Source: Nocardioides baekrokdamisoli (GTDB taxonomy: Bacteria > Actinomycetota > Actinomycetes > Propionibacteriales > Nocardioidaceae). Taken from it: a stretch of 64,000 nt of DNA. Below the pieces are notes generated by a model that was not told the DNA's origin, did not search any database, and saw nothing but the letters and a program-made list of their open reading frames with translations. The position numbers were made by a program, and so were the translations under genes. Below are positions 1 through 64,000 of this stretch, piece by piece. Positions within the stretch are counted from its first letter, which is position 1. Each line of letters starts with the position of its first letter. The DNA lies in contig NZ_AP019307.1 in assembly GCF_003945325.1 (NCBI RefSeq), positions 2,108,001 to 2,172,000 on the forward strand. The letters are read 5' to 3'.

Positions 1-972
1 TCCGCATCGCGTACGCGCGCGGCTGCCTTGCTCCCGGGTGTGCCGATCAAGAAGCCGACCGCCGTTGCCAAGTCCGCGGACGTCCTGTTCCTCACCGTCC
101 CCGACGACATGCTCGCCAACCTCGTGACCGTACTGGCCGACAGCGGCGCCATCCGCCCGGGTCAGATCGTCATCCATACCTCGGGTCGCCACGGCCTCGC
201 CGTCCTTGAGCCCGCCCGAAAGGCCGGTGCCACGACCATCGCGTTCCACCCGGCTCTCACCTTCACCGGCACCGAACTCGACCTCGCCCGTCTCCCGGAG
301 TGCGTCATCGGACTGACCGCGGAGGAGGGCGTACGCGAGTTCGCCGAGGGCTTGGTCGCCGATCTCGGCGCTCGACCGATGTGGGTCGAGGAGAGCGCGC
401 GGACGCTGTATCACGCAGCTCTCGCCCACGGCTCGAACCACCTGGTCACGCTGGTGACCGAGGCGATGGAGATCCTCAGCGCCGCCGGCGCCACCGACCC
501 GGCCGGCACCCTGCGACCGCTGCTGACGGCCGCCCTCGAGAACGCACTCGAGAAGGGTGACGCCGCCCTCACCGGACCGATGGTGCGCGGCGACGCCGGT
601 ACGATCAGCGCCCACCTGACCGAGTTGGAGGAGCACGCCCCCCAGACGGTCTCCTCGTACGTGGCCCTGGCGAAGGCCACGATGAGCCGGGTCGTCACCG
701 ACGGCCGCCTCCTGCCGATCCGTGCCGCGAAGATCGCCCGGATCCTCAGCGACCACACGCAGGCCCAGCCGACCGAGTCCGACCTCATCGAGGCCGCGCC
801 TGGATCCGGCGGCGCCACGCCGGCCGTGGCTCGCTTGAGCCGCGCCCTGCCTTCGTTGTCGGGCCTCGACGGGCCGCCGGCCCGCCTTCGGCCCTCCGCC
901 TCGTCAGGACACACCTCAAGCGAACCGCGGGACGGCGGGCGCCGCCGGATCCAGGCGGAGGTCCGCCAGTGA
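1..972 (+). CDS. Rossmann-like DUF2520 protein, 5'-truncated by the window edge
   Basis: The frame is open from base 1, so the start and the first part of the Rossmann fold lie outside the window. The visible part begins near the second half of the NAD(P)-binding domain (LFLTVPDDML) and continues through the helical DUF2520 domain (for example HAALAHGSNHLVTLVTEA). This family, related to F420-dependent NADP oxidoreductase and ketopantoate reductase folds, commonly sits just before panC; its substrate is not established, and a ketopantoate reductase role is only a guess from context. The last ~55 codons (797 onward) are encoded by a long inverted-repeat element and look like low-complexity Arg/Ser/Gly sequence, so the ancestral C-terminus probably ended near residue LIEAA. 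The stop TGA (970-972) overlaps the panC GTG, giving translational coupling. Confidence 0.85.
   Translation, partial: SASRTRAAALLPGVPIKKPTAVAKSADVLFLTVPDDMLANLVTVLADSGAIRPGQIVIHTSGRHGLAVLEPARKAGATTIAFHPALTFTGTELDLARLPECVIGLTAEEGVREFAEGLVADLGARPMWVEESARTLYHAALAHGSNHLVTLVTEAMEILSAAGATDPAGTLRPLLTAALENALEKGDAALTGPMVRGDAGTISAHLTELEEHAPQTVSSYVALAKATMSRVVTDGRLLPIRAAKIARILSDHTQAQPTESDLIEAAPGSGGATPAVARLSRALPSLSGLDGPPARLRPSASSGHTSSEPRDGGRRRIQAEVRQ
797..957. repeat. 161-bp long inverted-repeat element
   Basis: The ends are a perfect 20-bp inverted repeat: 797-816 begins CGCCTGGATCCGG and 938-957 is its reverse complement. The next inner segments also pair imperfectly (GGCTCGCTTGAG near 828-839 with CTCAAGCGAACC near 915-926), so the whole unit can fold into one long hairpin. 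It forms the last coding part of the upstream gene and stops 11 bases before the panC GTG; its right end contributes AGGCGG to the panC ribosome-binding region. A second unit of almost the same length and architecture lies at 15067-15228. No transposase is encoded, so it is a non-autonomous, MITE- or REP-like element. Confidence 0.8.
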
Positions 973-1814
973 CGCTGCCGACGTTGCTCTCGAGCACCGC
1001 CGACGTACGCACCTTCCGTGCCGCGTCGCGCGACCAGCGCATCGCCTTCGTCCCGACGATGGGCGCACTGCACAACGGCCATGCCAGCCTGATGAAACTC
1101 GCCCGCGAGCGCGTCGGCGCAGACGGCATCGTGATCGTCTCGATCTTCGTGAACCCGTTGCAGTTCGGCGCCGGGGAGGATCTGGACCGGTACCCGCGCA
1201 CGCTCGAGGCCGACCTCAAGGTGTGCGAGCGCGAAGGCGTCGACGCCGTGTTCGCCCCGGCTGTCGATGATGTCTACCCGGGGGGTGAGCCGCAGGTACG
1301 CATCACTCCGGGGCCGCTCGCCGACATCCTTGAGGGTGCCGTACGCGAGGGCCACTTCGGCGGTGTCCTGACCGTCGTCGCGAAACTGTTCGGACTTGTC
1401 CAGCCCGATGTCGCCATCTTCGGCGAGAAGGACTACCAGCAGTTGGCCCTGATCCGCCGGATGGCTCAGGACCTCAACATGCCGATCGACATCGTCGGTG
1501 CTCCCACCGAGCGCGAGCCGGACGGGTTGGCGCTCTCGAGCCGCAACGTCTACCTGAGCCCCACGGACCGCCAGGTGGCTGCCAGCCTGAGCAGGGCGCT
1601 TCGCGCCGGTCAGGCCGCGGCGGCCGGTGGCGCCGAGGCCGCCGGGAAGGCCGCCAGCGCTGTCCTGGCGGAGGTCGGGATCGCCCCGGACTACCTCGTC
1701 GTGACCGCGAAGGACCTGTCCCAACCCGTACCTGGCGAAGGCCGGATGCTCATAGCTGCTCGAGTGGGAACAACCCGCTTGATCGACAACGTTTCACTCA
1801 CCATCGGAGGTTGA
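969..1814 (+). CDS. panC: pantothenate synthetase
   Basis: Condenses D-pantoate with beta-alanine using ATP to form pantothenate, in the cytosol. At 281 residues it has the normal family length. The nucleotidyltransferase motif [13 protein letters not shown] lies near residue 30 with the HxGH signature, FVNPLQFG follows near residue 60, FGEKDYQQL near residue 153 and [11 protein letters not shown] near residue 190, all PanC hallmarks. The GTG start overlaps the TGA of the preceding gene by the GTGA arrangement, and panD follows one base after its stop, so DUF2520, panC and panD are probably co-translated. The ribosome-binding region GGCGGAGG is partly formed by the right end of the inverted-repeat element. 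Confidence 0.97.
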
Positions 1815-1815
1815 C

Positions 1816-2226
1816 GTGCTGCGAACCATGATGAAGTCCAAGATCCACCGCGCGACGGTGACTCAGGCCGACCTGCATTACGTCGGCTCCGTCACGGTCG
1901 ACGAGGACCTGCTCGACGCCGCCGATCTGCTGGCCGGCGAGCTGGTCCACATCGTCGACGTCACCAACGGCGCGCGACTGGAGACGTACACGATCGCGGG
2001 CCCGCGCGGCTCCGGCGTGATCGGCATCAACGGTGCCGCCGCCCACCTCGTCCACCCCGGCGACATCGTCATCCTGATCGCGTACGCACAGGTGACGACC
2101 CAGGAGGCGAAGGAACTCGAGCCGCACGTCGTCTTCGTCGACAGCGACAACAAGATCGTCCACCTCGGCATCGACCCGACCGAGGCGTACGCGGATCTTC
2201 TGACCGGCGCAGCCGACTACCGCTGA
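1816..2226 (+). CDS. panD: aspartate 1-decarboxylase
   Basis: Makes beta-alanine from L-aspartate, the second precursor for PanC. The 136-residue protein starts [17 protein letters not shown], which is characteristic of the family, and carries the self-cleavage site HYVGSVTV; processing between Gly24 and Ser25 would create the pyruvoyl cofactor on the new N-terminal Ser25. The catalytic region with [14 protein letters not shown] is present. A GTG start is used, immediately after panC. Activation in many bacteria needs an acetyltransferase-like maturation factor; none is visible in this window. Confidence 0.97.
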
Positions 2227-2260
2227 CGTCGCGCCAGCTCCTTCGTCAGATACTCCTCAC

Positions 2261-3892
2261 ATGGTGCGCATCCTCCCCGGCCGACTCGTCGCGCGCGAGC
2301 CCGGCTGGACCGAGTGGGCCGATGTCGTCATCGTCGGCTCCGGCATCGCCGGTCTGACCGCTGCGCTCCGACTGCGTGGTCAGGTCGAGCGGATCGCCGT
2401 CGTCACCAAGGACGTGCTCGCTGCGGGTTCCACGCAGTGGGCCCAAGGCGGCATCGCGGCCGCTCTCGGCGACGGTGACACCCCTGATCAGCACGAGGCC
2501 GACACGTTGGTTGCGGGGGCGGGAGCCTGCGATCCGGCTGCGGTGCATGTCCTGGTCAATGAGGGGCCGGCCGCGGTCCAGGAGCTGATCGAGTGGGGGG
2601 CCCTGTTCGACCACGACCCCGAGGGCAACCTGTCGCTCACCCGCGAAGGCGGCCATCACCGCGACCGGATCGCCCATGCCCACGGCGATGCCACGGGCGC
2701 GGAGATCCAGCGCGCGCTCATCGAGGCGATCCGCCGTGCATCTGACATCGCCGTTTACGAGCACGCCATGGTGGTCGACCTCGTGCCGTCCGCTGACGGT
2801 GGCATCGCCGGCCTGACGATCCACGCCAACGGCGTCGGCCTTCCTGATGGCGTGGGCCTGGTGCGTACGCGTGCGGTGATCCTTGCCTCCGGCGGACTCG
2901 GCCAGGTCTTCTCCCAGACCACCAATCCTGCGGTGTCGACCGCTGATGGGATGGCGATCGCACTCCGTGCCGGTGCGACCCTGCGCGATCTGGAATTCGT
3001 CCAGTTCCACCCGACCGTGATGTACCTCGGCCCGGACTCACGCGGTCAACAGCCACTCATCTCCGAGGCCGTACGCGGCGAGGGCGCGTTCCTGGTGGAC
3101 TGGGACGGCAAGCGGATCATGGACGGCGTCCACGAACTGGGTGATCTGGCCCCGCGCGACATCGTGGCGAAGGCGATCCAGTCCGCGATGCTCGCCAGCG
3201 GGCACCCGAACATGTGGCTGGACGCGCGCCACCTCGGTGCGGAGTTCTGGGAGCGCCGGTTCCCCGGCATCCTCGCGTCCTGCCGCTCCCATGGCGTCGA
3301 CCCGGTGCGCGACCTGATCCCGGTGGCGCCCGCGTGCCACTACGCCTCCGGCGGAGTGCGTACGGACCTCTTCGGCCGCACCGACGTCCCGGGGCTGTAC
3401 GCCACCGGCGAGGTTGCCTGCAGCGGCGTCCACGGAGCCAACCGGCTGGCGTCCAACTCACTGCTCGAAGGCCTCGTCTTCTCGCGGCGCATCGCCGAGG
3501 TCCTCCCGGGCGAACTCCGCGACCTGCCCGAGGAGACGATCGACCGGCGTCCGGCGGGCATCGCCGCCGCCGACGTACGCCCGCGCCTGCAGGAGTTGAT
3601 GAGTGCCCAGGCAGGTGTGTTGCGGACTGCCGCCGGACTGTCGGTGGCTGTCGACGAACTCAACGAGATGGCAGCCGAATCCCACGACGTGGCCACGCCG
3701 ACCGCCTGGGAGAACACGAACCTGCTGTCCCTCTCCGCGGCCCTGGCGACCGCTGCCCTCCAGCGCCGGGAGACCCGCGGCTCGCACTGGCGTGAGGACT
3801 TCCCGGAGCGCGACGATGAGCACTGGTCGGGTCACTTCGACTCCGTGCTGCGCGATGGCGAACTGACCGTGACGTACGAGGAGACCCGATGA
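2261..3892 (+). CDS. nadB: L-aspartate oxidase
   Basis: FAD flavoprotein that oxidises L-aspartate to iminoaspartate, the first step of de novo NAD synthesis. The dinucleotide-binding motif VVIVGSGIAGLTAAL starts near residue 23, the conserved STQWAQGGIAAAL near residue 57, the active-site region EFVQFHPT near residue 248 and ACHYASGGVRTDLFGRT near residue 365, with GEVACSGVHGANRLASNSLLEG after it. Its 543 residues suit the family; the first ~20 residues before the FAD fold are poorly conserved and the start could be slightly further in. It overlaps nadC by ATGA. The partner quinolinate synthase nadA is not between panD and nadC and must lie elsewhere. Confidence 0.96.
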   Translation: MVRILPGRLVAREPGWTEWADVVIVGSGIAGLTAALRLRGQVERIAVVTKDVLAAGSTQWAQGGIAAALGDGDTPDQHEADTLVAGAGACDPAAVHVLVNEGPAAVQELIEWGALFDHDPEGNLSLTREGGHHRDRIAHAHGDATGAEIQRALIEAIRRASDIAVYEHAMVVDLVPSADGGIAGLTIHANGVGLPDGVGLVRTRAVILASGGLGQVFSQTTNPAVSTADGMAIALRAGATLRDLEFVQFHPTVMYLGPDSRGQQPLISEAVRGEGAFLVDWDGKRIMDGVHELGDLAPRDIVAKAIQSAMLASGHPNMWLDARHLGAEFWERRFPGILASCRSHGVDPVRDLIPVAPACHYASGGVRTDLFGRTDVPGLYATGEVACSGVHGANRLASNSLLEGLVFSRRIAEVLPGELRDLPEETIDRRPAGIAAADVRPRLQELMSAQAGVLRTAAGLSVAVDELNEMAAESHDVATPTAWENTNLLSLSAALATAALQRRETRGSHWREDFPERDDEHWSGHFDSVLRDGELTVTYEETR

Positions 3893-4791
3893 CGCCGTAC
3901 GACGAACTCCCGGCCTCGCTGATCGCGGAGATCATGGAGGCCGGTCTGGACCCTCATGATCTGTACGCCGACATTGCGGACGCGCTGCGCGAAGATCTGC
4001 CGCACGACGGCGACGTCGATGTCACCTCGGTGGCGACGATCTCGGCGGATGCGCGCGGGCGCGGAGTGTTTGCGGCTCGCGAGCCCGGTGTGGTGGCGGG
4101 CCTGGCGGTGGCGGAGCTGGTGTTCCACTACGTCATGGGTGACACCGTCACGGTGACCCACCGGCTGCCCGAGGGTGCCGTCGTGAATCCGGACGACGTC
4201 GTGATGGAGGTGGCCGGCCCGACCCGCGGTCTGCTGACGGCCGAGCGGACCGCCCTGAACTATGCGAGCCATCTCTCCGGCGTCGCCACGGCCACCGCGA
4301 AGTGGGTCGAAGCCCTCGCCGGGACCAACGCCAAGGTGTTGGACACCCGCAAGACCCTGCCGAACTACCGCGCCCTGGAGAAGTACGCCGTCCGTGCGGG
4401 CGGTGGTCACAACCACCGGATGTCCCTGGCCGACATGGCGCTGGTCAAGGACAACCATGTGGTGGCCGCCGGGGGAGTCGTGCCGGCGTACAACGCGGTG
4501 AAGGCGATGTGGCCAGACCTGCCGATCGAGGTCGAGGTCGGCACCCTGCAGGAGTTGCGTGAGCTCCTCGAGGTCGGCTGCGAGCGGATCATGCTCGACA
4601 ACATGACGGACGCGCAGATGACCGAGGCGGTCGCGATCACCGCCGGCCGGGCGACCCTGGAGGCCAGCGGTGGTCTGACACTCGAACGCGCTCGGGGCGT
4701 CGCCGCGACCGGTGTCGACTGGATTTCTGTCGGCGCGCTCACGCATTCGGTGAAGGTTTTCGACATCGGCCTTGATTTGCAGGACGGCTGA
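3889..4791 (+). CDS. nadC: nicotinate-nucleotide pyrophosphorylase (carboxylating)
   Basis: Quinolinate phosphoribosyltransferase; converts quinolinate and PRPP to nicotinate mononucleotide and CO2. At 300 residues the length is typical. Recognisable motifs are the N-terminal ALREDLPHDGDVDVTS, AERTALNYASHLSGVAT, DTRKTLPNYRALEKYAV with basic substrate-binding residues, GGGHNHRMSLADMALVKDNH, the IEVEVGTLQE strand, and the C-terminal ISVGALTHSVK phosphate-binding region. It starts with an ATG that overlaps the nadB stop and is followed one base later by coaX, so NAD and CoA genes are transcribed together. Confidence 0.97.
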   Translation: MTPYDELPASLIAEIMEAGLDPHDLYADIADALREDLPHDGDVDVTSVATISADARGRGVFAAREPGVVAGLAVAELVFHYVMGDTVTVTHRLPEGAVVNPDDVVMEVAGPTRGLLTAERTALNYASHLSGVATATAKWVEALAGTNAKVLDTRKTLPNYRALEKYAVRAGGGHNHRMSLADMALVKDNHVVAAGGVVPAYNAVKAMWPDLPIEVEVGTLQELRELLEVGCERIMLDNMTDAQMTEAVAITAGRATLEASGGLTLERARGVAATGVDWISVGALTHSVKVFDIGLDLQDG

Positions 4792-4792
4792 C

Positions 4793-5569
4793 ATGGGAGT
4801 TCTCGCAGTAGACGTCGGGAATTCGCACACCGTCCTCGGGATTGTCGATGACGGCGAGGTGCATGGTTACTGGCAGGTGCGGACCGACCAGCGGCGTACG
4901 AGTGATGAATGGGCGGTGCTTCTGCGCGGTCTCATCGGCGACGAACTCGCCGGGGTCGAGGGCGTGGTGGTGTGCGCAACCGTGCCTGCGGTGCTCGCCG
5001 AGTGGCGGACCATGTTGCACCGGCACTTCGCTTCGATTCCCTCGGTGATCCTGGAGCCCGGCGTACGCACGGGTCTGCCGATCCAGGTGGACAATCCGCG
5101 TGAGGTCGGCACCGACCGGATCGCAAACGCGTTGGCGGCGTCGGTTCGCTACGGCGGCCCCGCGATCGTGGTCGATTTCGGCGGGACCGCGACGACGTTC
5201 GACGTGGTGGCCGCCAGCGGGGCGTACGTGGGCGGGATCATCGCCCCGGGCATCGAGGTTGCCGCCGAAGCGCTGTCGCGTGCGGGCGCCCAACTGCGTC
5301 GGGTCGAGATCGCCAAGCCGCGCGGCGTACTCGGCAAGAACACGGTCGAGGCGGTGCAGGCTGGCCTGGTGTACGGCGTCGCGGCCCAGGTCGACGGGCT
5401 GGTCGCGCGCCTCATCACAGAACTCGGCGCCGAACCGGATGTCGTCACGGTGATCTCCACCGGATATCTCGCCGATGTCGCCCGCGAATTGTGCACGTCA
5501 TTCACCGCACATGTTCCGCATCTCGGCCTTCAGGGCCTCGAACTGATTTTCAGACGCAATTCCGGATAA
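4793..5569 (+). CDS. coaX: type III pantothenate kinase
   Basis: Phosphorylates pantothenate, the first step from vitamin B5 to coenzyme A. The ATG at 4793 starts the protein directly at MGVLAVDVGNSHTVLGI, the ASKHA phosphate-1 motif; an upstream in-frame ATG at 4772 would only add residues overlapping nadC. AIVVDFGGTATTFDVV near residue 122 and YVGGIIAPGIEVA near residue 144 are the phosphate-2 and substrate/dimer motifs. The 258-residue length matches the family. Placement directly after nadC and in the same transcript as panC and panD makes a vitamin-to-cofactor cluster. Confidence 0.96.
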   Translation: MGVLAVDVGNSHTVLGIVDDGEVHGYWQVRTDQRRTSDEWAVLLRGLIGDELAGVEGVVVCATVPAVLAEWRTMLHRHFASIPSVILEPGVRTGLPIQVDNPREVGTDRIANALAASVRYGGPAIVVDFGGTATTFDVVAASGAYVGGIIAPGIEVAAEALSRAGAQLRRVEIAKPRGVLGKNTVEAVQAGLVYGVAAQVDGLVARLITELGAEPDVVTVISTGYLADVARELCTSFTAHVPHLGLQGLELIFRRNSG

Positions 5570-5635
5570 TCATTTCGTGTGACAAACTGGACGGGTCGAT
5601 GAAATTGTCGGCCTTTGTCTCGGTAAGGAATGCAA

Positions 5636-5968
5636 ATGGCTCAGCGCGTCAGTATTGAACTCGTGGACGATCTGGATGGATCGGCCGCCGACGAGACGGT
5701 GTCCTTCGCTCTCGACGGCACCTCGTACGAACTCGACCTCTCCGCGGCCAACGCCGCTGCCCTGCGTGAGGCGCTCGCCGGCTACGTCGGTCACGCCCGC
5801 CGGGTCAGCTCCTCCTCCACCCGTCGCACCAGCAGTTCCCGTCGCCCGACTGGCTCCTCGGACGCTCGCGCGATCCGCGAATGGGCCCGCGCCAACGGCC
5901 ACAAGGTCCCGGAGCGCGGCCGCGTCTCCTCGGAGGTCAAGGCGGCGTACGAGGCTGCTCAGCGCTGA
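5636..5968 (+). CDS. lsr2: Lsr2 nucleoid-associated protein
   Basis: DNA-bridging xenogeneic silencer of actinobacteria that binds AT-rich DNA. The 110-residue protein has the N-terminal dimerisation domain (QRVSIELVDDLDGSAADETVS, then ALDGTSYELDLSAANAAALREAL), a serine/arginine-rich linker at about residues 60-75, and the C-terminal DNA-binding domain IREWARANGHKVPERGRVSSEV with the RGR hook that enters the minor groove. ATG 5636 is chosen because AAGGA at 5625-5629 is correctly spaced; an ATG six bases upstream lacks such a site. The 66-bp gap after coaX is unusually AT-rich for this DNA, so a separate promoter is likely. A strong terminator follows at 5982. Confidence 0.95.
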   Translation: MAQRVSIELVDDLDGSAADETVSFALDGTSYELDLSAANAAALREALAGYVGHARRVSSSSTRRTSSSRRPTGSSDARAIREWARANGHKVPERGRVSSEVKAAYEAAQR

Positions 5969-5981
5969 TCGTTGAACTCAG

Positions 5982-6023
5982 TCAGCACCGCCCCGCAGGG
6001 ATTGTCCCGCGGGGCGGTGCTGA
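5982..6023 (+). terminator. Rho-independent terminator after lsr2
   Basis: A 15-bp perfect stem is formed by 5982-5996 (TCAGCACCGCCCCGC) and 6009-6023 (its reverse complement); AGGGATTGTCCC lies between and can extend the stem by three pairs. TTTC follows. It lies 14 bases after the lsr2 stop and separates lsr2 from the next gene. Confidence 0.9.
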
Positions 6024-6102
6024 TTTCTGGGCAGGATCCCTCGCTCGGGGGAGGCGAAATCGCTCGCCAGTGGGTGGTCGTACGCGTCCCGTGCAGGTGA
6101 GG

Positions 6103-6951
6103 ATGAGTCCCATGAGGGCGATCAGGGAGTACTTCACGTCTGTGCCAGTTCCGTACGTGGTGTTGGCGGCACTGGCGGGAGCAGTGCTGTACCTGGCGGA
6201 GCGCGCGACGCCATGGGCGCCGTTCTGGAGTGCCAACAACACCGAGGCCGCGGCGTTCGCTCACGGGTTGCTCGCGCTGTGGGCGGTCGGACTTGCCGCT
6301 GCGCCACTGCTCGCAGTGCGTTGGCCGGTTGTCGGCGCGCTGCTGGCGTCGGCTCCCCTGGTTCTGGGCGTGATGGCGGAGCACCAGTGGCCCTTCGTGA
6401 TCTATGTGGCGCTCATGGTCATCGCAGTCGTCGCGAGTTGGAGTCGCCCGCGAACCGCGGTCCTGATCGCCCTTGCCGCGCTCGCCCCGGTGCTCAGCGT
6501 GGCGGTCGGCAGGAGCGAGATGATCGTGCCGTACGGCGCACGGATCGACGCGTGGGGTTCTGGCCCGGTGGATGTGAGTCTTGTGGTCGGCTATGTGGTG
6601 GCGACCTCGGTGATCGCCGTCATCGCCGTCATCTTCCGGCGGCGCGTCGGGCGTGCGCTCAGGAAACGTGAGGCGGTGCAGGCGGCCGCTGACACCGACG
6701 GCAGGGCCGATGCGTCACAGTCGACTGCCTTGGTCGAAGCAGTCGCGAGCCTCAGCCGTCGGGAGCACGAGGTGTTCCTTGAACTCGCCGCGGGGCGATC
6801 GAATGCGGAGATCGCAGAATCTCTCCAGATCGGGGTTGAGACCGTGAAATCACACGTCGCGGAGATCCTCCGCAAGCTGGGGCTTCGCGATCGCGTCCAT
6901 GCCGTCGTCTACGCGTACGAGAATGGACTCGTCGCAGTACGTCATCCGTGA
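6103..6951 (+). CDS. membrane-anchored LuxR-family transcriptional regulator
   Basis: The protein has two clear parts. About residues 15-180 contain some six hydrophobic segments (for example PYVVLAALAGAVLYLAE, ALWAVGLAAAPLLAV and VVGYVVATSVIAVIAVIF), resembling the membrane sensor region of actinobacterial histidine kinases. Residues ~217-280 are a LuxR-type helix-turn-helix: LSRREHEVFLELAAGRSNAEIAESL followed by GVETVKSHVAEILRKLGLRDR. There is no kinase or receiver domain between them, so it would be a one-component membrane regulator. ATG 6103 was chosen because upstream codons look non-coding and GGTGAGG precedes it; ATG 6112 is an alternative. It is alone between the lsr2 terminator and the clpC promoter. 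The signal and target genes are unknown. Confidence 0.75.
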   Translation: MSPMRAIREYFTSVPVPYVVLAALAGAVLYLAERATPWAPFWSANNTEAAAFAHGLLALWAVGLAAAPLLAVRWPVVGALLASAPLVLGVMAEHQWPFVIYVALMVIAVVASWSRPRTAVLIALAALAPVLSVAVGRSEMIVPYGARIDAWGSGPVDVSLVVGYVVATSVIAVIAVIFRRRVGRALRKREAVQAAADTDGRADASQSTALVEAVASLSRREHEVFLELAAGRSNAEIAESLQIGVETVKSHVAEILRKLGLRDRVHAVVYAYENGLVAVRHP

Positions 6952-6971
6952 GCGACCTCATCCCGGCGACC

Positions 6972-6989
6972 TGTTCGCTCTGAGCGCAC
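6972..6989. promoter_or_regulatory. ClgR-like operator upstream of clpC
   Basis: The 18-bp sequence TGTTCGCTCTGAGCGCAC contains the dyad CGCT-CTG-AGCG and fits the ClgR-type consensus CGCY-N3-RGCG with flanking bases. ClgR activates clp genes in Streptomyces, Corynebacterium and Mycobacterium. It lies about 37 bases upstream of the SigR-like -35 and 108 bases before the clpC start, a suitable place for an activator. Assigned by consensus only. Confidence 0.6.
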
Positions 6990-7008
6990 GCCCCGAAACC
7001 TGTCGGCG

Positions 7009-7034
7009 GGAACGTCTAGGCTGTGCCAAGGGTT
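7009..7034 (+). promoter_or_regulatory. SigR/SigH-type promoter of clpC
   Basis: GGAAC at 7009-7013 and GTT at 7032-7034 are separated by exactly 18 bases, matching the thiol-stress sigma factor pattern GGAAT-N18/19-GTT. The clpC reading frame begins 63 bases later. In Streptomyces, clpC is reported among targets of the disulfide-stress sigma factor SigR, which fits. A vegetative -10 (TAGGCT at 7017-7022) overlaps it as an alternative. Confidence 0.55.
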
Positions 7035-7096
7035 GAAGTACCTGACGGATTCCTCCGCACGGAGCGGTCCGGACCCGCAGTTTGAGGAGCGTGCCC

Positions 7097-9640
<2,544 letters not shown>

Positions 9641-9654
9641 TCGTCTGAGTCATT

Positions 9655-9688
9655 GAAGGGGTCGGATCCTGCGGGATCCGGCCCCTTC
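9655..9688. terminator. terminator between clpC and mutY
   Basis: GAAGGGGTCGGATCC (9655-9669) pairs with GGATCCGGCCCCTTC (9674-9688) across a TGCG tetraloop, with one T-G wobble. It lies 15 bases beyond the clpC stop in a convergent gap. The lack of a T-tract is normal in high-G+C actinomycetes. The rest of the gap to 9781 shows no further feature. Confidence 0.85.
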
Positions 9689-9781
9689 GGCATTCGGCGG
9701 ACGGACCTCCGCACCAACTGTGGAACCGTGCCCGATCGGGCGGCCTGAGAACTGGCGCTTGTCCGCAGTTGGCGCTGAGGC

Positions 9782-10645
9782 TCAGCCGGGGAGGGCGTAC
9801 GTATCCGGTCCGACCTGCTCGACGAGCGCGTCGGACATCAGTCCGGCCAGTGCCCGTTCCCGCTGTTCGGCATCCGCCCATGCTCCGTCGAGCACGGTGC
9901 GGTGCACCGGGCCGTCAGCGTCGCGCAGGACTGCCATCAACCGCCCGCGACACTGCCGATCGGTTCCTGCCCAGGCCTGACCACGTCGTGGGGGTCCGTC
10001 GTACGCGGGCGACCCGGCCAGCCGCCAGGCACATTGATCCGCGACCGGGCACGCCCCGCATCGGGGGTTCGCGGCCGTGCAGACAAGTGCACCCAGTTCC
10101 ATCGACGCCACCGCCCAGAGCGGGGCGTCCTCGGTCGGCAACACCGCCTCGGCAAGCCGGCGCTCGGCCGCCGTCACGCTGGCCCCGGCGAACTCGTGAC
10201 CCGCGACGGTACGCGCGAGCACCCTCCGGACATTCGTGTCGAGGACGACATGGCGCGCACCGTACGCGAAGGAGGCGACGGCGGCCGCCGTGTAGTCGCC
10301 GACGCCCGGGAGGCTCAGGAGTTCCTCGTACGTGTCCGGAACACGTCCGTCGAAGCGTTCCTCGATTGCGGTCGCGGCTGCGTGCAGCCGTAGGGCGCGA
10401 CGGGGGTAGCCGAGTCGTCCCCACATCCGGATGGCTTCGCCAGTGGGTTCCGCGGCCAGCGCTGCAGGGGTCGGCCAGCGCTCCATCCAGGCCGCCCACA
10501 CCGGTAGCACGCGTGCCACCGGAGTCTGCTGCAGCATCACCTCGCTGACGAGTACGCCCCACGCCGAGGCATCTGCGGAACGCCACGGGAGGTCCCGCTG
10601 GTGGCGGTCGTACCACCGTAGGATCGGCGCATGCAGCGTGGACAC
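9782..10645 (-). CDS. mutY: A/G-specific adenine glycosylase MutY
   Basis: Removes adenine mispaired with 8-oxoguanine in base-excision repair. The 287-residue protein begins with the catalytic domain (LPWRSADASAWGVLVSEVML, then QQTPVARVLP), contains the helix-hairpin-helix LPGVGDYTAAAVASFAYG with the catalytic Asp in VVLDTNVRRVLAR, and ends the core with a [4Fe-4S] cysteine pattern CTAANPRCGACPVADQC (Cx6Cx2Cx5C). The usual C-terminal NUDIX-like 8-oxoG recognition domain is absent or replaced by a short ~70-residue tail, a short form common in actinobacteria. GTG start. It is divergent from the secreted protein gene at 10678, with a 32-bp gap. Confidence 0.93.
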   Translation of the reverse strand: MSTLHAPILRWYDRHQRDLPWRSADASAWGVLVSEVMLQQTPVARVLPVWAAWMERWPTPAALAAEPTGEAIRMWGRLGYPRRALRLHAAATAIEERFDGRVPDTYEELLSLPGVGDYTAAAVASFAYGARHVVLDTNVRRVLARTVAGHEFAGASVTAAERRLAEAVLPTEDAPLWAVASMELGALVCTAANPRCGACPVADQCAWRLAGSPAYDGPPRRGQAWAGTDRQCRGRLMAVLRDADGPVHRTVLDGAWADAEQRERALAGLMSDALVEQVGPDTYALPG

Positions 10646-10677
10646 GAGGCCGATTCTCCTCGATCGGTAGTGGTCCG

Positions 10678-11430
10678 ATGACCCGCCGTCCCACGCCCGC
10701 CGTCTACCGCCGCCGGCGGCTCGTCGTTGCTCTGGGTGCCGTCGCCGTCGTGGTCCTGCTCGTCTGGCTCGCCATCGCTGCCGTGAGTGCGTTGACCGGC
10801 AGTCATTCGAACGCGGCCGCCCAGGCCTCTGCCAGTGTGAGCGCTTCCGCGGAGGCCGATGACACCCCGACGATCTCGGTGTCGTCGGTCCCTGCCGGCG
10901 GTCGCTGCGATGCCGGCGACATCGTACTCAGACCGGTCGCCGCCATGGCGCATGTCAACGGGCCGGTGGCCCTGACGGTTCAGGCCTTCACCAGGCAGAA
11001 CCCGGAGTGCACCTGGCGGGTGACCCACGGCAGCGTCCAGGCCACCATCAGCCTGGCCAGGACGCCATCGTTCTGGAGTACGGCCAATTGCCCGACTGCG
11101 GTCAAGGAGCAGACCGTGACCCTTCGTCAGGGGACTCCCATCACCCTCACCCTGGCCACCTGGGACGGGCAGGCATCGAGCCAAGCGGGCGGCTGCGGCC
11201 AACAGAACCCGTGGGCGAGGCCCGGCGTCTATCACGTGCAGGCCGCTGCCCTCGGAGGCAACCCGTCCTCGGCGACCCGGTTGACGATGGTCGCTCCTGG
11301 TGTTCCGTTGGTGCAGCCCGTGACGTCACCGACCGCGTCGCCGACGCCGACCGGCACGGGCAAGGCCAAGCCGAAGGGCACCGCGAAGCCGACCGGCTCG
11401 CCAACGCCGACGGCAGTCCAGACCTTCTAG
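10678..11430 (+). CDS. membrane-anchored extracytoplasmic protein of unknown function
   Basis: Not recognised as a named family. Residues 1-12 are basic (MTRRPTPAVYRRRR) and residues ~14-41 form one transmembrane segment or signal anchor. Residues ~45-65 are an Ala/Ser linker, then comes a ~150-residue beta-rich domain with paired cysteines (GRCDAGDIVLRPVA, PECTWRV, TANCPTAV, GGCGQQNPWARPGVYHV) suggesting disulfides outside the cell. The last ~45 residues are a Pro/Thr/Lys/Gly tail (SPTASPTPTGTGKAKPKG) like a wall-spanning segment. The general plan resembles DUF4232-type exported proteins, but the match is not firm. It lies between mutY and disA, converging on disA. Confidence 0.65.
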   Translation: MTRRPTPAVYRRRRLVVALGAVAVVVLLVWLAIAAVSALTGSHSNAAAQASASVSASAEADDTPTISVSSVPAGGRCDAGDIVLRPVAAMAHVNGPVALTVQAFTRQNPECTWRVTHGSVQATISLARTPSFWSTANCPTAVKEQTVTLRQGTPITLTLATWDGQASSQAGGCGQQNPWARPGVYHVQAAALGGNPSSATRLTMVAPGVPLVQPVTSPTASPTPTGTGKAKPKGTAKPTGSPTPTAVQTF

Positions 11431-11446
11431 CGGCCTGGCGTCATCC

Positions 11447-12529
11447 TCAGACGTAGCGCTCGAGGATCGTCGACTCGGCGAGTCGGCTGAGTCCCTCGCG
11501 TACCGAGCGGGCCCGCAGCTCGCCGACGCCGTCCACCAGCTGCAGGTCGTCGATTGACGCGCTCAGCAGCTTCTGGAGGGTTCCGAAGTGGTCGACGAGT
11601 CGGTCCACGACAGCACCCGGCAGACGCGGCACCTTCGCCAGCAGTCGGAACCCGCGCGGCGCGACTGCGCCGTCGAGCAACTCGGTGGTCGCCAGCCCCA
11701 TGATCTGGGCGATGTTGGTCGGGTCGACCAGCTCGGGACCCGAGAGTGCGTCCAGTTCATCGAGTACCTCGGTGGCGCCGCGCTTCTTGCGGGTACGCGG
11801 GAGGTAGTCCCGGATGATCAGCTCTCGTTCGGCGTCGACGCCGGTGATGAGTTCCTCGAGCTGCAGCGAGACCAGGCGTCCGTCAGTGCCGAGCTCGAGC
11901 ACGTAGTCCTCGACCTCGCGTGCGATGCGGGTGACCATCTCGAGCCGTTGGAGGACGACGGCGACGTCGCGGACCGTCACCAGGTCCTCGACCTCGAGTG
12001 CCGACAGGGTCGCCGCGACCTCGTCGAGACGCAGCTTGTAGCGCTCGAGGGTTGCGATCGCCTGGTTGGCGCGGGACAGGATCCGGCCGGAATCCTCGAG
12101 TACGTGACGCGTCTCGCCGACATAGGCAGCAATGATCTGCATCGACTGCGACACCGAGATGACCGGGAAGCCGGTCTGCTTGGCGACGCGGTCCGCGGTG
12201 CGGTGGCGGGTGCCGGTCTCGTCCGAAGGGATCGTGTGATCCGGCATCAGGTGGACGGCGGCGCGGACGATCTGGTTCTTGTTGGAGTCGACGATGATGG
12301 CGCCGTCCATCTTCGCGAGCTCGCGCAGACCAGTGGAGGTGAACGGCACGTCCAGTTCGAAGCCGCCGGTGGAGATGTCGTCCACCGTGGCGTCGCGACC
12401 CAGCACGACAAGCGCGCCAGTACGTCCGCGAAGGATGCGCTCGAAGGCGTCTCGCAGGGGGGTGCCCGGAGCGATCAACGCCAGCGTCTCGCGCAGGCGT
12501 ACCTGCTCCTCGGCCCGGTCCGTAACCAC
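11447..12529 (-). CDS. disA: DNA integrity scanning diadenylate cyclase DisA
   Basis: Makes cyclic di-AMP from two ATP and senses branched DNA. The 360-residue protein has the N-terminal DAC domain (residues ~10-150) with [18 protein letters not shown] and [19 protein letters not shown], whose Asp-Gly-Ala and Arg-His-Arg motifs form the active site, then a helical spine (about 150-290) and C-terminal helix-hairpin-helix motifs ([20 protein letters not shown], then [17 protein letters not shown]) for DNA binding. GTG start. It lies directly downstream of radA on the same strand, the conserved actinobacterial and Bacillus pairing; RadA is known to inhibit DisA in Bacillus. Confidence 0.97.
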
Positions 12530-12575
12530 GCCCGAAGTGTACGGGCACGATCAGGGCCGCGTCCCCAGAGTTTCC

Positions 12576-13943
12576 CTACTGTCGGAAGCGCAGTGCGTCG
12601 AGGACATCCGGCAGCGAGAACGCCTCAAGGATCTCCAGCCCGGGGCGCTTCTTCAGTGAGCTGTTGGTGTCGGCCGGAACGATGGCGTGCGTGAAGCCCA
12701 GTCGGGCTGCCTCATCCAGCCGCGCGTTGATGTCGCGTACGCGCCGCAACTGGCCGGCCAGGCCGAGCTCGCCGATCGCCACGACGCCTGTGGGGACCGC
12801 AACTTCGCTGAACGAGCTGGCGAGGGCGATGGCCACCGCCAGGTCGGCGGCCGGATCGAGGAGCCTCATCCCGCCGACGGTGGCTGCGAACACGTCGCGC
12901 GAACTGAGCCGCAGACGCCGATCGCGTTGCAGCACGGCCAGGATCAGCGCCAGGCGGGAGCTGTCGAGTCCGGAGGTGGCACGCCGCGGCTTCTCGGTCT
13001 CCTGAGCGGAGACGAGAGCCTGGACCTCGGCCACGAGTGGTCGACGCCCCTCCATCGTGACGGCCACGCACGTCCCTGATACAGGGATGGTCCGTGCCTC
13101 CAGGAACAAGCCGGTCGGGTCGGTGACGGGCACGATGCCGTCGGAGGACAGATCGAAGCACCCGACCTCATCCACCGGGCCGAACCTGTTCTTCATCGAG
13201 CGCACCATCCGCAGACGTGACTCGCGCGAACCCTCGAAGTTCAGCACGACGTCCACGATGTGCTCGAGCACGCGCGGGCCGGCGATCGAGCCGTCCTTGG
13301 TGACGTGACCGACGAGGATCGTGGTGATGTTGTGAGTCTTCGCGGTGCGTACGAGCGCGGCAGCGACCTCCTTCACCTGGCTGACTCCGCCGGGCACGCC
13401 GTCGGAGTCGCTGGTGCCGATCGTCTGCACGGAGTCGATCACCAGCAACGCGGGCTGCGTGTCCTCGATGTGGGTCAGCACCGCGCCGAGGTCAGTCTCG
13501 GCCGCCAGATAGAGCTCCGCCTCGACGGCACCGGTACGGTCCGCCCGCAGACGGACCTGCGAGGCCGACTCCTCGCCGCTCACATACAGCGTCCTGCGTC
13601 CTGATCGTGCGGTCTGGGCAGCCACCTCGAGCAGCAGGGTGGACTTGCCGACGCCGGGCTCGCCGGCCAGGAGAATGACTGCTCCGGGGACGAGGCCCCC
13701 GCCCAGGACCCGGTCGAGCTCGGACACCCCGCTCGATACGGACGTTGCGGCCTCCACAGCCACGTCACCGATCGGAACCGCCTTGGTCGTCACCGCTCCG
13801 GGCGCCACCCGCAGCGCCGGCGCACCGACCTCGGCGACCGATCCCCAGACCTGGCACTCGCCGCATCGGCCGACCCATTTGGCTGCTTCCCAGCCGCATT
13901 CGCCGCAGCGGAACATCGCTCTTGGACGCTTTGCGGTGGCCAT
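12576..13943 (-). CDS. radA: DNA repair protein RadA (Sms)
   Basis: RecA-like branch-migration ATPase in recombination. Order of domains: N-terminal C4 zinc finger (FRCGECGWEAAKWVGRCGEC, residues ~11-30), ATPase core with Walker A LAGEPGVGKSTLLLEV, Walker B PALLVIDSVQTI, the RadA-specific KNRFG motif in MKNRFGPVDEVG, and the C-terminal Lon-like domain (AVAIALASSFSEVAVPTGVV). The start is put at the ATG giving MATAKRPRAMFRC; an in-frame ATG three codons upstream is possible. Length about 455 residues is typical. A 46-bp gap separates it from disA, so they form one unit. Confidence 0.96.
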   Translation of the reverse strand: MATAKRPRAMFRCGECGWEAAKWVGRCGECQVWGSVAEVGAPALRVAPGAVTTKAVPIGDVAVEAATSVSSGVSELDRVLGGGLVPGAVILLAGEPGVGKSTLLLEVAAQTARSGRRTLYVSGEESASQVRLRADRTGAVEAELYLAAETDLGAVLTHIEDTQPALLVIDSVQTIGTSDSDGVPGGVSQVKEVAAALVRTAKTHNITTILVGHVTKDGSIAGPRVLEHIVDVVLNFEGSRESRLRMVRSMKNRFGPVDEVGCFDLSSDGIVPVTDPTGLFLEARTIPVSGTCVAVTMEGRRPLVAEVQALVSAQETEKPRRATSGLDSSRLALILAVLQRDRRLRLSSRDVFAATVGGMRLLDPAADLAVAIALASSFSEVAVPTGVVAIGELGLAGQLRRVRDINARLDEAARLGFTHAIVPADTNSSLKKRPGLEILEAFSLPDVLDALRFRQ

Positions 13944-14110
13944 GCGGATCACCGTACGACCCGCCCCTGACAGTTTCGCCGACCGGGCCCCGAAGCCTCA
14001 GAGCCTGTGCACTGGCCCGAACGCCGAAACCGACGCAGAATGGAAGTGCGGCGGGGGACGCTGCGCATCAGCGAGCACCGGCGCCGCCAGACTCTGAGGA
14101 GGGTGCTGTG

Positions 14111-14380
14111 GTGACGAGAACTCACGCGGTCGCCGGGCCAGGCCACCCGGCAGAACACCATCGGATCGCCTACTCCGTCGAGGCGATCGTCGGAATCGGT
14201 CTGGTCGTCGCAGGCGTCGCGGCGGCCGTCGCCGTCGTCGGATTCTTCACCGGCAGTTGGTTGCTCGGCTCCTTCGGGTTCCCGGCCCTGATGATCCTGG
14301 TCGTGCTCTACGCGATCTGGACGGTTGGTCGTGGCGCCAGGCACGAGGACTCGGACAAGGAACTGCACGACATCGAGTAG
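14111..14380 (+). CDS. small two-helix membrane protein
   Basis: An 89-residue protein, not recognised. After a polar N-terminus rich in histidine (VAGPGHPAEHHRIAYSV) it has two hydrophobic helices, VGIGLVVAGVAAAVAVVGFF (about 37-56) and FGFPALMILVVLYAIW (about 62-78), and an acidic tail (HEDSDKELHDIE). Start chosen at GTG 14111 because GAGGAGGG at 14096-14103 is well placed; GTG 14108 is an equal alternative. It ends three bases before the convergent methyltransferase. The region 13944-14095 upstream, divergent from radA, shows no other feature. Confidence 0.6.
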   Translation: MTRTHAVAGPGHPAEHHRIAYSVEAIVGIGLVVAGVAAAVAVVGFFTGSWLLGSFGFPALMILVVLYAIWTVGRGARHEDSDKELHDIE

Positions 14381-14383
14381 CGC

Positions 14384-15178
14384 TCAGAACCGCTTCCACC
14401 ACAGATTGACGGCGTAGTCGACCGCCAGCCCGGGGTGGTCGACCAGAGCGGCTTCTGCGACGGTCGGGGGGAGTTCCAGGCGTACGACCGCCTCCAGATC
14501 CTCACGCGACTCGAAGCGCCATCCCATGTCGACCTGCTCACGTGCCCAGCCGCGCTCCGCCCAGAACGACTCGACCGCGGCCGCGTCGACCGTGGGGAAG
14601 CCCTCGGCGAACCATCGCCCGAAGGTCGACCGGGTCGGATCGTTGTCGATGATCAGGGCGGTGCCGCCGGGGGCGATCACCCGGTCGAGTTCAGTCAGCC
14701 CGGGTTCGCTGCCGGGGCCGAAGAAGTACGCCCACCGTGCGTGCACGACGTCGACCGACGCGTCGGCGAGCGGGAGTTGCTCGGCCAGTCCTTCGATGAC
14801 GTCGACGGACGCGAGTCGGCGCGTACGCCGTCGGGCGAGGGCGACCAGATCAGGATTGGGCTCGACACCGACGACCGACCGAGCGGTCGAGGCGAACAGG
14901 GGCAGATGGAACCCGGTGCCGCAGCCGAGGTCGAGGACGTCCCGATCAGCCCAGGAGGCGATCGACGACATCGCCGCCCAGAGGGCTCCGTCCGGATCGG
15001 CCGCGCGGTTCTCGATCTCGTACGTCCCGGGGTGATCCCAGATGTTGGGAGAGCGCCGCGGCTGAAAGGCTTCGATCCGCCTCCCAGCGGCTACCGAACG
15101 CGACTCGACCGGTGCGCTGTCTGCGTCGCCGTCGCTCGGCAGGCCACCAGCCTGCCTTCGCGCCGGACTCCTTGACAT
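14384..15178 (-). CDS. class I SAM-dependent methyltransferase
   Basis: The core is clear: VLDLGCGTGFHLPLFASTAR (motif I, SAM binding), VVGVEPNPDLVALARRR (motif II acidic residue), VIEGLAEQLPLADASVDVVH (motif III) and ELDRVIAPGGTALIID (post motifs). It belongs to the Methyltransf_11/25 type; the substrate cannot be told. The C-terminal ~70 residues include AVNLWWKRF. The N-terminal ~40 codons (15067-15178) are encoded by a long inverted-repeat element, and the chosen ATG at 15178 lies inside that element; recognisable protein starts only at FQPRRSPNIWDHPGTYE. The frame stays open to 15310, overlapping the next gene, so the true start is uncertain. Confidence 0.75.
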   Translation of the reverse strand: MSRSPARRQAGGLPSDGDADSAPVESRSVAAGRRIEAFQPRRSPNIWDHPGTYEIENRAADPDGALWAAMSSIASWADRDVLDLGCGTGFHLPLFASTARSVVGVEPNPDLVALARRRTRRLASVDVIEGLAEQLPLADASVDVVHARWAYFFGPGSEPGLTELDRVIAPGGTALIIDNDPTRSTFGRWFAEGFPTVDAAAVESFWAERGWAREQVDMGWRFESREDLEAVVRLELPPTVAEAALVDHPGLAVDYAVNLWWKRF

Positions 15179-15228
15179 CACACCACTCGAGTCTCGCTCG
15201 GCACGCCGCTGGGAGGCGGATCGAAGCC
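15067..15228. repeat. 162-bp long inverted-repeat element
   Basis: The ends are a perfect 24-bp inverted repeat (15067-15090 starting GGCTTCGATCCGCC and its complement 15205-15228). Inner segments also pair imperfectly (GCGACTCGACCGGTG with CACCACTCGAGTCTCGC), and a small hairpin GGCAGGC-CACCA-GCCTGCC sits near the centre. Length and plan match the 161-bp unit at 797-957, and short stretches are shared (GATCCG near the tips; CTGCCTTCG and CACACC in the interior). It separates two minus-strand genes and runs into the 5' end of the methyltransferase. Confidence 0.8.
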
Positions 15229-15234
15229 GAGAGG

Positions 15235-15894
15235 TCAGATGCGCACCAGGCCGTCGGGCGTACGGAACTGCGCAGCCACGAGTCCCGGGGTGCCGTGCTC
15301 GGCAGTCCACTGGATCTTGACGTCCTCAGCGGGCTGGCCGGTGTAGTAGTCGATGCGCTCGTCGAGCTCGTCGCCCATGAAGTCGCGTACGCGCTGCGGG
15401 TCACCGGAGATCTCGAGGGCTTCCAGGGTGATGTCGGAGCCGGCGTTGCCCGGGTGCATCTCGAACGGGGAAACCCAGTGCAGGAAGTACGGCAACTGCG
15501 GGTCGGCGATCAGGTCGTTGATGCCGATCTGCTTCCACTCAAGCAGCGAACCATCAGGCAGTTTGCGGCTGGCGTCCACCGCCTTGCGCCCCAGGCGCTC
15601 CTCCTGCTTCTGCATGTTGCCGGTCGCCAGGACCCACGCCATCCAGCCGCCGCCGAGTGCCGTGCGGGCCTTCACTGCCTGGCCGAAGGGCGCCTTGTCC
15701 GAGGCCGGGTGCTCCAGCGCCGCCACGACTTCGAGATAGAGACCGCCGCGCAGAGGCAGGATCTTGTTCTCGGTCCCGAAGCGCGGGTGAATGCCGCCAT
15801 CCTGGAACGGCATCCCGAGGAGATCCCCGAGCCGCTTGGCCGTCTTGTCCAGACCGTCAGGTCCGGCCGCGTACGAGATGTGGTCCAGTCGCAT
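15235..15894 (-). CDS. glyoxalase-like (VOC superfamily) protein
   Basis: A 219-residue protein of the glyoxalase-like family. It starts MRLDHISYAAGPDGLDKTAK with a metal-ligand type His at residue 4, followed by LGDLLGMPFQDGGIHPRFGT and LPLRGGLYLEVVAALE, the paired beta-alpha-beta-beta-beta units of the VOC fold. LPYFLHWVSPFEMHPG near residue 138 probably supplies the second half of the active site. Similar proteins occur widely in actinobacteria without assigned substrates. It is divergent from the dehydrogenase gene at 16017 across a 122-bp region that contains a 22-bp palindrome. Confidence 0.8.
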   Translation of the reverse strand: MRLDHISYAAGPDGLDKTAKRLGDLLGMPFQDGGIHPRFGTENKILPLRGGLYLEVVAALEHPASDKAPFGQAVKARTALGGGWMAWVLATGNMQKQEERLGRKAVDASRKLPDGSLLEWKQIGINDLIADPQLPYFLHWVSPFEMHPGNAGSDITLEALEISGDPQRVRDFMGDELDERIDYYTGQPAEDVKIQWTAEHGTPGLVAAQFRTPDGLVRI

Positions 15895-15940
15895 AACTGA
15901 TTCTGAACATGTCCCGTTTCCGGGCGTGCACGGGGGTCAC

Positions 15941-15962
15941 AGTGTCTCGACATCGAGACACT
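15941..15962. promoter_or_regulatory. operator-like perfect palindrome in a divergent promoter region
   Basis: AGTGTCTCGA (15941-15950), a two-base CA spacer, and TCGAGACACT (15953-15962) make a perfect 10-bp dyad. It lies 47 bases upstream of the glyoxalase-like start and 54 bases upstream of the dehydrogenase start. Dyads of this length typically bind TetR- or MarR-type repressors. TTTT follows on the plus strand, so a terminator reading is possible, but no plus-strand gene precedes it. No regulator gene adjoins. Confidence 0.6.
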
Positions 15963-16016
15963 TTTGGATGCCACGTCGTCCCGCTGAACGGCTCCCCGTG
16001 AGTAACATCCGAGACC

Positions 16017-17294
16017 ATGTGCGAGACCGCGTTCACCGTCGATGCCTCCCGAGTTACGTTCGGTGCGGGTGCGCTGGCCGAGGTCGGTCCGCGGATGGCG
16101 GCACACGTACGCGCCGGCGCGCGGGTCGCGCTGATGACCGATCCCGTCGTGGCGGCCCACGCCTGGCCCGGTGAGGTGGCCGCCTCGTTGCGCGACGCCG
16201 GTTTTGACGTCGTCACCTATGACGCCGTCGGCGTCGAGCCGACCGACGAGTCCGTGCTTGACGCAGTGGCCTGGGCTCGCGAGACGCGACCGGACGCGTA
16301 CGTGTCGGTCGGCGGCGGTTCGGTGATCGACACCGCGAAGATCGCCGATCTGCTCGCCAGCCAACCGGGCGAACTCGCGGACTACGTGAACGTACCGCTC
16401 GGCGGCGGCAGAGCCGTCGCCGCACCCATCCGGCCCCACATTGCCTGCCCCACCACCAGCGGCACCGGCTCCGAGGTCACCGGGATCGCGATCTTCGATC
16501 TGTTGAGCAAGCACGCCAAGACCGGCATGTCCTCGCCCCGACTTCGTCCGACCGAGGCGGTCATCGATCCGCGGGTCACTGCGACCCTGCCTCCGGCGGT
16601 CGTCGCCGCGAGCGGTCTGGATGTGCTCTGCCACGCGGTCGAGTCCCTGACGGCCCGTCCGTACACGTCGCGGCCGGCGCCGTCGCCGGTGACCGCGCGG
16701 CTGGCAAGCCAGGGTGCGAACCCGTGGAGTGATGTCGGTGCCGAACAGGCCCTGCGGGTCATCGGCGCCAACCTCCGGGACGCCGTGGCCGGGGACGAGT
16801 ACGCGCGACACCAGATGATGTGGGCCGCGACTCTCGCCGGGATCGCATTCGGCAACGCGGGCGTGCACGTCCCGCACGCGATGGCGTACGCCGTCGCCGG
16901 TCGGGTGCGGGACTACTGCCCCGAGGGCTACCCGCAGGGCGCGCCGCTGGTGCCGCACGGGTTCGCGGTGGCCGTCAATGCTCCCGCGGTCTTCAGAGCC
17001 ACGGCTCACACATCGCCTGTCCGTCATCTGGCTGCAGCGGAGGCGCTTGGCGCTGCCGACATGGCGACTGTGGGGCCGGACGAAGTCGGCGAGGCGCTGG
17101 CCGCGGCCGTCACCGATCTGATGCGCGACATCGGGGCGCCGAATGGGCTGGTCGGTGTCGGCTACACCGAGGCGGACATCCCGGCTCTGGTCGAGGGCTC
17201 CGCCCCGCAGCGGCGCCTGCTCGACAACGCCCCGCTGTCGGTCGGCGAACCCGAGTTGGCCGAGTATTTCCGGGCCGCACTGAGTTGTTGGTAG
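16017..17294 (+). CDS. iron-containing alcohol dehydrogenase, hydroxyacid-oxoacid transhydrogenase type
   Basis: A 425-residue member of the type III metal-dependent alcohol dehydrogenase superfamily. It has the GAGALAEVG start, the nucleotide-binding SVGGGSVIDTAKIADLL, the family signature PTTSGTGSEVTGIAIF, and metal-ligand histidines in VLCHAVESLT and GNAGVHVPHAMAYAV with GVHVPH. The closest recognised subgroup is hydroxyacid-oxoacid transhydrogenase (ADHFE1-like), judged by YCPEGYPQGAPLVPHGFAVA and GANPWSDVGAEQAL. That enzyme oxidises 4-hydroxybutyrate while reducing 2-oxoglutarate without free NAD. It is followed ten bases later by a thioesterase, probably in one transcript. Confidence 0.85.
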   Translation: MCETAFTVDASRVTFGAGALAEVGPRMAAHVRAGARVALMTDPVVAAHAWPGEVAASLRDAGFDVVTYDAVGVEPTDESVLDAVAWARETRPDAYVSVGGGSVIDTAKIADLLASQPGELADYVNVPLGGGRAVAAPIRPHIACPTTSGTGSEVTGIAIFDLLSKHAKTGMSSPRLRPTEAVIDPRVTATLPPAVVAASGLDVLCHAVESLTARPYTSRPAPSPVTARLASQGANPWSDVGAEQALRVIGANLRDAVAGDEYARHQMMWAATLAGIAFGNAGVHVPHAMAYAVAGRVRDYCPEGYPQGAPLVPHGFAVAVNAPAVFRATAHTSPVRHLAAAEALGAADMATVGPDEVGEALAAAVTDLMRDIGAPNGLVGVGYTEADIPALVEGSAPQRRLLDNAPLSVGEPELAEYFRAALSCW

Positions 17295-17304
17295 GAGTGA
17301 ATTC

Positions 17305-17730
17305 GTGACCCGACCGAGCATCGAGGACTACCCGTACGTCATTGACATCACCACACGGTGGATGGACAACGACGTCTACGGGCATGTCAACAACGTCACC
17401 TACTACTCCTACTTCGACACCGCCGCGAACACCTTCCTGATCGAGCGAGGCGGCCTCGACATCCACGGCGCCGACGTGATCGGGCTGATCGTGGAGTCCG
17501 CCTGCAGCTATCACGCTCCGGTGGCGTTCCCCGACCAGCTCCGTGCGGGCGTACGCGTCGACAAACTCGGCAACCGCGCGGTCACCTACGGGATCGGGAT
17601 CTTCGCCGAGGGCTCCGACGAAGCCGTCGCCAACGGCCACTTCGTCCATGTGTTCGTGGAGCGGGAGTCCCGCACCTCGACTGCGATCCCGGCCCGGATC
17701 CGGGCCGCGCTGGAGACGATCGTCCGCTAG
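17305..17730 (+). CDS. acyl-CoA thioesterase (hotdog fold, 4HBT type)
   Basis: A 141-residue single-domain hotdog thioesterase. The catalytic segment WMDNDVYGHVNNVTYYSYFD, at about residues 19-38, has the Asp and the HVNN signature of the 4-hydroxybenzoyl-CoA thioesterase family. Start GTG 17305 has AGGAG at 17293-17297. It follows the dehydrogenase with no promoter space, suggesting a shared function in acyl-CoA or hydroxyacid metabolism; the exact acyl substrate cannot be read. Its stop overlaps the end of the convergent cysteine-rich gene by four bases. Confidence 0.88.
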   Translation: MTRPSIEDYPYVIDITTRWMDNDVYGHVNNVTYYSYFDTAANTFLIERGGLDIHGADVIGLIVESACSYHAPVAFPDQLRAGVRVDKLGNRAVTYGIGIFAEGSDEAVANGHFVHVFVERESRTSTAIPARIRAALETIVR

Positions 17731-18494
17731 TCGGCAGCGAGTGAGGCCGGGTGGATCGCCAGTCGGCTGCCGGAGCGTACGTGCTCGTCGCAGTGCTGGA
17801 CGAGTTCCTCGTACGCACCGGCACCGATCATCGCGATCAGCTCCGCGCGATGTGTCAGGTAGACCGGCGACGGCGCGATGTGCGCCTCGGTGTTGGCGGT
17901 GCAGTACCAGTCGAAGTCGTGACCTCCGGCGCCCCACCCAGCCCGCTCGTACTCGGTGATCGTCACCTCGAGGTACGAGGTCTCGTCCGCCCGCTCGACG
18001 GTCCGGAACGCGCGGCGCAGCGGCAGCTGCCAGCACACATCCGGCTTGGTCTCGACGTGACTCACCCCGAGTGATCCCGCGAGGACGTGGAGCGCGCAAC
18101 CCGCGCCGCCCGCGAACCCGGGCCGGTTCGCGAACACGCAGCCCTGTTCGCCGTCGACCTCGTGCGTCCGGGTCTTCCGTTCGCCCTCGTCGTCGAGCTC
18201 GATCCAGTCGCCCTTCTTGACCTTCCGGCCCGGGTGGAACTGCCAGTTCTCCGGGGTGAGTTGCGCGACGAAACCGGCGGTCCGGGCCTCGTCCTCCTTG
18301 CCGGCGAAGTGCGCACCGAGGGTGCAGCAGCCCACGCTCGGCGAGGTCGCATAGATGCCGCGGCAGCCCGACCCGAAGATGCAGGTGTACGAGGACGTCA
18401 GCCACGTCAGATCCGCGCGTATGACCTCGCCCTCGTCATCGGGATTCGGGAACTCGAGCCACGCGCGGGGGAAGGGCAACAACACCTCGGGCAT
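17727..18494 (-). CDS. cysteine-rich conserved protein of unknown function
   Basis: A 255-residue cytosolic protein, not assigned with confidence. Near residue 37 it has [20 protein letters not shown] followed by CCTLGAHF, a C-x5-C...CC pattern that resembles the CxxCxxCC zinc/iron-sulfur proteins (YkgJ and DUF3109 types). Further conserved-looking cysteines follow in [21 protein letters not shown] and [14 protein letters not shown], with WYCTAN and VQHCDEH towards the C-terminus. Such a set suggests a bound metal or cluster. ATG 18494 ([12 protein letters not shown]) is preferred over an ATG seven codons upstream. It is divergent from ppx with a 62-bp gap. Confidence 0.7.
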
Positions 18495-18556
18495 CCCCGA
18501 AGCGTACGGCTGCATCGCGTTTCATGGCGGAAGGCGCGTGCCGGTACCGTGGAGCC

Positions 18557-19489
18557 ATGCGTCTGAGCGTCCTGGACATCGGTTCGAACACGGGGCATCT
18601 GCTCGTGGTCGACGCTCATGACGGTGCCGCGCCGCTGCCGGCGTACTCCTACAAGGAGCCGCTGCGGCTTGCCGAACACCTGGGCGACGACGGTGCCGTG
18701 ACCCGCGAGGGGATCGACAAGCTGATCAGCTTCGTTCGCGCAGCCGTCGTCGTCGCCGACGACAAGGGCTGCGCGGACATGCTCGCGTTCGCGACCAGCG
18801 CCGTACGCGATGCGGTCAACAGCGACGACGTGCTCGCCGAGGTCAAGGCGGAGACCGGTGTCGACCTCGAGATCCTGCCCGGCGAGGACGAGGCGCGGCT
18901 GACCTTCCTGGCCGTACGTCGTTGGTTCGGCTGGTCGGCCGGACGCCTCGCCGTCTTCGACATCGGCGGAGGGTCGCTGGAGATCGCCGGCGGTTCGGAC
19001 GAGGCGCCCGATGTCGCGTGGTCGTTGCCGGTCGGCGCGGCCCGGCTGGCGCGGCAGTATTTCGCCGACGGCGCCACCCAGGAGGCCGTACGCAGCATGC
19101 GCCGCGAGTTGCGGGCGACGCTGGCCACCGACGCCGGGAAGTTGCTGCGCTACGGCGCACCTGACCGGGCCGTGGCCACCTCGAAGACGTTCCGGAGCAT
19201 CGCCCGCATCTGTGGGGCGGCACCGTCGGACGAGGGCATCTGGGTACGGCGTTCGATCCCGCTGGCGGAGCTGCGTACCTGGATCCCGAAGCTCGTCGAG
19301 ATGTCCAACAGCGAGATCGCTGAATTGCCCGGCGTGAGCCCCGATCGGGCGCACCAGATCCTCCCCGGTGCGATCGTCGCGGAGGCGATCCTCGACATCT
19401 TCGCCCTCGACGAACTCGAGATCTGCCCGTGGGCCCTTCGCGAGGGCGTGATCCTCGCCCGGCTGGACTTCCTGGGCGCGGACGACTGA
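18557..19489 (+). CDS. ppx: exopolyphosphatase / guanosine pentaphosphatase family protein
   Basis: Ppx/GppA family of the ASKHA fold, which hydrolyses polyphosphate or pppGpp. The start [20 protein letters not shown] carries the phosphate-1 motif, [19 protein letters not shown] near residue 134 is the phosphate-2 motif, and [10 protein letters not shown] near residue 76 and [13 protein letters not shown] near residue 107 are family hallmarks. At 310 residues it is the short actinobacterial form (like Rv0496) lacking the HD domain of E. coli Ppx. Start ATG 18557 fits the family start; an earlier ATG at 18524 would add eleven non-conserved residues. It precedes the isomerase and proC region as in Mycobacterium. 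Confidence 0.92.
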
Positions 19490-19502
19490 TGGGGAGGGGC
19501 TG

Positions 19503-20279
19503 ATGGCCCGCGTCGGCCTCTCGACCAGCAGCGTCTATCCGGAGGGCACCGCCCACGCCTTCGCGTACGCGAAGAAGATCGGGTACGACGCCGTCGAGGT
19601 GATGGTCGGGATCGACTCGCTCTCCCAGAACATCCCGGCGGTCAAGCAGCTCGCTGACCACCACGGCATCCCGGTGACGGCCGTACACGCCCCGTGCCTG
19701 CTCTTCACCCAGCGCGTCTGGGGCACCGAGCCGTGGGGCAAACTGCAGCGCTCGGCCGAGATGGCCCATGAGGTCGGTGCCGACGTCGTGGTGGTGCACC
19801 CGCCGTTCCGTTGGCAGAAGGAGTACGCGACCGGCTTCATGGACGGGATCGCCGCCATCGAGGAGTCGACCGGGATCGCCTTCGCTGTGGAGAACATGTA
19901 TCCGTGGCGCGCGGCCAAACGGGAGATGGAGATGTATCTCCCCGACTGGGATCCGACCCACGGTGACTACGCCAACATCACCATCGACCTCTCGCACGCC
20001 TCGATCGCCGGCGACGATGTCATCGAGATGGCCGATCGCGCCGGCTCGCGCTTGAGGCACATCCACCTGACCGACGGCACAGGTTCGGGCAAGGACGAGC
20101 ACCTGATCCCGGGCCGCGGGACCATGCGCGCCGACGCCTTCCTCCGCCACATCGCCGCGGCAGGTTTCGCCGGCGAGATCGTCCTCGAGATCAACACCCG
20201 CAAGGCGACCCCCGGCGAGAGTCGGGAAGCCGAACTCCGGGAGGCGCTGGAGTTCGCGCGTACGCACTTCCGGGCCTGA
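19503..20279 (+). CDS. sugar phosphate isomerase/epimerase (AP endonuclease 2-like TIM barrel)
   Basis: A 258-residue xylose-isomerase-like TIM barrel. Metal-site motifs are visible in order: YDAVEVMVG, VTAVHAPCLLF, VVVHPPFRWQ, FAVENMYPW, ITIDLSHASIAG, LRHIHLTDGTG and IVLEINTRK, giving the Glu, His, Asp, His, Glu ligands expected for a divalent metal. It is the positional counterpart of Rv0498 between ppx and proC. The substrate is unknown; endonuclease IV activity is unlikely given the short barrel. It starts 13 bases after ppx, in the same transcription unit. Confidence 0.85.
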   Translation: MARVGLSTSSVYPEGTAHAFAYAKKIGYDAVEVMVGIDSLSQNIPAVKQLADHHGIPVTAVHAPCLLFTQRVWGTEPWGKLQRSAEMAHEVGADVVVVHPPFRWQKEYATGFMDGIAAIEESTGIAFAVENMYPWRAAKREMEMYLPDWDPTHGDYANITIDLSHASIAGDDVIEMADRAGSRLRHIHLTDGTGSGKDEHLIPGRGTMRADAFLRHIAAAGFAGEIVLEINTRKATPGESREAELREALEFARTHFRA

Positions 20280-20303
20280 ATCGGCGCGCGTACGCTCAGG
20301 CTC

Positions 20304-21005
20304 GTGAGTGCTGTCGAGGTCCGCGCACTGACCGTCGTACGCGGCTCGACGACCGTGTTGGACGGACTCGATCTGGACATCCCTGCGGGGTCGGTGACCG
20401 GCCTGCTCGGCCCTTCCGGTTGCGGGAAGTCCACGCTGCTCCGCGCGATCGTCGGCGTCCAGAACGTGCGCTCCGGATCGGTGAGCGTCCTGGGCCGACC
20501 TGCCGGTTCTGCCAGCCTGCGACACCAGATCGGGTACGTCACCCAGTCCGCCAGCGTGTACGACGATCTGACGCTCGTGGAGAACCTGTCCTTCTTCGCC
20601 CGCGTCCTCGGGCTCGGCGCCGGTGAGGTCGACCGGGTCATCGAGGCCGTCGACCTGGTCGCGTATCGCGATCGGGTGGTCGGTCGGATGAGCGGCGGTC
20701 AGCGTTCGCGCGCTTCGCTCGCGGTCGCGCTCCTGGGGGAGCCGCCGATGCTGGTGCTCGACGAGCCGACGGTGGGGTTGGATCCGGTCCTGCGTCGTGA
20801 TCTGTGGGATCTCTTTCATCGGCTCGCGGACGCGGGATCCACGCTCGTGATCTCAAGTCACGTGATGGACGAGGCGGATCGGTGCGACGAACTCCTGCTC
20901 ATGCGCGACGGCGCGATCCTCGCCGACGGCACCCCGGCGTCGATCCTGGCCACGTCCGGGGCCGACTCCATCGAGGGTGCCTTCCTGGCGTTGGTGGAGC
21001 GATGA
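20304..21005 (+). CDS. ABC transporter ATP-binding protein
   Basis: A 233-residue ABC ATPase. Walker A is GPSGCGKSTLL (near residue 34), the Q-loop follows in YVTQSASVYDDLTL, the signature is MSGGQRSRASLA, Walker B is MLVLDEPTVGLDP, and the switch His is in ISSHVMDEADR. DDLTLVENLSFFARVLGL and DEPTVGLDP place it in the drug/daunorubicin-exporter (DrrA or NatA-like) class. GTG start 24 bases after the isomerase. It overlaps the permease gene by ATGA, and the two would form a homodimeric exporter; cargo unknown. Confidence 0.93.
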   Translation: MSAVEVRALTVVRGSTTVLDGLDLDIPAGSVTGLLGPSGCGKSTLLRAIVGVQNVRSGSVSVLGRPAGSASLRHQIGYVTQSASVYDDLTLVENLSFFARVLGLGAGEVDRVIEAVDLVAYRDRVVGRMSGGQRSRASLAVALLGEPPMLVLDEPTVGLDPVLRRDLWDLFHRLADAGSTLVISSHVMDEADRCDELLLMRDGAILADGTPASILATSGADSIEGAFLALVER

Positions 21006-21760
21006 GCGGCGTGTCGGGACCGGTGCGCCGGACATTGGCGGTGGCGCTTCGCGTGCTGCAGCAGGTACGTCGCGACCCACGGACGATCGCGTTGCTGGTG
21101 GTCGTGCCGTGCGTGCTGATGACGCTGCTGTGGTGGATGTTCAAGGACGTGCCGACCTTCGGTCAGCAAGGCACCTTCGAGCGTCTGGGCCCCGACCTGC
21201 TGGCGATCTTCCCGTTCATCGTGATGTTCCTGGTGACGTCGGTGACGACCCTGCGCGAACGATCGAGCGGGACCCTCGAGCGCCTGCTCGCGATGCCGCT
21301 GGGACGCCTCGACTTCCTGCTCGGGTATGGCATCGCCTTCGGCGTTCTCGCCGCGCTCCAGTCGGCCGCCGCCGTGGGCGTGAGCGTGGGCCTCCTCGGC
21401 CTGACGATCCACGGCCACGTCTGGCTCCTGATGATCGTCGCGGTCGCGGACGCCGTCCTCGGGTGTGCGTTGGGCCTCTTCGTCTCGGCCTTCGCGCGTA
21501 CCGAGTTCCAGGCCGTCCAGTTCATGCCGGCGGTGGTGATCCCGCAGATCCTGCTCTGCGGGCTGTTCGTCGCCCGTGACTCGCTCCCGGGCGTACTCCA
21601 TGGACTCAGCAACGTGCTGCCGCTGTCGTACGCCGTGGCGGCGATGCAGAAGCTGACCGCCGGCTCCGACGCCGTCGGGGGCGATCTGGCGATCATCGCC
21701 GCGTACGCCCTGGGGTGCCTGGCCCTCGGCGCGATCACCCTGCGGCGGCGTACTCCCTGA
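21002..21760 (+). CDS. ABC-2 type transporter permease
   Basis: A 252-residue integral membrane protein with about six hydrophobic segments: TIALLVVVPCVLMTLLWWMF (near residue 28), LLAIFPFIVMFLVTSVTTL, YGIAFGVLAALQSAAAVGV, VWLLMIVAVADAVLGCALGL, QFMPAVVIPQILLCGLFV and LAIIAAYALGCLALGAITL. The LRERSSGTLERLLAMPL loop after the second segment is typical of the ABC-2 export permeases (DrrB type). It is translationally coupled to the ATPase. Confidence 0.92.
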   Translation: MSGVSGPVRRTLAVALRVLQQVRRDPRTIALLVVVPCVLMTLLWWMFKDVPTFGQQGTFERLGPDLLAIFPFIVMFLVTSVTTLRERSSGTLERLLAMPLGRLDFLLGYGIAFGVLAALQSAAAVGVSVGLLGLTIHGHVWLLMIVAVADAVLGCALGLFVSAFARTEFQAVQFMPAVVIPQILLCGLFVARDSLPGVLHGLSNVLPLSYAVAAMQKLTAGSDAVGGDLAIIAAYALGCLALGAITLRRRTP

Positions 21761-21838
21761 TCACCCGGCGGGGCGCGCGGAACGCGACTCGGGGTTACAC
21801 ATAAAGTCGGGGCATTCCCGAGCGAGAGGAGGCCGCTG

Positions 21839-22060
21839 GTGAGTTCATTGCTGACCCTGGCCGAGCGACTGAAGGTCCCGGCCGCGGATCTGGCCATGCT
21901 CAAGACGTACGACGAGGCGCAGATCGCCCAGATCGACGGCGTCATCGGTGACGCCTTCGAGGCTGAGGACCAGGCATTCGGCAGGGCCGTGGAGGAGTCG
22001 CTCACCTTCCTGCCGCGGCTCATTCGCCCGATCGCAAAGAAGTTGATGCTCGGTGGGTGA
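21839..22060 (+). CDS. small protein of unknown function, first of a two-gene unit
   Basis: A 73-residue, probably all-helical cytosolic protein with no recognised family. Its first ~40 residues (LLTLAERLKVPAADLAML, then YDEAQIAQIDGVIGDAF) resemble the start of the downstream 255-residue protein (LNKLARILAVEPSSLDVLL, then DPDDIRELRTIVTERLF), suggesting a shared repeat. GTG start with GAGAGGAGG at 21821-21829. TAAAGT at 21802-21807 is a possible -10 element. The end overlaps the next gene by eight bases. Confidence 0.7.
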   Translation: MSSLLTLAERLKVPAADLAMLKTYDEAQIAQIDGVIGDAFEAEDQAFGRAVEESLTFLPRLIRPIAKKLMLGG

Positions 22061-22820
22061 CGTCCTTCGCCAGCTCGAGCTCAACAAGCTGGCCCGCATC
22101 CTTGCCGTCGAACCGTCCTCGCTGGACGTCTTGTTGGCCAGCGACCCCGACGACATCCGTGAGCTCCGCACGATCGTGACCGAGCGACTGTTCTCCCTCC
22201 ACGGCGGTCGCGTCGCCGCGCTGGCTCAGTTGAGCAAGAAGGTCCCGGCGGCCATCTCGGCGAAGATGGCTGAAGCGGCGTTCGGCCCGGTCCTGAGTGC
22301 CCGGATCGCCGGCGCCCTCGACCCGGCGGATGCCGCGAAGATGTCGGCGCTGCTCAGTCCTGAGTTCCTCGCCCAGGTCTCGCGCGACGTCGACCCTGCT
22401 CGCGTTGCCTCGATCATCAAACTGCTCCCGGATGACCTCATCATCAAGGTCGGCCGGATCCTGCTGCGCGAGCACGACACGATCGCCCTGGCCCGCTTCG
22501 TCGCGAGCGTCTCGCCGGCTGTCGTCACCGCGGTCCTGGAGGGTGCTGACGGCAACGAACTGTTGGAGCTCGCGCTCTACGTCGATGACCGGGCCGCGCT
22601 GGACTCGATCATCGCCGAGTTCTCCGACGAACGTCTCTCCGCCGTTCTCGCAGCGACCAAGGGCTTCCACGGTGCGACCGACAAGGAGATGGCGGATGCC
22701 GCTGTGGCGCTCGTTGCGGCGCTGACGCCCGCGACGCGGGCACGATGGTCGACATTCGCCGACCAAGCTCCGCCGGCGGTTGCCAAGGCCGTCACTGCGG
22801 CCGTCGCCGCCTCGAGATAG
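22053..22820 (+). CDS. helical-repeat protein of unknown function, second of a two-gene unit
   Basis: A 255-residue protein with no named family. It is built of consecutive helix pairs, such as ISAKMAEAAFGPVLSARIAG, LDPADAAKMSALLSPEFLA, VDPARVASIIKLLPDDLII and VLEGADGNELLELALYVDD, somewhat like the MgtE N-terminal or HEAT-type superhelix; no catalytic motif or membrane segment is evident. A protein-protein scaffold role is only inference. GTG start, overlapping the small protein by eight bases. The final codons (VAASR, TAG stop) are duplicated in frame 171 bases downstream, and the region between has no stop in that frame. Confidence 0.7.
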   Translation: MGDVLRQLELNKLARILAVEPSSLDVLLASDPDDIRELRTIVTERLFSLHGGRVAALAQLSKKVPAAISAKMAEAAFGPVLSARIAGALDPADAAKMSALLSPEFLAQVSRDVDPARVASIIKLLPDDLIIKVGRILLREHDTIALARFVASVSPAVVTAVLEGADGNELLELALYVDDRAALDSIIAEFSDERLSAVLAATKGFHGATDKEMADAAVALVAALTPATRARWSTFADQAPPAVAKAVTAAVAASR

Positions 22821-22997
22821 CGCGCCACACCAGCGACCCGCGGCTCAGTCAGCCCGGGCGTACCCAAGGGTGGACCGATGTTGCCTCTGATGCGGCTACC
22901 GGCGTCAGCGGCGCCTCAGGTGAAACAACGGTCCACCCTTGGGTACGCGGTCGGCACGGCTGTTGCCGCGGTGGTCGCCGCCTCGAGATAGCGCGCC
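22803..22997. repeat. 24-bp direct repeats flanking a near-perfect inverted repeat
   Basis: An identical 24-bp sequence starting GTCGCCGCCTCGAGATAG occurs at 22803-22826 and 22974-22997, 171 bp apart (57 codons). Between them, 22858-22883 and 22926-22948 form an inverted repeat whose core CGTACCCAAGGGTGGACC pairs perfectly, with a small bulge at the loop side and a ~42-base loop. The first direct repeat includes the stop of the upstream gene; the second lies just before the proC promoter region. This looks like an insertion with long flanking duplication, or a duplicated gene end. The hairpin could also terminate transcription. Confidence 0.75.
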
Positions 22998-23041
22998 CAC
23001 GAGGTACTAGGCTCGGTCGACACCGAAGCGAAGGAGAAACC

Positions 23042-23839
23042 GTGGTCACCGCGATCATCGGAGCGGGCGTGATGGGTGAAGCCATCCTCGCCGGATTGAT
23101 CCGTGCTGGGCGCGACGCCAGCACGATCCTCGTGGGTGAGCGCCGCCCGGACCGAGGCGCTGAGCTCGCTCAGAAGTACGGCGTGAAGGTCGTGCCGAAC
23201 GTCGAGGCGGCTGTGGCGGACACGGTCCTGCTGGCGGTCAAACCGCAGGATCTCGCAGCCACGCTGATCGACATCGCGCCGAACCTGCGCGCCGGTCAGG
23301 TGCTCGTCTCGGTGGCTGCCGGCAAGTCGACTGCCTGGATCGAGTCGCAGGTCCCGGCCGGTGTCGCGGTCGTCCGGGCGATGCCCAACACTCCTGCCCT
23401 GGTCGGTGAGGGCATGGCTGGGCTGTCGCGCGGGTCGTCGGTGACCGACGCGCAGTACGCCGAGGCGGAGTCGCTTCTCTCCGGCAGCGGCCAGGCCATC
23501 GAGATCCCCGAGTACCAGCAGGATGCGCTCACCGCCGTCTCCGGCAGCGGTCCCGCGTACGTCTTCTATGTCGTCGAGGCGATGGTCGAGGCGGGCGTGC
23601 AGCTCGGCCTGGCTCGTGACGTCGCCACTGCGCTGGTCCAGCAGACGCTGTACGGCGCGGCAACGATGCTGCGCGAGACCCGAACCCACCCGAGCGTCCT
23701 GCGCGAGCAGGTCACCTCGCCCGGTGGGACCACCGCCGCTGCGCTGCGCAAGCTGGATGAGCACGGCGTACGCGCTGCGTTCAGCTCCGCGATGGAGGCC
23801 TGTCGCGACCGATCGCGCGAGCTCGCCCAAGGCAGCTGA
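23042..23839 (+). CDS. proC: pyrroline-5-carboxylate reductase
   Basis: Last step of proline synthesis, reducing pyrroline-5-carboxylate with NAD(P)H. The 265-residue protein opens with the Rossmann motif IIGAGVMGEAILAGLIRAG, followed by LLAVKPQDLAATL, VVRAMPNTPALVGEGMAGL and the C-terminal dimerisation signature LVQQTLYGAATML with REQVTSPGGTTAAALRKLDE. GTG 23042 is chosen because AAGGAG lies at 23030-23035; the frame is open further upstream but not protein-like. TACTAGGCT near 23004 may be its -10 region. The stop overlaps the next start (TGATG). Confidence 0.96.
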   Translation: MVTAIIGAGVMGEAILAGLIRAGRDASTILVGERRPDRGAELAQKYGVKVVPNVEAAVADTVLLAVKPQDLAATLIDIAPNLRAGQVLVSVAAGKSTAWIESQVPAGVAVVRAMPNTPALVGEGMAGLSRGSSVTDAQYAEAESLLSGSGQAIEIPEYQQDALTAVSGSGPAYVFYVVEAMVEAGVQLGLARDVATALVQQTLYGAATMLRETRTHPSVLREQVTSPGGTTAAALRKLDEHGVRAAFSSAMEACRDRSRELAQGS

Positions 23840-25011
23840 TGCCGGAGCGCGACGGCGCGACGAGGTGTGGTCCCGGTGCAGTCGTCTGGGACCCGACGCT
23901 GTGCGCGTACGACTTCGGGCCGAGCCATCCGATGGCACCGGTTCGCTGTGATCTGACCATGCGTCTGGCCGAGGATCTCGGCGTACTGCCGCGTGTCGTG
24001 TCCGCGCCCGTGGCGACGCGTACGCAACTCGAAACGGTGCACGGCGCCGCCTACATCGACGCCGTCGAGCGCGGCCATCCGGCACCCCGGTGGGGACTCG
24101 GAACCGACGACGACCCCGTCTTCGAGGGGATGCACGCTGCTTCAGCCAGGATCGCCGGGGCTTCGATCGAGGCCGCACGGCTGGTGGCCGCCGGAGAGGC
24201 CCTGCACGCGGCCAACGTGACCGGCGGCCTGCATCATGCGATGCCCGATCACGCGAGCGGCTTCTGCATCTACAACGACGTGGCGCTGGCCATCCGGTCG
24301 CTGTTGGACGAGGGCTTCGAGCGGATCGCGTACGTCGACGTGGACGTCCACCACGGTGACGGCGTCGAACGGGTCTTCTGGGACGACCCGCGGGTGCTCA
24401 CGATCAGCCTCCATGAGACCGGCCAGATGCTGTTCCCCGGGACTGGCTTCGCCGGTGACGTCGGCGGCCCAGGCGCTGAAGGCCGCGCGGTCAACGTCGC
24501 CCTTCCGCCGGGCACCGGCGACTCCGGGTGGCTGAGGGCCTTCCATGCCGTCGTTCCGCCGCTTCTGGAGGCCTTCCAGCCGCAGATCCTGGTCAGTCAG
24601 CACGGGTGCGACTCGCACTCCGCCGATCCCTTGGCGCACCTGGAGCTCTCGGTGGACGGCCAACGCGCCTCGTACGTCGCGATCCATGAGCTGGCTCACC
24701 GGCACTGTGAGGGCAGGTGGGTCGCACTCGGTGGCGGCGGCTACGCGATCGTCGGGGTCGTGCCCCGCGCCTGGACGCATCTCCTGGCGCTGGTGAGCGG
24801 TTCCGACCTCGCCCCGAGTACACCGACCCCTGCCGGTTGGCGCGCGTACGTCGCGGAGAAGTGCGGTGCGACCGCCCCGGTTTCGATGACGGACGGCTAC
24901 GAACCGACGTACCGCGACTGGAATGACGGCTGGGATCCGGACGTGTGGCTGGACCGTCAGATCAACGCCACGAGGGAGTCGGTCTTCCCGCTCCACGGGC
25001 TCCACCCCTGA
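23839..25011 (+). CDS. histone deacetylase-family protein, AcuC-like
   Basis: A 390-residue class I/II deacetylase-fold enzyme; AcuC relatives remove acetyl groups from lysines, for example on acetyl-CoA synthetase. Zinc and catalytic motifs are in place: GGLHHAMPDHASGFCIYNDV (catalytic His pair and Asn-Asp), VDVDVHHGDGVERVFW (Asp-x-His zinc ligands), VLTISLHETG, and SQHGCDSHSADPLAHLELS (second zinc Asp). GGGGYAI near residue 298 is the conserved glycine loop with the active-site Tyr. Directly fused by overlap to proC, an order shared by other actinomycetes. Confidence 0.9.
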   Translation: MPERDGATRCGPGAVVWDPTLCAYDFGPSHPMAPVRCDLTMRLAEDLGVLPRVVSAPVATRTQLETVHGAAYIDAVERGHPAPRWGLGTDDDPVFEGMHAASARIAGASIEAARLVAAGEALHAANVTGGLHHAMPDHASGFCIYNDVALAIRSLLDEGFERIAYVDVDVHHGDGVERVFWDDPRVLTISLHETGQMLFPGTGFAGDVGGPGAEGRAVNVALPPGTGDSGWLRAFHAVVPPLLEAFQPQILVSQHGCDSHSADPLAHLELSVDGQRASYVAIHELAHRHCEGRWVALGGGGYAIVGVVPRAWTHLLALVSGSDLAPSTPTPAGWRAYVAEKCGATAPVSMTDGYEPTYRDWNDGWDPDVWLDRQINATRESVFPLHGLHP

Positions 25012-25025
25012 GCGCCGGACGCACG

Positions 25026-25065
25026 CGACACGCCGCGAATCAAGACGACACGCCGCTGATCACAA
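25026..25065. repeat. two tandem 20-bp direct repeats with GACAC cores
   Basis: CGACACGCCGCGAATCAAGA (25026-25045) is followed immediately by a second copy CGACACGCCGCTGATCACAA (25046-25065), with 15 of 20 bases identical, including CGACACGCCGC and ATCA. GACAC is the core sequence recognised by the sporulation regulators WhiA/WhiB in Streptomyces. It lies ~130 bases before the small HTH gene and about 45 bases upstream of a TACTGT (25109-25114) that may be a -10 element. Regulatory function is conjecture. Confidence 0.5.
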
Positions 25066-25190
25066 AATTCTCATAGGAAACCTCTTCCCCACGAGTCACA
25101 TGGGGCACTACTGTCCGTGTTCGCAAGGACGTTTGTTCGCCGGTGGGGAAGCCGGTGCCGTTCCTTGTCAGAAAGACCGGTGGAAGTCAG

Positions 25191-25397
25191 ATGGCTGCCA
25201 ACAACGTCCCGAACGAGCGCGCCGACGCGTTCCTCACCGTCGCCGAGGTCGCATCGATGATGCGCGTCTCCAAGATGACCGTCTACCGCCTCGTCCACAA
25301 CGGCGAACTCGCCGCCGTACAGGTGGGCCGCTCGTTCCGCATTCGCGAGTCCGACGCCCACAAGTATTTGAGCGCCTCCTACTACCACGCGGGGTAA
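25191..25397 (+). CDS. small excisionase-type helix-turn-helix DNA-binding protein (Rv0500A-like)
   Basis: A 68-residue MerR/excisionase-type winged-helix protein: FLTVAEVASMMRVSKMTVYR forms the helix-turn-helix and LVHNGELAAVQVGRSFRIR the wing, ending HKYLSASYYHAG. It is the positional and sequence counterpart of Rv0500A next to proC and the bS22 gene, a conserved actinobacterial arrangement, and is distinct from but related in fold to BldC. ATG 25191 has GGAAG upstream; an in-frame ATG at 25143 is less likely. A long stem-loop begins at its stop codon. Confidence 0.85.
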   Translation: MAANNVPNERADAFLTVAEVASMMRVSKMTVYRLVHNGELAAVQVGRSFRIRESDAHKYLSASYYHAG

Positions 25398-25501
25398 TTG
25401 CCGCGATCCGCACGCTTTGGCTGCGTTGCTGTTCGGTCGCGGTGCCTTGAGCACCGCTTCCCTCACGCGCCTTGCCAAACCGCACGCCTCGCGACAATTA
25501 C
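25394..25501. terminator. long imperfect stem-loop after the HTH gene
   Basis: A 28-base arm starting GTAATTGCCGCGA at 25394 pairs imperfectly with 25474-25501 (ending GCGACAATTAC), with about 22 of 28 positions complementary; an inner hairpin GCGGTGCC-TTGA-GCACCGC sits at the tip. The stem starts within the stop codon of the small HTH gene. It may be a bidirectional terminator, or a short palindromic element. 25504-25550 beyond it carries a short near-repeat GATCGGGTTCCAC / GATCGGGTTTCAT. Confidence 0.65.
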
Positions 25502-25617
25502 GGTGATCGGGTTCCACTGCAGGTCCCCGATCGGGTTTCATTCCAGAACCACGATTCTCTGCGGGTAGGCCCGGGCGGATAGTCTGGGCCCTCTCCCTGT
25601 CTTAGAAGAGGTACCTC

Positions 25618-25719
25618 GTGGGTTCTGTTATCAAGAAGCGTCGCAAGCGGATGGCGAAGAAGAAGCACCGCAAGCTACTCAAGAAGACGCGTGTCGCCCG
25701 TCGCAAGCTCGGCAAGTGA
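25618..25719 (+). CDS. small ribosomal subunit protein bS22 (AURKAIP1/COX24-type)
   Basis: A 33-residue extremely basic protein, [20 protein letters not shown] continuing [13 protein letters not shown]. This is the actinobacterial 30S protein bS22, which sits near the decoding centre, equivalent to Rv0500B. GTG start at 25618 with GAAGAGG at 25605-25611. GATAGTCT at 25578-25585 looks like a -10 region. It is too short for many gene finders, but sequence and position after the Rv0500A-like gene make it secure. Confidence 0.95.
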
Positions 25720-25748
25720 CCCTCAGTCAAGACTGAGTTGCACTGACT

Positions 25749-26783
25749 GTGGCCGGCCGCGTCGTCCTCGTCACCGGGGTCTCCCGAGACCTCGGCCGCA
25801 GGGCCGCGCGCAGGGCCGCTGAACATCCCGCCGTGGAGCGGGTCATCGGTGTCGACGTGGTGCCGCCGCGAGGCGACATCGGCGGGGTCAGCTTCGTGAG
25901 AGCTGACATCCGCAACCCCGTGATCGCCAAGGTGATCGCTATGGAAGGCGTCGACACCGTCCTCCACATGAGTGTCCTGGCGACGCCGGGCTCCCTCGGG
26001 AGTCGTACGGCGATGAAGGAGCTCAACGTCATCGGCACGATGCAGCTCCTGGCTGCAGCGCAGAAGTCGGAGACAGTTGAACAGGTCGTGGTGAAGTCGA
26101 CCACGCAGATCTACGGTGCGAGCAACCGCGATCCTGCGATGTTCACCGAGGCGATGGAGCCGCGCCGGGCCGCGCGGTCCGGGTACGGCAAGGACGTCGC
26201 CGAGATCGAGGGCTACGTACGCGGCTTCGCCCGCCGTCGGCCTGATGTGGTCGTGACGACGCTGCGCTGTGCGAACGTCATCGGTCCGAACGTGCGCAGC
26301 CCGATCACCGACCATCTGCGCCAGCCGGTGATCCCGACCGTTCTCGGTTACGACCCGCGTATGCAGTTCCTCCATGAGCGCGACCTGTATGCCGCGCTCG
26401 GACGTGTCCTGGAGTCACGGATCCCGGGGACCTTCAACATTGCTGGAGACGGCATCCTGACGCTGTCGCAGATCGCCCGGCGGATGCAGCGCTCCACCCT
26501 GCCGCTGCCCTCGATCGCCTTCGGCTCCGCCGGCGGATTCCTGCGGCCGTCCCTGGCGGAGGTGCCGCCGGAACTGCGGGACTACTTCATCTTCGGTCGA
26601 GGCATCGACACCACCCGGATGAAGACCGTGCTCGGGTTCCAGCCGCGCTACAGCACGGCCGACGCCGTCGACGACCTCGCGCTCGCGATCGGTCCCGGGA
26701 AACGACGACTTCCCGGCCTGCTCGATGCGCTCGAGGGAAGCCTCGACGCCGTCAGTGGAGCGTTGGAGGCGGCCCGTGGCTGA
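25749..26783 (+). CDS. NAD-dependent epimerase/dehydratase (GalE2-like)
   Basis: A 344-residue extended short-chain dehydrogenase. The N-terminal nucleotide motif is VLVTGVSRDLGRRAARRA (a variant of GxxGxxG), followed by GVDVVPPRGD, LHMSVLATPG, STTQIYGASN and a catalytic-type Tyr-x3-Lys in SGYGKDVAEIEGYV. TTLRCANVIGPNVRSP and FNIAGDGILTLSQIARRM are typical of sugar-nucleotide epimerases. It corresponds to Rv0501 (galE2). The sugar substrate is not established. GTG start, 29 bases after bS22, overlapping the acyltransferase by eight bases. Confidence 0.85.
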   Translation: MAGRVVLVTGVSRDLGRRAARRAAEHPAVERVIGVDVVPPRGDIGGVSFVRADIRNPVIAKVIAMEGVDTVLHMSVLATPGSLGSRTAMKELNVIGTMQLLAAAQKSETVEQVVVKSTTQIYGASNRDPAMFTEAMEPRRAARSGYGKDVAEIEGYVRGFARRRPDVVVTTLRCANVIGPNVRSPITDHLRQPVIPTVLGYDPRMQFLHERDLYAALGRVLESRIPGTFNIAGDGILTLSQIARRMQRSTLPLPSIAFGSAGGFLRPSLAEVPPELRDYFIFGRGIDTTRMKTVLGFQPRYSTADAVDDLALAIGPGKRRLPGLLDALEGSLDAVSGALEAARG

Positions 26784-27924
26784 CATCATTCCGATCGGCA
26801 CCGGCGGCCGACCCGGCAGAGGATCCGGGCGTACGTCCTCCGCCGCGGCCCGTGGCCTCGCGGCGACCCAGGCATCGCGCACCTCGAAGCCCACACCCAA
26901 GGTCATCGACGCCGAACCGATCATCGCTCCGGCGCCGGCCAAGCCGATCATCCAGGCCGCCGAGCCGGGTGTCACTGCCGCACAGCTCGCCGCGGAGCCG
27001 GCACGGACCAAGGACCGCAGCCCGCTCGGCGGCATCCCGTTGGCCGACTGGCAGCACGCGATCCGTACCGGTGCCGCCGAAGTGTTCGGCGAAGGCTGGG
27101 AGCCGCAACTCGCGAGCTTCCTCGCCTTCCTGCGGCGTCGGCTGAGCGGGGCGTACGAAGTCGACGAGTTCGGGTTCGACCGCGACATCGCCGAGCGGCT
27201 CGTGCTGGCGATCCTGCGTCCGCTGAAGGAGAAGTGGTTCCGCGTCGAGGTCCGGGGTGTGGACAACATCCCCGCCGAGGGCGGCGCGCTGATCGTCTCC
27301 AACCACTCCGGCACCTTGCCGATGGATGGCCTGATGACCATGGTCTCGATCCACGATCACGCAGGTCGCGACCTGCGCCCGCTGGGTGCCGACCTCGTCT
27401 TCCGGTCGCCGTTCGTCGGCGCCATCGCCCGCAAGGCCGGCGCCACTCTCGCCTGCAGCGAGGACGCCGAGCGGATGCTCAGCAAGGGCGAACTCGTGGG
27501 TGTCTGGCCCGAGGGATTCAAGGGCATCGGCAAGCCGTACGCCGAGCGATACAAGCTGCAGCGATTCGGTCGCGGTGGCTTCGTCTCGGCGGCGATCCGG
27601 ACCGGCGTACCGATCATCCCGCTGTCCGTCGTCGGTGCCGAGGAGATCTACCCGCTCGTCGGCAACGTCCCCGCGTTGGCCAAGCTCCTCGGCCTGCCGT
27701 ACCTGCCGATCACGCCGTTCTTCCCGCTGCTCGGGCCGCTCGGACTCGTACCGCTTCCCTCCAAGTGGCTGATGGAGTTCGGCGAACCGATCCGCACCGA
27801 TGAGTTCGATGCCGGCGCGGCCGACGACCCGATGCTCGTCTTCAACGTGACCGACCAGGTGCGCGAGTCGATCCAGCAGACGCTGTATTCACTGCTGATG
27901 CAGAGGCAGTCGGTCTTCAGGTAA
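26776..27924 (+). CDS. lysophospholipid acyltransferase-family protein (PlsC/DAGAT-like)
   Basis: A 382-residue protein. Residues 1-~100 are low-complexity Ala/Pro/Lys (PRGTGG-type linker) and probably disordered. The acyltransferase core starts at IPAEGGALIVSNHSGTLPMDG (near residue 170), with the catalytic His and a shifted Asp (NHSGTLPMD), a variant seen in the phytol/diacylglycerol acyltransferase-like branch. VGVWPEGFKGIGK with its Glu-Gly is the substrate site, and GVPIIPLSVVGAEEIYP the late motif. It matches Rv0502, next to the epimerase. Likely peripheral membrane enzyme of lipid synthesis. GTG start; stop overlap with no terminator visible in the 38-bp convergent gap. Confidence 0.85.
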   Translation: MADIIPIGTGGRPGRGSGRTSSAAARGLAATQASRTSKPTPKVIDAEPIIAPAPAKPIIQAAEPGVTAAQLAAEPARTKDRSPLGGIPLADWQHAIRTGAAEVFGEGWEPQLASFLAFLRRRLSGAYEVDEFGFDRDIAERLVLAILRPLKEKWFRVEVRGVDNIPAEGGALIVSNHSGTLPMDGLMTMVSIHDHAGRDLRPLGADLVFRSPFVGAIARKAGATLACSEDAERMLSKGELVGVWPEGFKGIGKPYAERYKLQRFGRGGFVSAAIRTGVPIIPLSVVGAEEIYPLVGNVPALAKLLGLPYLPITPFFPLLGPLGLVPLPSKWLMEFGEPIRTDEFDAGAADDPMLVFNVTDQVRESIQQTLYSLLMQRQSVFR

Positions 27925-27962
27925 TCAGCCCACGCCGCTTGGACGAGGCGGCCGCAGAGGCG

Positions 27963-28886
27963 TCAGAACGGCAGGGTCGGAAGGACGGTCGGCAGCGGAA
28001 CCGAGGGCGTCGGCAGCGGCGGAACCGTCGGGAGCCCGGTCGTCGAGGGCGTGGGTGTCGGGGTCGCCGGCACCGAAGCTGGCGGAGTGATCACCGGAAC
28101 AGGTGGCGTCGAACTCCCCTGCGGGGTCGGGGAACCCGACCCGCTGCTGGGCTGCACCGTCGTGGGTACGTGAACCAGAGGCGCGACCGAGCTCGGCACC
28201 TGCAGCGGCGGGAGGCCGCACGTGGGACAGGCCGACTCTGCCGTCGTCGCGATGTCCACCAGCGTCTGAAGGGTCTCGGCATACAGAGGGGCCAGGCTCG
28301 TAGGGATCTGGGTGTGCAGCGCCGCCAACTCTGAGATCGCGGAGACCGCGAAGTCGTGCAACTCACGGATGGCCTGCGGGTTGCGTCCCGATCCGTACGC
28401 GGCGACCAGCATGTCGCGCAACTGGAGCGCCTGCGCGCGCAGCGAGGTCAGGCTCGCGGCGGACGGCTTGCCCGTCCGAATCTTCTCTGTGACGTCGGCC
28501 AACTGCGCGTGGACCGTCGACAGCTCCGAGGCGGCCGTGGACGGCGAGGCGCTGAGAGGCGTGTGCGGACTGGTCTGCAGCCCGGTGACGGCGAAGGCGA
28601 CGCCGCCGGTGGCGAGCGCCACGGCAGCGGCAGGTGCGGCGATCGTCCAGCGCCGCTTCTTGCGGCGAGAGGGGTGGATCGGGGGCCCGGGTGCCAGCGC
28701 GCCCTCCCGAGCGGCCTGCAGCAGCGACGCCCGCAGGTCGGCGCTGAACCCTGTATCAGGACGTACGTCACGCGACGAGAGAGCCGCCGTCAGCGCCAGT
28801 TCGCTCGCGTACGCGTCGTCGGAGGAACCGCCGCGCAGGGCGCGGTCGAACTCCTCTGCTTCGCGGGCGATACGGGTGAACTTCAC
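27963..28886 (-). CDS. DUF5667-type membrane protein, probable anti-sigma partner of the upstream ECF factor
   Basis: The 307-residue protein has a cytosolic N-terminus (residues 1-79, starting MKFTRIAREAEEFDRALRGG), one membrane segment at ~80-103 ([20 protein letters not shown]), a helical extracytoplasmic domain (~110-225, ELSTVHAQLADVTEKIRTGK) and a ~80-residue Pro/Thr/Ser/Val tail (VPATPTPTPSTTGLPTVPPL). This is the plan of RsbN-like anti-sigma factors adjacent to BldN in Streptomyces. It starts 64 bases after the sigma gene on the same strand. The anti-sigma role is inferred from neighbour and architecture; no zinc anti-sigma motif is present. Confidence 0.7.
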   Translation of the reverse strand: MKFTRIAREAEEFDRALRGGSSDDAYASELALTAALSSRDVRPDTGFSADLRASLLQAAREGALAPGPPIHPSRRKKRRWTIAAPAAAVALATGGVAFAVTGLQTSPHTPLSASPSTAASELSTVHAQLADVTEKIRTGKPSAASLTSLRAQALQLRDMLVAAYGSGRNPQAIRELHDFAVSAISELAALHTQIPTSLAPLYAETLQTLVDIATTAESACPTCGLPPLQVPSSVAPLVHVPTTVQPSSGSGSPTPQGSSTPPVPVITPPASVPATPTPTPSTTGLPTVPPLPTPSVPLPTVLPTLPF

Positions 28887-28950
28887 TTCTCGGACCTCTG
28901 TTCGGGGGCTCGTCCAGCCAACGAGGCCGGCACCGTCCGGGTTACGTCAC

Positions 28951-29520
28951 TCATCGCTGATCCGCCGGCATTGCCTTGGCCAGATTGCGTACGGCGCGCA
29001 ACTGCAACTGCTTGACCGCGCCCTCGCTGCGGCCCAGGACCTCCGCCGTCTCGGCGATCGACAGGGACTGGAGGAACCGCATGATGACGCAGTCGCGCTG
29101 GTCCTGCGGCAGGTCTGCCAGTGCGATGAACAGCGCCTCGGTCGTCAATGATCGGAGAACGTCGGTCTCGGGGCCGTCGACATCGCCTTCGTGGAAGCCC
29201 ATGTCGTCGGTGGTGAGTTCGAGGCGCGTACGCGCCGCCTTGAAGTGATCCGCGGCCAGGTTGCGTGCGATCGTCGTCAGCCACGCTCCGAAGTCGCGCC
29301 CCTGCCACGTGAAGCTCGACAGCGAGCGCAATGCCCGGAAGAAGGTCTCCGAGGTGAGGTCCTCGGCCAGCGGTCGCGAGCGAGTTCGATAGAAGAGGAA
29401 CCGGTAGATCGAGGGCTGGTAGTGGTCGTACAACTGCCCGAAAGCCTCGGCATCGCCACCCCTGGCGAGTTCGACCAGGGCCGTGATCCGGGGCTGGTGC
29501 TCGGTGTGAGGGGGAGCCAC
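28951..29520 (-). CDS. ECF RNA polymerase sigma factor, BldN-like
   Basis: A 189-residue ECF sigma factor. Region 2 is FGQLYDHYQPSIYRFLFYRT followed by AEDLTSETFFRALRSLSSFTW, and region 4 is ALADLPQDQRDCVIMRFLQS with AEVLGRSEGAVKQLQLRAVR. The closest known type is BldN of Streptomyces, which controls aerial development; the pairing with a DUF5667 partner and position near HAD, glutaredoxin, rex and hemA agree. GTG 29520 is used; the frame is open upstream and an N-terminal extension, as in BldN, cannot be excluded. The 146-bp gap upstream shows no other clear feature. Confidence 0.85.
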   Translation of the reverse strand: MAPPHTEHQPRITALVELARGGDAEAFGQLYDHYQPSIYRFLFYRTRSRPLAEDLTSETFFRALRSLSSFTWQGRDFGAWLTTIARNLAADHFKAARTRLELTTDDMGFHEGDVDGPETDVLRSLTTEALFIALADLPQDQRDCVIMRFLQSLSIAETAEVLGRSEGAVKQLQLRAVRNLAKAMPADQR

Positions 29521-29666
29521 TTCGAGGGCCTGGTCACGCTGTCCTTGCGCGCCTGAGCCGAGCGCGGCGTGGCCGTGCTCATTGTCGGCAGCGTGCGGCG
29601 TCGACAGGAGGTCCCTCCAAGCCCGAAGTGGTGTGGTTACTCTACGCGGCTGCGCACGTCACGAGC

Positions 29667-30566
29667 TCAGTCGCGCCGTCCGCGGAAGGCGGCGCCAGTC
29701 GCCACCGCTCCAGCTGCGGCACCACCGACGGCGGCCGCAATGAAGCCGGCCTTCGCGACCTTCCGACCGCTGCGGTAGTCACGGATCCGCCAGCCCATCG
29801 CGCGTGCGTGGGCCCTCAGCTTCGCATCCGGGTTGACGGCGCACGGGTCGCCGACGAGTGACAACATCGGCAGGTCGTTGGAGGAGTCGGAGTACGCCGA
29901 GCACAGGGACAGGTCGAGGCCTTCACGTGCAGCGATCGCCTTGATGGCCTCCGCCTTGGCCGGCCCGTGCAGCAGGTCACCGACGAGCGCGCCGGTGTAG
30001 ACGCCGTCGATGTGCTCCGCGACAGTGCCCAGGGCTCCGGTGAGGCCAAGACGTCGAGCGATGATCTGGGCGATCTCGATCGGTGCCGCGGTCACCAACC
30101 AGACCTGGTCGCCCTTGTCTAGGTGCAGCTGGGCGAGGGCGCGCGTACCCGGCCAGATCCTGGTCGCCATGATCTCGTCGAAGATCTCCTCGCCGACATC
30201 GATGACCTCGCTGACCTTGTGGCCCTTGATGAACGCCAGGGCCTCGGTACGCGCCTCAGCGATGTGGGCCGGGTCCTCGCCGACCACCCGGAAGTACATC
30301 TGCTTGTAGAGCGCGCTGACGATGTCCTTGGTGGTGAAGAACTTGCGCTGATAGAGCCCGCGGGCGAAGTGGAAGATCGTCGCGCCCTGCATGACGGTGT
30401 TGTCGACGTCGAAGAACGCCGCCTGTCCCGATCCGGGCTCGTCGGCCAGGGCGACCTCGACCTCGGCTGCGGCGGCGGCCGCCTCGCCTGCGAGCACGCT
30501 GCGTCGCTTCAGATCGAGGCGTCGGGCCTCGTCACGCTTGCGCTGGCGTTCCCGCTCGGTGCTCAC
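29667..30566 (-). CDS. HAD-superfamily IB hydrolase (SerB1-like)
   Basis: A 299-residue HAD phosphatase. Residues 1-50 are charged (VSTERERQRKRDEARRLD), then AAFFDVDNTVMQGATIFHFA is motif I with the two Asp, WLVTAAPIEIAQIIARRLG is motif II (Thr), and SLCSAYSDSSNDLPMLSLVG is motif III/IV with the metal-binding Asp pair. The last ~30 residues are a hydrophobic Ala/Gly helix (FIAAAVGGAAAGAVATGAAF), suggesting a membrane tail. It corresponds to Rv0505c. Serine phosphatase activity is uncertain, since this subfamily also includes lipid phosphatases. GTG 30566 is chosen; the open frame further up overlaps the divergent glutaredoxin gene. Confidence 0.85.
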   Translation of the reverse strand: MSTERERQRKRDEARRLDLKRRSVLAGEAAAAAAEVEVALADEPGSGQAAFFDVDNTVMQGATIFHFARGLYQRKFFTTKDIVSALYKQMYFRVVGEDPAHIAEARTEALAFIKGHKVSEVIDVGEEIFDEIMATRIWPGTRALAQLHLDKGDQVWLVTAAPIEIAQIIARRLGLTGALGTVAEHIDGVYTGALVGDLLHGPAKAEAIKAIAAREGLDLSLCSAYSDSSNDLPMLSLVGDPCAVNPDAKLRAHARAMGWRIRDYRSGRKVAKAGFIAAAVGGAAAGAVATGAAFRGRRD

Positions 30567-30600
30567 ACGCCCAACAGTAGTGCGAGAGACTAGGAGCCCT

Positions 30601-30840
30601 ATGGAACCCCGCGTCACTCTGTACTCGCGTCCCGGCTGCCACCTCTGTGAGCAGGCCCGCGCCGTGATCGAGCGCGTCTGCGCCGACACCGGCGAGGCGT
30701 ACGTGGAGGTCTTCATCGATGACGACCCGGCACTGGTCGAACGGTTCACCAACGAGGTGCCGGTGACGTACGTGGACGGCCAGCAGCACGACTTCTGGCG
30801 GGTCTCGGAGGAGCGCCTCCGCGAAGCGCTCGCGCGCTGA
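30601..30840 (+). CDS. glutaredoxin-like protein
   Basis: A 79-residue thioredoxin-fold redoxin. The active site is YSRPGCHLCEQARAVIERV, a CHLC dithiol near residue 13, and NEVPVTYVDGQQHDFWRV contains the cis-Pro loop. It is the counterpart of Rv0508 upstream of hemA. The start ATG 30601 follows CTAGGAG. It is divergent from the HAD gene with a 34-bp shared control region and precedes rex by 133 bp. Confidence 0.88.
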   Translation: MEPRVTLYSRPGCHLCEQARAVIERVCADTGEAYVEVFIDDDPALVERFTNEVPVTYVDGQQHDFWRVSEERLREALAR

Positions 30841-30973
30841 GCCCGTTACCCCGATTTCCTGAGCGTTCCGGACCACGTCTCATCCGTGGACGACGAATTT
30901 TTCCCAATCGCACAAAGTCCTTACAGTGAGTTGACGGCCCTGTGAGTGGGGCCGCGAGAGATGTGAGAGCGAC

Positions 30974-31660
30974 GTGTCGGGACTTGAAGCATCCGGCTCC
31001 CCGCTGAGGGAGATCCCGGAAGCCACGGTTGCTCGGTTGCCGATGTATCTCCGGGCGCTCAACGCCCTTGCCGACGGCGAGCGTCTCGTCTGCTCGAGCG
31101 ATGAGCTCGCCGCCGCTGCCGGCGTGAACGCGGCCAAGCTTCGCAAGGACCTCTCCTACCTCGGCTCGTACGGCACCCGCGGCGTCGGATACGACGTCGA
31201 ACTGCTCCGGTTCCACATCGCGCGCGAGATCGGCATCACCCAGGACTGGTCGGTCGTCATCGTCGGTGCCGGTCACCTCGGGCAGGCGCTCGCAGGCTTC
31301 TCCGGATTCACCAGTCGCGGGTTTGAGATCGTCGCTCTTCTCGACGCCGACCCGACGCTGGCCGGTCAGCAGATCGCCGGCGTACCGATCCATGACTTCG
31401 CCGACATGCCGGCGATCGTGGCGGAGCGGCGGGTGACCATCGGCGTCATCGCGGTCCCGGCCGCGGCTGCCCAGCAGGTCACCGACGACCTGGTCGCCGC
31501 GGGCGTCACCAGCATCCTCAACTTCGCCCCGGCCGTGCTTTCGGTGCCCACCGGCGTCGACGTACGCAAGGTGGACCTTTCCAGCGAGCTGCAGATCCTG
31601 GCGTACCACGAGTCCCGCAAGGGTGCGGCGGCCGACAACGGTGCGGAGGCGACGGCATGA
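30974..31660 (+). CDS. rex: redox-sensing transcriptional repressor Rex
   Basis: Senses the NADH/NAD ratio and represses respiratory genes when NADH is low. The 228-residue protein has an N-terminal winged helix (ATVARLPMYLRALNALADGE, then LAAAAGVNAAKLRKDLSYLG with SYGTRGVGYDV) and a Rossmann domain starting VVIVGAGHLGQALAG near residue 92, with DADPTLAGQQIAGVPIHD. GTG start. The 133-bp upstream region holds a -10-like TACAGT (30924-30929) but no full Rex operator; only a CACAA half-site is visible at 30912-30916. It is coupled to hemA by ATGA, as in Streptomyces. A near-perfect operator for it lies before nuoA. Confidence 0.96.
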   Translation: MSGLEASGSPLREIPEATVARLPMYLRALNALADGERLVCSSDELAAAAGVNAAKLRKDLSYLGSYGTRGVGYDVELLRFHIAREIGITQDWSVVIVGAGHLGQALAGFSGFTSRGFEIVALLDADPTLAGQQIAGVPIHDFADMPAIVAERRVTIGVIAVPAAAAQQVTDDLVAAGVTSILNFAPAVLSVPTGVDVRKVDLSSELQILAYHESRKGAAADNGAEATA

Positions 31661-32940
31661 GCGTCCTCGTCGTCGGGATGAGCCACAACAGCGCACCGGT
31701 GGCGTTGCTGGAGACCGTCGCGCTGAGCGCCGACGACGTACGCAAACTCGCCGCCGACGTGGTGCACACCGATCACGTCACCGAGGCCACCGTCATCGCC
31801 ACCTGCAACCGCGTCGAGATCTACGCCGAGGTCGACCGGTTCCACGGCTCGGTCGAGGACGTGTCGCGTCTGCTCGTCGAGCGCGCGAACAGTTCCATCG
31901 ACTCGATGCTCCCGCACATCTACGTGCACTACGACGACGCCGCCGTCTCGCACCTCTTCCGGGTGGCCGCGGGTCTGGACTCGATGGCTGTCGGTGAGGC
32001 GCAGATCCTCGGACAGACTCGCCACGCGCTGCAGGTCGGTCAGGAGCAGGGCACGGTCGGGCCGGCGCTCAACACCTTGTTCCAACAGGCCTTGCGGGTT
32101 GGCAAGCGCAGTCACGCCGAGACCGACATCGACCGCGCCGCTCCCTCGCTGGTGAGCGCGTCGCTGGTCCGCGCCGAGAAGGTCGTGGGCCCCGTCGAGG
32201 GCCAGAAGGTCGTGGTCGTCGGGGCGGGCGGCATGGCGGGGTTGGCCGCTGCGACCGTCAGTCGTCTCAACCCGTCCGACCTCGTCATCGTGAACCGGAC
32301 TCGAGCTCGCGCGGACTCCCTGGCGAAGCTGCATGGTGGTCGCGCCGCGAACATCGTCGAGCTCGCGACCGAGATTGCCGACGCTGCCGTCGTGATCGCG
32401 TGTGCGGGCGCAAGGGGCGTACTCATCACCGCAGAGATGGTGGGAAGCCGTACGACCGCGTTCATCGACCTGGCGCTCCCGCACGACATCGACCCCGGGG
32501 TCGCCGACGTCGAAGGTGCGACCCTGATCGGGCTGGCGACGCTGGCCGAGGAACTGCACGCGAGCGAAGCCGCGACCGAGGTCGAAGCCGTGCGCGGCAT
32601 CGTCGCCCAGGAGGTCACTGCCTTCCTCGGTGCCCGCCAGCAGGCGGCAGTCACCCCGACCGTCGTGGCGCTCCGGTCGATGGCGACGAGCCTCGTCGAG
32701 GCCGAGATGGACCGACTCGATTCGCGGCTACCCGATCTGGCTGCGGACGTACGCGGTGAGGTCCTGCAGACCGTGCGCCGCGTCGTCGACAAGCTGCTCC
32801 ACGAGCCGACCGTGCGCGTCAAGGAACTGGCCAACCAGGCCGGCGGCGTCTCCTACGAGCGCGCGCTCGCCGAACTTTTCGCCCTCGACCCGGCCGCGGT
32901 CAGCGCCGTGTCCCGCCCCGACCTCGGGGAGGCTCAGTGA
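31657..32940 (+). CDS. hemA: glutamyl-tRNA reductase
   Basis: First committed step of C5-pathway tetrapyrrole synthesis, reducing glutamyl-tRNA(Glu) to glutamate-1-semialdehyde. The 427-residue protein has GMSHNSAPVALLE, TCNRVEIYAEVDRF with the catalytic Cys, VAAGLDSMAVGEAQILGQ, an NADPH-binding VVGAGGMAGLAAATV and the C-terminal dimerisation helix region. It overlaps rex at its start (ATGA) and hemC at its end, so Rex probably represses its own operon with heme synthesis. Confidence 0.97.
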   Translation: MSVLVVGMSHNSAPVALLETVALSADDVRKLAADVVHTDHVTEATVIATCNRVEIYAEVDRFHGSVEDVSRLLVERANSSIDSMLPHIYVHYDDAAVSHLFRVAAGLDSMAVGEAQILGQTRHALQVGQEQGTVGPALNTLFQQALRVGKRSHAETDIDRAAPSLVSASLVRAEKVVGPVEGQKVVVVGAGGMAGLAAATVSRLNPSDLVIVNRTRARADSLAKLHGGRAANIVELATEIADAAVVIACAGARGVLITAEMVGSRTTAFIDLALPHDIDPGVADVEGATLIGLATLAEELHASEAATEVEAVRGIVAQEVTAFLGARQQAAVTPTVVALRSMATSLVEAEMDRLDSRLPDLAADVRGEVLQTVRRVVDKLLHEPTVRVKELANQAGGVSYERALAELFALDPAAVSAVSRPDLGEAQ

Positions 32941-33920
32941 TGAACTTGCGTCTCGGCACCCGCGCCTCGCTGCTGGCCACCACGCAGGCCCGCACGATCG
33001 CTGACGAGTTGCGCGCGCTCGGCCACGACGTCGAGATGGTCGAGATCGTGTCCGAGGGCGACCTCACTCAGGCGGCCGGCACCTCGTTGGTGGGTTCAGC
33101 CACGGGTGTCTTCGTCAACGCCTTGCGGGACGCGTTGAACGACGGCCGGATCGATCTTGCGGTGCATTCGTTGAAGGACCTGCCCACCGCTCCGGCACCC
33201 GGCCTGGTGATCGCAGCGATCCCAGGCCGTGAGGACCCCGCTGACGCGGTCGTGGCCCGCGACGGCCTCGCGCTGGCAGACCTGCCGCTCGGTGCGCGCG
33301 TCGGCACCGGCTCGCCCCGCCGCATCTCCCAGATCGTCCGCCAGCGTCCCGACCTCGTCGTGGCCGGCGTCCGCGGCAACATCGACACCCGGATCAGCAA
33401 GGTGCACAGCGGCGAGTACGACGCGGTGATCCTGGCGCGGGCCGGACTGTCCCGGATCGGTCGCCTCGACCAGATCACCGAGGTCCTCGACCCACTCACG
33501 ATCCTGCCCGCACCCGGGCAGGGAGCACTGGCGGTGGAGTGTCGGGCGGACTCACCGGCAGCTGCCGCGATCGCCGCCCTCGACGACGCGCATACTCGCG
33601 CAGCCGTCACCGCCGAGCGGACGCTGCTCGCCGAACTCGAGGGCGGATGCAGCGCCCCGATCGGTGCGTACGCCCGGATCGACGGCGACCGGCTCCTCCT
33701 CGACGCGATCGCGCTCAGCCCTCAGGGGACGTACGCCATCCGCCAGTCCGCCGAGGGTGACGCCGCCGATGGCGCCGCACTCGGTGCCCGTCTGGCCCAG
33801 AACATGCTTGCCGCCGGCGCGAATTCGTTGTCGGACGAGCAGTCCCCGCAGCCGACTGCTGCGCAGTTGAACACCATGGGCGGCGCCGCCGCTCCCACAC
33901 AGGAAAGTGCACAGGCATGA
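32940..33920 (+). CDS. hemC: hydroxymethylbilane synthase (porphobilinogen deaminase)
   Basis: Polymerises four porphobilinogen into hydroxymethylbilane. Of 326 residues, the start LRLGTRASLLATTQARTIA, IDLAVHSLKDLPTAPAPGL, VGTGSPRRISQIVRQRPDL and LPAPGQGALAVECR are canonical, and the cofactor-binding Cys lies in LEGGCSAPIGAYA. The C-terminal ~40 residues beyond the usual fold are Ala/Gln-rich. Start at ATG 32940, overlapping the hemA stop; a GTG one codon earlier is equally in frame. The end overlaps the next gene by ATGA. Confidence 0.96.
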   Translation: MNLRLGTRASLLATTQARTIADELRALGHDVEMVEIVSEGDLTQAAGTSLVGSATGVFVNALRDALNDGRIDLAVHSLKDLPTAPAPGLVIAAIPGREDPADAVVARDGLALADLPLGARVGTGSPRRISQIVRQRPDLVVAGVRGNIDTRISKVHSGEYDAVILARAGLSRIGRLDQITEVLDPLTILPAPGQGALAVECRADSPAAAAIAALDDAHTRAAVTAERTLLAELEGGCSAPIGAYARIDGDRLLLDAIALSPQGTYAIRQSAEGDAADGAALGARLAQNMLAAGANSLSDEQSPQPTAAQLNTMGGAAAPTQESAQA

Positions 33921-35512
33921 GCGAACGTCGCGGATGGGTATCTTTCGTTGGCAGTGGGCCGGGGGACCCAGATTTGTTGACCGTACGCGCCACCGAACTC
34001 ATTCGGGCCGCCGATGTGGTGGTCATCGAGACCCCCGATCAGGCTGACCTGATCCGGTCCCTGCGAACGGACGACGTCGAGGTGATCGACGGTGGCTTCG
34101 GTGACGACGGCCAGCCGCTGCCGAATGCGGCGCGGGCGAAGGCCGTCGTCAAGGCCGCCAAGCGCGGTCTTCGCGTCGTACGCCTGATCGTCGGTGACCC
34201 GTTCCTGTACGCCAGCGGCCCGGAGGAGGCTCAGGCCTGCGCCAAGGCGGAGATCGGCTTCGAGATCGTCCCCGGTGTGTCCTCGGTGCACGCCGTCCCG
34301 GCGTACGCGGGCATCCCGCTCACGACCAAGGATCACCGTGAGATCACAGTGATCACGTGCGGCGAGAAGGTCGAGTGGAGTCGGTACGCCGACGACCGCA
34401 CGCTGGTGCTGCTGTCCGGTGTCTCGGTCATCGGTGACATCGCCGCTGACCTCATTGCTGCGGGCCGGCCGGCCACGACTCCTGTGTCCATGACGCGCGT
34501 CGGCACCACTTCGGAGCAGTCGACCGTCACGTCGACGCTCGAGCACATCGCCGCCGAGGCCCGCGCTGCCCGGATGACCGCACCTGCGGTCATCGTGATC
34601 GGCCAGGTCGTGTCGCTGCGGGACACGCTGTCGTGGTTCGAGACCAAGCCGCTCTTCGGCTGGCGCGTCCTGGTCCCGCGGACCAAGGAGCAGGCGCCGG
34701 CGCTCTCGGCCAAGCTGCGCGGACTCGGCGCGGTGCCGGAGGAGGTCCCGACCATCTCGGTCGAGCCGCCCCGGAACCCGCTGCAGATGGACAAGGCCGT
34801 ACGCGGCCTCGTCGAGGGTCGCTACGAGTGGGTGGCCTTCACCTCGGCCAACGCTGTGCGCGCGGTCCGCGAGAAGTTCGACGAGTACGGCCTGGACGCC
34901 CGCGCGTTCTCAGGACTGAAGATCGCCGCCGTGGGAGACAAGACGGCTTCGACGCTGCTCGACTGGGGCCTGCGCGCCGATCTCGTACCGGACTCGGAGA
35001 ACCAGTCGGCGGTCGGCCTCCTCGACGTCTTCCCGGAGTTCGATGAGCAACTCGATCCGATCAACCGGATCCTGCTGCCGCGTGCGGACATCGCCACCGA
35101 CACCCTGATCGCAGGGCTCGTCGAGCTCGGCTGGGAGTGCGACGACGTCACGGCGTACCGCACTGTGCGTGCGGCGCCGCCGCCCGCGCCGACCCGGGAC
35201 GCGATCAAGACCGGCAAGTTCGACGCCGTGCTGTTCACGTCCTCGAGTACGGTGCGCAACCTCGTCGGCATCGCCGGCAAGCCGCACCCCTCGACCGTGA
35301 TCGCGGTGATCGGTCCCGCGACTGCCCAGACGTGCGAGGAGCACGGGCTTCGCGTCGACGTGATGTCCCCGGAGCCCTCGGTGGAGGCGCTCACGGAGGC
35401 GTTGGCCGACTTCGGTGCCTCGCGGCGCCTCGCGATGATCGAGCAGGGTCTGCCGGTCACCAAGCCGTCGGAGCGCAAGCCGACGTCGCGTCGTCGCGCA
35501 GCGAGCAGCTGA
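33917..35512 (+). CDS. fused uroporphyrinogen-III C-methyltransferase / uroporphyrinogen-III synthase
   Basis: A 531-residue bifunctional protein. Residues ~1-250 are the SAM-dependent methyltransferase (CobA/SUMT type) with [29 protein letters not shown] and [20 protein letters not shown], leading to siroheme and cobalamin. Residues ~260-510 are the HemD domain ([67 protein letters not shown]) that closes hydroxymethylbilane to uroporphyrinogen III. The fusion is the usual actinobacterial form (hemD in Mycobacterium). Coupled by overlap to hemC; hemB follows 13 bases later with GAGGAG before it. Confidence 0.94.
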
Positions 35513-35525
35513 GGAGCACAGTCTG

Positions 35526-36515
35526 ATGGCCACCCCACGGTTCCACCTGCCGGTCGTACGTCCGCGGCGACTGCGCGCCACGCCGGCGATGCGCCGGCTG
35601 GTGGCTGAGACCTCGGTGCGACCGCAGCAGCTGGTGCTGCCGGTGTTCGTCCGTGAAGGGGCGCTCGAGCCCACCGCGATCTCGTCGATGCCGGGGGTCG
35701 TCCAGCACACCCGCGAGTCGCTCAAGAGCGCGGTGGTGGAAGCGGCCGAGTTGGGTCTCGGTGGCGTGATGCTGTTCGGCGTCCCGGCGGCGAAGGACGC
35801 TGAGGGGTCAGGTGCGCTCGACCCGGACGGCATCCTCAATCGGGCGATCGCGGACGTACGCGGCGAGATCGGCGACGACCTGGTCGTGATGGCCGACCTG
35901 TGCCTGGACGAGTTCACCTCGCACGGCCACTGCGGTGTCCTGGATGCGCGCGGTCGGGTCGACAACGACGCCACGCTCTCGATCTACGCCGACATGGCCC
36001 GTTGCCTCGCCGAAGCCGGCGCGCACACCGTCGCGCCCAGCGGCATGATGGACGGCCAGGTCGCCGTGGTCAGGTCCGCCCTCGACATCGCGGGTCACTC
36101 CGACGTGTCGATCCTGGCGTACTCGGCGAAGTACGCGTCCGCGTTCTTCGGGCCGTTCCGCGAAGCGGTGAACTCCTCGCTCGAGGGTGACCGGAAGACG
36201 TACCAGCAGGACCCGGCCAACGCCCGCGAAGGTGTGCGCGAGGCCCTGATCGATGTCGAGGAGGGCGCCGACATGGTGATGGTGAAGCCGGCGCTCGCGT
36301 ACCTCGATGTCCTGCGCGACATCCGCGAGGCCGTCGACGTCCCGATCGCGGCCTACCAGGTGTCGGGGGAGTACGCGATGATCGCGGCCGCCGCCCAGAA
36401 CGGCTGGATCGACCGCGAGGCGGCGCTGCTCGAGTCGCTGACCTCGATCAGGCGTGCCGGCGCGGACGTGATCCTCACCTACGCGGCCGCGGAGATCGCT
36501 CCGCTGCTCGGCTGA
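35526..36515 (+). CDS. hemB: delta-aminolevulinic acid dehydratase (porphobilinogen synthase)
   Basis: Condenses two 5-aminolevulinate into porphobilinogen. At 329 residues it has the family length. Motifs: [37 protein letters not shown], metal site [20 protein letters not shown], the first Schiff-base Lys in [20 protein letters not shown] and the second in [17 protein letters not shown], and [15 protein letters not shown]. The [14 protein letters not shown] segment retains the cysteine pair of the zinc-type active site in part (one Cys in DLC, one in HGHCG). Confidence 0.97.
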
Positions 36516-36546
36516 GCGGCTTGGACCAACCAGAGAGACTCACGAC

Positions 36547-37869
36547 GTGACGTACGACCCCGCGGGCTCTGTCCCGGCTTCCGAGGCGCTGTTCGCCCGC
36601 GCGAACGCGGTCATTCCCGGTGGCGTCAACTCACCGGTCCGCGCGTTCGCGGCAGTCGGTGGGACGCCGCGTTTCATCGCGTCGGCGCAGGGTGCCTACC
36701 TGACCGATGCTGACGGCAACCGTTACGTGGACCTGATCTGCTCGTGGGGCCCCATGCTGCTCGGACACGCCCACCCCGAGGTGCAGGCTGCCGTCGCGGC
36801 CGCAATCACACGCGGCACGTCGTACGGTGCCCCGACGCAGCCCGAGGTCGAGCTCGCCGAGGAGATCGTCGGGCGTACGCCGGTGGAGAAGGTGCGCTTT
36901 GTGTCCAGCGGCACCGAGGCCACCATGTCGGCCATCCGTCTGGCCCGTGGCTTCACCGGCCGAGACCTGATCATCAAGTTCGCTGGCAACTACCACGGCC
37001 ATGTCGACTCACTCCTCGCTGCGGCCGGATCCGGCCTCGCGACGCTCGGCGTCAGCAGTACGCCGGGTGTCCCGGCGAGCAGCGCCGGCCAGACGATCGT
37101 GCTGCCGTACAACGACCGAGCCGCGGTGACGGCGGCATTCGCGGCCCACGGCGACCAGATCGCGGCCCTGATCACCGAAGCCTCGCCCGGCAACATGGGC
37201 GTGGTCCCGCCGGCGCCTGGCTTCAACGCCTTCCTCGCCGAGACCTGCACCCGGCACGGCGCGCTGTTCATCAGCGATGAGGTGATGACCGGATTCCGCG
37301 CCGCCCGTGAGGGTCAGTGGGAGTTGGACGGCAAAGTCGAGGGTTGGAAGCCCGACCTGGTCACCTTCGGCAAGGTGATGGGTGGCGGCCTGCCGGCCGC
37401 GGCCTTCGGTGGTCGCGCCGACGTGATGGCGATGCTGTCACCGGCCGGCCCGGTCTATCAGGCCGGCACTCTCAGTGGGAACCCGATCGCCACCACCGCC
37501 GGCCTCACCACGCTGCGTCTGGCGACCGACGAGGTCTACGCGCGCATCAACAGGGCCGCCGACCTGATCACCAATGGCATCGGTGACGCGCTCGGCAAGG
37601 TCGGCGTCGCGCACGCCATCCAGCGCACGGGGACGATGTTCTCGGTCTTCTTCTGCGACGGCCCGGTCACCAACTTCGACGAGGCCAAGCGCACCAACGA
37701 CCAGGCGTACGCCGCCTTCTTCCACTCGATGATGAGCCAGGGTGTCTACCTGCCGCCGAGCGCGTACGAGGCCTGGTTCCTGTCCTCGGCCCACGACGAG
37801 ACAGCCGTCGCACAGGTTCTGGAGGCGCTGCCGAGTGCTGCCGAGGCGGCTGGGAGAGTGATCGCATGA
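36547..37869 (+). CDS. hemL: glutamate-1-semialdehyde 2,1-aminomutase
   Basis: PLP enzyme that converts glutamate-1-semialdehyde to 5-aminolevulinate, completing the C5 route begun by HemA. The 440-residue protein contains [16 protein letters not shown], the cofactor region [29 protein letters not shown] and the Schiff-base Lys in [17 protein letters not shown], with [18 protein letters not shown] after it. GTG start 31 bases after hemB. The stop overlaps the phosphatase gene by ATGA. Confidence 0.97.
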
Positions 37870-38561
37870 CCGAACGTGCAGACCTGACGCCGGACACTGT
37901 CGTCCACCTGCTCCGCCACGGAGAGGTGCACAACCCCGAGGGCATCCTGTACGGCCGACGCCCGGGCTTCCACCTCTCCGAACTCGGCCTCGCGATGGCC
38001 GAGCAGGTCGGCGAGTGGTTGCAGGACCGCGACATCACCCATCTCGTGTCCAGCCCTCTGGAGCGTGCGCAGGAGACCGCGGCTCCGTTGGCGCGCCTCA
38101 AGGGCCTGACCCCGACGATCGACGACCGGGTCATCGAGTCGGAGAACTGGTTCGAGGGCAAGCGCTTCGGTGTCGGTGACAACGCGCTCAAGCACCCGTC
38201 GAGCTGGGCCAAGCTCTACAACCCCTTCAAGCCGAGTTGGGGCGAGCCGTACAAGGTCATCGGTGACCGGATGTTCGCCGCGATCCACGACGCCCGTGAC
38301 GCCGCCCGCGGCCACGAGGCCCTGATCGTCAGCCACCAGCTCCCGGTGTGGGTGGCGCGGCTCAAGGCGGAGGGTCGCAGTTACTTGCACGACCCGCGCA
38401 GCCGCCAGTGCACGCTCTGCTCGCTCACCACGTTGCACTTCGCCGGTGACCGGCTGGTCCAGATCTCGTACGCCGAGCCCGTCGGCGAGATGATCCCCGC
38501 GAAGGACAAGAAGGCCGCCTTCTCGACCGGTGGCGCCTCCGAGGAGAACCGCGCCCGGTGA
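37866..38561 (+). CDS. histidine phosphatase-family (phosphoglycerate mutase-like) protein
   Basis: A 231-residue member of the histidine phosphatase superfamily. The catalytic motif [20 protein letters not shown] (RHG, near residue 16) and the second His in [18 protein letters not shown] are present, with [15 protein letters not shown] between. This protein regularly lies between hemL and the cytochrome c maturation genes in actinobacteria (counterpart of Rv0525); its substrate is not known. Overlap by ATGA or GTGA with both neighbours shows it is in the operon. Confidence 0.88.
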
Positions 38562-39121
38562 AACTGCGTCCGCTTTCGGGGCTCCTGGTCCTGCTCAGCC
38601 TGCTGCTGGTCACCATGACCGGATGCGGGTCCTCCAGCAACGGCGTCGTAAGTGGCGGCGGCCAGATCGTCGAGTTCACCACCGCAGCCCAACGGGGCAC
38701 ACCGATCAACCTGTCCGGCACCTCCCTGGACGGCAAGCCGATCTCGGTCGCCAACTACCGAGGCAAGGTCCTCGTCATCAACTTCTGGTGGTCTGGCTGT
38801 TGGCCATGCATCGCCGAGGCTCCCAAGCTCAAGGCGGCGTACGCCTCCGGGAAGGCGGCATTCATCGGGATCAACATCCTTGACAATTCCGCTGCCCAGG
38901 GACTCGCGTTCGAGCGCAGTCTCGGCATCCCGTACCCGTCGATCTACGCACCTGACGGCCAGGCCGTGCTCGCCTTCAACGGGTCCGTCTCGCCGCAGGT
39001 CATCCCCGCCACGATCGTGCTCGACCCGCAGGGCCGTGTGGCTGCTGTCGTACGCGGCCTGATCACGGGCAACGACACCTTGAAGGACCTGATCCAGGAC
39101 GCGTCGAAGGCCGCCACGTGA
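38558..39121 (+). CDS. TlpA/ResA-like thiol-disulfide lipoprotein
   Basis: Extracytoplasmic thioredoxin-fold protein that reduces apocytochrome c haem-site cysteines in System II. The signal peptide (LSGLLVLLSLLLVTMTGC) ends in a lipobox-like MTGC at about residue 27, so it is probably a lipoprotein. The redox motif is NFWWSGCWPCIAEAPKLKAA (CWPC, near residue 80). VIPATIVLDPQGRVAAVVRG is the cis-Pro/beta region. 187 residues, corresponding to Rv0526. It starts at GTG, overlapping the phosphatase, and is followed with a 4-base overlap by ccdA. Confidence 0.93.
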   Translation: MKLRPLSGLLVLLSLLLVTMTGCGSSSNGVVSGGGQIVEFTTAAQRGTPINLSGTSLDGKPISVANYRGKVLVINFWWSGCWPCIAEAPKLKAAYASGKAAFIGINILDNSAAQGLAFERSLGIPYPSIYAPDGQAVLAFNGSVSPQVIPATIVLDPQGRVAAVVRGLITGNDTLKDLIQDASKAAT

Positions 39122-39882
39122 GCGCCTGGTTCACCTCGACCGTGAGCAACGGGTCGATGCTGCTGGCGATGCCGATCGCGCTGTTTGCGGGCCTGGTGTC
39201 GTTCCTGTCCCCGTGCATCATCCCGATGCTCCCCGGCTACCTGTCCTACGTCACCGGACTCTCGGGTCAAGAGATCGCCACCGGGTCGGTCCGCCGGAGC
39301 CGGATGCTCGTCGGCTCGGTGCTGTTCGTGATCGGGTTCACCGCCGTGTTCGTGCTCATGTGGACGGCGTTCAGCGGACTGGGGCTCTGGCTGCTCGACG
39401 GCCACCGCCGCGAGATCATGAGCCGTGTCCTGGGTGGCATCGTCTTCATCCTGGGCCTGAGTTTCATGGGCCTCCTGCCGGTGCTGCAGCGTGACTGGCG
39501 GGTGCACAAGATCCCGTCGGTCGGCCTGGCCGCGGCACCGGTGATCGGCTTCCTGTTCGGGCTCGGCTGGTCGCCCTGCATCGGCCCGACGTTGGGTGCG
39601 ATCCAGACCGTGGCCTCGCTCCAGGGCAGCCAGACCAAGGGCACGATCCTGGTCCTGCTGTACTCGCTCGGCATCGGGATCCCGTTCATCCTCTCCGCCG
39701 TGCTGTGGCGCCGCGCCGTCGTCGGCCTCGCCTGGATCAAGCGGCATCAGCGATGGGTCTCCGCGATCGGTGGGCTGATGATGATGGCGGTCGGTGTCGC
39801 CTTGCTCACCGGCGCCTGGGACACCGCGGTCCAGTGGCTGCAGATCCACCTCGTCGACAAGTGGCAGGGGGTCGCGGTGTGA
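39118..39882 (+). CDS. ccdA: cytochrome c biogenesis protein CcdA
   Basis: Integral membrane protein that passes electrons from cytosolic thioredoxin to TlpA. The 254-residue protein has six membrane helices. The first, LLAMPIALFAGLVSFLSPCI, carries the conserved Pro-Cys of helix 1 and the related LFGLGWSPCIGPTLGAI carries the second redox Cys of helix 4. Both cysteines needed for thiol transfer are thus present. GTG start in a GTGA overlap with the TlpA gene; followed with the same overlap by resB. Confidence 0.95.
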   Translation: MSAWFTSTVSNGSMLLAMPIALFAGLVSFLSPCIIPMLPGYLSYVTGLSGQEIATGSVRRSRMLVGSVLFVIGFTAVFVLMWTAFSGLGLWLLDGHRREIMSRVLGGIVFILGLSFMGLLPVLQRDWRVHKIPSVGLAAAPVIGFLFGLGWSPCIGPTLGAIQTVASLQGSQTKGTILVLLYSLGIGIPFILSAVLWRRAVVGLAWIKRHQRWVSAIGGLMMMAVGVALLTGAWDTAVQWLQIHLVDKWQGVAV

Positions 39883-41771
39883 CCGAGGACCTCGCCCCGG
39901 CCGCGCTCGGCCCCGTCGCTTTCGCGCGCTGGATCTGGCGGCAGCTGACCTCCATGCGGACAGCCTTGATCCTGCTGCTCCTGCTCGCGATCGCGTCCAT
40001 CCCCGGCTCCCTGATCCCGCAGGACGGCCTGGACCCGAACAAGAGCGCACTGTGGCGGTCGTCTCACCCGCACCTGACGCCGATCTATCGCCGCCTGGAC
40101 CTGTTCAACGTCTACTCGGCGCCATGGTTCGCGGCGATCTACGTGCTGTTGATGGTCAGTCTGGTCGGCTGCATCATCCCGCGCCTCTTCGTGTACGCCC
40201 GAGCGATGCGCGCGCAGCCGCCGCGCACGCCGAAGCATCTAGGCCGGTTCGCGGACTCGATCGCGTACGTCACCGATGACGCACCTGCGGTGGTCCTCGA
40301 CGAAACGGTTGCCCACCTGCGCGGTTACCGCCTCCGTCGCGACGACGCGACGAGCATCAGCGCGGAGCGCGGCTATCTGCGCGAGGCCGGGAACCTGATC
40401 TTCCACCTGTCGATCATCATCGTGCTGGTCGGCTTCGCGACGGGTCAGTTGTTCGGCTACAAAGGTGCGGTTCAGGTCGTCGTCGGATCGACCGTCCCCG
40501 CCGCGGCAACGCCCATCGCACCAGTCGTTGCTCCGGCGAAGCGGATCGTCCATGACCGGACGTACGTGGTGCGCCGTGGGGACTCGCTCTCCGTCATCGC
40601 CCAGCGCGAGCTCGGCGATGCCCGCGGGTGGCCGAAGATCTTTGCGCTCTCTCGCGGGCTGGCACAGCCGGGTGGCGGGCGCCTCAGCGATGCGAACCTG
40701 ATTCAGACGGGCTGGCGTCTGCGATTGCCGGGCACGGCGACCCCGGTGTCCAAGCCGTCTCCGGCAACGTCGAGCCCATCGACCCCGGCGCAGGCACAGG
40801 CGAACTACGGCTTCTCCAACGAACTCACCCAGTACGACGACTTCAGCCGCGGCTCGCTGTGGAAGGCGTCGATGTTGGACCCGTTCACACTGCACATCAA
40901 CAACTTCACGATGGACTGGTCACGCGGGGCGCTGGGTGGCGACTTCGATTCGACCGGCACCTACGACATCCCGGGCCAGACCTCCCAGCCCTTCGACCTC
41001 AAGGTCAACCATCCGCTCTCGATCGGATCGACCAACGTCTTCCTCATCGGGCACGGGTACGCGCCGATCATCACCCTGCGCGACACCAAGGGCCAGGTCG
41101 TGGCGTCGGGTCCGACGATCTTCCTGCCGGTCGATGCTGCGAACTTCCAGTCGGTCGGCGCGATCCTGGCGCGCTTCGCCAAGCCGAATCCGATCGGGCT
41201 GGAATGCACGTTCCTCCCGTTCGCCTCGGCTGATGAGATCAGCAGCATTTCGGGTGATCTCACAGCCGGTGGACACTACCCGCGCGGAGCGGGGGCGTTG
41301 CTCTCGTGCTTTGCCTACAAGGGCAACCTCGGGGAGTCCACCGCCTTCACCATCGACTCCTCCGGCGCGACCAAGGTGACCGGACCCGGCGGCCGCGCGT
41401 TCAACATGATGCTCAAACTCCCGGGCCGCTCGTCGGTGAAGCTCGCGAACGGCACGGTGCTCACCAACACGGTCACCCTGCCGGGCGGCCTCGGCTCCCT
41501 GAGCTTCGACGGCATCGCCGAATGGAACCGCCTCCAGATCAGCCAGCAGCCGGGTCGACTCGTCGCTCTCGGAGGCGTGATCCTGGCGTTGTTCGGCCTG
41601 ATGGGGTCGCTCTTCATCCGTCCGCGACGGGTGTGGGTTCGTGCGACGACGACCGCAGGCGGCACACTCGTGGAGATCGCAGCGCTCGATCGCACCGGCG
41701 GTGGCGACATCGCCGCGTACGTGAATGCGCTGAAGGACAAGCTGACGACGAAGGAACTCACACGTGTCTGA
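39879..41771 (+). CDS. resB: cytochrome c biogenesis protein ResB with an inserted LysM domain
   Basis: ResB, with CcsA, forms the System II haem lyase on the outer face of the membrane. The 630-residue protein starts with a ResB membrane part: helix SMRTALILLLLLAIASIPGS, segment WFAAIYVLLMVSLVGCIIPR and helix LIFHLSIIIVLVGFATGQ (about 170-190). A LysM domain then occupies about residues 228-286 (YVVRRGDSLSVIAQRELGDA ... SDANLIQTGWRLRLP), followed by a Ser/Pro/Thr linker, the large ResB periplasmic domain (FTLHINNFTMDWSRGALGGD) and a final helix (LVALGGVILALFGLMGSLFI). LysM normally binds peptidoglycan; its presence here is unusual and could tether the haem lyase to the wall. GTG start overlapping ccdA. 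Confidence 0.92.
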   Translation: MTEDLAPAALGPVAFARWIWRQLTSMRTALILLLLLAIASIPGSLIPQDGLDPNKSALWRSSHPHLTPIYRRLDLFNVYSAPWFAAIYVLLMVSLVGCIIPRLFVYARAMRAQPPRTPKHLGRFADSIAYVTDDAPAVVLDETVAHLRGYRLRRDDATSISAERGYLREAGNLIFHLSIIIVLVGFATGQLFGYKGAVQVVVGSTVPAAATPIAPVVAPAKRIVHDRTYVVRRGDSLSVIAQRELGDARGWPKIFALSRGLAQPGGGRLSDANLIQTGWRLRLPGTATPVSKPSPATSSPSTPAQAQANYGFSNELTQYDDFSRGSLWKASMLDPFTLHINNFTMDWSRGALGGDFDSTGTYDIPGQTSQPFDLKVNHPLSIGSTNVFLIGHGYAPIITLRDTKGQVVASGPTIFLPVDAANFQSVGAILARFAKPNPIGLECTFLPFASADEISSISGDLTAGGHYPRGAGALLSCFAYKGNLGESTAFTIDSSGATKVTGPGGRAFNMMLKLPGRSSVKLANGTVLTNTVTLPGGLGSLSFDGIAEWNRLQISQQPGRLVALGGVILALFGLMGSLFIRPRRVWVRATTTAGGTLVEIAALDRTGGGDIAAYVNALKDKLTTKELTRV

Positions 41772-42654
41772 TCACAGTTGGGCCCAACTCAGCAACGAGC
41801 TGCTGATCGTCGCGCTCGTCGTGTACGCGAACGCGCTTCTGCTCACGGCGGCGGCGTCCTTCCTGCGTATCGACGACGAGGAGCGGCGGACCGTCATCGG
41901 CACCGTGGGCTACCGCGTCACCATCCTGGCGGTCGTTGCCCACTTCGGAGCCGACCTGTCCCGCGGTTTCGCCGCCCACCGGGTGCCGTGGGGCAACATG
42001 TACGAGTTCACGATGACCGGCTCGCTGATCGTCGCGGCGACGTACGTGATCTTGCGCCCGCGGCTGAAGCTCGCCTGGATGGGGCCGTTCGTGGCGCTCT
42101 TCGTCCTGGCTGCGTTGGTCGTCGACAAGACCGTGCTCTACACACCGGTGCTGACCGTGAGCGACTCGTTGCATTCGTACTGGCTGGTCGTCCACGTGGT
42201 CGCGCTCGCACTGGCAACAGGAGCGTTCACGCTCGGTGGCATCGCCTCGGTGATGTACCTCCTGAAGGTCCGCCAGCCGGAGTCAACCGGCTGGCTCAGC
42301 CGTGTCCCGACCCTGCCGACGCTCGACCGCACTGCGTACCGGATCCAGGCCTTCGGGTTCGTGCTCTGGACCTTCGGTGCACTGATCGCGGGGCCGATCT
42401 GGGCCCACGAGGCGTGGGGTTCCTACTGGAACTGGGACCCGAAGGAAGTCTGGGCGTTCATCACCTGGGTGGTCTACGCCGGTTACCTGCATGCGCGCGC
42501 GACGGCTGGCTGGCGCGGTCGCAACGCGGCGATCCTCGCGATCGTCGGCCTGGCCACCCTGTGGTTCAACTTCATCGGCATCAACTACTTCTTCGGCGGC
42601 GACTCGCAGCACTCGTACTACAAGCCGGCAGCTCTGGAGGCTCGCACACCATGA
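41764..42654 (+). CDS. cytochrome c biogenesis protein CcsA (ResC/CcsB family)
   Basis: Haem-handling partner of ResB. The 296-residue protein has about eight hydrophobic helices and the tryptophan-rich motif WAHEAWGSYWNWDPKEVWAF (about residues 211-230) that binds haem, with conserved His in VAHFGADLSRGFAAHRVPWG and YWLVVHVVALALATGAFTL. WGNMYEFTMTGSL is also conserved. The usual name is ccsA or ccsB (resC). GTG start overlapping resB by eight bases; overlaps the next small gene by ATGA. Confidence 0.95.
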   Translation: MSDHSWAQLSNELLIVALVVYANALLLTAAASFLRIDDEERRTVIGTVGYRVTILAVVAHFGADLSRGFAAHRVPWGNMYEFTMTGSLIVAATYVILRPRLKLAWMGPFVALFVLAALVVDKTVLYTPVLTVSDSLHSYWLVVHVVALALATGAFTLGGIASVMYLLKVRQPESTGWLSRVPTLPTLDRTAYRIQAFGFVLWTFGALIAGPIWAHEAWGSYWNWDPKEVWAFITWVVYAGYLHARATAGWRGRNAAILAIVGLATLWFNFIGINYFFGGDSQHSYYKPAALEARTP

Positions 42655-42902
42655 AATCGTTCTGGACCTACACCGGTCTCCGGATCCTGCTCTTCGTCGC
42701 GACGTTCGCCGTCGTCGCGGGAGTCTGGGCCGGTGTCAACCACGGTGACGTGAACTGGTTCTGGGCCCTGATCGTCTCATTCCTCGCCAGCTTCCTGATG
42801 GCCTACCCGTTGCTGATGCGTCAGCGCGAGGAGTTCGCGGCTCGACTGCAGGTCCGGGGCGACCGGATGGTCGAGAACATGCGCTCGGGCGAGGACGACT
42901 GA
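42651..42902 (+). CDS. DUF4229 small membrane protein
   Basis: An 83-residue protein with two hydrophobic helices, LRILLFVATFAVVAGVWAGV (about 9-28) and WFWALIVSFLASFLMAYPLL (about 36-55), and a charged tail MRQREEFAARLQVRGDRMVE. It is a small conserved actinobacterial family with no known function, usually near cytochrome maturation and menaquinone genes, as here. It is translationally coupled to ccsA (ATGA) and converges on menA, whose stop lies six bases away. Confidence 0.85.
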   Translation: MKSFWTYTGLRILLFVATFAVVAGVWAGVNHGDVNWFWALIVSFLASFLMAYPLLMRQREEFAARLQVRGDRMVENMRSGEDD

Positions 42903-42908
42903 CTGCGC

Positions 42909-43784
42909 TCAGCGCAGCAGCAGGGGCAGGCCGACTCCGGCTGCCCAGACGAGTTCGGCCATCGAGGTCTGACCCAACGCAGGGATGAGAGCGGGCCCAC
43001 GAGCCTCGCCGCTGACCGTGCGGGCACCCTGCGCCGCCGGGGCGGCGTAGGCCAACGACGCCAGCGTCCACCAGTTCTTGGTGATCACCGCGATGGCGAT
43101 CGAACCCGCGATCGGCAGCGTGACCAGCAACGCATAGAAGCGGCGGGTGCCGGCTTCTCCGAGTCGGACGGCCAGCGTGACCTTGCCGGCGACGGTGTCG
43201 CCGGGGATGTCGCGCAGGTTGTTGACCACGAGCAGTGAGCAGGCGAGCGATCCGATCGCCAGAGATCCGATGAGCCCGGTCCAGGAGAAGTGCCCGGTCT
43301 GCACGAATTCGGTGCCGTTGACGGCAACCAGGCCGAAGAACACGAACACCGCGACCTCGCCGAGGCCGGCGTACCCGTACGGCTTCGAACCACCCGTGTA
43401 GTACCAGGCGGCGACGATGCAGACGGCGCCGATCGCGAGCAGCCACCAGGCCGACGTGGCCGCGAGCGCCAGGCCTGCGGCGGCACCCACTCCGAAGGCG
43501 GCGAACGCCGCGGCCTTGACGGCCTGCGGTGTGGCGAGGCCGGCTCCGGTCAGACGGAGCGGGCCGACGCGGTCGGCGTCCGTACCGCGTACGCCGTCGG
43601 AGTAGTCGTTCGCATAGTTCACGCCGACCTGGAGCGCGAGCGCGACCAGTAGCGCGAGCGCTGCCTTCCACCACACGGCACCATCGGCGTACGCGGCCGC
43701 GCCGGTGCCGACGAGGACGGGAGCGACAGCTGCTGGGAGGGTACGGGGACGGGCTGCCTGGAGCCACTGGGACGCTGATGCCAT
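42909..43784 (-). CDS. menA: 1,4-dihydroxy-2-naphthoate polyprenyltransferase
   Basis: Attaches the polyprenyl chain to DHNA, in the membrane. The 291-residue UbiA-family protein starts MASASQWLQAARPRTLPAA. The first Asp-rich motif is GVNYANDYSDGVRGTDADR (NxxxDxxxD, near residue 60) and the second NNLRDIPGDTVAGKVTLAVR (DxxxD, near residue 185), with hydrophobic helices throughout. The chosen ATG 43784 fits the family start; upstream codons are not conserved. It is divergent from menE across a 140-bp region with no other clear feature. Confidence 0.95.
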   Translation of the reverse strand: MASASQWLQAARPRTLPAAVAPVLVGTGAAAYADGAVWWKAALALLVALALQVGVNYANDYSDGVRGTDADRVGPLRLTGAGLATPQAVKAAAFAAFGVGAAAGLALAATSAWWLLAIGAVCIVAAWYYTGGSKPYGYAGLGEVAVFVFFGLVAVNGTEFVQTGHFSWTGLIGSLAIGSLACSLLVVNNLRDIPGDTVAGKVTLAVRLGEAGTRRFYALLVTLPIAGSIAIAVITKNWWTLASLAYAAPAAQGARTVSGEARGPALIPALGQTSMAELVWAAGVGLPLLLR

Positions 43785-43924
43785 AGCGCCCCTATTCAAG
43801 CAGTGATCGGCGCCGGCTCGGTGAGTCCTCACCCAGGATCCGGGTCACGAGACTCAACGCCGTTGTCGGGCGCCGCAGCCTCAGCCGGTCACACGGCATG
43901 GCACCCGTCTGACCACTCACGGAT

Positions 43925-44914
43925 ATGTTTCGTCACATGGTTAATGCGTCTGAGCGGGACGGCGTGGTGGAGCGCATCCAAGCCGTACGCGCCTGGTGGG
44001 AGTCGGACGACCCCGCGCCGTGGATCGCGGAGACCTCGGGCTCCACCGGTCGACCCAAGCAGGTGCAGCTCTCCCGGGACGCGGTGCGCGCAGCGGTCGC
44101 CGCGTCGGCGCAGCGGATCGGGGCGACCGGTCGCTGGGCGCTCGCGGTGCCGCCGGAGTTCGTCGGGGGATTCAACGTCATCGTGCGTTCGCTCGCGGCC
44201 GGGCATGTGCCCGTCGTCGTCGAGGACCTCGACTTCTCCCGGGTCGATGCGGACTTCCTCTCGCTGGTCCCGACTCAGCTTCATCGAGTGCTGGACGCTC
44301 CGGACGACCTGCGCCGGTTCCACACGATCCTGGTCGGAGGCGGACCCTCGGACGCGGCGGTGCGTACTCGTGCGAAGGAAGCCGGCCTCAACGTGGTGGC
44401 GACCTATGGCATGGCGGAGACGTGTGGGGGAGTCGTGTACGACGGTCGCCCGCTCGAGGGGGTGAGGATCGGGATCGGTGACGACGCCCGGATCCGGATC
44501 TCGGGGCCGACGTTGTTCGACGGGTACGCGGGAATCCCCGGATCAGGCCCCGACGAGGGCTGGTTCACCACCGCCGATGCCGGTTCGTTCACCGACGGTG
44601 TGCTCGCGGTCTTCGGCCGGGTCGACGACATGGTGATCACCGGCGGAGTGAAGGTGGCCACCCCGGCAGTCGCCGCCCGGTTGAGGCAGCACCAGTGGGT
44701 CCGCACTGCCGAGGTGCTGGGCGTACCCGATCCCGAATGGGGCCAACGTGTGGTCGCCTTCGTCGTCGGCGAGGTCGACCTCGATGACGCGCGTGACTGG
44801 GTTGGGGAGACCCTGCCGCGGTCCTGGGCGCCGCGGCAGATCGTGCCGCTGACCCGGATGCCGCTTCTGGACAACGGCAAGGTCGATCGCCAGGCACTGT
44901 TGGAGCTCGCGTGA
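43925..44914 (+). CDS. menE: o-succinylbenzoate-CoA ligase
   Basis: Activates o-succinylbenzoate with CoA and ATP. The 329-residue protein is short for an acyl-CoA synthetase but matches the compact actinobacterial MenE. The P-loop is AETSGSTGRPKQVQLSRDAV (near residue 36), then VVATYGMAETCGGVVYDGRP, GWFTTADAGSFTDGVLAVFG with RVDDMVITGGVKV, and the C-terminal lysine in MPLLDNGKVDRQAL. The start may be ATG 43925 or ATG 43937. Overlaps menC by GTGA, so menE, menC and menD are co-translated. Confidence 0.93.
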   Translation: MFRHMVNASERDGVVERIQAVRAWWESDDPAPWIAETSGSTGRPKQVQLSRDAVRAAVAASAQRIGATGRWALAVPPEFVGGFNVIVRSLAAGHVPVVVEDLDFSRVDADFLSLVPTQLHRVLDAPDDLRRFHTILVGGGPSDAAVRTRAKEAGLNVVATYGMAETCGGVVYDGRPLEGVRIGIGDDARIRISGPTLFDGYAGIPGSGPDEGWFTTADAGSFTDGVLAVFGRVDDMVITGGVKVATPAVAARLRQHQWVRTAEVLGVPDPEWGQRVVAFVVGEVDLDDARDWVGETLPRSWAPRQIVPLTRMPLLDNGKVDRQALLELA

Positions 44915-45789
44915 CCGATCTCCCGTTCAGGACCCAGGTCTGGGCCATTCCGCTGCGCGACCGCTTCCGCGGGATCACCGTCCGCGAAGGGATGCTCATC
45001 GAAGGAACGGCTGGCTGGGCCGAGTGGTCACCCTTCGTCGAGTACGACGACGCCGAGGTGGCGAACTGGCTCCGTTGTGCGCTCGAGGCCGCGGCCGGGG
45101 ACTGGGCTCCGCCGGTCCGGACCGAGGTTCCGGTCAACGTCACGGTGCCTGCCGCCAGTCCGGAGCGGGCCGCCGAGATCGTACGCACCTCGGGCCTGAC
45201 CACGGCCAAGGTGAAGGTCGGCGAGGTGCTGGCCGAGGACGTCGAACGGGTCGCCGCCGTCCGGGATGCGCTCGGTCCTGCCGGACGGATCCGGGTCGAC
45301 GTCAACGGGCTGTGGACGGTTGATGAGGCCCCGGCTGCCATCCGCCTATTGGACGCCGCCGCCGGCGGCCTGGAGTACGTCGAACAGCCGTGCGCGACCG
45401 TGCAGGACCTGGCAGCCGTCCGTCGCCGCGTGGACGTGCCGATCGCAGCGGACGAGTCGATCCGCCGCGCCGAGGACCCGTACCTCGTCCGTGAACTCGA
45501 AGCCGCAGACATCGCCATCCTCAAGGTGCAGCCTCTCGGCGGCGTACGCGCCTGCCTGCGGATCGCTGAGGACATCGGCCTGCCGGTGGTGGTGTCATCG
45601 GCGCTCGAGTCGAGTGTCGGGTTGGCGGCCGGGTTCGCACTTGCGCGAGCATTGCCCGAGCTCCCGTACGCCTGCGGTCTCGCCTCCGACGCACTGTTCG
45701 CGCCGACGGCCGAGTCGCACCCCGCGGCGTCGGCGGTGCGTACGCAGTGGTGGGAGGACCGGTTGAGGAGGGTGTACGCGCATGTCTGA
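44911..45789 (+). CDS. menC: o-succinylbenzoate synthase
   Basis: Enolase-superfamily dehydratase that forms the aromatic ring. The 292-residue protein has the catalytic K-x-K in TTAKVKVGEV (near residue 96), metal ligands Asp in IRVDVNGLWT, Glu in YVEQPCATVQDL and Asp in IAADESIRRAED, and the opposing base in IAILKVQPLGGVRA. It sits between menE and menD, overlapping menD by eight bases. Confidence 0.94.
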   Translation: MTDLPFRTQVWAIPLRDRFRGITVREGMLIEGTAGWAEWSPFVEYDDAEVANWLRCALEAAAGDWAPPVRTEVPVNVTVPAASPERAAEIVRTSGLTTAKVKVGEVLAEDVERVAAVRDALGPAGRIRVDVNGLWTVDEAPAAIRLLDAAAGGLEYVEQPCATVQDLAAVRRRVDVPIAADESIRRAEDPYLVRELEAADIAILKVQPLGGVRACLRIAEDIGLPVVVSSALESSVGLAAGFALARALPELPYACGLASDALFAPTAESHPAASAVRTQWWEDRLRRVYAHV

Positions 45790-47422
45790 GGCACGCTCAG
45801 GTGACGCAGTCTCGTCCGACGCGACCGTGATAGCCCGCGCGGTCGTCTCCGAACTCATCGCCTGCGGCGTACGCGAGGTCGTGATCGCCCCGGGATCCCG
45901 CAACGCTCCGCTGTCGTTCGCGGTGTACGACGCGGCACAGGCCGGGTTGCTCCGCCTGCACACCAGGATCGACGAGCGATCAGCCGGCTTCCTGGCTCTG
46001 GGTCTCACGAAGGCCGGGTCGCTCGCAGCCGTGATGTGCACCTCGGGGACTGCGGTGGCGAACCTCCATCCCGCCGTCCTGGAAGCTGCGCACGCCGGTG
46101 TTGGCCTCGTGGTGGTGACAGCCGACCGACCGGCCGCCCTGCGCGGGACGGGTGCGAACCAGACCACCGATCAGGTGGGCATCTTCGGCTCGGCGGTGTC
46201 GACGGTTGACCTGTCGACCGATGACGTCCCGCTGCTCGGCTCGTGGGTCACCCACTGGAACGTCCAGTTCACCGAGCCGCTCACGCCGGGGGATCGTTGG
46301 ACTCCGGCGCCCGTGTCGTCCGCCGAGACCCCCCTGTCGTCCGATCTTCCGAACGTTCGGAAGGCGATGGCGGCGTCTTCCGAACGTTCGGAAGATCGAC
46401 CTGGGACCCGCCTCGCTCAGGGCCCACGCACCGTCGTGGTCGCCGGCGATGACGCCGGGCCCCGTGCCCGCCAGATCGCCCGGGCCGGCGGCTGGCCGTT
46501 GTTGGCCGAGCCGTCTTCGGGGGCAAGGTGCGGTGACAACGCGATCCGTACCTACCGACTCCTCCTCGACGGCGAACTCGGGAGCCAGATCGAGCGGGTG
46601 ATCGTCGCCGGCCATCCGACGCTGTCGCGGCCTGTCGCACAGTTGCTCGCGCGCGCTGAGGTGTACGAGCTGCCTGCCCGGGGCATCTGGCCGACGCGCC
46701 CGTTCGAGGTCTCCGGCGTGATCTCCGAAGACGTCCTGGTCGAGGAGGCCGGCGACGCGGCGTGGCTCGAGGCCTGGCAGGCGGCGGACCGCGACCTCGG
46801 CCGTCGGGTCGATGCGCACCTGGTCGAGGAGGGCTTCACTCCGCACGATGTCGCAGCGGCCGTCGGCAACGCCCTCAAACCCGGCGAGCAGCTGATCGTC
46901 GGTGCGTCGAACCCGATCCGTGACCTCGACCTGATGATGCGGCCGTACACCGTCGGCGAACGCCGCAAGGTCCTCGCCAACCGTGGTCTTGCCGGCATCG
47001 ACGGGGTCGTCTCGACCGCGATCGGTGTGGCCCTGACCCGCGACACGCAGGCGTACGCACTGATGGGCGACGTCACCTTCCTGCACGACTCGAACGGCCT
47101 CATCCTCGGCCCCGACGAGCCTCGGCCCGATCTGGCGATCGTGGTCGTCAACGACGACGGTGGTTCGATCTTCGCGACGCTCGAGCAGGGCGCCGAGGCG
47201 TACGCGGACCGCTTCGAGCGACTCTTCGCGACGCCCCATGGCGTCAACATCGAAGCGCTCTGCGCGGCCACGCGTACGCCCCACCTCAAGGTCACCTCGC
47301 GCCTCGAGCTCGAGCAGGCACTGGCCCACCCCAACGGCGGCATCGAGGTCATCGAGGCCCGGGTCGGCCGGCGGGACCGGCGTGCTCTCGAGGCGACGTT
47401 GCGGGGCCTCGTCTCAGGCTGA
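45782..47422 (+). CDS. menD: 2-succinyl-5-enolpyruvyl-6-hydroxy-3-cyclohexene-1-carboxylate synthase
   Basis: Thiamine diphosphate enzyme joining isochorismate and 2-oxoglutarate. The 546-residue protein has the pyrimidine-binding domain with EVVIAPGSRNAPLSFAVYDA and LHTRIDERSAGFLALGL, TSGTAVANLHPAVLEA, and the diphosphate-binding domain with GLAGIDGVVSTAIGVAL and LMGDVTFLHDSNGLILGP, then VNDDGGSIFATLEQG. Residues 187-206 (SDLPNVRK ... SSERSEDR) are encoded by a 57-bp palindromic element in the linker between domain I and II, a likely surface loop. The element is a multiple of three, so the frame survives. It converges on the MFS gene with a nine-base overlap. Confidence 0.95.
   Translation: MSEARSGDAVSSDATVIARAVVSELIACGVREVVIAPGSRNAPLSFAVYDAAQAGLLRLHTRIDERSAGFLALGLTKAGSLAAVMCTSGTAVANLHPAVLEAAHAGVGLVVVTADRPAALRGTGANQTTDQVGIFGSAVSTVDLSTDDVPLLGSWVTHWNVQFTEPLTPGDRWTPAPVSSAETPLSSDLPNVRKAMAASSERSEDRPGTRLAQGPRTVVVAGDDAGPRARQIARAGGWPLLAEPSSGARCGDNAIRTYRLLLDGELGSQIERVIVAGHPTLSRPVAQLLARAEVYELPARGIWPTRPFEVSGVISEDVLVEEAGDAAWLEAWQAADRDLGRRVDAHLVEEGFTPHDVAAAVGNALKPGEQLIVGASNPIRDLDLMMRPYTVGERRKVLANRGLAGIDGVVSTAIGVALTRDTQAYALMGDVTFLHDSNGLILGPDEPRPDLAIVVVNDDGGSIFATLEQGAEAYADRFERLFATPHGVNIEALCAATRTPHLKVTSRLELEQALAHPNGGIEVIEARVGRRDRRALEATLRGLVSG
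46342..46398. repeat. 57-bp double-palindrome element inside menD
   Basis: Two 22-bp arms, 46342-46363 and 46377-46398, are exact reverse complements separated by 13 bases. Each arm also contains a perfect 18-bp palindrome, CTTCCGAACGTTCGGAAG (46346-46363 and 46377-46394), with centres 31 bp apart. It lies in frame in menD and encodes 19-20 residues. The same 57-bp architecture recurs at 58725-58781 in nuoG. No other copy was found in the window. Confidence 0.9.
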
Positions 47423-48601
47423 GACGAGCTCCGGCTCGGCGTCCTCGGGGACTGCGGCGCGGGCGGTGGCGATGACACCGACGACGGCGATCACTGTGCC
47501 GACGCCGCCGGCCAGCAGGACTCCTGCCGTCCAGCCGCCGCGGTCGAGTGCCACCCCGATCAGCGGTGAGCCGACGGCACTGCCGAGCATCATCGCCGAG
47601 CCGTGCCACCCCATCGCCTCGCCTCGATTGGCCGAGGGCACCAGTTGCGACAGGGCATGGGTCATTGCGGTCATGGCCGGCGCGCAGAACGCACCGCTCA
47701 CGGTCAGCAGCACGATGTAGCTCCACTGCTGGTCCGCGACCGCGATGAGTGCCGTCGACAGGCCCAGGAGCAACAGCAGCGTCGCCGCCGACGGGCGGCG
47801 CCGCAGGCCTCCGTACACGAGACCTCCGACCGCGGACCCGGCTCCCCACAACCCGAGCACCCAGCCGATGGCCTCCGGCCGACCCCAGCCGCGCATGGCT
47901 GCCACGACGGACATGTCCTCGCCGGTCAGGATGATGATCGCCGCGATCGACATCGCGAACACCGCCAGGATCGGCCAGGTCAGTCGCAGTCGATTCGTGC
48001 GCTCGGCTGGCGCGGATCCTTCCGAACGCAGCGGCGGGTTGACCCACCAGATCAGCATCGAGCCGGTCAGTTGTGTCATCGCGCAGATGAACAGCGCCAG
48101 TGGCGTCGGCAGTGTGGTGGCGGCGAGTACGCCGAGGACCGGGCCGACCATGAACGTGATCTCGGTGGCGATCGAGTCGATCGAGAGCGTCGTCGCCCGC
48201 TGGTCCTCGCGGACCGCGCTGATCAGGACCGTACGGATGATCGAGAACGCCGGCACCGTGAACAGCCCGGCCAGACCGTTGAGCACCAACAGGGGCCAGT
48301 ACCCGACCCACGGCGCGATCGACCAGGTCGCCGCGAGGACGATGATGGAGGGCGCGATCGCGCGCCGTACACCGAGTTGGTCCAGTCGTCGGCCGCGCCA
48401 GGGCCCACTGATGCCGAGGGCGAGTCCGCCCACTGCGGCGACCAGACCCGCATCGGCGTAGCTGCCGTGCAGATGCGTCACCACGTGCAGCGTGATCGCC
48501 ATTTCGCTGGCCCAGAGCGGGACACGGACCACCAGCCCCAGGATCAGGATCCGACGAACGATGGGGATGCGCAGCACGTCAGCGTACGTTGCGAAACCCA
48601 T
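47414..48601 (-). CDS. major facilitator superfamily transporter
   Basis: A 395-residue membrane protein with about twelve hydrophobic helices, such as ILILGLVVRVPLWASEMAIT, YADAGLVAAVGGLALGI, WPLLVLNGLAGLFTVPAFSI and YIVLLTVSGAFCAPAMTAM. The loop GPWRGRRLDQLGVRRAIAPS after helix 2 is the MFS motif A region in degenerate form. The sequence resembles actinobacterial multidrug-type MFS proteins, but substrate is unknown. Its 3' end overlaps menD (convergent) and it is divergent from the metallo-hydrolase at 48654. Confidence 0.87.
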   Translation of the reverse strand: MGFATYADVLRIPIVRRILILGLVVRVPLWASEMAITLHVVTHLHGSYADAGLVAAVGGLALGISGPWRGRRLDQLGVRRAIAPSIIVLAATWSIAPWVGYWPLLVLNGLAGLFTVPAFSIIRTVLISAVREDQRATTLSIDSIATEITFMVGPVLGVLAATTLPTPLALFICAMTQLTGSMLIWWVNPPLRSEGSAPAERTNRLRLTWPILAVFAMSIAAIIILTGEDMSVVAAMRGWGRPEAIGWVLGLWGAGSAVGGLVYGGLRRRPSAATLLLLLGLSTALIAVADQQWSYIVLLTVSGAFCAPAMTAMTHALSQLVPSANRGEAMGWHGSAMMLGSAVGSPLIGVALDRGGWTAGVLLAGGVGTVIAVVGVIATARAAVPEDAEPELVSA

Positions 48602-48653
48602 GCGTCGATTCTCCTGATACGGCGTTCAAAGCGCGACTGATTTACTGGCGCCC

Positions 48654-49295
48654 ATGAGTGCAGAACGCGTGACGAAGTTCGGCCATTCCTGCGTACGCAT
48701 CGAGTCGGGCGCGGCGCGGATCGTGATCGATCCCGGCATGTTCACGGATGCGGGTGCCGTCGACGGAGCGACCGCGATCCTGATCACCCACGAACATCCC
48801 GATCACTACTTGCCGGCCCATCTGCTGGCGTGCGATGCGCCCGTCGTCACCATTCAGGCGGTGGCCGACAAGATCCGTGCGGAGGCACCCGAGGCGTACG
48901 AGCGCGTACGCGTGATCGCGCCGGGGGAGACTGTCGATCTTGGCGTCCCGGTGACGGCCGTCGGTGAATTGCATGCGGTGATCCACCCGGAGATGCCGCG
49001 GTTCAACAACTCTGGCTTCCTGATCGAGGCGACGAAGACGTACTTCCACCCCGGCGACGCGCTGACCGCCCCGGACGGTCCCGTCGACGTGCTGTTCGCG
49101 CCGGTGTCAGCGCCCTGGGCTCGATCGTCTGAACTCATCGACTTCATGCGCGCGGTGAAGGCCCCGCAGAACCTCGCGATCCACGATCGGATCTACAGTG
49201 ACCTCGGCGCCATGATCTTTGATGGCCACGTGAACGCATTCCTGCCCAAGGAAGGGCTGGCGTACACGCGACTCGGTGATGGAGAGGACTTCTGA
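48654..49295 (+). CDS. metallo-beta-lactamase-fold hydrolase (UlaG-like)
   Basis: A 213-residue metal-dependent hydrolase. It has FGHSCVRIESGAARIVIDPG at the start, the zinc motif ILITHEHPDHYL (HxHxDH), VGELHAVIHPE and TYFHPGDALTAPDGPVDVLF with the later metal ligands, and NLAIHDRIYSDLG near the end. This matches the UlaG-type L-ascorbate-6-phosphate lactonase/DUF family, whose members act on varied substrates; the specific one is unknown. It ends with a one-base stop-start overlap with the YciI gene. Confidence 0.87.
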   Translation: MSAERVTKFGHSCVRIESGAARIVIDPGMFTDAGAVDGATAILITHEHPDHYLPAHLLACDAPVVTIQAVADKIRAEAPEAYERVRVIAPGETVDLGVPVTAVGELHAVIHPEMPRFNNSGFLIEATKTYFHPGDALTAPDGPVDVLFAPVSAPWARSSELIDFMRAVKAPQNLAIHDRIYSDLGAMIFDGHVNAFLPKEGLAYTRLGDGEDF

Positions 49296-49579
49296 TGGGT
49301 CTGTTCGTGGTGCGGTACGACTACCGCGACGGTTCCGAGGCGACGCAGGACGTCCACCGGGCTGCTCACCGCGATTGGTTGGCGGCCCAGCCGGGCCTGC
49401 GCGCGGCTGGCAAGACCGACGACAACGGCGGGGTCCTCATCTTCGAGGACGCGGATGCTGAGTCGCTGGCGGTGCTGCTGAAGGACGACCCGTTCCTCGC
49501 CGTCGACGTCATCGGGTCCACGAAGATCTCCGGATGGGCGATGCCGCTCGGCACCTGGAAGGCCCCGCTCGGCCTCTGA
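49295..49579 (+). CDS. YciI-like domain protein
   Basis: A 94-residue ferredoxin-fold protein of the YCII superfamily: FVVRYDYRDGSEATQDVHRA with the characteristic Arg/His, HRDWLAAQPGLRAAGKTDDN and VLLKDDPFLAVDVIGSTKI. Members are small and mostly uncharacterised, some with dehalogenase-like or regulatory roles. It follows the metallo-hydrolase with a one-base overlap (TGATG), suggesting a functional pair. Confidence 0.85.
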   Translation: MGLFVVRYDYRDGSEATQDVHRAAHRDWLAAQPGLRAAGKTDDNGGVLIFEDADAESLAVLLKDDPFLAVDVIGSTKISGWAMPLGTWKAPLGL

Positions 49580-49607
49580 CGGCCCGTCGCCGGCGTTCTC
49601 CGCGCTC

Positions 49608-49654
49608 GCGGGCCCTCAGGCCCGCTTCGCTTGTGCGGCCTTGGTGCCGCGCAC
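49608..49654. terminator. paired hairpins between convergent genes
   Basis: GCGGGCC-CTCA-GGCCCGC (49608-49625) is a perfect 7-bp stem, and a second hairpin follows: GTGCGGC (49633-49639) pairs with GCCGCGCAC (49646-49654) with a bulge. They occupy the 76-bp gap between the YciI gene and the end of menF on the other strand, suiting bidirectional termination. Confidence 0.65.
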
Positions 49655-49655
49655 G

Positions 49656-50858
49656 TCACCCGCCGAGGGCGTCGCGTACCGGGACGAACTTGGCCTCAGA
49701 CTCGATCCACTCGGCGTCGGCGTCGGAGGAGCCGACGATGCCGCAGCCCGCGAAGAGCCGAATCTGATTGCCGGTGATCTGGGCCGATCGCAACGCGATG
49801 CCCCACTCTCCGTCGCCGCTGGCGTCGATCCAGCCGACGGGGCCGGCGTACCGGTCCCGGTCCATGCCTTCCAGTTCGGTGATCAGCGCCAGCGCGGCTT
49901 CCGTGGGAGTGCCGCCGACCGCGGCGCTGGGGTGCAGTGAGGCAGCCAGTTCCAACGCGGTCGAGGAGTCGTGCGCGACACCGGTGACGTCCGTGGCCAG
50001 GTGCATCACGTTCGGGAGGTGCAGCACGTACGGCGCCTCGGGGACGTTCATCGAGGAGCAGTGCGCCTCCAGCGCCGAGGCCACCGACTCCACGGCGTAC
50101 TCATGCTCCTCGAGGTCCTTGCTGGATCGCGCCAGGGCAGCCGCCAACGCCAGGTCCTGACCGTCGTCGCCGGTGCGCCGGATCGTGCCAGCGAGTACGC
50201 GGGAGGTGACCAGGCCACGTTCGCGGCGTACGAGAAGTTCGGGGGTGGCGCCGAACAGGCCGTCGACGTGGAAGGTCCAGGTGTTCGGGTATTCCGCCGC
50301 AAGCCGCCGCAGCGGCCCGCGTACGTCGATCGGTTCCGCGGTGGTGACGATGAGGTCGCGCGCGAGGACGACCTTGTCGAGGTCGCCGTGTTGGATCCGC
50401 GACACCGCGTTGCGGACCGTCTCGAGCCACGTCTCGCGATCGAGCGCACCGTCGGACCAGGCCAGGTCCGGCGTGGGTGCCACCGGTTCGGGCATCGGCT
50501 GGAGTGCGTCGTTGACGGTGGTGATCCACGTGGTCGCCCCGCGCCGGCCGATCACCATCTCGGGGACGATCAACGTCGAGTGTCCCGGCTCGTCGGCGAA
50601 CGCGAAGGCACCGAAGGCGACCAATCCGGTGCCCGGCTCGTCGACCTCGTCGGTGACCTCCGAGCGAGCGGCCAGTTCGGCGAACCACTTGCCCGCGTCG
50701 GAGAAACGGGTAGGACCAGCGGTCCGGATCTCGGCGGCCCGGCCGAAGGCGACCAGGCCCTCACCGCGGCGTACCCATGCCAGCGGGTAGTCCTCCGGCA
50801 GATGGTCGAGCAGGTCGTCGGACGCGGAAAGGCGCGTCGTACGCACGATCAAGCTCAC
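49656..50858 (-). CDS. menF: isochorismate synthase
   Basis: Chorismate-binding enzyme that makes isochorismate, the entry to menaquinone synthesis. The 400-residue protein has the C-terminal chorismate-binding core: VRNAVSRIQHGDLDKVVLAR, WTFHVDGLFGATPELLVRRE with the catalytic Glu, GTIRRTGDD, HLPNVMHLATDVTGV, SLHPSAAVGGTPTEAALALI and the final YAGPVGWIDASGDGEWGIAL with FAGCGIVGSSDADAEWIE. This is the EntC/MenF family; no siderophore genes are near, so the menaquinone role is favoured. Divergent from the small membrane protein at 50903. Confidence 0.93.
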   Translation of the reverse strand: MSLIVRTTRLSASDDLLDHLPEDYPLAWVRRGEGLVAFGRAAEIRTAGPTRFSDAGKWFAELAARSEVTDEVDEPGTGLVAFGAFAFADEPGHSTLIVPEMVIGRRGATTWITTVNDALQPMPEPVAPTPDLAWSDGALDRETWLETVRNAVSRIQHGDLDKVVLARDLIVTTAEPIDVRGPLRRLAAEYPNTWTFHVDGLFGATPELLVRRERGLVTSRVLAGTIRRTGDDGQDLALAAALARSSKDLEEHEYAVESVASALEAHCSSMNVPEAPYVLHLPNVMHLATDVTGVAHDSSTALELAASLHPSAAVGGTPTEAALALITELEGMDRDRYAGPVGWIDASGDGEWGIALRSAQITGNQIRLFAGCGIVGSSDADAEWIESEAKFVPVRDALGG

Positions 50859-50902
50859 CCTTGGGAGCCTAACGGCTGCACCATCGGGTAGCGTCAGCGA
50901 CC

Positions 50903-51415
50903 GTGACGAAGAAGTCGTACGTAGCCGAGAACGGCCTCACGCTTGGTTTGATCGGGCTCGCGGTGCTGGTGATCTTCGCGGTCGCCCTGCCGCGCTGGAC
51001 ACATCACCAGGACTTCAAGGCGATCAAGCTGCCCGCGACGATCGATGGCGGCTACACGCTGGTGGACGCCTCGGTGTCCCCGCAGCTGAAGCAGGTGCTG
51101 TCGCAACTGTCCGACTCCGCCTCGAAGGCCGAGGGCGTCGGTGCGACGTCCGCGCTCTACAAGTCGGCCGCGGACACCTTCGCGGTGACCGCCGTACGCA
51201 AGGGCTCCTCGACTGCGCCGATGATGGTTCCGCTGAGCGCCATCGGCACCTACAGCAAGGTCGGCGACGACACCTGCTTCCAGGCGTCCAGTCAGTCCAG
51301 CCCGTACACGGCCTGCTTCCGGTCCTCGGCCGAACTCACCGTCGAGGTCACCTCGAGCGCTGCGCCGGCCGATCTGGCCAAGCACCTCGACGAGATCTGG
51401 AAGAAGACCAGCTGA
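50903..51415 (+). CDS. DUF4245-type single-pass membrane protein
   Basis: A 170-residue protein with one N-terminal hydrophobic segment (LTLGLIGLAVLVIFAVALPR, about residues 12-31) and an extracytoplasmic domain starting FKAIKLPATIDGGYTLVDAS. Two cysteines in DTCFQASSQ and YTACFRSSAE could form a disulfide. The architecture suits the DUF4245 family of actinobacteria; function unknown. GTG start at 50903, in a 44-bp divergent region with menF, and menG follows three bases after the stop, so it is the first gene of a two-gene unit. Confidence 0.65.
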   Translation: MTKKSYVAENGLTLGLIGLAVLVIFAVALPRWTHHQDFKAIKLPATIDGGYTLVDASVSPQLKQVLSQLSDSASKAEGVGATSALYKSAADTFAVTAVRKGSSTAPMMVPLSAIGTYSKVGDDTCFQASSQSSPYTACFRSSAELTVEVTSSAAPADLAKHLDEIWKKTS

Positions 51416-51418
51416 CGT

Positions 51419-52108
51419 ATGGCGCGCGCCCAGCTCGACAAGCAGCCGAGCGACGTACGTCGGATGTTCGACGCCGTCGCGCGTCGCTACGACCTCACCA
51501 ACGACGTCCTCTCCTTCGGCCAGGACCGCCGCTGGCGCCGACAGGTGCTCCGGGTAGTCCAGCCTCTGCTGGGTGAGCGGATCCTCGACCTCGCCGCCGG
51601 CACCGGCACCTCGTCGGTGCCGTTCCGCGAGGCCGGTGCGTACGTCGTCCCGACCGACTTCTCGCTCGGGATGCTCTCGGTCGGCAAGGCGGCCCGACCC
51701 GAACTGCCGTTCACGGCCGGTGACGGGACCAAGCTCCCGTACGCCGACGACACCTTCGATGCTGTCACGATCTCGTTCGGGCTGCGCAACATCGTCGACC
51801 CGGTCGCCGGGCTCCGCGAGATGCTGCGGGTGACCCGTCCCGGGGGCCGGATCGTGGTGTGCGAGTTCAGCCACCCGACCAACGGTGCGTTCCGCAAGGT
51901 CTACCTCGAATACCTGATGAAGGCGCTGCCGTCGGTCGCCAACGCGGTCTCGTCCGCGCCGGACGCGTACGTCTATCTCGCCGAGTCGATCCGGGCGTGG
52001 CCCGACCAGCACGGTCTCGCGCGGATGCTGGCCGAGGCTGGGTGGAAGCACCCGCGCTTCGTCAACCTGAGTGGCGGCATCGTCGCCCTGCACCACGCGA
52101 CCGCCTGA
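51419..52108 (+). CDS. menG: demethylmenaquinone methyltransferase
   Basis: Final step of menaquinone synthesis. The 229-residue UbiE/MenG protein contains the family motif [20 protein letters not shown] (UbiE signature YDxxN), SAM motif [41 protein letters not shown], and [18 protein letters not shown], with [20 protein letters not shown]. Start ATG 51419. Its last bases overlap the 3' end of the convergent MOSC gene. Confidence 0.95.
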
Positions 52109-52586
52109 CCCCGGCCGAAACCCGGCATCTGTCAGTCCGAGACCCGACATCCGTCAGGGTCGAGACCCGAACTTCGTCACCGACTCTGATCTCGCCTGAG
52201 CTGAGGATCCGGAAGATCGTCCCGGCCCGCCTGCTCAGCGCCCGCGCGGCTCCAGGCCCGATCGTGTCGTCGAGCAGACGGCACGGCGCCGCGATGCGTA
52301 CGACCTCCAACTCGACGTCGCCGATCCGCAGCCGATCGCCGGGGACCCGGGGGATCGGGCCGACGTCGACGGTGATGTTGCGGCGGGTGAGTTCAGGTGC
52401 GAACGTCCGCCCCAGCTCGACCGCGCCCTCGTCCAGCGCATCCTGAGCCTGGATCGTCACGTGGCGATGCTTTGTCCCGTGATATCTGTCGCCGACCAAC
52501 CCGACCCCGGCCTCGGCGAGCACTGACGACCTCGCGACCATCGGCAGCCGCACGCCTGGCGCGGTGTGGATCGCGATCACCTTCAC
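52062..52586 (-). CDS. MOSC domain protein
   Basis: A 174-residue protein with the MOSC fold of molybdenum-cofactor sulfurase C-terminal domains. [40 protein letters not shown] and the [20 protein letters not shown] segment are typical, and the conserved Cys lies in [18 protein letters not shown]. The role is presumably carrying sulfur or sulfite-like groups. The last ~40 codons (from about 52182 down) are made by three tandem 22-23 bp repeats and overlap menG by 47 bases, so the natural end may be near [12 protein letters not shown] 52586 is proposed as start; ATG 52616 is possible. Confidence 0.8.
52115..52181. repeat. three degenerate 22-23 bp tandem repeats
   Basis: Units at 52115-52136, 52137-52159 and 52160-52181 follow the pattern CCGARACCCGRCATCYGTCA. 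The first two agree best, the third (CGAGACCCGAACTTCGTCA) is more diverged. They lie just after the menG stop on the plus strand and within the reading frame of the MOSC C-terminus on the minus strand. Confidence 0.75.
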
Positions 52587-52731
52587 GTCACCACGGTACG
52601 TGGCTTGTGATCGCATTCACGAGTGCGTTGGTGAGCGAGGTGTGATGCCGGGGCAATCGGCCCGTGACCTCCCGACCCCCGCCCTTGCTTGACTCCATTC
52701 GGCCCGGTGGCAGGATGTGACCTGAGCCACA

Positions 52732-52749
52732 TTGTGATCTGTTTCACAA
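52732..52749. promoter_or_regulatory. Rex operator upstream of nuoA
   Basis: TTGTGATCTGTTTCACAA matches the Rex consensus TTGTGAANNNNTTCACAA at every defined position except one (A to T at position 7). It ends 33 bases before the nuoA ATG, well placed to block transcription. rex itself is at 30974 in this window, and the nuo operon is a known Rex target in Streptomyces. A weaker dyad TGTGACCTGAGCCACA lies immediately upstream (52717-52732). The rest of the 52617-52781 region shows no other feature. Confidence 0.88.
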
Positions 52750-52781
52750 AGTCGGACGATGAGCGAGAGGAGGCGACGCGG

Positions 52782-53132
52782 ATGTACGCACCAGTGATTG
52801 CTCTGGCTGCGCTCGCGCTCGCATTCGCGGTCGGCTCGGTCGCGATGAGTCAGCTCACCGGGCCGAAACGCCGCAACCGGGCGAAGCTCGATTCGTACGA
52901 GTGCGGCATTGATCCGACGCCTGAGGCGCTCGCCGGTCGCTTCCCGGTGAAGTACTACCTGATCGCGATGCTCTTCATCGTCTTCGACATCGAGACCGTC
53001 TTCCTCTACCCGTGGGCGGTCCGCTTCGACGCCCTCGGCTGGTTCGGTCTCGGAGAGATGACGGTCTTCATGCTGACCGTCTTTGTCGCGTACGCGTATG
53101 TCTGGCGTCGCGGCGGATTGGAGTGGGACTGA
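52782..53132 (+). CDS. nuoA: NADH-quinone oxidoreductase subunit A
   Basis: Membrane subunit of complex I (ND3-like). The 116-residue protein has three hydrophobic helices: [40 protein letters not shown] and [18 protein letters not shown]. The loop [15 protein letters not shown] with its cysteine is the conserved quinone-site loop. ATG 52782 is preceded by GAGAGGAGG (52765-52773); an earlier in-frame ATG spans the Rex operator and is rejected. First gene of the operon. Confidence 0.96.
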
Positions 53133-53686
53133 TGGGACTCGAAGAGCAGCTTCCGGCAGGCGTACTCCTCACCACCGTCGAGGGTGTCGCCGGCTACATG
53201 CGCAAGGCCTCGCTGTGGCCCGCGACGTTCGGTCTGGCCTGCTGCGCGATCGAGATGATGACGAGCGGCGGCCCCAAGTACGACCTCGCCCGCTATGGCA
53301 TGGAGGTGTTCCGTGCCTCCCCGCGCCAGGCCGACCTGATGATCGTCGCCGGGCGCGTGAGCCAGAAGATGGCGCCGGTCCTGCGCCAGATCTACGACCA
53401 GATGGCCAACCCGAAGTGGGTCCTGGCGATGGGCGTCTGCGCCAGCAGCGGCGGCATGTTCAACAACTATGCGATCGTCCAGGGCGTCGATCACATCGTC
53501 CCCGTCGACATGTACTTGCCCGGATGTCCGCCGCGCCCCGAGATGCTGATCGACGCGATCCTCAAGCTCCACGACGACATCCAGCACGGCAAGCTCGGCG
53601 TCAACCGCCGCGAGCAGATCGCCGAGCACGAGACCAGGGCGCTGCGTCAGTTGCCACTCATCGATGACACCGGGTTGCTGCGATGA
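53132..53686 (+). CDS. nuoB: NADH-quinone oxidoreductase subunit B
   Basis: Carries iron-sulfur centre N2 next to the quinone site. The 184-residue protein shows the ligands [13 protein letters not shown] (tandem Cys), [15 protein letters not shown] and [35 protein letters not shown] is also conserved. It starts at ATG 53132, sharing one base with the nuoA stop, and overlaps nuoC by four bases. Confidence 0.97.
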
Positions 53687-54207
53687 CCGGCCTCGAGACG
53701 CCGCTGAGCGGCTACTCGACCGGCGAGGTGGAGCAGTTGCAGCCTCTGGGTGAGATCAGTGAGTTCCGCGGCGAGATCACCGTGCGCGTACGCCGCGAGC
53801 AGCTGCTGGCGGTGCTCAAGATCTGTCGCGACGACCTGCGGTTCGAACTGTGCACGGGTGTCAGCGCGGTCCACTATCCGCAGGACCACGGTGTCGAACT
53901 GCACGCCGTCTATCACCTCCTCTCGATGACCTGGAACCGTCGCATCCGGATCGAGGCAGCCGCACCGGACAGCGATCCGCACCTCCCCAGTGGGGTTGCG
54001 CTCTACCCCACCCTCGACTGGCACGAGCGCGAGGCGTACGACATGTTCGGCCTGATCTTCGACGGACACCCGGCGCTCACCAGGATCCTCATGCCCGACG
54101 ACTGGCAGGGCCACCCGCAGCGCAAGGACTACCCGCTCGGCGGAGTGCCGGTGGAGTACCACGGCGCGACCATCGCACCGCCGGACGAGCGGAGGTCGTT
54201 CCGATGA
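53683..54207 (+). CDS. nuoC: NADH-quinone oxidoreductase subunit C
   Basis: 30-kDa type peripheral-arm subunit of 174 residues, shorter than in Mycobacterium. [60 protein letters not shown] (the family signature WxERExxDMFG) and [20 protein letters not shown] are recognisable. The N-terminal extension of longer NuoC proteins is mostly absent. Overlaps nuoB by ATGA, and its stop overlaps a 31-codon ORF rather than nuoD directly. Confidence 0.93.
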
Positions 54208-54299
54208 GAGCGATGTCGATTCGATCGCTGGCCGCACGCGTACGCGCGCAGGTCGAGGCTCAGCGCAAGACCCTCGACCTCCGGGCGGTGTCGCGATGA
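54204..54299 (+). CDS. 31-residue small ORF nested between nuoC and nuoD
   Basis: Reads [20 protein letters not shown] followed by [11 protein letters not shown], a very basic, probably helical peptide. It begins with an ATG that overlaps the nuoC stop (ATGA, 54204) and ends with a TGA that overlaps the nuoD ATG (54296), the same four-base coupling used by nearly all genes here. GGAGG lies at 54191-54195, eight bases before the ATG, an ordinary ribosome-binding site, whereas nuoD has no good site of its own. No known complex I subunit matches. It could be a real small protein or a spacer read to carry ribosomes to nuoD. Confidence 0.6.
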
Positions 54300-55603
54300 C
54301 GGCGAAGCCCACCCGTGCGTACACGGTCACCGGTCAGGACTGGACCGATCTGGCCGACGACATCCGTGAGCACCATGACGAGCGGATCGTGGTCAACATG
54401 GGTCCGCAGCACCCGTCGACCCACGGCGTGCTGCGGCTCATCCTCGAACTCGAGGGCGAGTCGGTCATCAAGGCGCAGGCGGGCATCGGCTACCTGCACA
54501 CCGGCATCGAGAAGAACCTCGAGTACCGCACCTGGACCCAGGGCACCACCTTCGTCACCCGGATGGACTATCTGAGCCCGTTCTTCAACGAGCAGGCGTA
54601 CGTGATGGGCGTCGAGCGTCTCCTCGACATCGAGGATCAGATCCCGGAGAAGGCGCAGGTCATGCGGGTGCTCCTGATGGAGCTCAACCGGATCTCGAGC
54701 CACCTGGTCTGCATCGCCACCGGTGGCATGGAGATCGGTGCGCTGACCGTGATGACGATCGGGTTCCGCGAGCGCGAACTCGTCCTCGACCTGTTCGAGT
54801 TGATCACCGGCCTGCGGATGAACCACGCGTTCATCCGCCCCGGGGGCGTCGCGCAGGACCTCCCCGACGGAGCCCTCAAGGAGATCAAGGACTTCGTCAA
54901 ACTCTTCCGTACGCGGCTCCCCGAGTACGCGGCGCTCTGCAACGCGAACCCGATCTTCAAGGGCCGGCTCGAGGGCATCGGCCACCTCGACCTCGAGGGC
55001 TGTCTGGCGCTGGGCCTCACCGGCCCGATCCTGCGGTCGACCGGGTACGCCTGGGACCTGCGCAAGACCCAGCCCTACAGCGGGTACGAGGACTACGACT
55101 TCGACGTCATCACCTGGGACACCGCCGACTCGTACGGACGGTTCCGGGTGCGTCTGGCCGAGATGGAGGAGTCGCTGCGGATCGTGGAGCAGTGCGTACG
55201 CCGGCTCGAACGGCTGGACGGCGCACCGGTGATGGTGGCGGACAAGAAGATCGCCTGGCCCTCGCAGCTCTCGGTCGGCACCGACGGCCTGGGCAACTCG
55301 CTCGACCACATCCGACACATCATGGGTGAGTCGATGGAGGCGCTGATCCACCACTTCAAACTCGTCACCGAGGGCTTCCAGGTGCCGGCCGGGCAGGTCT
55401 ACTCCGCCGTCGAGTCACCTCGTGGGGAGCTCGGCGCACACGTCGTCTCCGACGGCGGCAACAAGCCGTACCGCGTCCACTTCCGTGACCCGAGCTTCAC
55501 CAATCTGCAGGCCACCTCGGTGATGTCCGAGGGCGGGATGGTCGCCGATGTGATCGTCGCGATTGCCTCCATCGATCCCGTCATGGGAGGAGTCGACCGA
55601 TGA
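54296..55603 (+). CDS. nuoD: NADH-quinone oxidoreductase subunit D
   Basis: 49-kDa subunit with the quinone-binding cavity. The 435-residue protein contains [60 protein letters not shown] and the C-terminal [20 protein letters not shown] followed by [10 protein letters not shown]. Conserved quinone-site His in HPSTHGVL and Tyr are present. No good ribosome-binding site of its own; initiation probably depends on coupling from the small ORF. Confidence 0.96.
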
Positions 55604-56223
55604 TCACCGACAAGACCCGCGATGAGCTGCGTGAGATCGCGGCCCGCTACCCCGAGGGCCGCTCCGGCCTGCTGCCGATGCTGCACCTGCTGCAGTCGGT
55701 GCAGGGTCACATCACCCAGGCCGGCCTGGAGGAGTGCGCTGCGGTGCTCGACCTGACCACGGCCGAGGTGGCCGCAGTGGCGACCTTCTACTCGATGTAC
55801 AAGACCAAGCCGGTCGGCGACCACCTCGTCGGCGTCTGCACCAACACCCTGTGCGCGGTCATGGGTGGCGACCTCATCTACGAACGGCTGCAGCACCATC
55901 TGGGTGGGAACGAATCGGCCGATGGCGCGATCACGCTCGAGCACGTCGAGTGCAACGCGGGCTGCGACTACGCGCCGGTCGTGATGGTCAACTGGGAGTT
56001 CTTCGACAACCAGACTCCGGACAGTGCCGTCGAACTCGTCGACAACCTCCGCGCAGGCCACACCGTGACTTCCCCGCGCGGCGCTGAAATCACCTGCTGG
56101 CGCGACGTGGAGCGCGTACTCGCCGGGTTCGAGGACGGCCGCGCCGACGAAGGCCCCTCGGCTGGCACAGCCTCGCTCGTCGGTCTGCGCAAGGCCGCCG
56201 CACTCGAGGAGGAGGCCGGATGA
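55600..56223 (+). CDS. nuoE: NADH-quinone oxidoreductase subunit E
   Basis: 24-kDa subunit with a [2Fe-2S] cluster (N1a). The 207-residue thioredoxin-like protein has the ligands in [14 protein letters not shown] and [18 protein letters not shown] (C-x4-C and C-x3-C). [20 protein letters not shown] is typical. The C-terminal ~35 residues ([20 protein letters not shown]) are a low-complexity extension. Overlaps nuoD and nuoF by four bases each. Confidence 0.95.
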
Positions 56224-57500
56224 GCCAGTTGCTGCCCGTCCTCACCGAGAACTGGGATGTCGAGCGTTCCTGGACGCTGGAGGGCTACGGCCCGTACGCC
56301 GCGCTGGACCGCGCGCTCACCCTCGAGCAGGACGCGGTCATCGAGGAGGTCAAGGCCTCGGGCCTGCGTGGCCGTGGCGGCGCCGGCTTCTCCACCGGCA
56401 CGAAGTGGGGCTTCCTCCCGCCGTTGGGGGACTTGCCGCGCTATCTCGTCGTCAACGCCGACGAGTCCGAGCCGGGCACCTGCAAGGACATCCCGCTGCT
56501 GATGGCCTCCCCGCACACGCTGATCGAGGGCATCGCGATCTCCTCGTACGCGATCCGCTCGCACTCCGCGTTCATCTATCTGCGCGGCGAGGTCGTGCAC
56601 GTCTACCGCCGCCTGCTGGCCGCCGTGCGCGAGGCGTACGCGGCCGGCCACCTCGGCAAGGACATCCACGGGTCCGGGTACGACCTCGACGTCATCGTCC
56701 ACGCCGGCGCCGGTGCGTACATCTGCGGCGAGGAGACAGCGCTGCTCGACTCGTTGGAGGGTCGCCGCGGTCAACCCCGACTGCGTCCGCCGTTCCCTGC
56801 CGTCGCCGGCCTGTACGCCTGCCCGACGGTCGTCAACAACGTCGAGTCGATCGCCGCTGTGCCGGCGATCATCGGCCACGGACCCGGCTGGTTCGACAGC
56901 CTCGGCACCGAGACCTCGAAGGGTGTCGGGATCTTCTCGCTCTCCGGCCACGTGAAGGAGCCGGGTCAGTACGAGGCTCCCCTGGGCATCACCCTGCGCG
57001 AGCTGATCGACTTCGCCGGAGGCATGCGCGAGGGCCACACGCTCAAGTTCTGGACGCCGGGTGGTTCTTCGACGCCGTTGTTCACTGCTGCTGAGCTCGA
57101 TGTCCCGCTCGACTTCGAATCGGTCGCCAAGGCGGGCTCCATGCTCGGCACCCGCGCCCTGCAGATCTTCGACGACAGCGTCTGTGTTGTCCGGGCGGTG
57201 CTCCGCTGGACCGAGTTCTACGAGCACGAGTCGTGCGGCAAGTGCACCCCGTGCCGCGAGGGCACGTACTGGCTCAAGCAGGTGCTCGCACGGCTGGAGA
57301 AAGGCGACGGCACGGCCGAGGACCTCGACCTGCTGCTCGACCAGTGCGACAACATCGCGGGGAAGTCGTTCTGTGCGCTCGGTGATGGCGCGACCGCGCC
57401 GATCATCTCCTCGGTCACCCTGTTCCGCGACGAGTACATCGCGCATTTCGAGCATGGTGGCTGCCCGTTCGACCGCGAAGCGAGCGTGGCCTGGTCATGA
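56220..57500 (+). CDS. nuoF: NADH-quinone oxidoreductase subunit F
   Basis: 51-kDa subunit where NADH is oxidised. The 426-residue protein has the NADH site GLRGRGGAGFSTGTKWGFLP, the FMN site VHAGAGAYICGEETALLDSL with EGRRGQPRLRPPFPAVAGLY, and the [4Fe-4S] N3 ligands ESCGKCTPCREGTYWL plus the distant Cys in GKSFCALGDGATAP. Coupled by ATGA on both sides. Confidence 0.97.
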   Translation: MSQLLPVLTENWDVERSWTLEGYGPYAALDRALTLEQDAVIEEVKASGLRGRGGAGFSTGTKWGFLPPLGDLPRYLVVNADESEPGTCKDIPLLMASPHTLIEGIAISSYAIRSHSAFIYLRGEVVHVYRRLLAAVREAYAAGHLGKDIHGSGYDLDVIVHAGAGAYICGEETALLDSLEGRRGQPRLRPPFPAVAGLYACPTVVNNVESIAAVPAIIGHGPGWFDSLGTETSKGVGIFSLSGHVKEPGQYEAPLGITLRELIDFAGGMREGHTLKFWTPGGSSTPLFTAAELDVPLDFESVAKAGSMLGTRALQIFDDSVCVVRAVLRWTEFYEHESCGKCTPCREGTYWLKQVLARLEKGDGTAEDLDLLLDQCDNIAGKSFCALGDGATAPIISSVTLFRDEYIAHFEHGGCPFDREASVAWS

Positions 57501-59293
57501 GCAACGTTTCTGAAGAGCGCAGTGTGACGCTCACCATCGACGGCCGCGAGGTCACCGTGCCCGAAGGCACCCTGATCATCCGGGCGGCCGAGCAACTCGG
57601 CATCGACATCCCGCGCTTCTGCGACCACGAACTACTCAAGCCCGCAGGTGCCTGCCGTCAGTGTCTTGTCGACATCCCGGATGCGGGCAACGGGCGCGGC
57701 TTCCCCAAGCCGCAGGCGTCCTGCACCATTCCTGTCGCGGCCGGCATGGTCGTCGAGACCGCGTCGCCGAGTGCCGCCAAGGCGCAGGCCGGGGTGATGG
57801 AGTTCCTGCTGATCAACCACCCGCTCGACTGCCCGGTGTGCGACAAGGGCGGCGAATGCCCCCTGCAGAACCAGGCGATGAGTCACGGCGCCGGGGAGAC
57901 CCGCTTCGACGGGGTGAAGCGGACGTACGAGAAGCCGATCCCGGTCTCGGACACGATCCTGCTCGACCGTGAGCGGTGCGTCCTCTGCCAGCGGTGTACG
58001 CGCTTCGCCGAGGAGATCGCCGACGACCCGCGCCTGGTCCTGATCGAGCGCGGTGCCCGTCAGCAGGTCGGCACGGTCGACGGGGAGCCGTTCGACTCCC
58101 CGTACTCGGGCAACATCATCGATCTGTGCCCGGTCGGGGCCCTGACCAGCACGGACTATCGATTCCGCGCCCGACCGTTCGACCTGGTCTCCAGTGACTC
58201 GATCGCCGAACACGACGCCTGCGGTGCCGCCATCCGTGTCGACCACCGCCGCGGCAAGGTGATGCGGCGGGTTCCTCGCGAGGACGCCGAGGTGAACCAG
58301 CAGTGGATCACCGACCGCGACCGCTTCGAGTTCCGCTACCTCACCCGGGATCGGGTGAAGATGCCGCTCATCCGTGAGAACGGCGCACTGCGGGTGGCCT
58401 CGTGGCCCGAGGCTCTCGGGCTCGCGGCTGGCGGCCTCGCCGCTGGGCCGACCGCTGTCCTCACCGGCGGCCGCGTGACCCTCGAGGACGCGCGAGCGTA
58501 CGCCACCTTCGCTCGCGAGACGCTCGGCACCGAGGACATCGACTTCCGCGACACCGCGACGCCTGAGGAGACCGCGTTCCTGCACCAGCACGTACGCGGT
58601 GCCGAACTGGTGACGTACTCCGACCTGATGGCCGCCGATGTCATCGAACTCGTCGGTCTGGACCCGAGGGCCGAGGCGGGGACGATCGACCTCTGGCTGA
58701 TTCAGGCTCAGAGGGCCGGCGCCTCGATCTTCCGAACGTTCGGACGACCGCCCGCCGACCATCCGAACGTTCGGAAGATCGGCGGCGACCGCCCTCTCAC
58801 CAGCCGGTCGGTGATCTTGGTGGGGCGTGATGCGGCGGCGACACCCGGACTCCTCGACGAGGCCGTCGCGGCTGCCGCCAACGCGAGCGCACAACTCGCC
58901 TGGGTCCCGCGCCGTGCAGGTGATCGGGGCGCGGTCGAGGCCGGCTGCTTCCCCTTGCCCGGGGGCCGGGACGTCGACGAGATCGTCCGTGCCGCGACGA
59001 TCGGCCAACTCCGGGGTCTGGTCCTCGGCCGCGTCGACGCGACTTCCGAACTGATCGATGCGGCCACCCGTACGTTCACGGTCTCGCTGGAGACGAACCG
59101 CACGGACCTCGCCAAGGTCGCGGACGTCGTGCTGCCGATCGCAGCTCCCGCGGAGAAGGCCGGCACCTTCGTCACCTGGGAAGGCCGCGAGCGTCCGTTC
59201 GACAGGGTCTTCGACGCAGGTGCGTACACCGACGTGCGGGTGCTCGCCGAGCTGGCCAAACGGATCGAAACCGCCAAGGCGGTGAGCGCATGA
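57497..59293 (+). CDS. nuoG: NADH-quinone oxidoreductase subunit G, compact form with palindromic insert
   Basis: 75-kDa iron-sulfur subunit. Residues 1-~220 have all expected ligands: [20 protein letters not shown] ([2Fe-2S] N1b), [20 protein letters not shown] (His-Cys N5) and [20 protein letters not shown] (N4). The rest is the molybdopterin-oxidoreductase-like domain. At 598 residues it is well below the usual size of actinobacterial NuoG (over 750), so this domain is trimmed, though the late motif [20 protein letters not shown] survives. Residues 410-429 (IFRTFGRP ... HPNVRKI) come from a 57-bp palindromic element. Confidence 0.93.
58725..58781. repeat. 57-bp double-palindrome element inside nuoG
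   Basis: Arms 58725-58746 and 58760-58781 are 22 bp each with a 13-base spacer, exactly the layout found in menD. Each arm contains TCCGAACGTTCGGA (58731-58744 and 58762-58775), centres 31 bp apart; the outer CGATCTTCC and GGAAGATCG ends agree with the menD copy. Three or four arm positions have diverged (inner ends ACG and CAT instead of AAG and CTT). It is in frame here but read in a different codon phase from the menD copy. Confidence 0.9.
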
Positions 59294-60543
59294 TCCCCAG
59301 CGCATCAACCATCCACGACCCCGCCTGGGTGATCACGATCAAGATGTTCCTCGTCTTCGGCATCCTGGTGCTGCTGACGCTGTTCAACATCTGGTGGGAG
59401 CGTCGCGTCGTGGCGCGGATGCAGCACAGGATCGGCCCCAACATGCACGGTCCGTTCGGCCTCCTGCAGAGCCTCGCCGACGGCGTGAAGCTGGCGCTGA
59501 AGGAGGACCTCACACCCAGCAGGGCGGATGTCGTCGTCTTCACGATCGCGCCGGTCCTGGCTGTCGTCCCCGCGTTCCTGGCGTTCTCGGTGATCCCGAT
59601 GGGCCCGGTCGTACGCATCCCGTGGACCCAGACGTACACGGCGCTTCAACTCGCCGATCTGCCGGTCGGGGTCCTCTTCGTGATGGCACTCGGCAGCCTC
59701 GGGATCTACGGCATCGTTCTGGGCGGCTGGGCCTCGGGGAGTACGTATTCACTGCTCGGCGCCCTGCGCTCGAGCGCCCAGATGATCTCGTACGAGGTCT
59801 CGATGGGGCTGGCTCTGGTCGCCGTGTTCGTCTACTCCGGCAGCCTCTCGACGAGCGACATCGTCCTCGCGCAGGCGCACTGGTGGAACGGTGTCGTGCT
59901 CCTGCCGAGTTTCGTCATCTATGTGCTGTCGATGATCGGTGAGACGAACCGGGCGCCGTTCGACCTCCCCGAGGCGGAGGGCGAGCTCGTCGGCGGTTTC
60001 CACACCGAGTACTCGAGCCTGCGCTTCGCACTCTTCTTCCTCGCGGAGTACATCAACATGGCCACGGTGTCAGCGCTGGCGACGACGTTGTTCCTCGGCG
60101 GCTGGCACGGGCCGATCGAGTCGGGCGCCTGGCCGGTGTTGTGGTTCTTCGTGAAGGTGTTCGCCTTCATCTGGTTCTTCATCTGGCTGCGCGGGACGCT
60201 GCCGCGGCTGCGCTACGACCAGTTCATGGCGCTCGGCTGGAAGATCCTGCTCCCCGCCTCCCTGGTCTGGATCGGGGCGGTGTCGATCGCCCGGATGGCG
60301 GCGCTCAAGAACGGGATCGATGAGCGGCCATGGCTTGCGCTCGCGGGAGGTGTCGTCACCCTCGCGATCGTCTGGGTCATGCTGTCCAAGCGCGAGAAGG
60401 CGGCGATTGCCTCGCCTGCGCAGCACGCGTTCCCGACACCGGAGCTGCCGGCGGGCGGTGTCGTACGCGGTGCCGCAAAGCCGCTGACCTTCCCGACGAT
60501 CGGTCGACCAGCGGCCCTTGAGACCAAGGAGGTCGACGCATGA
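59290..60543 (+). CDS. nuoH: NADH-quinone oxidoreductase subunit H
   Basis: ND1-like membrane subunit at the base of the quinone site. The 417-residue protein has about eight helices. Conserved loops are [60 protein letters not shown] and [20 protein letters not shown]. The C-terminal ~55 residues after the last helix are a cytosolic tail. Four-base overlaps with nuoG and nuoI. Confidence 0.97.
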
Positions 60544-61052
60544 GCGCCAAGGACGCGATTGCGGGGTTCGGCGTCACCTTCCGGACCCAGTTCAAGAAGC
60601 CGGTCACCGAGCAATACCCGAAGCAGAAGGAACCGACGGCTCCGCGCTTCCATGGCCGCCACCAGTTGAACCGTCATCCCGACGGCCTGGAGAAGTGCGT
60701 CGGCTGCGAACTCTGCGCCTGGGCCTGCCCCGCGGACGCGATCTACGTCGAGGGCGCCGACAACACCGAGGCGGAGCGTTACAGCCCCGGCGAGCGCTAC
60801 GGCAGCGTCTATCAGATCAACTACCTGCGCTGCATCCTGTGTGGGTTGTGCGTCGAGGCCTGCCCGACCCGCGCGCTGACGATGACCAACGAGTACGAGT
60901 TGGCCGACGACAACCGTCGCGACCTGATCTGGGAGAAGAGCGACCTGCTCGCGCCGCTGCTGGAGGGCATGGTCGAGCCGCCGCACGCCATGTTGTTGGG
61001 GGAGTCCGAGCAGGACTACTACGCCCCGCCGACGAATGGGGAGGACGCATGA
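60540..61052 (+). CDS. nuoI: NADH-quinone oxidoreductase subunit I
   Basis: 23-kDa ferredoxin-like subunit with clusters N6a and N6b. The 170-residue protein shows both complete 4Fe motifs, [20 protein letters not shown] and [36 protein letters not shown] precedes the first and [20 protein letters not shown] is the N-terminal membrane-contact region. Overlaps nuoH and nuoJ by ATGA. Confidence 0.97.
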
Positions 61053-61735
61053 CCGCGTTCTGGTTCCTGGCCCCGGTCATCGTGGTCGCGGCGCTCGGGG
61101 TGCTGTTCGCCAAGCGTGCGGTCCACGCCGCCCTGTTGCTGGCGATCGTGATGATCGGCCTGGCGATGCTCTACGCGGCGCTGGATGCGCCGTTCCTCTT
61201 CGCCGTCCAGATCGTTGTCTACACCGGCGCGATCCTGATGCTGTTCCTCTTCGTGATCATGCTCGTCGGTGTCGACGTCGCCGACGACGTCCGCGAGCAG
61301 ATCGGCGGACACCGCGTCCTCACGGTCGTCTGCGGGGGAGCGCTCGCGGTGACGCTGGTCAGCGTGGTCGGCCAGGCCAGCCTCGGCACGGTGCGCGGCT
61401 TCGCGCCAGGCACCGCCGGCATCGCGCAGCTCGCCGACCTGCTGTTCAAGCCGTACGTCATCGCCTTCGAAGCCACCTCGGCACTGCTGATCACGGCGAC
61501 CATCGGTGCGATGGTCCTGGCCCACAAGGAAAGGCTGGTCCCCAAGCCGGGACAGCCGGACCTCGCGCGCCGTCGCCTCGCCGCGTACGCCGTCACCGGG
61601 ACGGGGCTGGGCCAGGCCCCCACGCCGGGCACGTACGCCACCGGCAACTCGGTCGACCTCCCCGCACTCCTCCCGGACGGCTCCAGGACCATTCCGGAAC
61701 TACCCGGCCACACGACGAAGGGAGACGGGTCGTGA
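61049..61735 (+). CDS. nuoJ: NADH-quinone oxidoreductase subunit J
   Basis: ND6-like membrane subunit. The 228-residue protein has five hydrophobic helices ([79 protein letters not shown] and [19 protein letters not shown]) and the family motif VYTGAIMxLF-like [17 protein letters not shown] polar C-terminal tail of ~55 residues follows. ATG 61049 overlaps nuoI. Confidence 0.95.
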
Positions 61736-62025
61736 CCCCGTACGTCGTCCTCTCGGCGCTGCTGTTCAGCATCGGCGTCGTCGGCGTGCTCACCCGACGC
61801 AACGCGATCGTGGTGTTCATGTGCATCGAGCTGATGCTCAACGCCGGCAACCTCGCGTTGGTCGCGTTCAGCAAGCAGCACGGCAGCCTTGACGGCCAGG
61901 TCGGTGCGTTCTTCGTGATGGTGGTGGCTGCGGCCGAGGTCGTGGTCGGTCTCGCGATCATCATGCAGATCTTCCGCACCCGGAAGTCCGCCGACATCGA
62001 CGACGTCAGCGCACTCAAGTGGTGA
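61732..62025 (+). CDS. nuoK: NADH-quinone oxidoreductase subunit K
   Basis: ND4L-like subunit of 97 residues with three helices: [40 protein letters not shown] with the proton-channel Glu in CIELMLNA, and [20 protein letters not shown] with the second Glu. GTG start in a GTGA overlap with nuoJ. Confidence 0.96.
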
Positions 62026-63866
62026 CGGCCGTTGTCGCAGTTCCGCTCGTGAGTGCGGTTCTCCTCCTGCTCGTCCCGCAACTGAAGCCCTTCGGTCACC
62101 TGATCGGCACCGCTGCGGCCGGGATCTCGTTCGCAATCGCCCTCATCCTGCTGGGGGAGGGGCAGCGTACGGAACACCTCGGCACGTGGTTCCACGCCGG
62201 TTCGGTGACTGTCGGAGCGGACCTGACGTACGACCATCTCAGCGCACTGTTCCTGCTGCTCATCACCGGAGTCGGTGGGCTGATCCACGTCTACTCGATC
62301 GGCTACATGGCCCACGACGAGCGGCGTACGCGCTTCTTCGCGTACCTCAATCTCTTCATCGCGGCGATGCTCACCTTGGTGCTGGCTGGCAACTACGTGG
62401 TGCTGTTCCTCGGCTGGGAAGGCGTCGGCCTGGCGTCGTATCTGTTGATCGGGTTCTGGCAGCACAAGCCGTCCGCGGCCGCCGCAGCGCTCAAGGCGTT
62501 CGTGATGAACCGGGTCGGCGACATCGGTCTGGCGCTGGCGATCGCGTTGATGTTCGCGAAGTTCGGGACGACCGACATCGGCCAGGTGGCGACTCACTTC
62601 GGTGGCTGGTTCAGCTACTCGCCGCTCGGGGATCAGCCCGACTGGTATCACCTCCCGATGAACTCGGGACTGGCCACCGCCCTCGGTCTCCTGCTCCTCC
62701 TCGCCGCCTGCGGCAAATCCGCCCAGGTCCCGCTGCAGGGCTGGCTCCTGGACGCGATGGAGGGTCCGACCCCGGTCTCGGCACTGATCCACGCGGCCAC
62801 GATGGTGACCGCGGGCGTCTACCTGATCGTGCGCAGCCACTTCATCTTCGACTTCAGCAGCACCGCGCGTACCGCCGTCATCGTGGTCGCCCTCGTCACC
62901 ATCCTCTGGGGCGCCGCGCTCGGCTGCGTGAAGGACGACATCAAGAAGGTGCTGGCCGGCTCCACGATGAGCCAGATCGGCTACATGATGCTGGCCGCCG
63001 GGATCGGCCCGGCCGGGTATCCGTTCGCGATCTTCCACCTGCTCACCCACGGCGCGTTCAAGGCGAACATGTTCCTCGGTGCCGGTTCGGTCATGCACGG
63101 CATGGGCGACGACGTGAACATGAAGCACTACGGCGCGATCCGCAAGGCGATGCCGGTCACCTTCGCCACCTTCGCCTTCGGCTACCTGGCGATCATCGGC
63201 GTCCCGCCGTTCTCGGGCTTCTTCTCCAAGGACAAGGTCCTCGAAGCCGCGTTCCACGAGCACTTCTGGATCGGTGCGGTCGCGACGGTCGGTGCCGCGG
63301 TGACGGCGTTCTACATGACCCGCCTGATGCTCCTGACCTTCTTCACCACTGAGCGCTGGGAGAAGGACATCCACCCGCACGAGTCCCCGAGGGTGATGAC
63401 CGTCCCGCTGATTGCGCTCGCCGCCCTCTCGGCCGCCGGCGGTCTGCTCGTCATCAACGACTGGATCGTGCACTTCCTCGAGCCGGTCGTCGGACACACG
63501 CCCGTCCCCGGTCCGGACACCGGCCAGTGGCTGATCTCGGGGGCTGCCCTGATCGCTGTCGTGAGCGGTGCCGGTCTGGCCTGGCGGTTGTTCGGTCGCC
63601 GCGAGATCGACCGTGGAGTGACGAGGTACGTACCCGTCCCGCACATCGAGGACATCATCGTCCCCGGCTTCAGCCAGGTGGCCACCATGACCCGCACCGT
63701 CGACACGTACGGCGTGGATGTCCTGGTCTCTGGTGGCCCGGTCGCGGTCGCTGCGCTCGCCGGTGAACTCAGGAAGGGCCAGAACGGCTACGTCAGGTCG
63801 TACGCCCTCACGATGCTGGTCGGGGTCCTGATCGTGACCCTCGCGGCTCTGGCGGTGCACTGGTGA
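62022..63866 (+). CDS. nuoL: NADH-quinone oxidoreductase subunit L
   Basis: ND5-like antiporter subunit of 614 residues with many helices. Motifs include [40 protein letters not shown] (key Glu), [39 protein letters not shown] with [18 protein letters not shown] (proton-channel Lys/His), and [20 protein letters not shown]. The lateral helix typical of NuoL follows the C-terminal half. GTG 62022 in a GTGA overlap with nuoK is preferred; a GTG one codon earlier is in frame. Confidence 0.96.
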
Positions 63867-64000
63867 ACGGGCAGTCAATGAACGCAGCCATCTGGATCCT
63901 CCCGCTGGTGCCGCTGCTCGGCAGCGGAGTCACCTTCCTCACCCGCAACCGCAGCGCTGCTCTTGGGTCGGCGCTGTTGACCCTCGCGGCAGGCATCGTC
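63863..64000 (+). CDS. nuoM: NADH-quinone oxidoreductase subunit M, 3'-truncated by the window edge
   Basis: Only about 46 codons are visible. The start is either GTG 63863, in the GTGA overlap habit of this operon, or ATG 63878, giving MNAAIWILPLVPLLGSGVTF followed by LTRNRSAALGSALLTLAAGI, a first hydrophobic helix typical of antiporter-type subunits. Identity as nuoM rests on its place after nuoL; the motifs lie beyond the window. Confidence 0.75.
   Translation, partial: MNGQSMNAAIWILPLVPLLGSGVTFLTRNRSAALGSALLTLAAGIV

Follow-up and report, generated by a model that had tools for sequence, protein, structure and literature searches.

Why does the menD gene of Nocardioides baekrokdamisoli contain, in frame with its coding sequence, a 57-bp double palindrome, and has this unit been kept for the peptide that it encodes or for its DNA? 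The window analysed here is a 64,000-nt stretch of the forward strand (assembly GCF_003945325.1, contig NZ_AP019307.1, positions 2,108,001-2,172,000), with window positions counted from its first letter, and searches denoted as whole-genome covered the complete 2.97 Mb, which is one contig.

The menD unit and its genome-wide family

An initial annotation had described the menD unit as two 22-bp reverse-complement arms around 13 bases, each arm containing CTTCCGAACGTTCGGAAG, and had noted the same layout in nuoG. Both descriptions were borne out by the coordinates (menD arms at 46342-46363 and 46377-46398; Table 1). The arms in menD extend to 25 nt at 96 percent when analysed with a repeat finder, and the two 18-mers of the nuoG element are each one base off the menD 18-mer.

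Table 1. Palindromic elements of menD and nuoG, with their cores and host genes, in window positions.
Feature	Position	Strand	Remarks
menD element, 57-bp double palindrome, in frame	46342..46398	.	ATCT to AGAT encodes residues 188-205 (DLPNVRKAMAASSERSED)
menD element, first 14-bp core TCCGAACGTTCGGA	46348..46361	.	
menD element, second 14-bp core	46379..46392	.	31 bp from first core
menD, host gene	45782..47422	+	
nuoG element, 57-bp double palindrome, in frame	58725..58781	.	ATCT to AGAT encodes residues 411-428 (IFRTFGRPPADHPNVRKI)
nuoG element, first 14-bp core	58731..58744	.	
nuoG element, second 14-bp core	58762..58775	.	31 bp from first core
nuoG (598 aa), host gene of second element	57497..59293	+	

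The menD unit belongs to a lineage-specific family of palindromic elements built as inverted dimers, with 15 copies dispersed over the genome, which agrees with the earlier proposal of a repeat family lying in frame in both genes. We found 35 exact copies of the 14-bp core TCCGAACGTTCGGA in the whole genome, compared with about 0.009 expected at the base composition of the window, and these cores formed 15 clusters, being 10 pairs and 5 triples. Neither a solitary exact core nor a copy with one mismatch was present anywhere in the genome, and the 10 sites having two mismatches were scattered singles, with a backward control pattern giving 2. Within the window, four palindromic sites of the menD type were found at up to three mismatches, against 0.02 expected and a maximum of one in 100 shuffles.

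The half-site consensus of these dyads was ATCT-TCCGAACGTTCGGA-NGG, with the dyads placed 31-33 bp apart. The outward flank AGAT was close to invariant (A 27, G 30, A 29 and T 30 of 30) and continued with its next bases as AGAT(C/T)GG, while the two G of the inward NGG were found in 38/40 and 29/40 cases; pairs of CGAACGTTCG occurred 20 times in the genome. Behind the triple at C1:1156095-1156200 comes a fourth unit, truncated to half a core and a repeated flank, as a trace of tandem duplication.

Placement of the clusters and their occurrence in orthologues

Six of the 15 clusters lie inside genes, all of them in frame, and nine between genes, so that the motif is not confined to the two genes first noted. 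The hosts, as identified by Pfam and protein matches, are menD, nuoG and the genes for an AAA/VWA Mg-chelatase-like protein, a GNAT acetyltransferase, a 2-oxoacid dehydrogenase E2 and a PabB-like chorismate-binding enzyme. All six intragenic elements are positioned outside the best Pfam stretches listed; in nuoG this refers to the stretches with a given position, a second molybdopterin stretch being counted there without one. In MenD (546 residues) the element falls between the TPP_N (18-133) and TPP_C (389-515) stretches, in a part that aligns poorly with the solved MenD 9dqi. This position fits the earlier assignment to a linker joining domains I and II. The core peptides read SERS, PNVR or RTFG, with all three reading frames being used.

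Among the nine intergenic clusters, six were found between convergent genes, all in short gaps, three between tandem genes and none between divergent genes. Using our own mechanical gene calls in the window as background, convergent placement was enriched (6/9 clusters versus 8/57 neighbouring gene pairs, P 4e-4), as was intergenic placement (9/15 clusters versus 13 percent of window bases, P 3e-5). Three clusters are located upstream of a gene, these genes being rpiB, a LigD primase-polymerase gene and a thiolase gene. The element next to rpiB (PF02502, minus strand) is a triple in tandem context, the third core of which extends into a TetR-like gene at its 3' end, and this element supplies a stop codon; at the thiolase gene, also in tandem context, the gene starts downstream of the element. 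No pathway was common to the host and neighbour genes scanned with Pfam, and no transposase family scored over the cut-off in the 25 host or neighbour ORFs scanned at the elements. The distribution of clusters between ori and ter, with ori placed at the parS cluster (1.725 Mb), did not deviate significantly (KS P 0.10; largest gap P 0.48).

The core spacing was 32 bp in 9/9 intergenic clusters and either 31 bp (five) or 33 bp (one) in the intragenic clusters (P = 2e-4). This difference favours the acquisition of a unit that had to match the reading frame in length, since point changes in place give no reason for it when no frame of the core, as read from the sequence, holds a stop; the 33-bp case requires a further small length change. 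The clusters are thereby pointing to gain of discrete units under frame selection.

Absence from close relatives had been proposed as the hallmark of insertion, and here the relatives were compared as proteins, with the nucleotide fit worked out through back-translation by hand. Paired core peptides were absent at the same place in 9/10 close relatives of MenD (75-83 percent identity) and in 6/7 of NuoG (80-87 percent identity), most of the MenD orthologues examined thus being devoid of them. The aligned MenD stretch of N. baekrokdamisoli was 13-17 residues longer than in seven relatives, 8 longer than in one and shorter than in two, one of these two being P0008, which carries paired PNVR peptides. 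As linker length varies, MenD length alone was rejected as proof of insertion. NuoG was 7-16 residues longer than in six relatives and 1 longer than in P0122, in which both core peptides are kept and the spacer residues differ. Some relatives lacking the pair nonetheless have similar peptides, with MenD of P0002 reading DLPLVRN where N. baekrokdamisoli has DLPNVRK, and NuoG of P0124 and P0126 reading RAFGG and RPFGG in place of RTFGR; judging from these peptides, one core may in part be linker sequence of older date or else a copy that has decayed.

In PabB, however, the site was present in 4/7 close relatives, two of them with changes, and the stretch was not longer in N. baekrokdamisoli than in most relatives (75 vs 64-83). 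The sites in N. baekrokdamisoli, P0242 and P0246 were retrieved by exact peptide search and those in P0243 and P0247, having changes, by eye. With the site absent from P0244, P0245 and P0248 and decayed in P0247, relatives can evidently do without it. The claim of insertion held for MenD and NuoG as far as absence in relatives goes, with the PabB site and the possible older part of a core speaking on the other side, and we consider insertion into MenD and NuoG to be supported by these alignments but not proven, because linkers vary. MenD of all listed congeners was at most 69 percent identical to that of N. baekrokdamisoli, placing this genome on a long branch.

Selection on the cores and paired dyads in other genomes

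When a DNA core is followed through orthologous proteins in different frames, selection on the DNA can be told apart from selection on the protein. The first PabB core is read as SERS in N. baekrokdamisoli and P0246 and as PNVR in P0242, so that selection seems to be on the DNA and not on the peptide; the core spacings there, worked out by hand, were 31 (N. baekrokdamisoli), 28 (P0242) and 29 (P0246). Back-translation allowed the full 14 bp at both cores in P0122 and P0008, and the inner 12 bp CCGAACGTTCGG at both cores in P0242, P0243 and P0246, with the full 14 bp being impossible at one core in each of these three. Paired exact core peptides were found in 7 proteins, 3 of them from N. baekrokdamisoli, among the best 120 each of 7944, 8000 and 2462 matches (360 in all).

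A second comparison used the triples, in four of which the two spacers differed at 14/72 positions and the cores at 0/56 (P about 6e-6); the fifth, with 9/18 spacer differences, was excluded as its spacers were not clear copies. From these protein and DNA comparisons it is well supported that selection maintains the cores for their DNA sequence rather than for the peptide, and the combination of an exact core with drifting spacer DNA suggests that some protein still reads these sites. Selection for a hairpin was rejected, with arm-arm agreement at outward positions 2-5 being 0.83 both within and between elements, that at position 1 being 0.93 within versus 0.81 between (P 0.13), and the outer flanks in N. 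baekrokdamisoli being no more complementary than shuffled ones. One cluster of this genome, at 1245873, shows matching changes in both arms.

Pairs of CGAACGTTCG were found in 4/215 genomes of the genus, with 20 in N. baekrokdamisoli, 2 in G168, 1 in G058 and 1 in G082. A scan of genome contigs for CCGAACGTTCGG pairs gave 14 stretches, the one actinobacterium among them being a Nocardioidaceae MAG (G098/G168) with the flanks CTAACC-GAACGTTC-GGTTAG and a third copy having one base changed per arm. The flanks of pair-pattern matches in Bacteroidota, cyanobacteria, Variovorax, an archaeal MAG, a haloarchaeon and Clostridia led us to regard these matches as unrelated. A viral carrier of such pairs was rejected, with no match in viral contigs, as was a mobile carrier of the menD element, with no match in plasmids or phages.

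Using GAACGTTC as the search key, pairs at 24-34 bp were detected in 11/215 genomes of the genus and 14/324 in the family, with 0/324 family genomes for the backward control pattern; the shared centre is conditional on this key, and other centres could exist unseen. G238 and G324, from other genera of the family, each had a single match, which we attribute to chance. Three other genomes had many pairs, being G101 with 11 (partly arrays), G204 with 7 and G288, of another genus, with 7, each having its own flanks and spacings, and the spacing among lineages ranged from 26 to 34 bp. The extended dyad TTG-N3-GAACGTTC-N3-CAA was found on 26/28 sides in G204 (7/7 pairs), 22/24 in G288 (6/7 pairs read) and 8/8 in G197 (2/2 pairs, at loci that look like near-copies), partially in G050 (3/4 sides) and G058 (2/4), and on 0/62 sides in G101, G001, G015, G005, G082 and G168. 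The three bases between TTG or CAA and the centre vary in G204, G197 and G288, and in G288 they differ between the arms in 6/6 elements read by eye, two of which are inverted duplicates. An arrangement of fixed TTG/CAA contacts and freely varying bases in between fits a protein dimer.

Some of these copies deviate in ways of their own. In G101 a six-core tandem array of 29-bp units lies on C12. Two elements of G288 (C1:701242 and C5:63803) look, together with their flanks, like inverted copies, so that a longer stretch seems to have been duplicated. Matching changes in both arms were seen in G168 C7 and in G204 C211. Those in G168 C7 break each local dyad and keep the arms complementary, thus being unfit for a reading of dyads only, and in these two lineages the changes look like arm-arm pairing being favoured.

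Possible functions of the paired dyads

We propose that the paired sites belong to a putative DNA-binding protein, are carried as REP-like units and serve as chromosomal landmarks, a reading to which we give an even chance. A dedicated dimeric protein with a helix-turn-helix, possibly of LacI, TetR or ParB/Noc type, would read the paired dyads. These would be used as scattered landmarks, like the sites of SlmA, Noc or MatP or those of gyrase on REP sequences, which gyrase reportedly binds, and not as promoter operators. Sites would reach new places as discrete units, surviving within genes only in linkers and at lengths that leave the frame intact. Related lineages have GAACGTTC dyads paired in a like manner, with flanks of their own. 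A wider proposal, of an undescribed chromosome-marking system in this actinobacterial family, in which a dimeric protein reads GAACGTTC-centred paired dyads with lineage-specific flank dialects and length-selected units have spread in frame to gene ends and linkers, is tentative and appears to us possible rather than probable. Should there be such a reader, its 15 places would make up a small and complete set for testing whether REP-like elements are kept as chromosome landmarks.

Several points limit the landmark reading. The reader is a candidate only, the lineage spacing of 26 to 34 bp suggests that strict helical phasing is not general, and the anatomy and placement of the elements are equally those of REP dimers. 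The chromosomal ParB was set aside as reader, having three exact canonical parS copies at 1.725 Mb, and the TetR-like gene beside the rpiB triple was dropped, as the gene beside the G168 element resembled it only in a generic way, at 30 percent over 47 residues, and was without a Pfam match. Two ParB-like proteins with ParB HTH domains are encoded at C1:1803774-1804067 and 1808921-1809133, about 80 kb from the chromosomal parAB/parS and perhaps in an integrated element, with nothing tying them to the paired sites.

As for known sites of this kind, PMC4726725 gives about 70 sites for the Noc-binding NBS, with a palindromic consensus of 14 bp, and 24-52 sites for the SlmA-binding SBS. The N. baekrokdamisoli cores share with these and with the matS sites of MatP the scattering of a conserved palindrome over the chromosome (35 exact cores in 15 places), but differ in being always paired or tripled, in having conserved unit flanks and in a reader that is only putative; no significant depletion at ter was seen for them. 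Among the literature matches listed, no title dealt with nucleoid occlusion at palindromic sites in actinobacteria, and none with a meaning of GAACGTTC.

The weightiest rival is a selfish mobile family resembling REPINs or Rickettsia palindromic elements (RPEs), in which a putative transposase would copy the inverted dimer to gene ends and linkers without any host role; we hold this to be rather unlikely. Reports of in-frame palindromic insertions come from Rickettsia as well as other REP-rich bacteria, and most discussion treats such insertions as selfish DNA. REPINs are defined in PMC8049555 as two inverted units around a short and highly diverse spacer, an anatomy matched by the grouped copies in N. 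baekrokdamisoli. According to section 15 of PMC3733652, most REPs are found close to 3' ends, in gaps flanked by convergent or unidirectional genes, with REP dimers also occurring inside genes; the placement found here agrees with this, as do the intragenic dimers, some of which encode about 20 residues, and the element that provides a stop codon. A spacing that differs by frame need, the varying presence among relatives and the multi-copy versions that several other species have of their own also fit this alternative. It is countered, and the notion of plain mobile DNA with it, by the intactness of 35/35 cores, by the lack of one-mismatch cores and of singlets as decaying remnants in spite of widely diverged spacers (one truncated extra unit lies by the triple at 1156095), and by orthologous sites keeping the core across frames. 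The Y1 transposase family of RAYTs (PF01797) was found in 0/2 genomes (N. baekrokdamisoli and G168), a control search detecting it in 5/14, and no transposase appeared among the scanned ORFs. The family furthermore comprises only 15 clusters, each unit being an exact 14-bp dyad, and its consensus has no GTAG or CGTC tag. The outer flanks GTTGACG/CGTCAAC in G288 hold the letters CGTC, as in CGTC-tagged REPs, possibly by chance.

The likeness to RPEs pointed out in the initial annotation is fair as an analogy, both being palindromic repeats found in frame in unrelated genes and also outside genes (6/15 in frame here). Compared by description, however, RPEs are about 150 bp rather than 57 bp and encode a conserved peptide according to PMC10969869, whereas three different core peptides result from the frames used in N. 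baekrokdamisoli. The accompanying statement that no such family was known to its author from actinobacteria agrees with our finding no paper on REPINs in Nocardioides or actinobacteria, which is weak evidence of absence, but for bacteria other than Rickettsia palindromic repeats lying in frame have been published in the form of REP dimers (PMC3733652, section 15).

An element acting at the RNA level, with a long hairpin that terminates the transcripts of two convergent genes alike or protects 3' ends, appears improbable to us. Short convergent gaps hold 6/9 of the intergenic clusters, the predicted RNA folds reach -52 (menD) and -48 kcal/mol (nuoG), and the matching arm changes in G168 and G204 would suit such an element; against it are the six clusters inside genes, triples that do not form one hairpin, the lack of significant covariation between the arms in N. 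baekrokdamisoli, the free bases differing between arms in G288 and the absence of Rfam matches in window 45600-59400.

Ordinary operators of a transcription regulator seem marginally less probable still. In their favour, regulators of LacI or TetR type have operators resembling paired dyads centred on AACGTT, pairs of a similar kind are present in other phyla, and three clusters lie upstream of genes as given above, but none is found between divergent genes, six are convergent and six are inside coding regions, and the scanned genes share no pathway. NrdR boxes, which are two palindromes about three helical turns apart in promoters, are similar in arrangement and differ in sequence and in that location. 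Chance or a codon-bias artefact of low-complexity linkers is refuted by the core counts, the use of three frames and the nine clusters outside genes, and has next to no probability.

Two further kinds of palindromes were noted. An inverted repeat of 37 nt, with 86 percent complementarity and a 17-nt loop, lies at window 22858-22948 in a gap between predicted genes, with a sequence unrelated to the TCCGAACGTTCGGA family, and cyanobacteria and Variovorax have five loci with ACCGAACGTTCGGT-like dyad pairs 27-34 bp apart, which are perhaps regulator operators.
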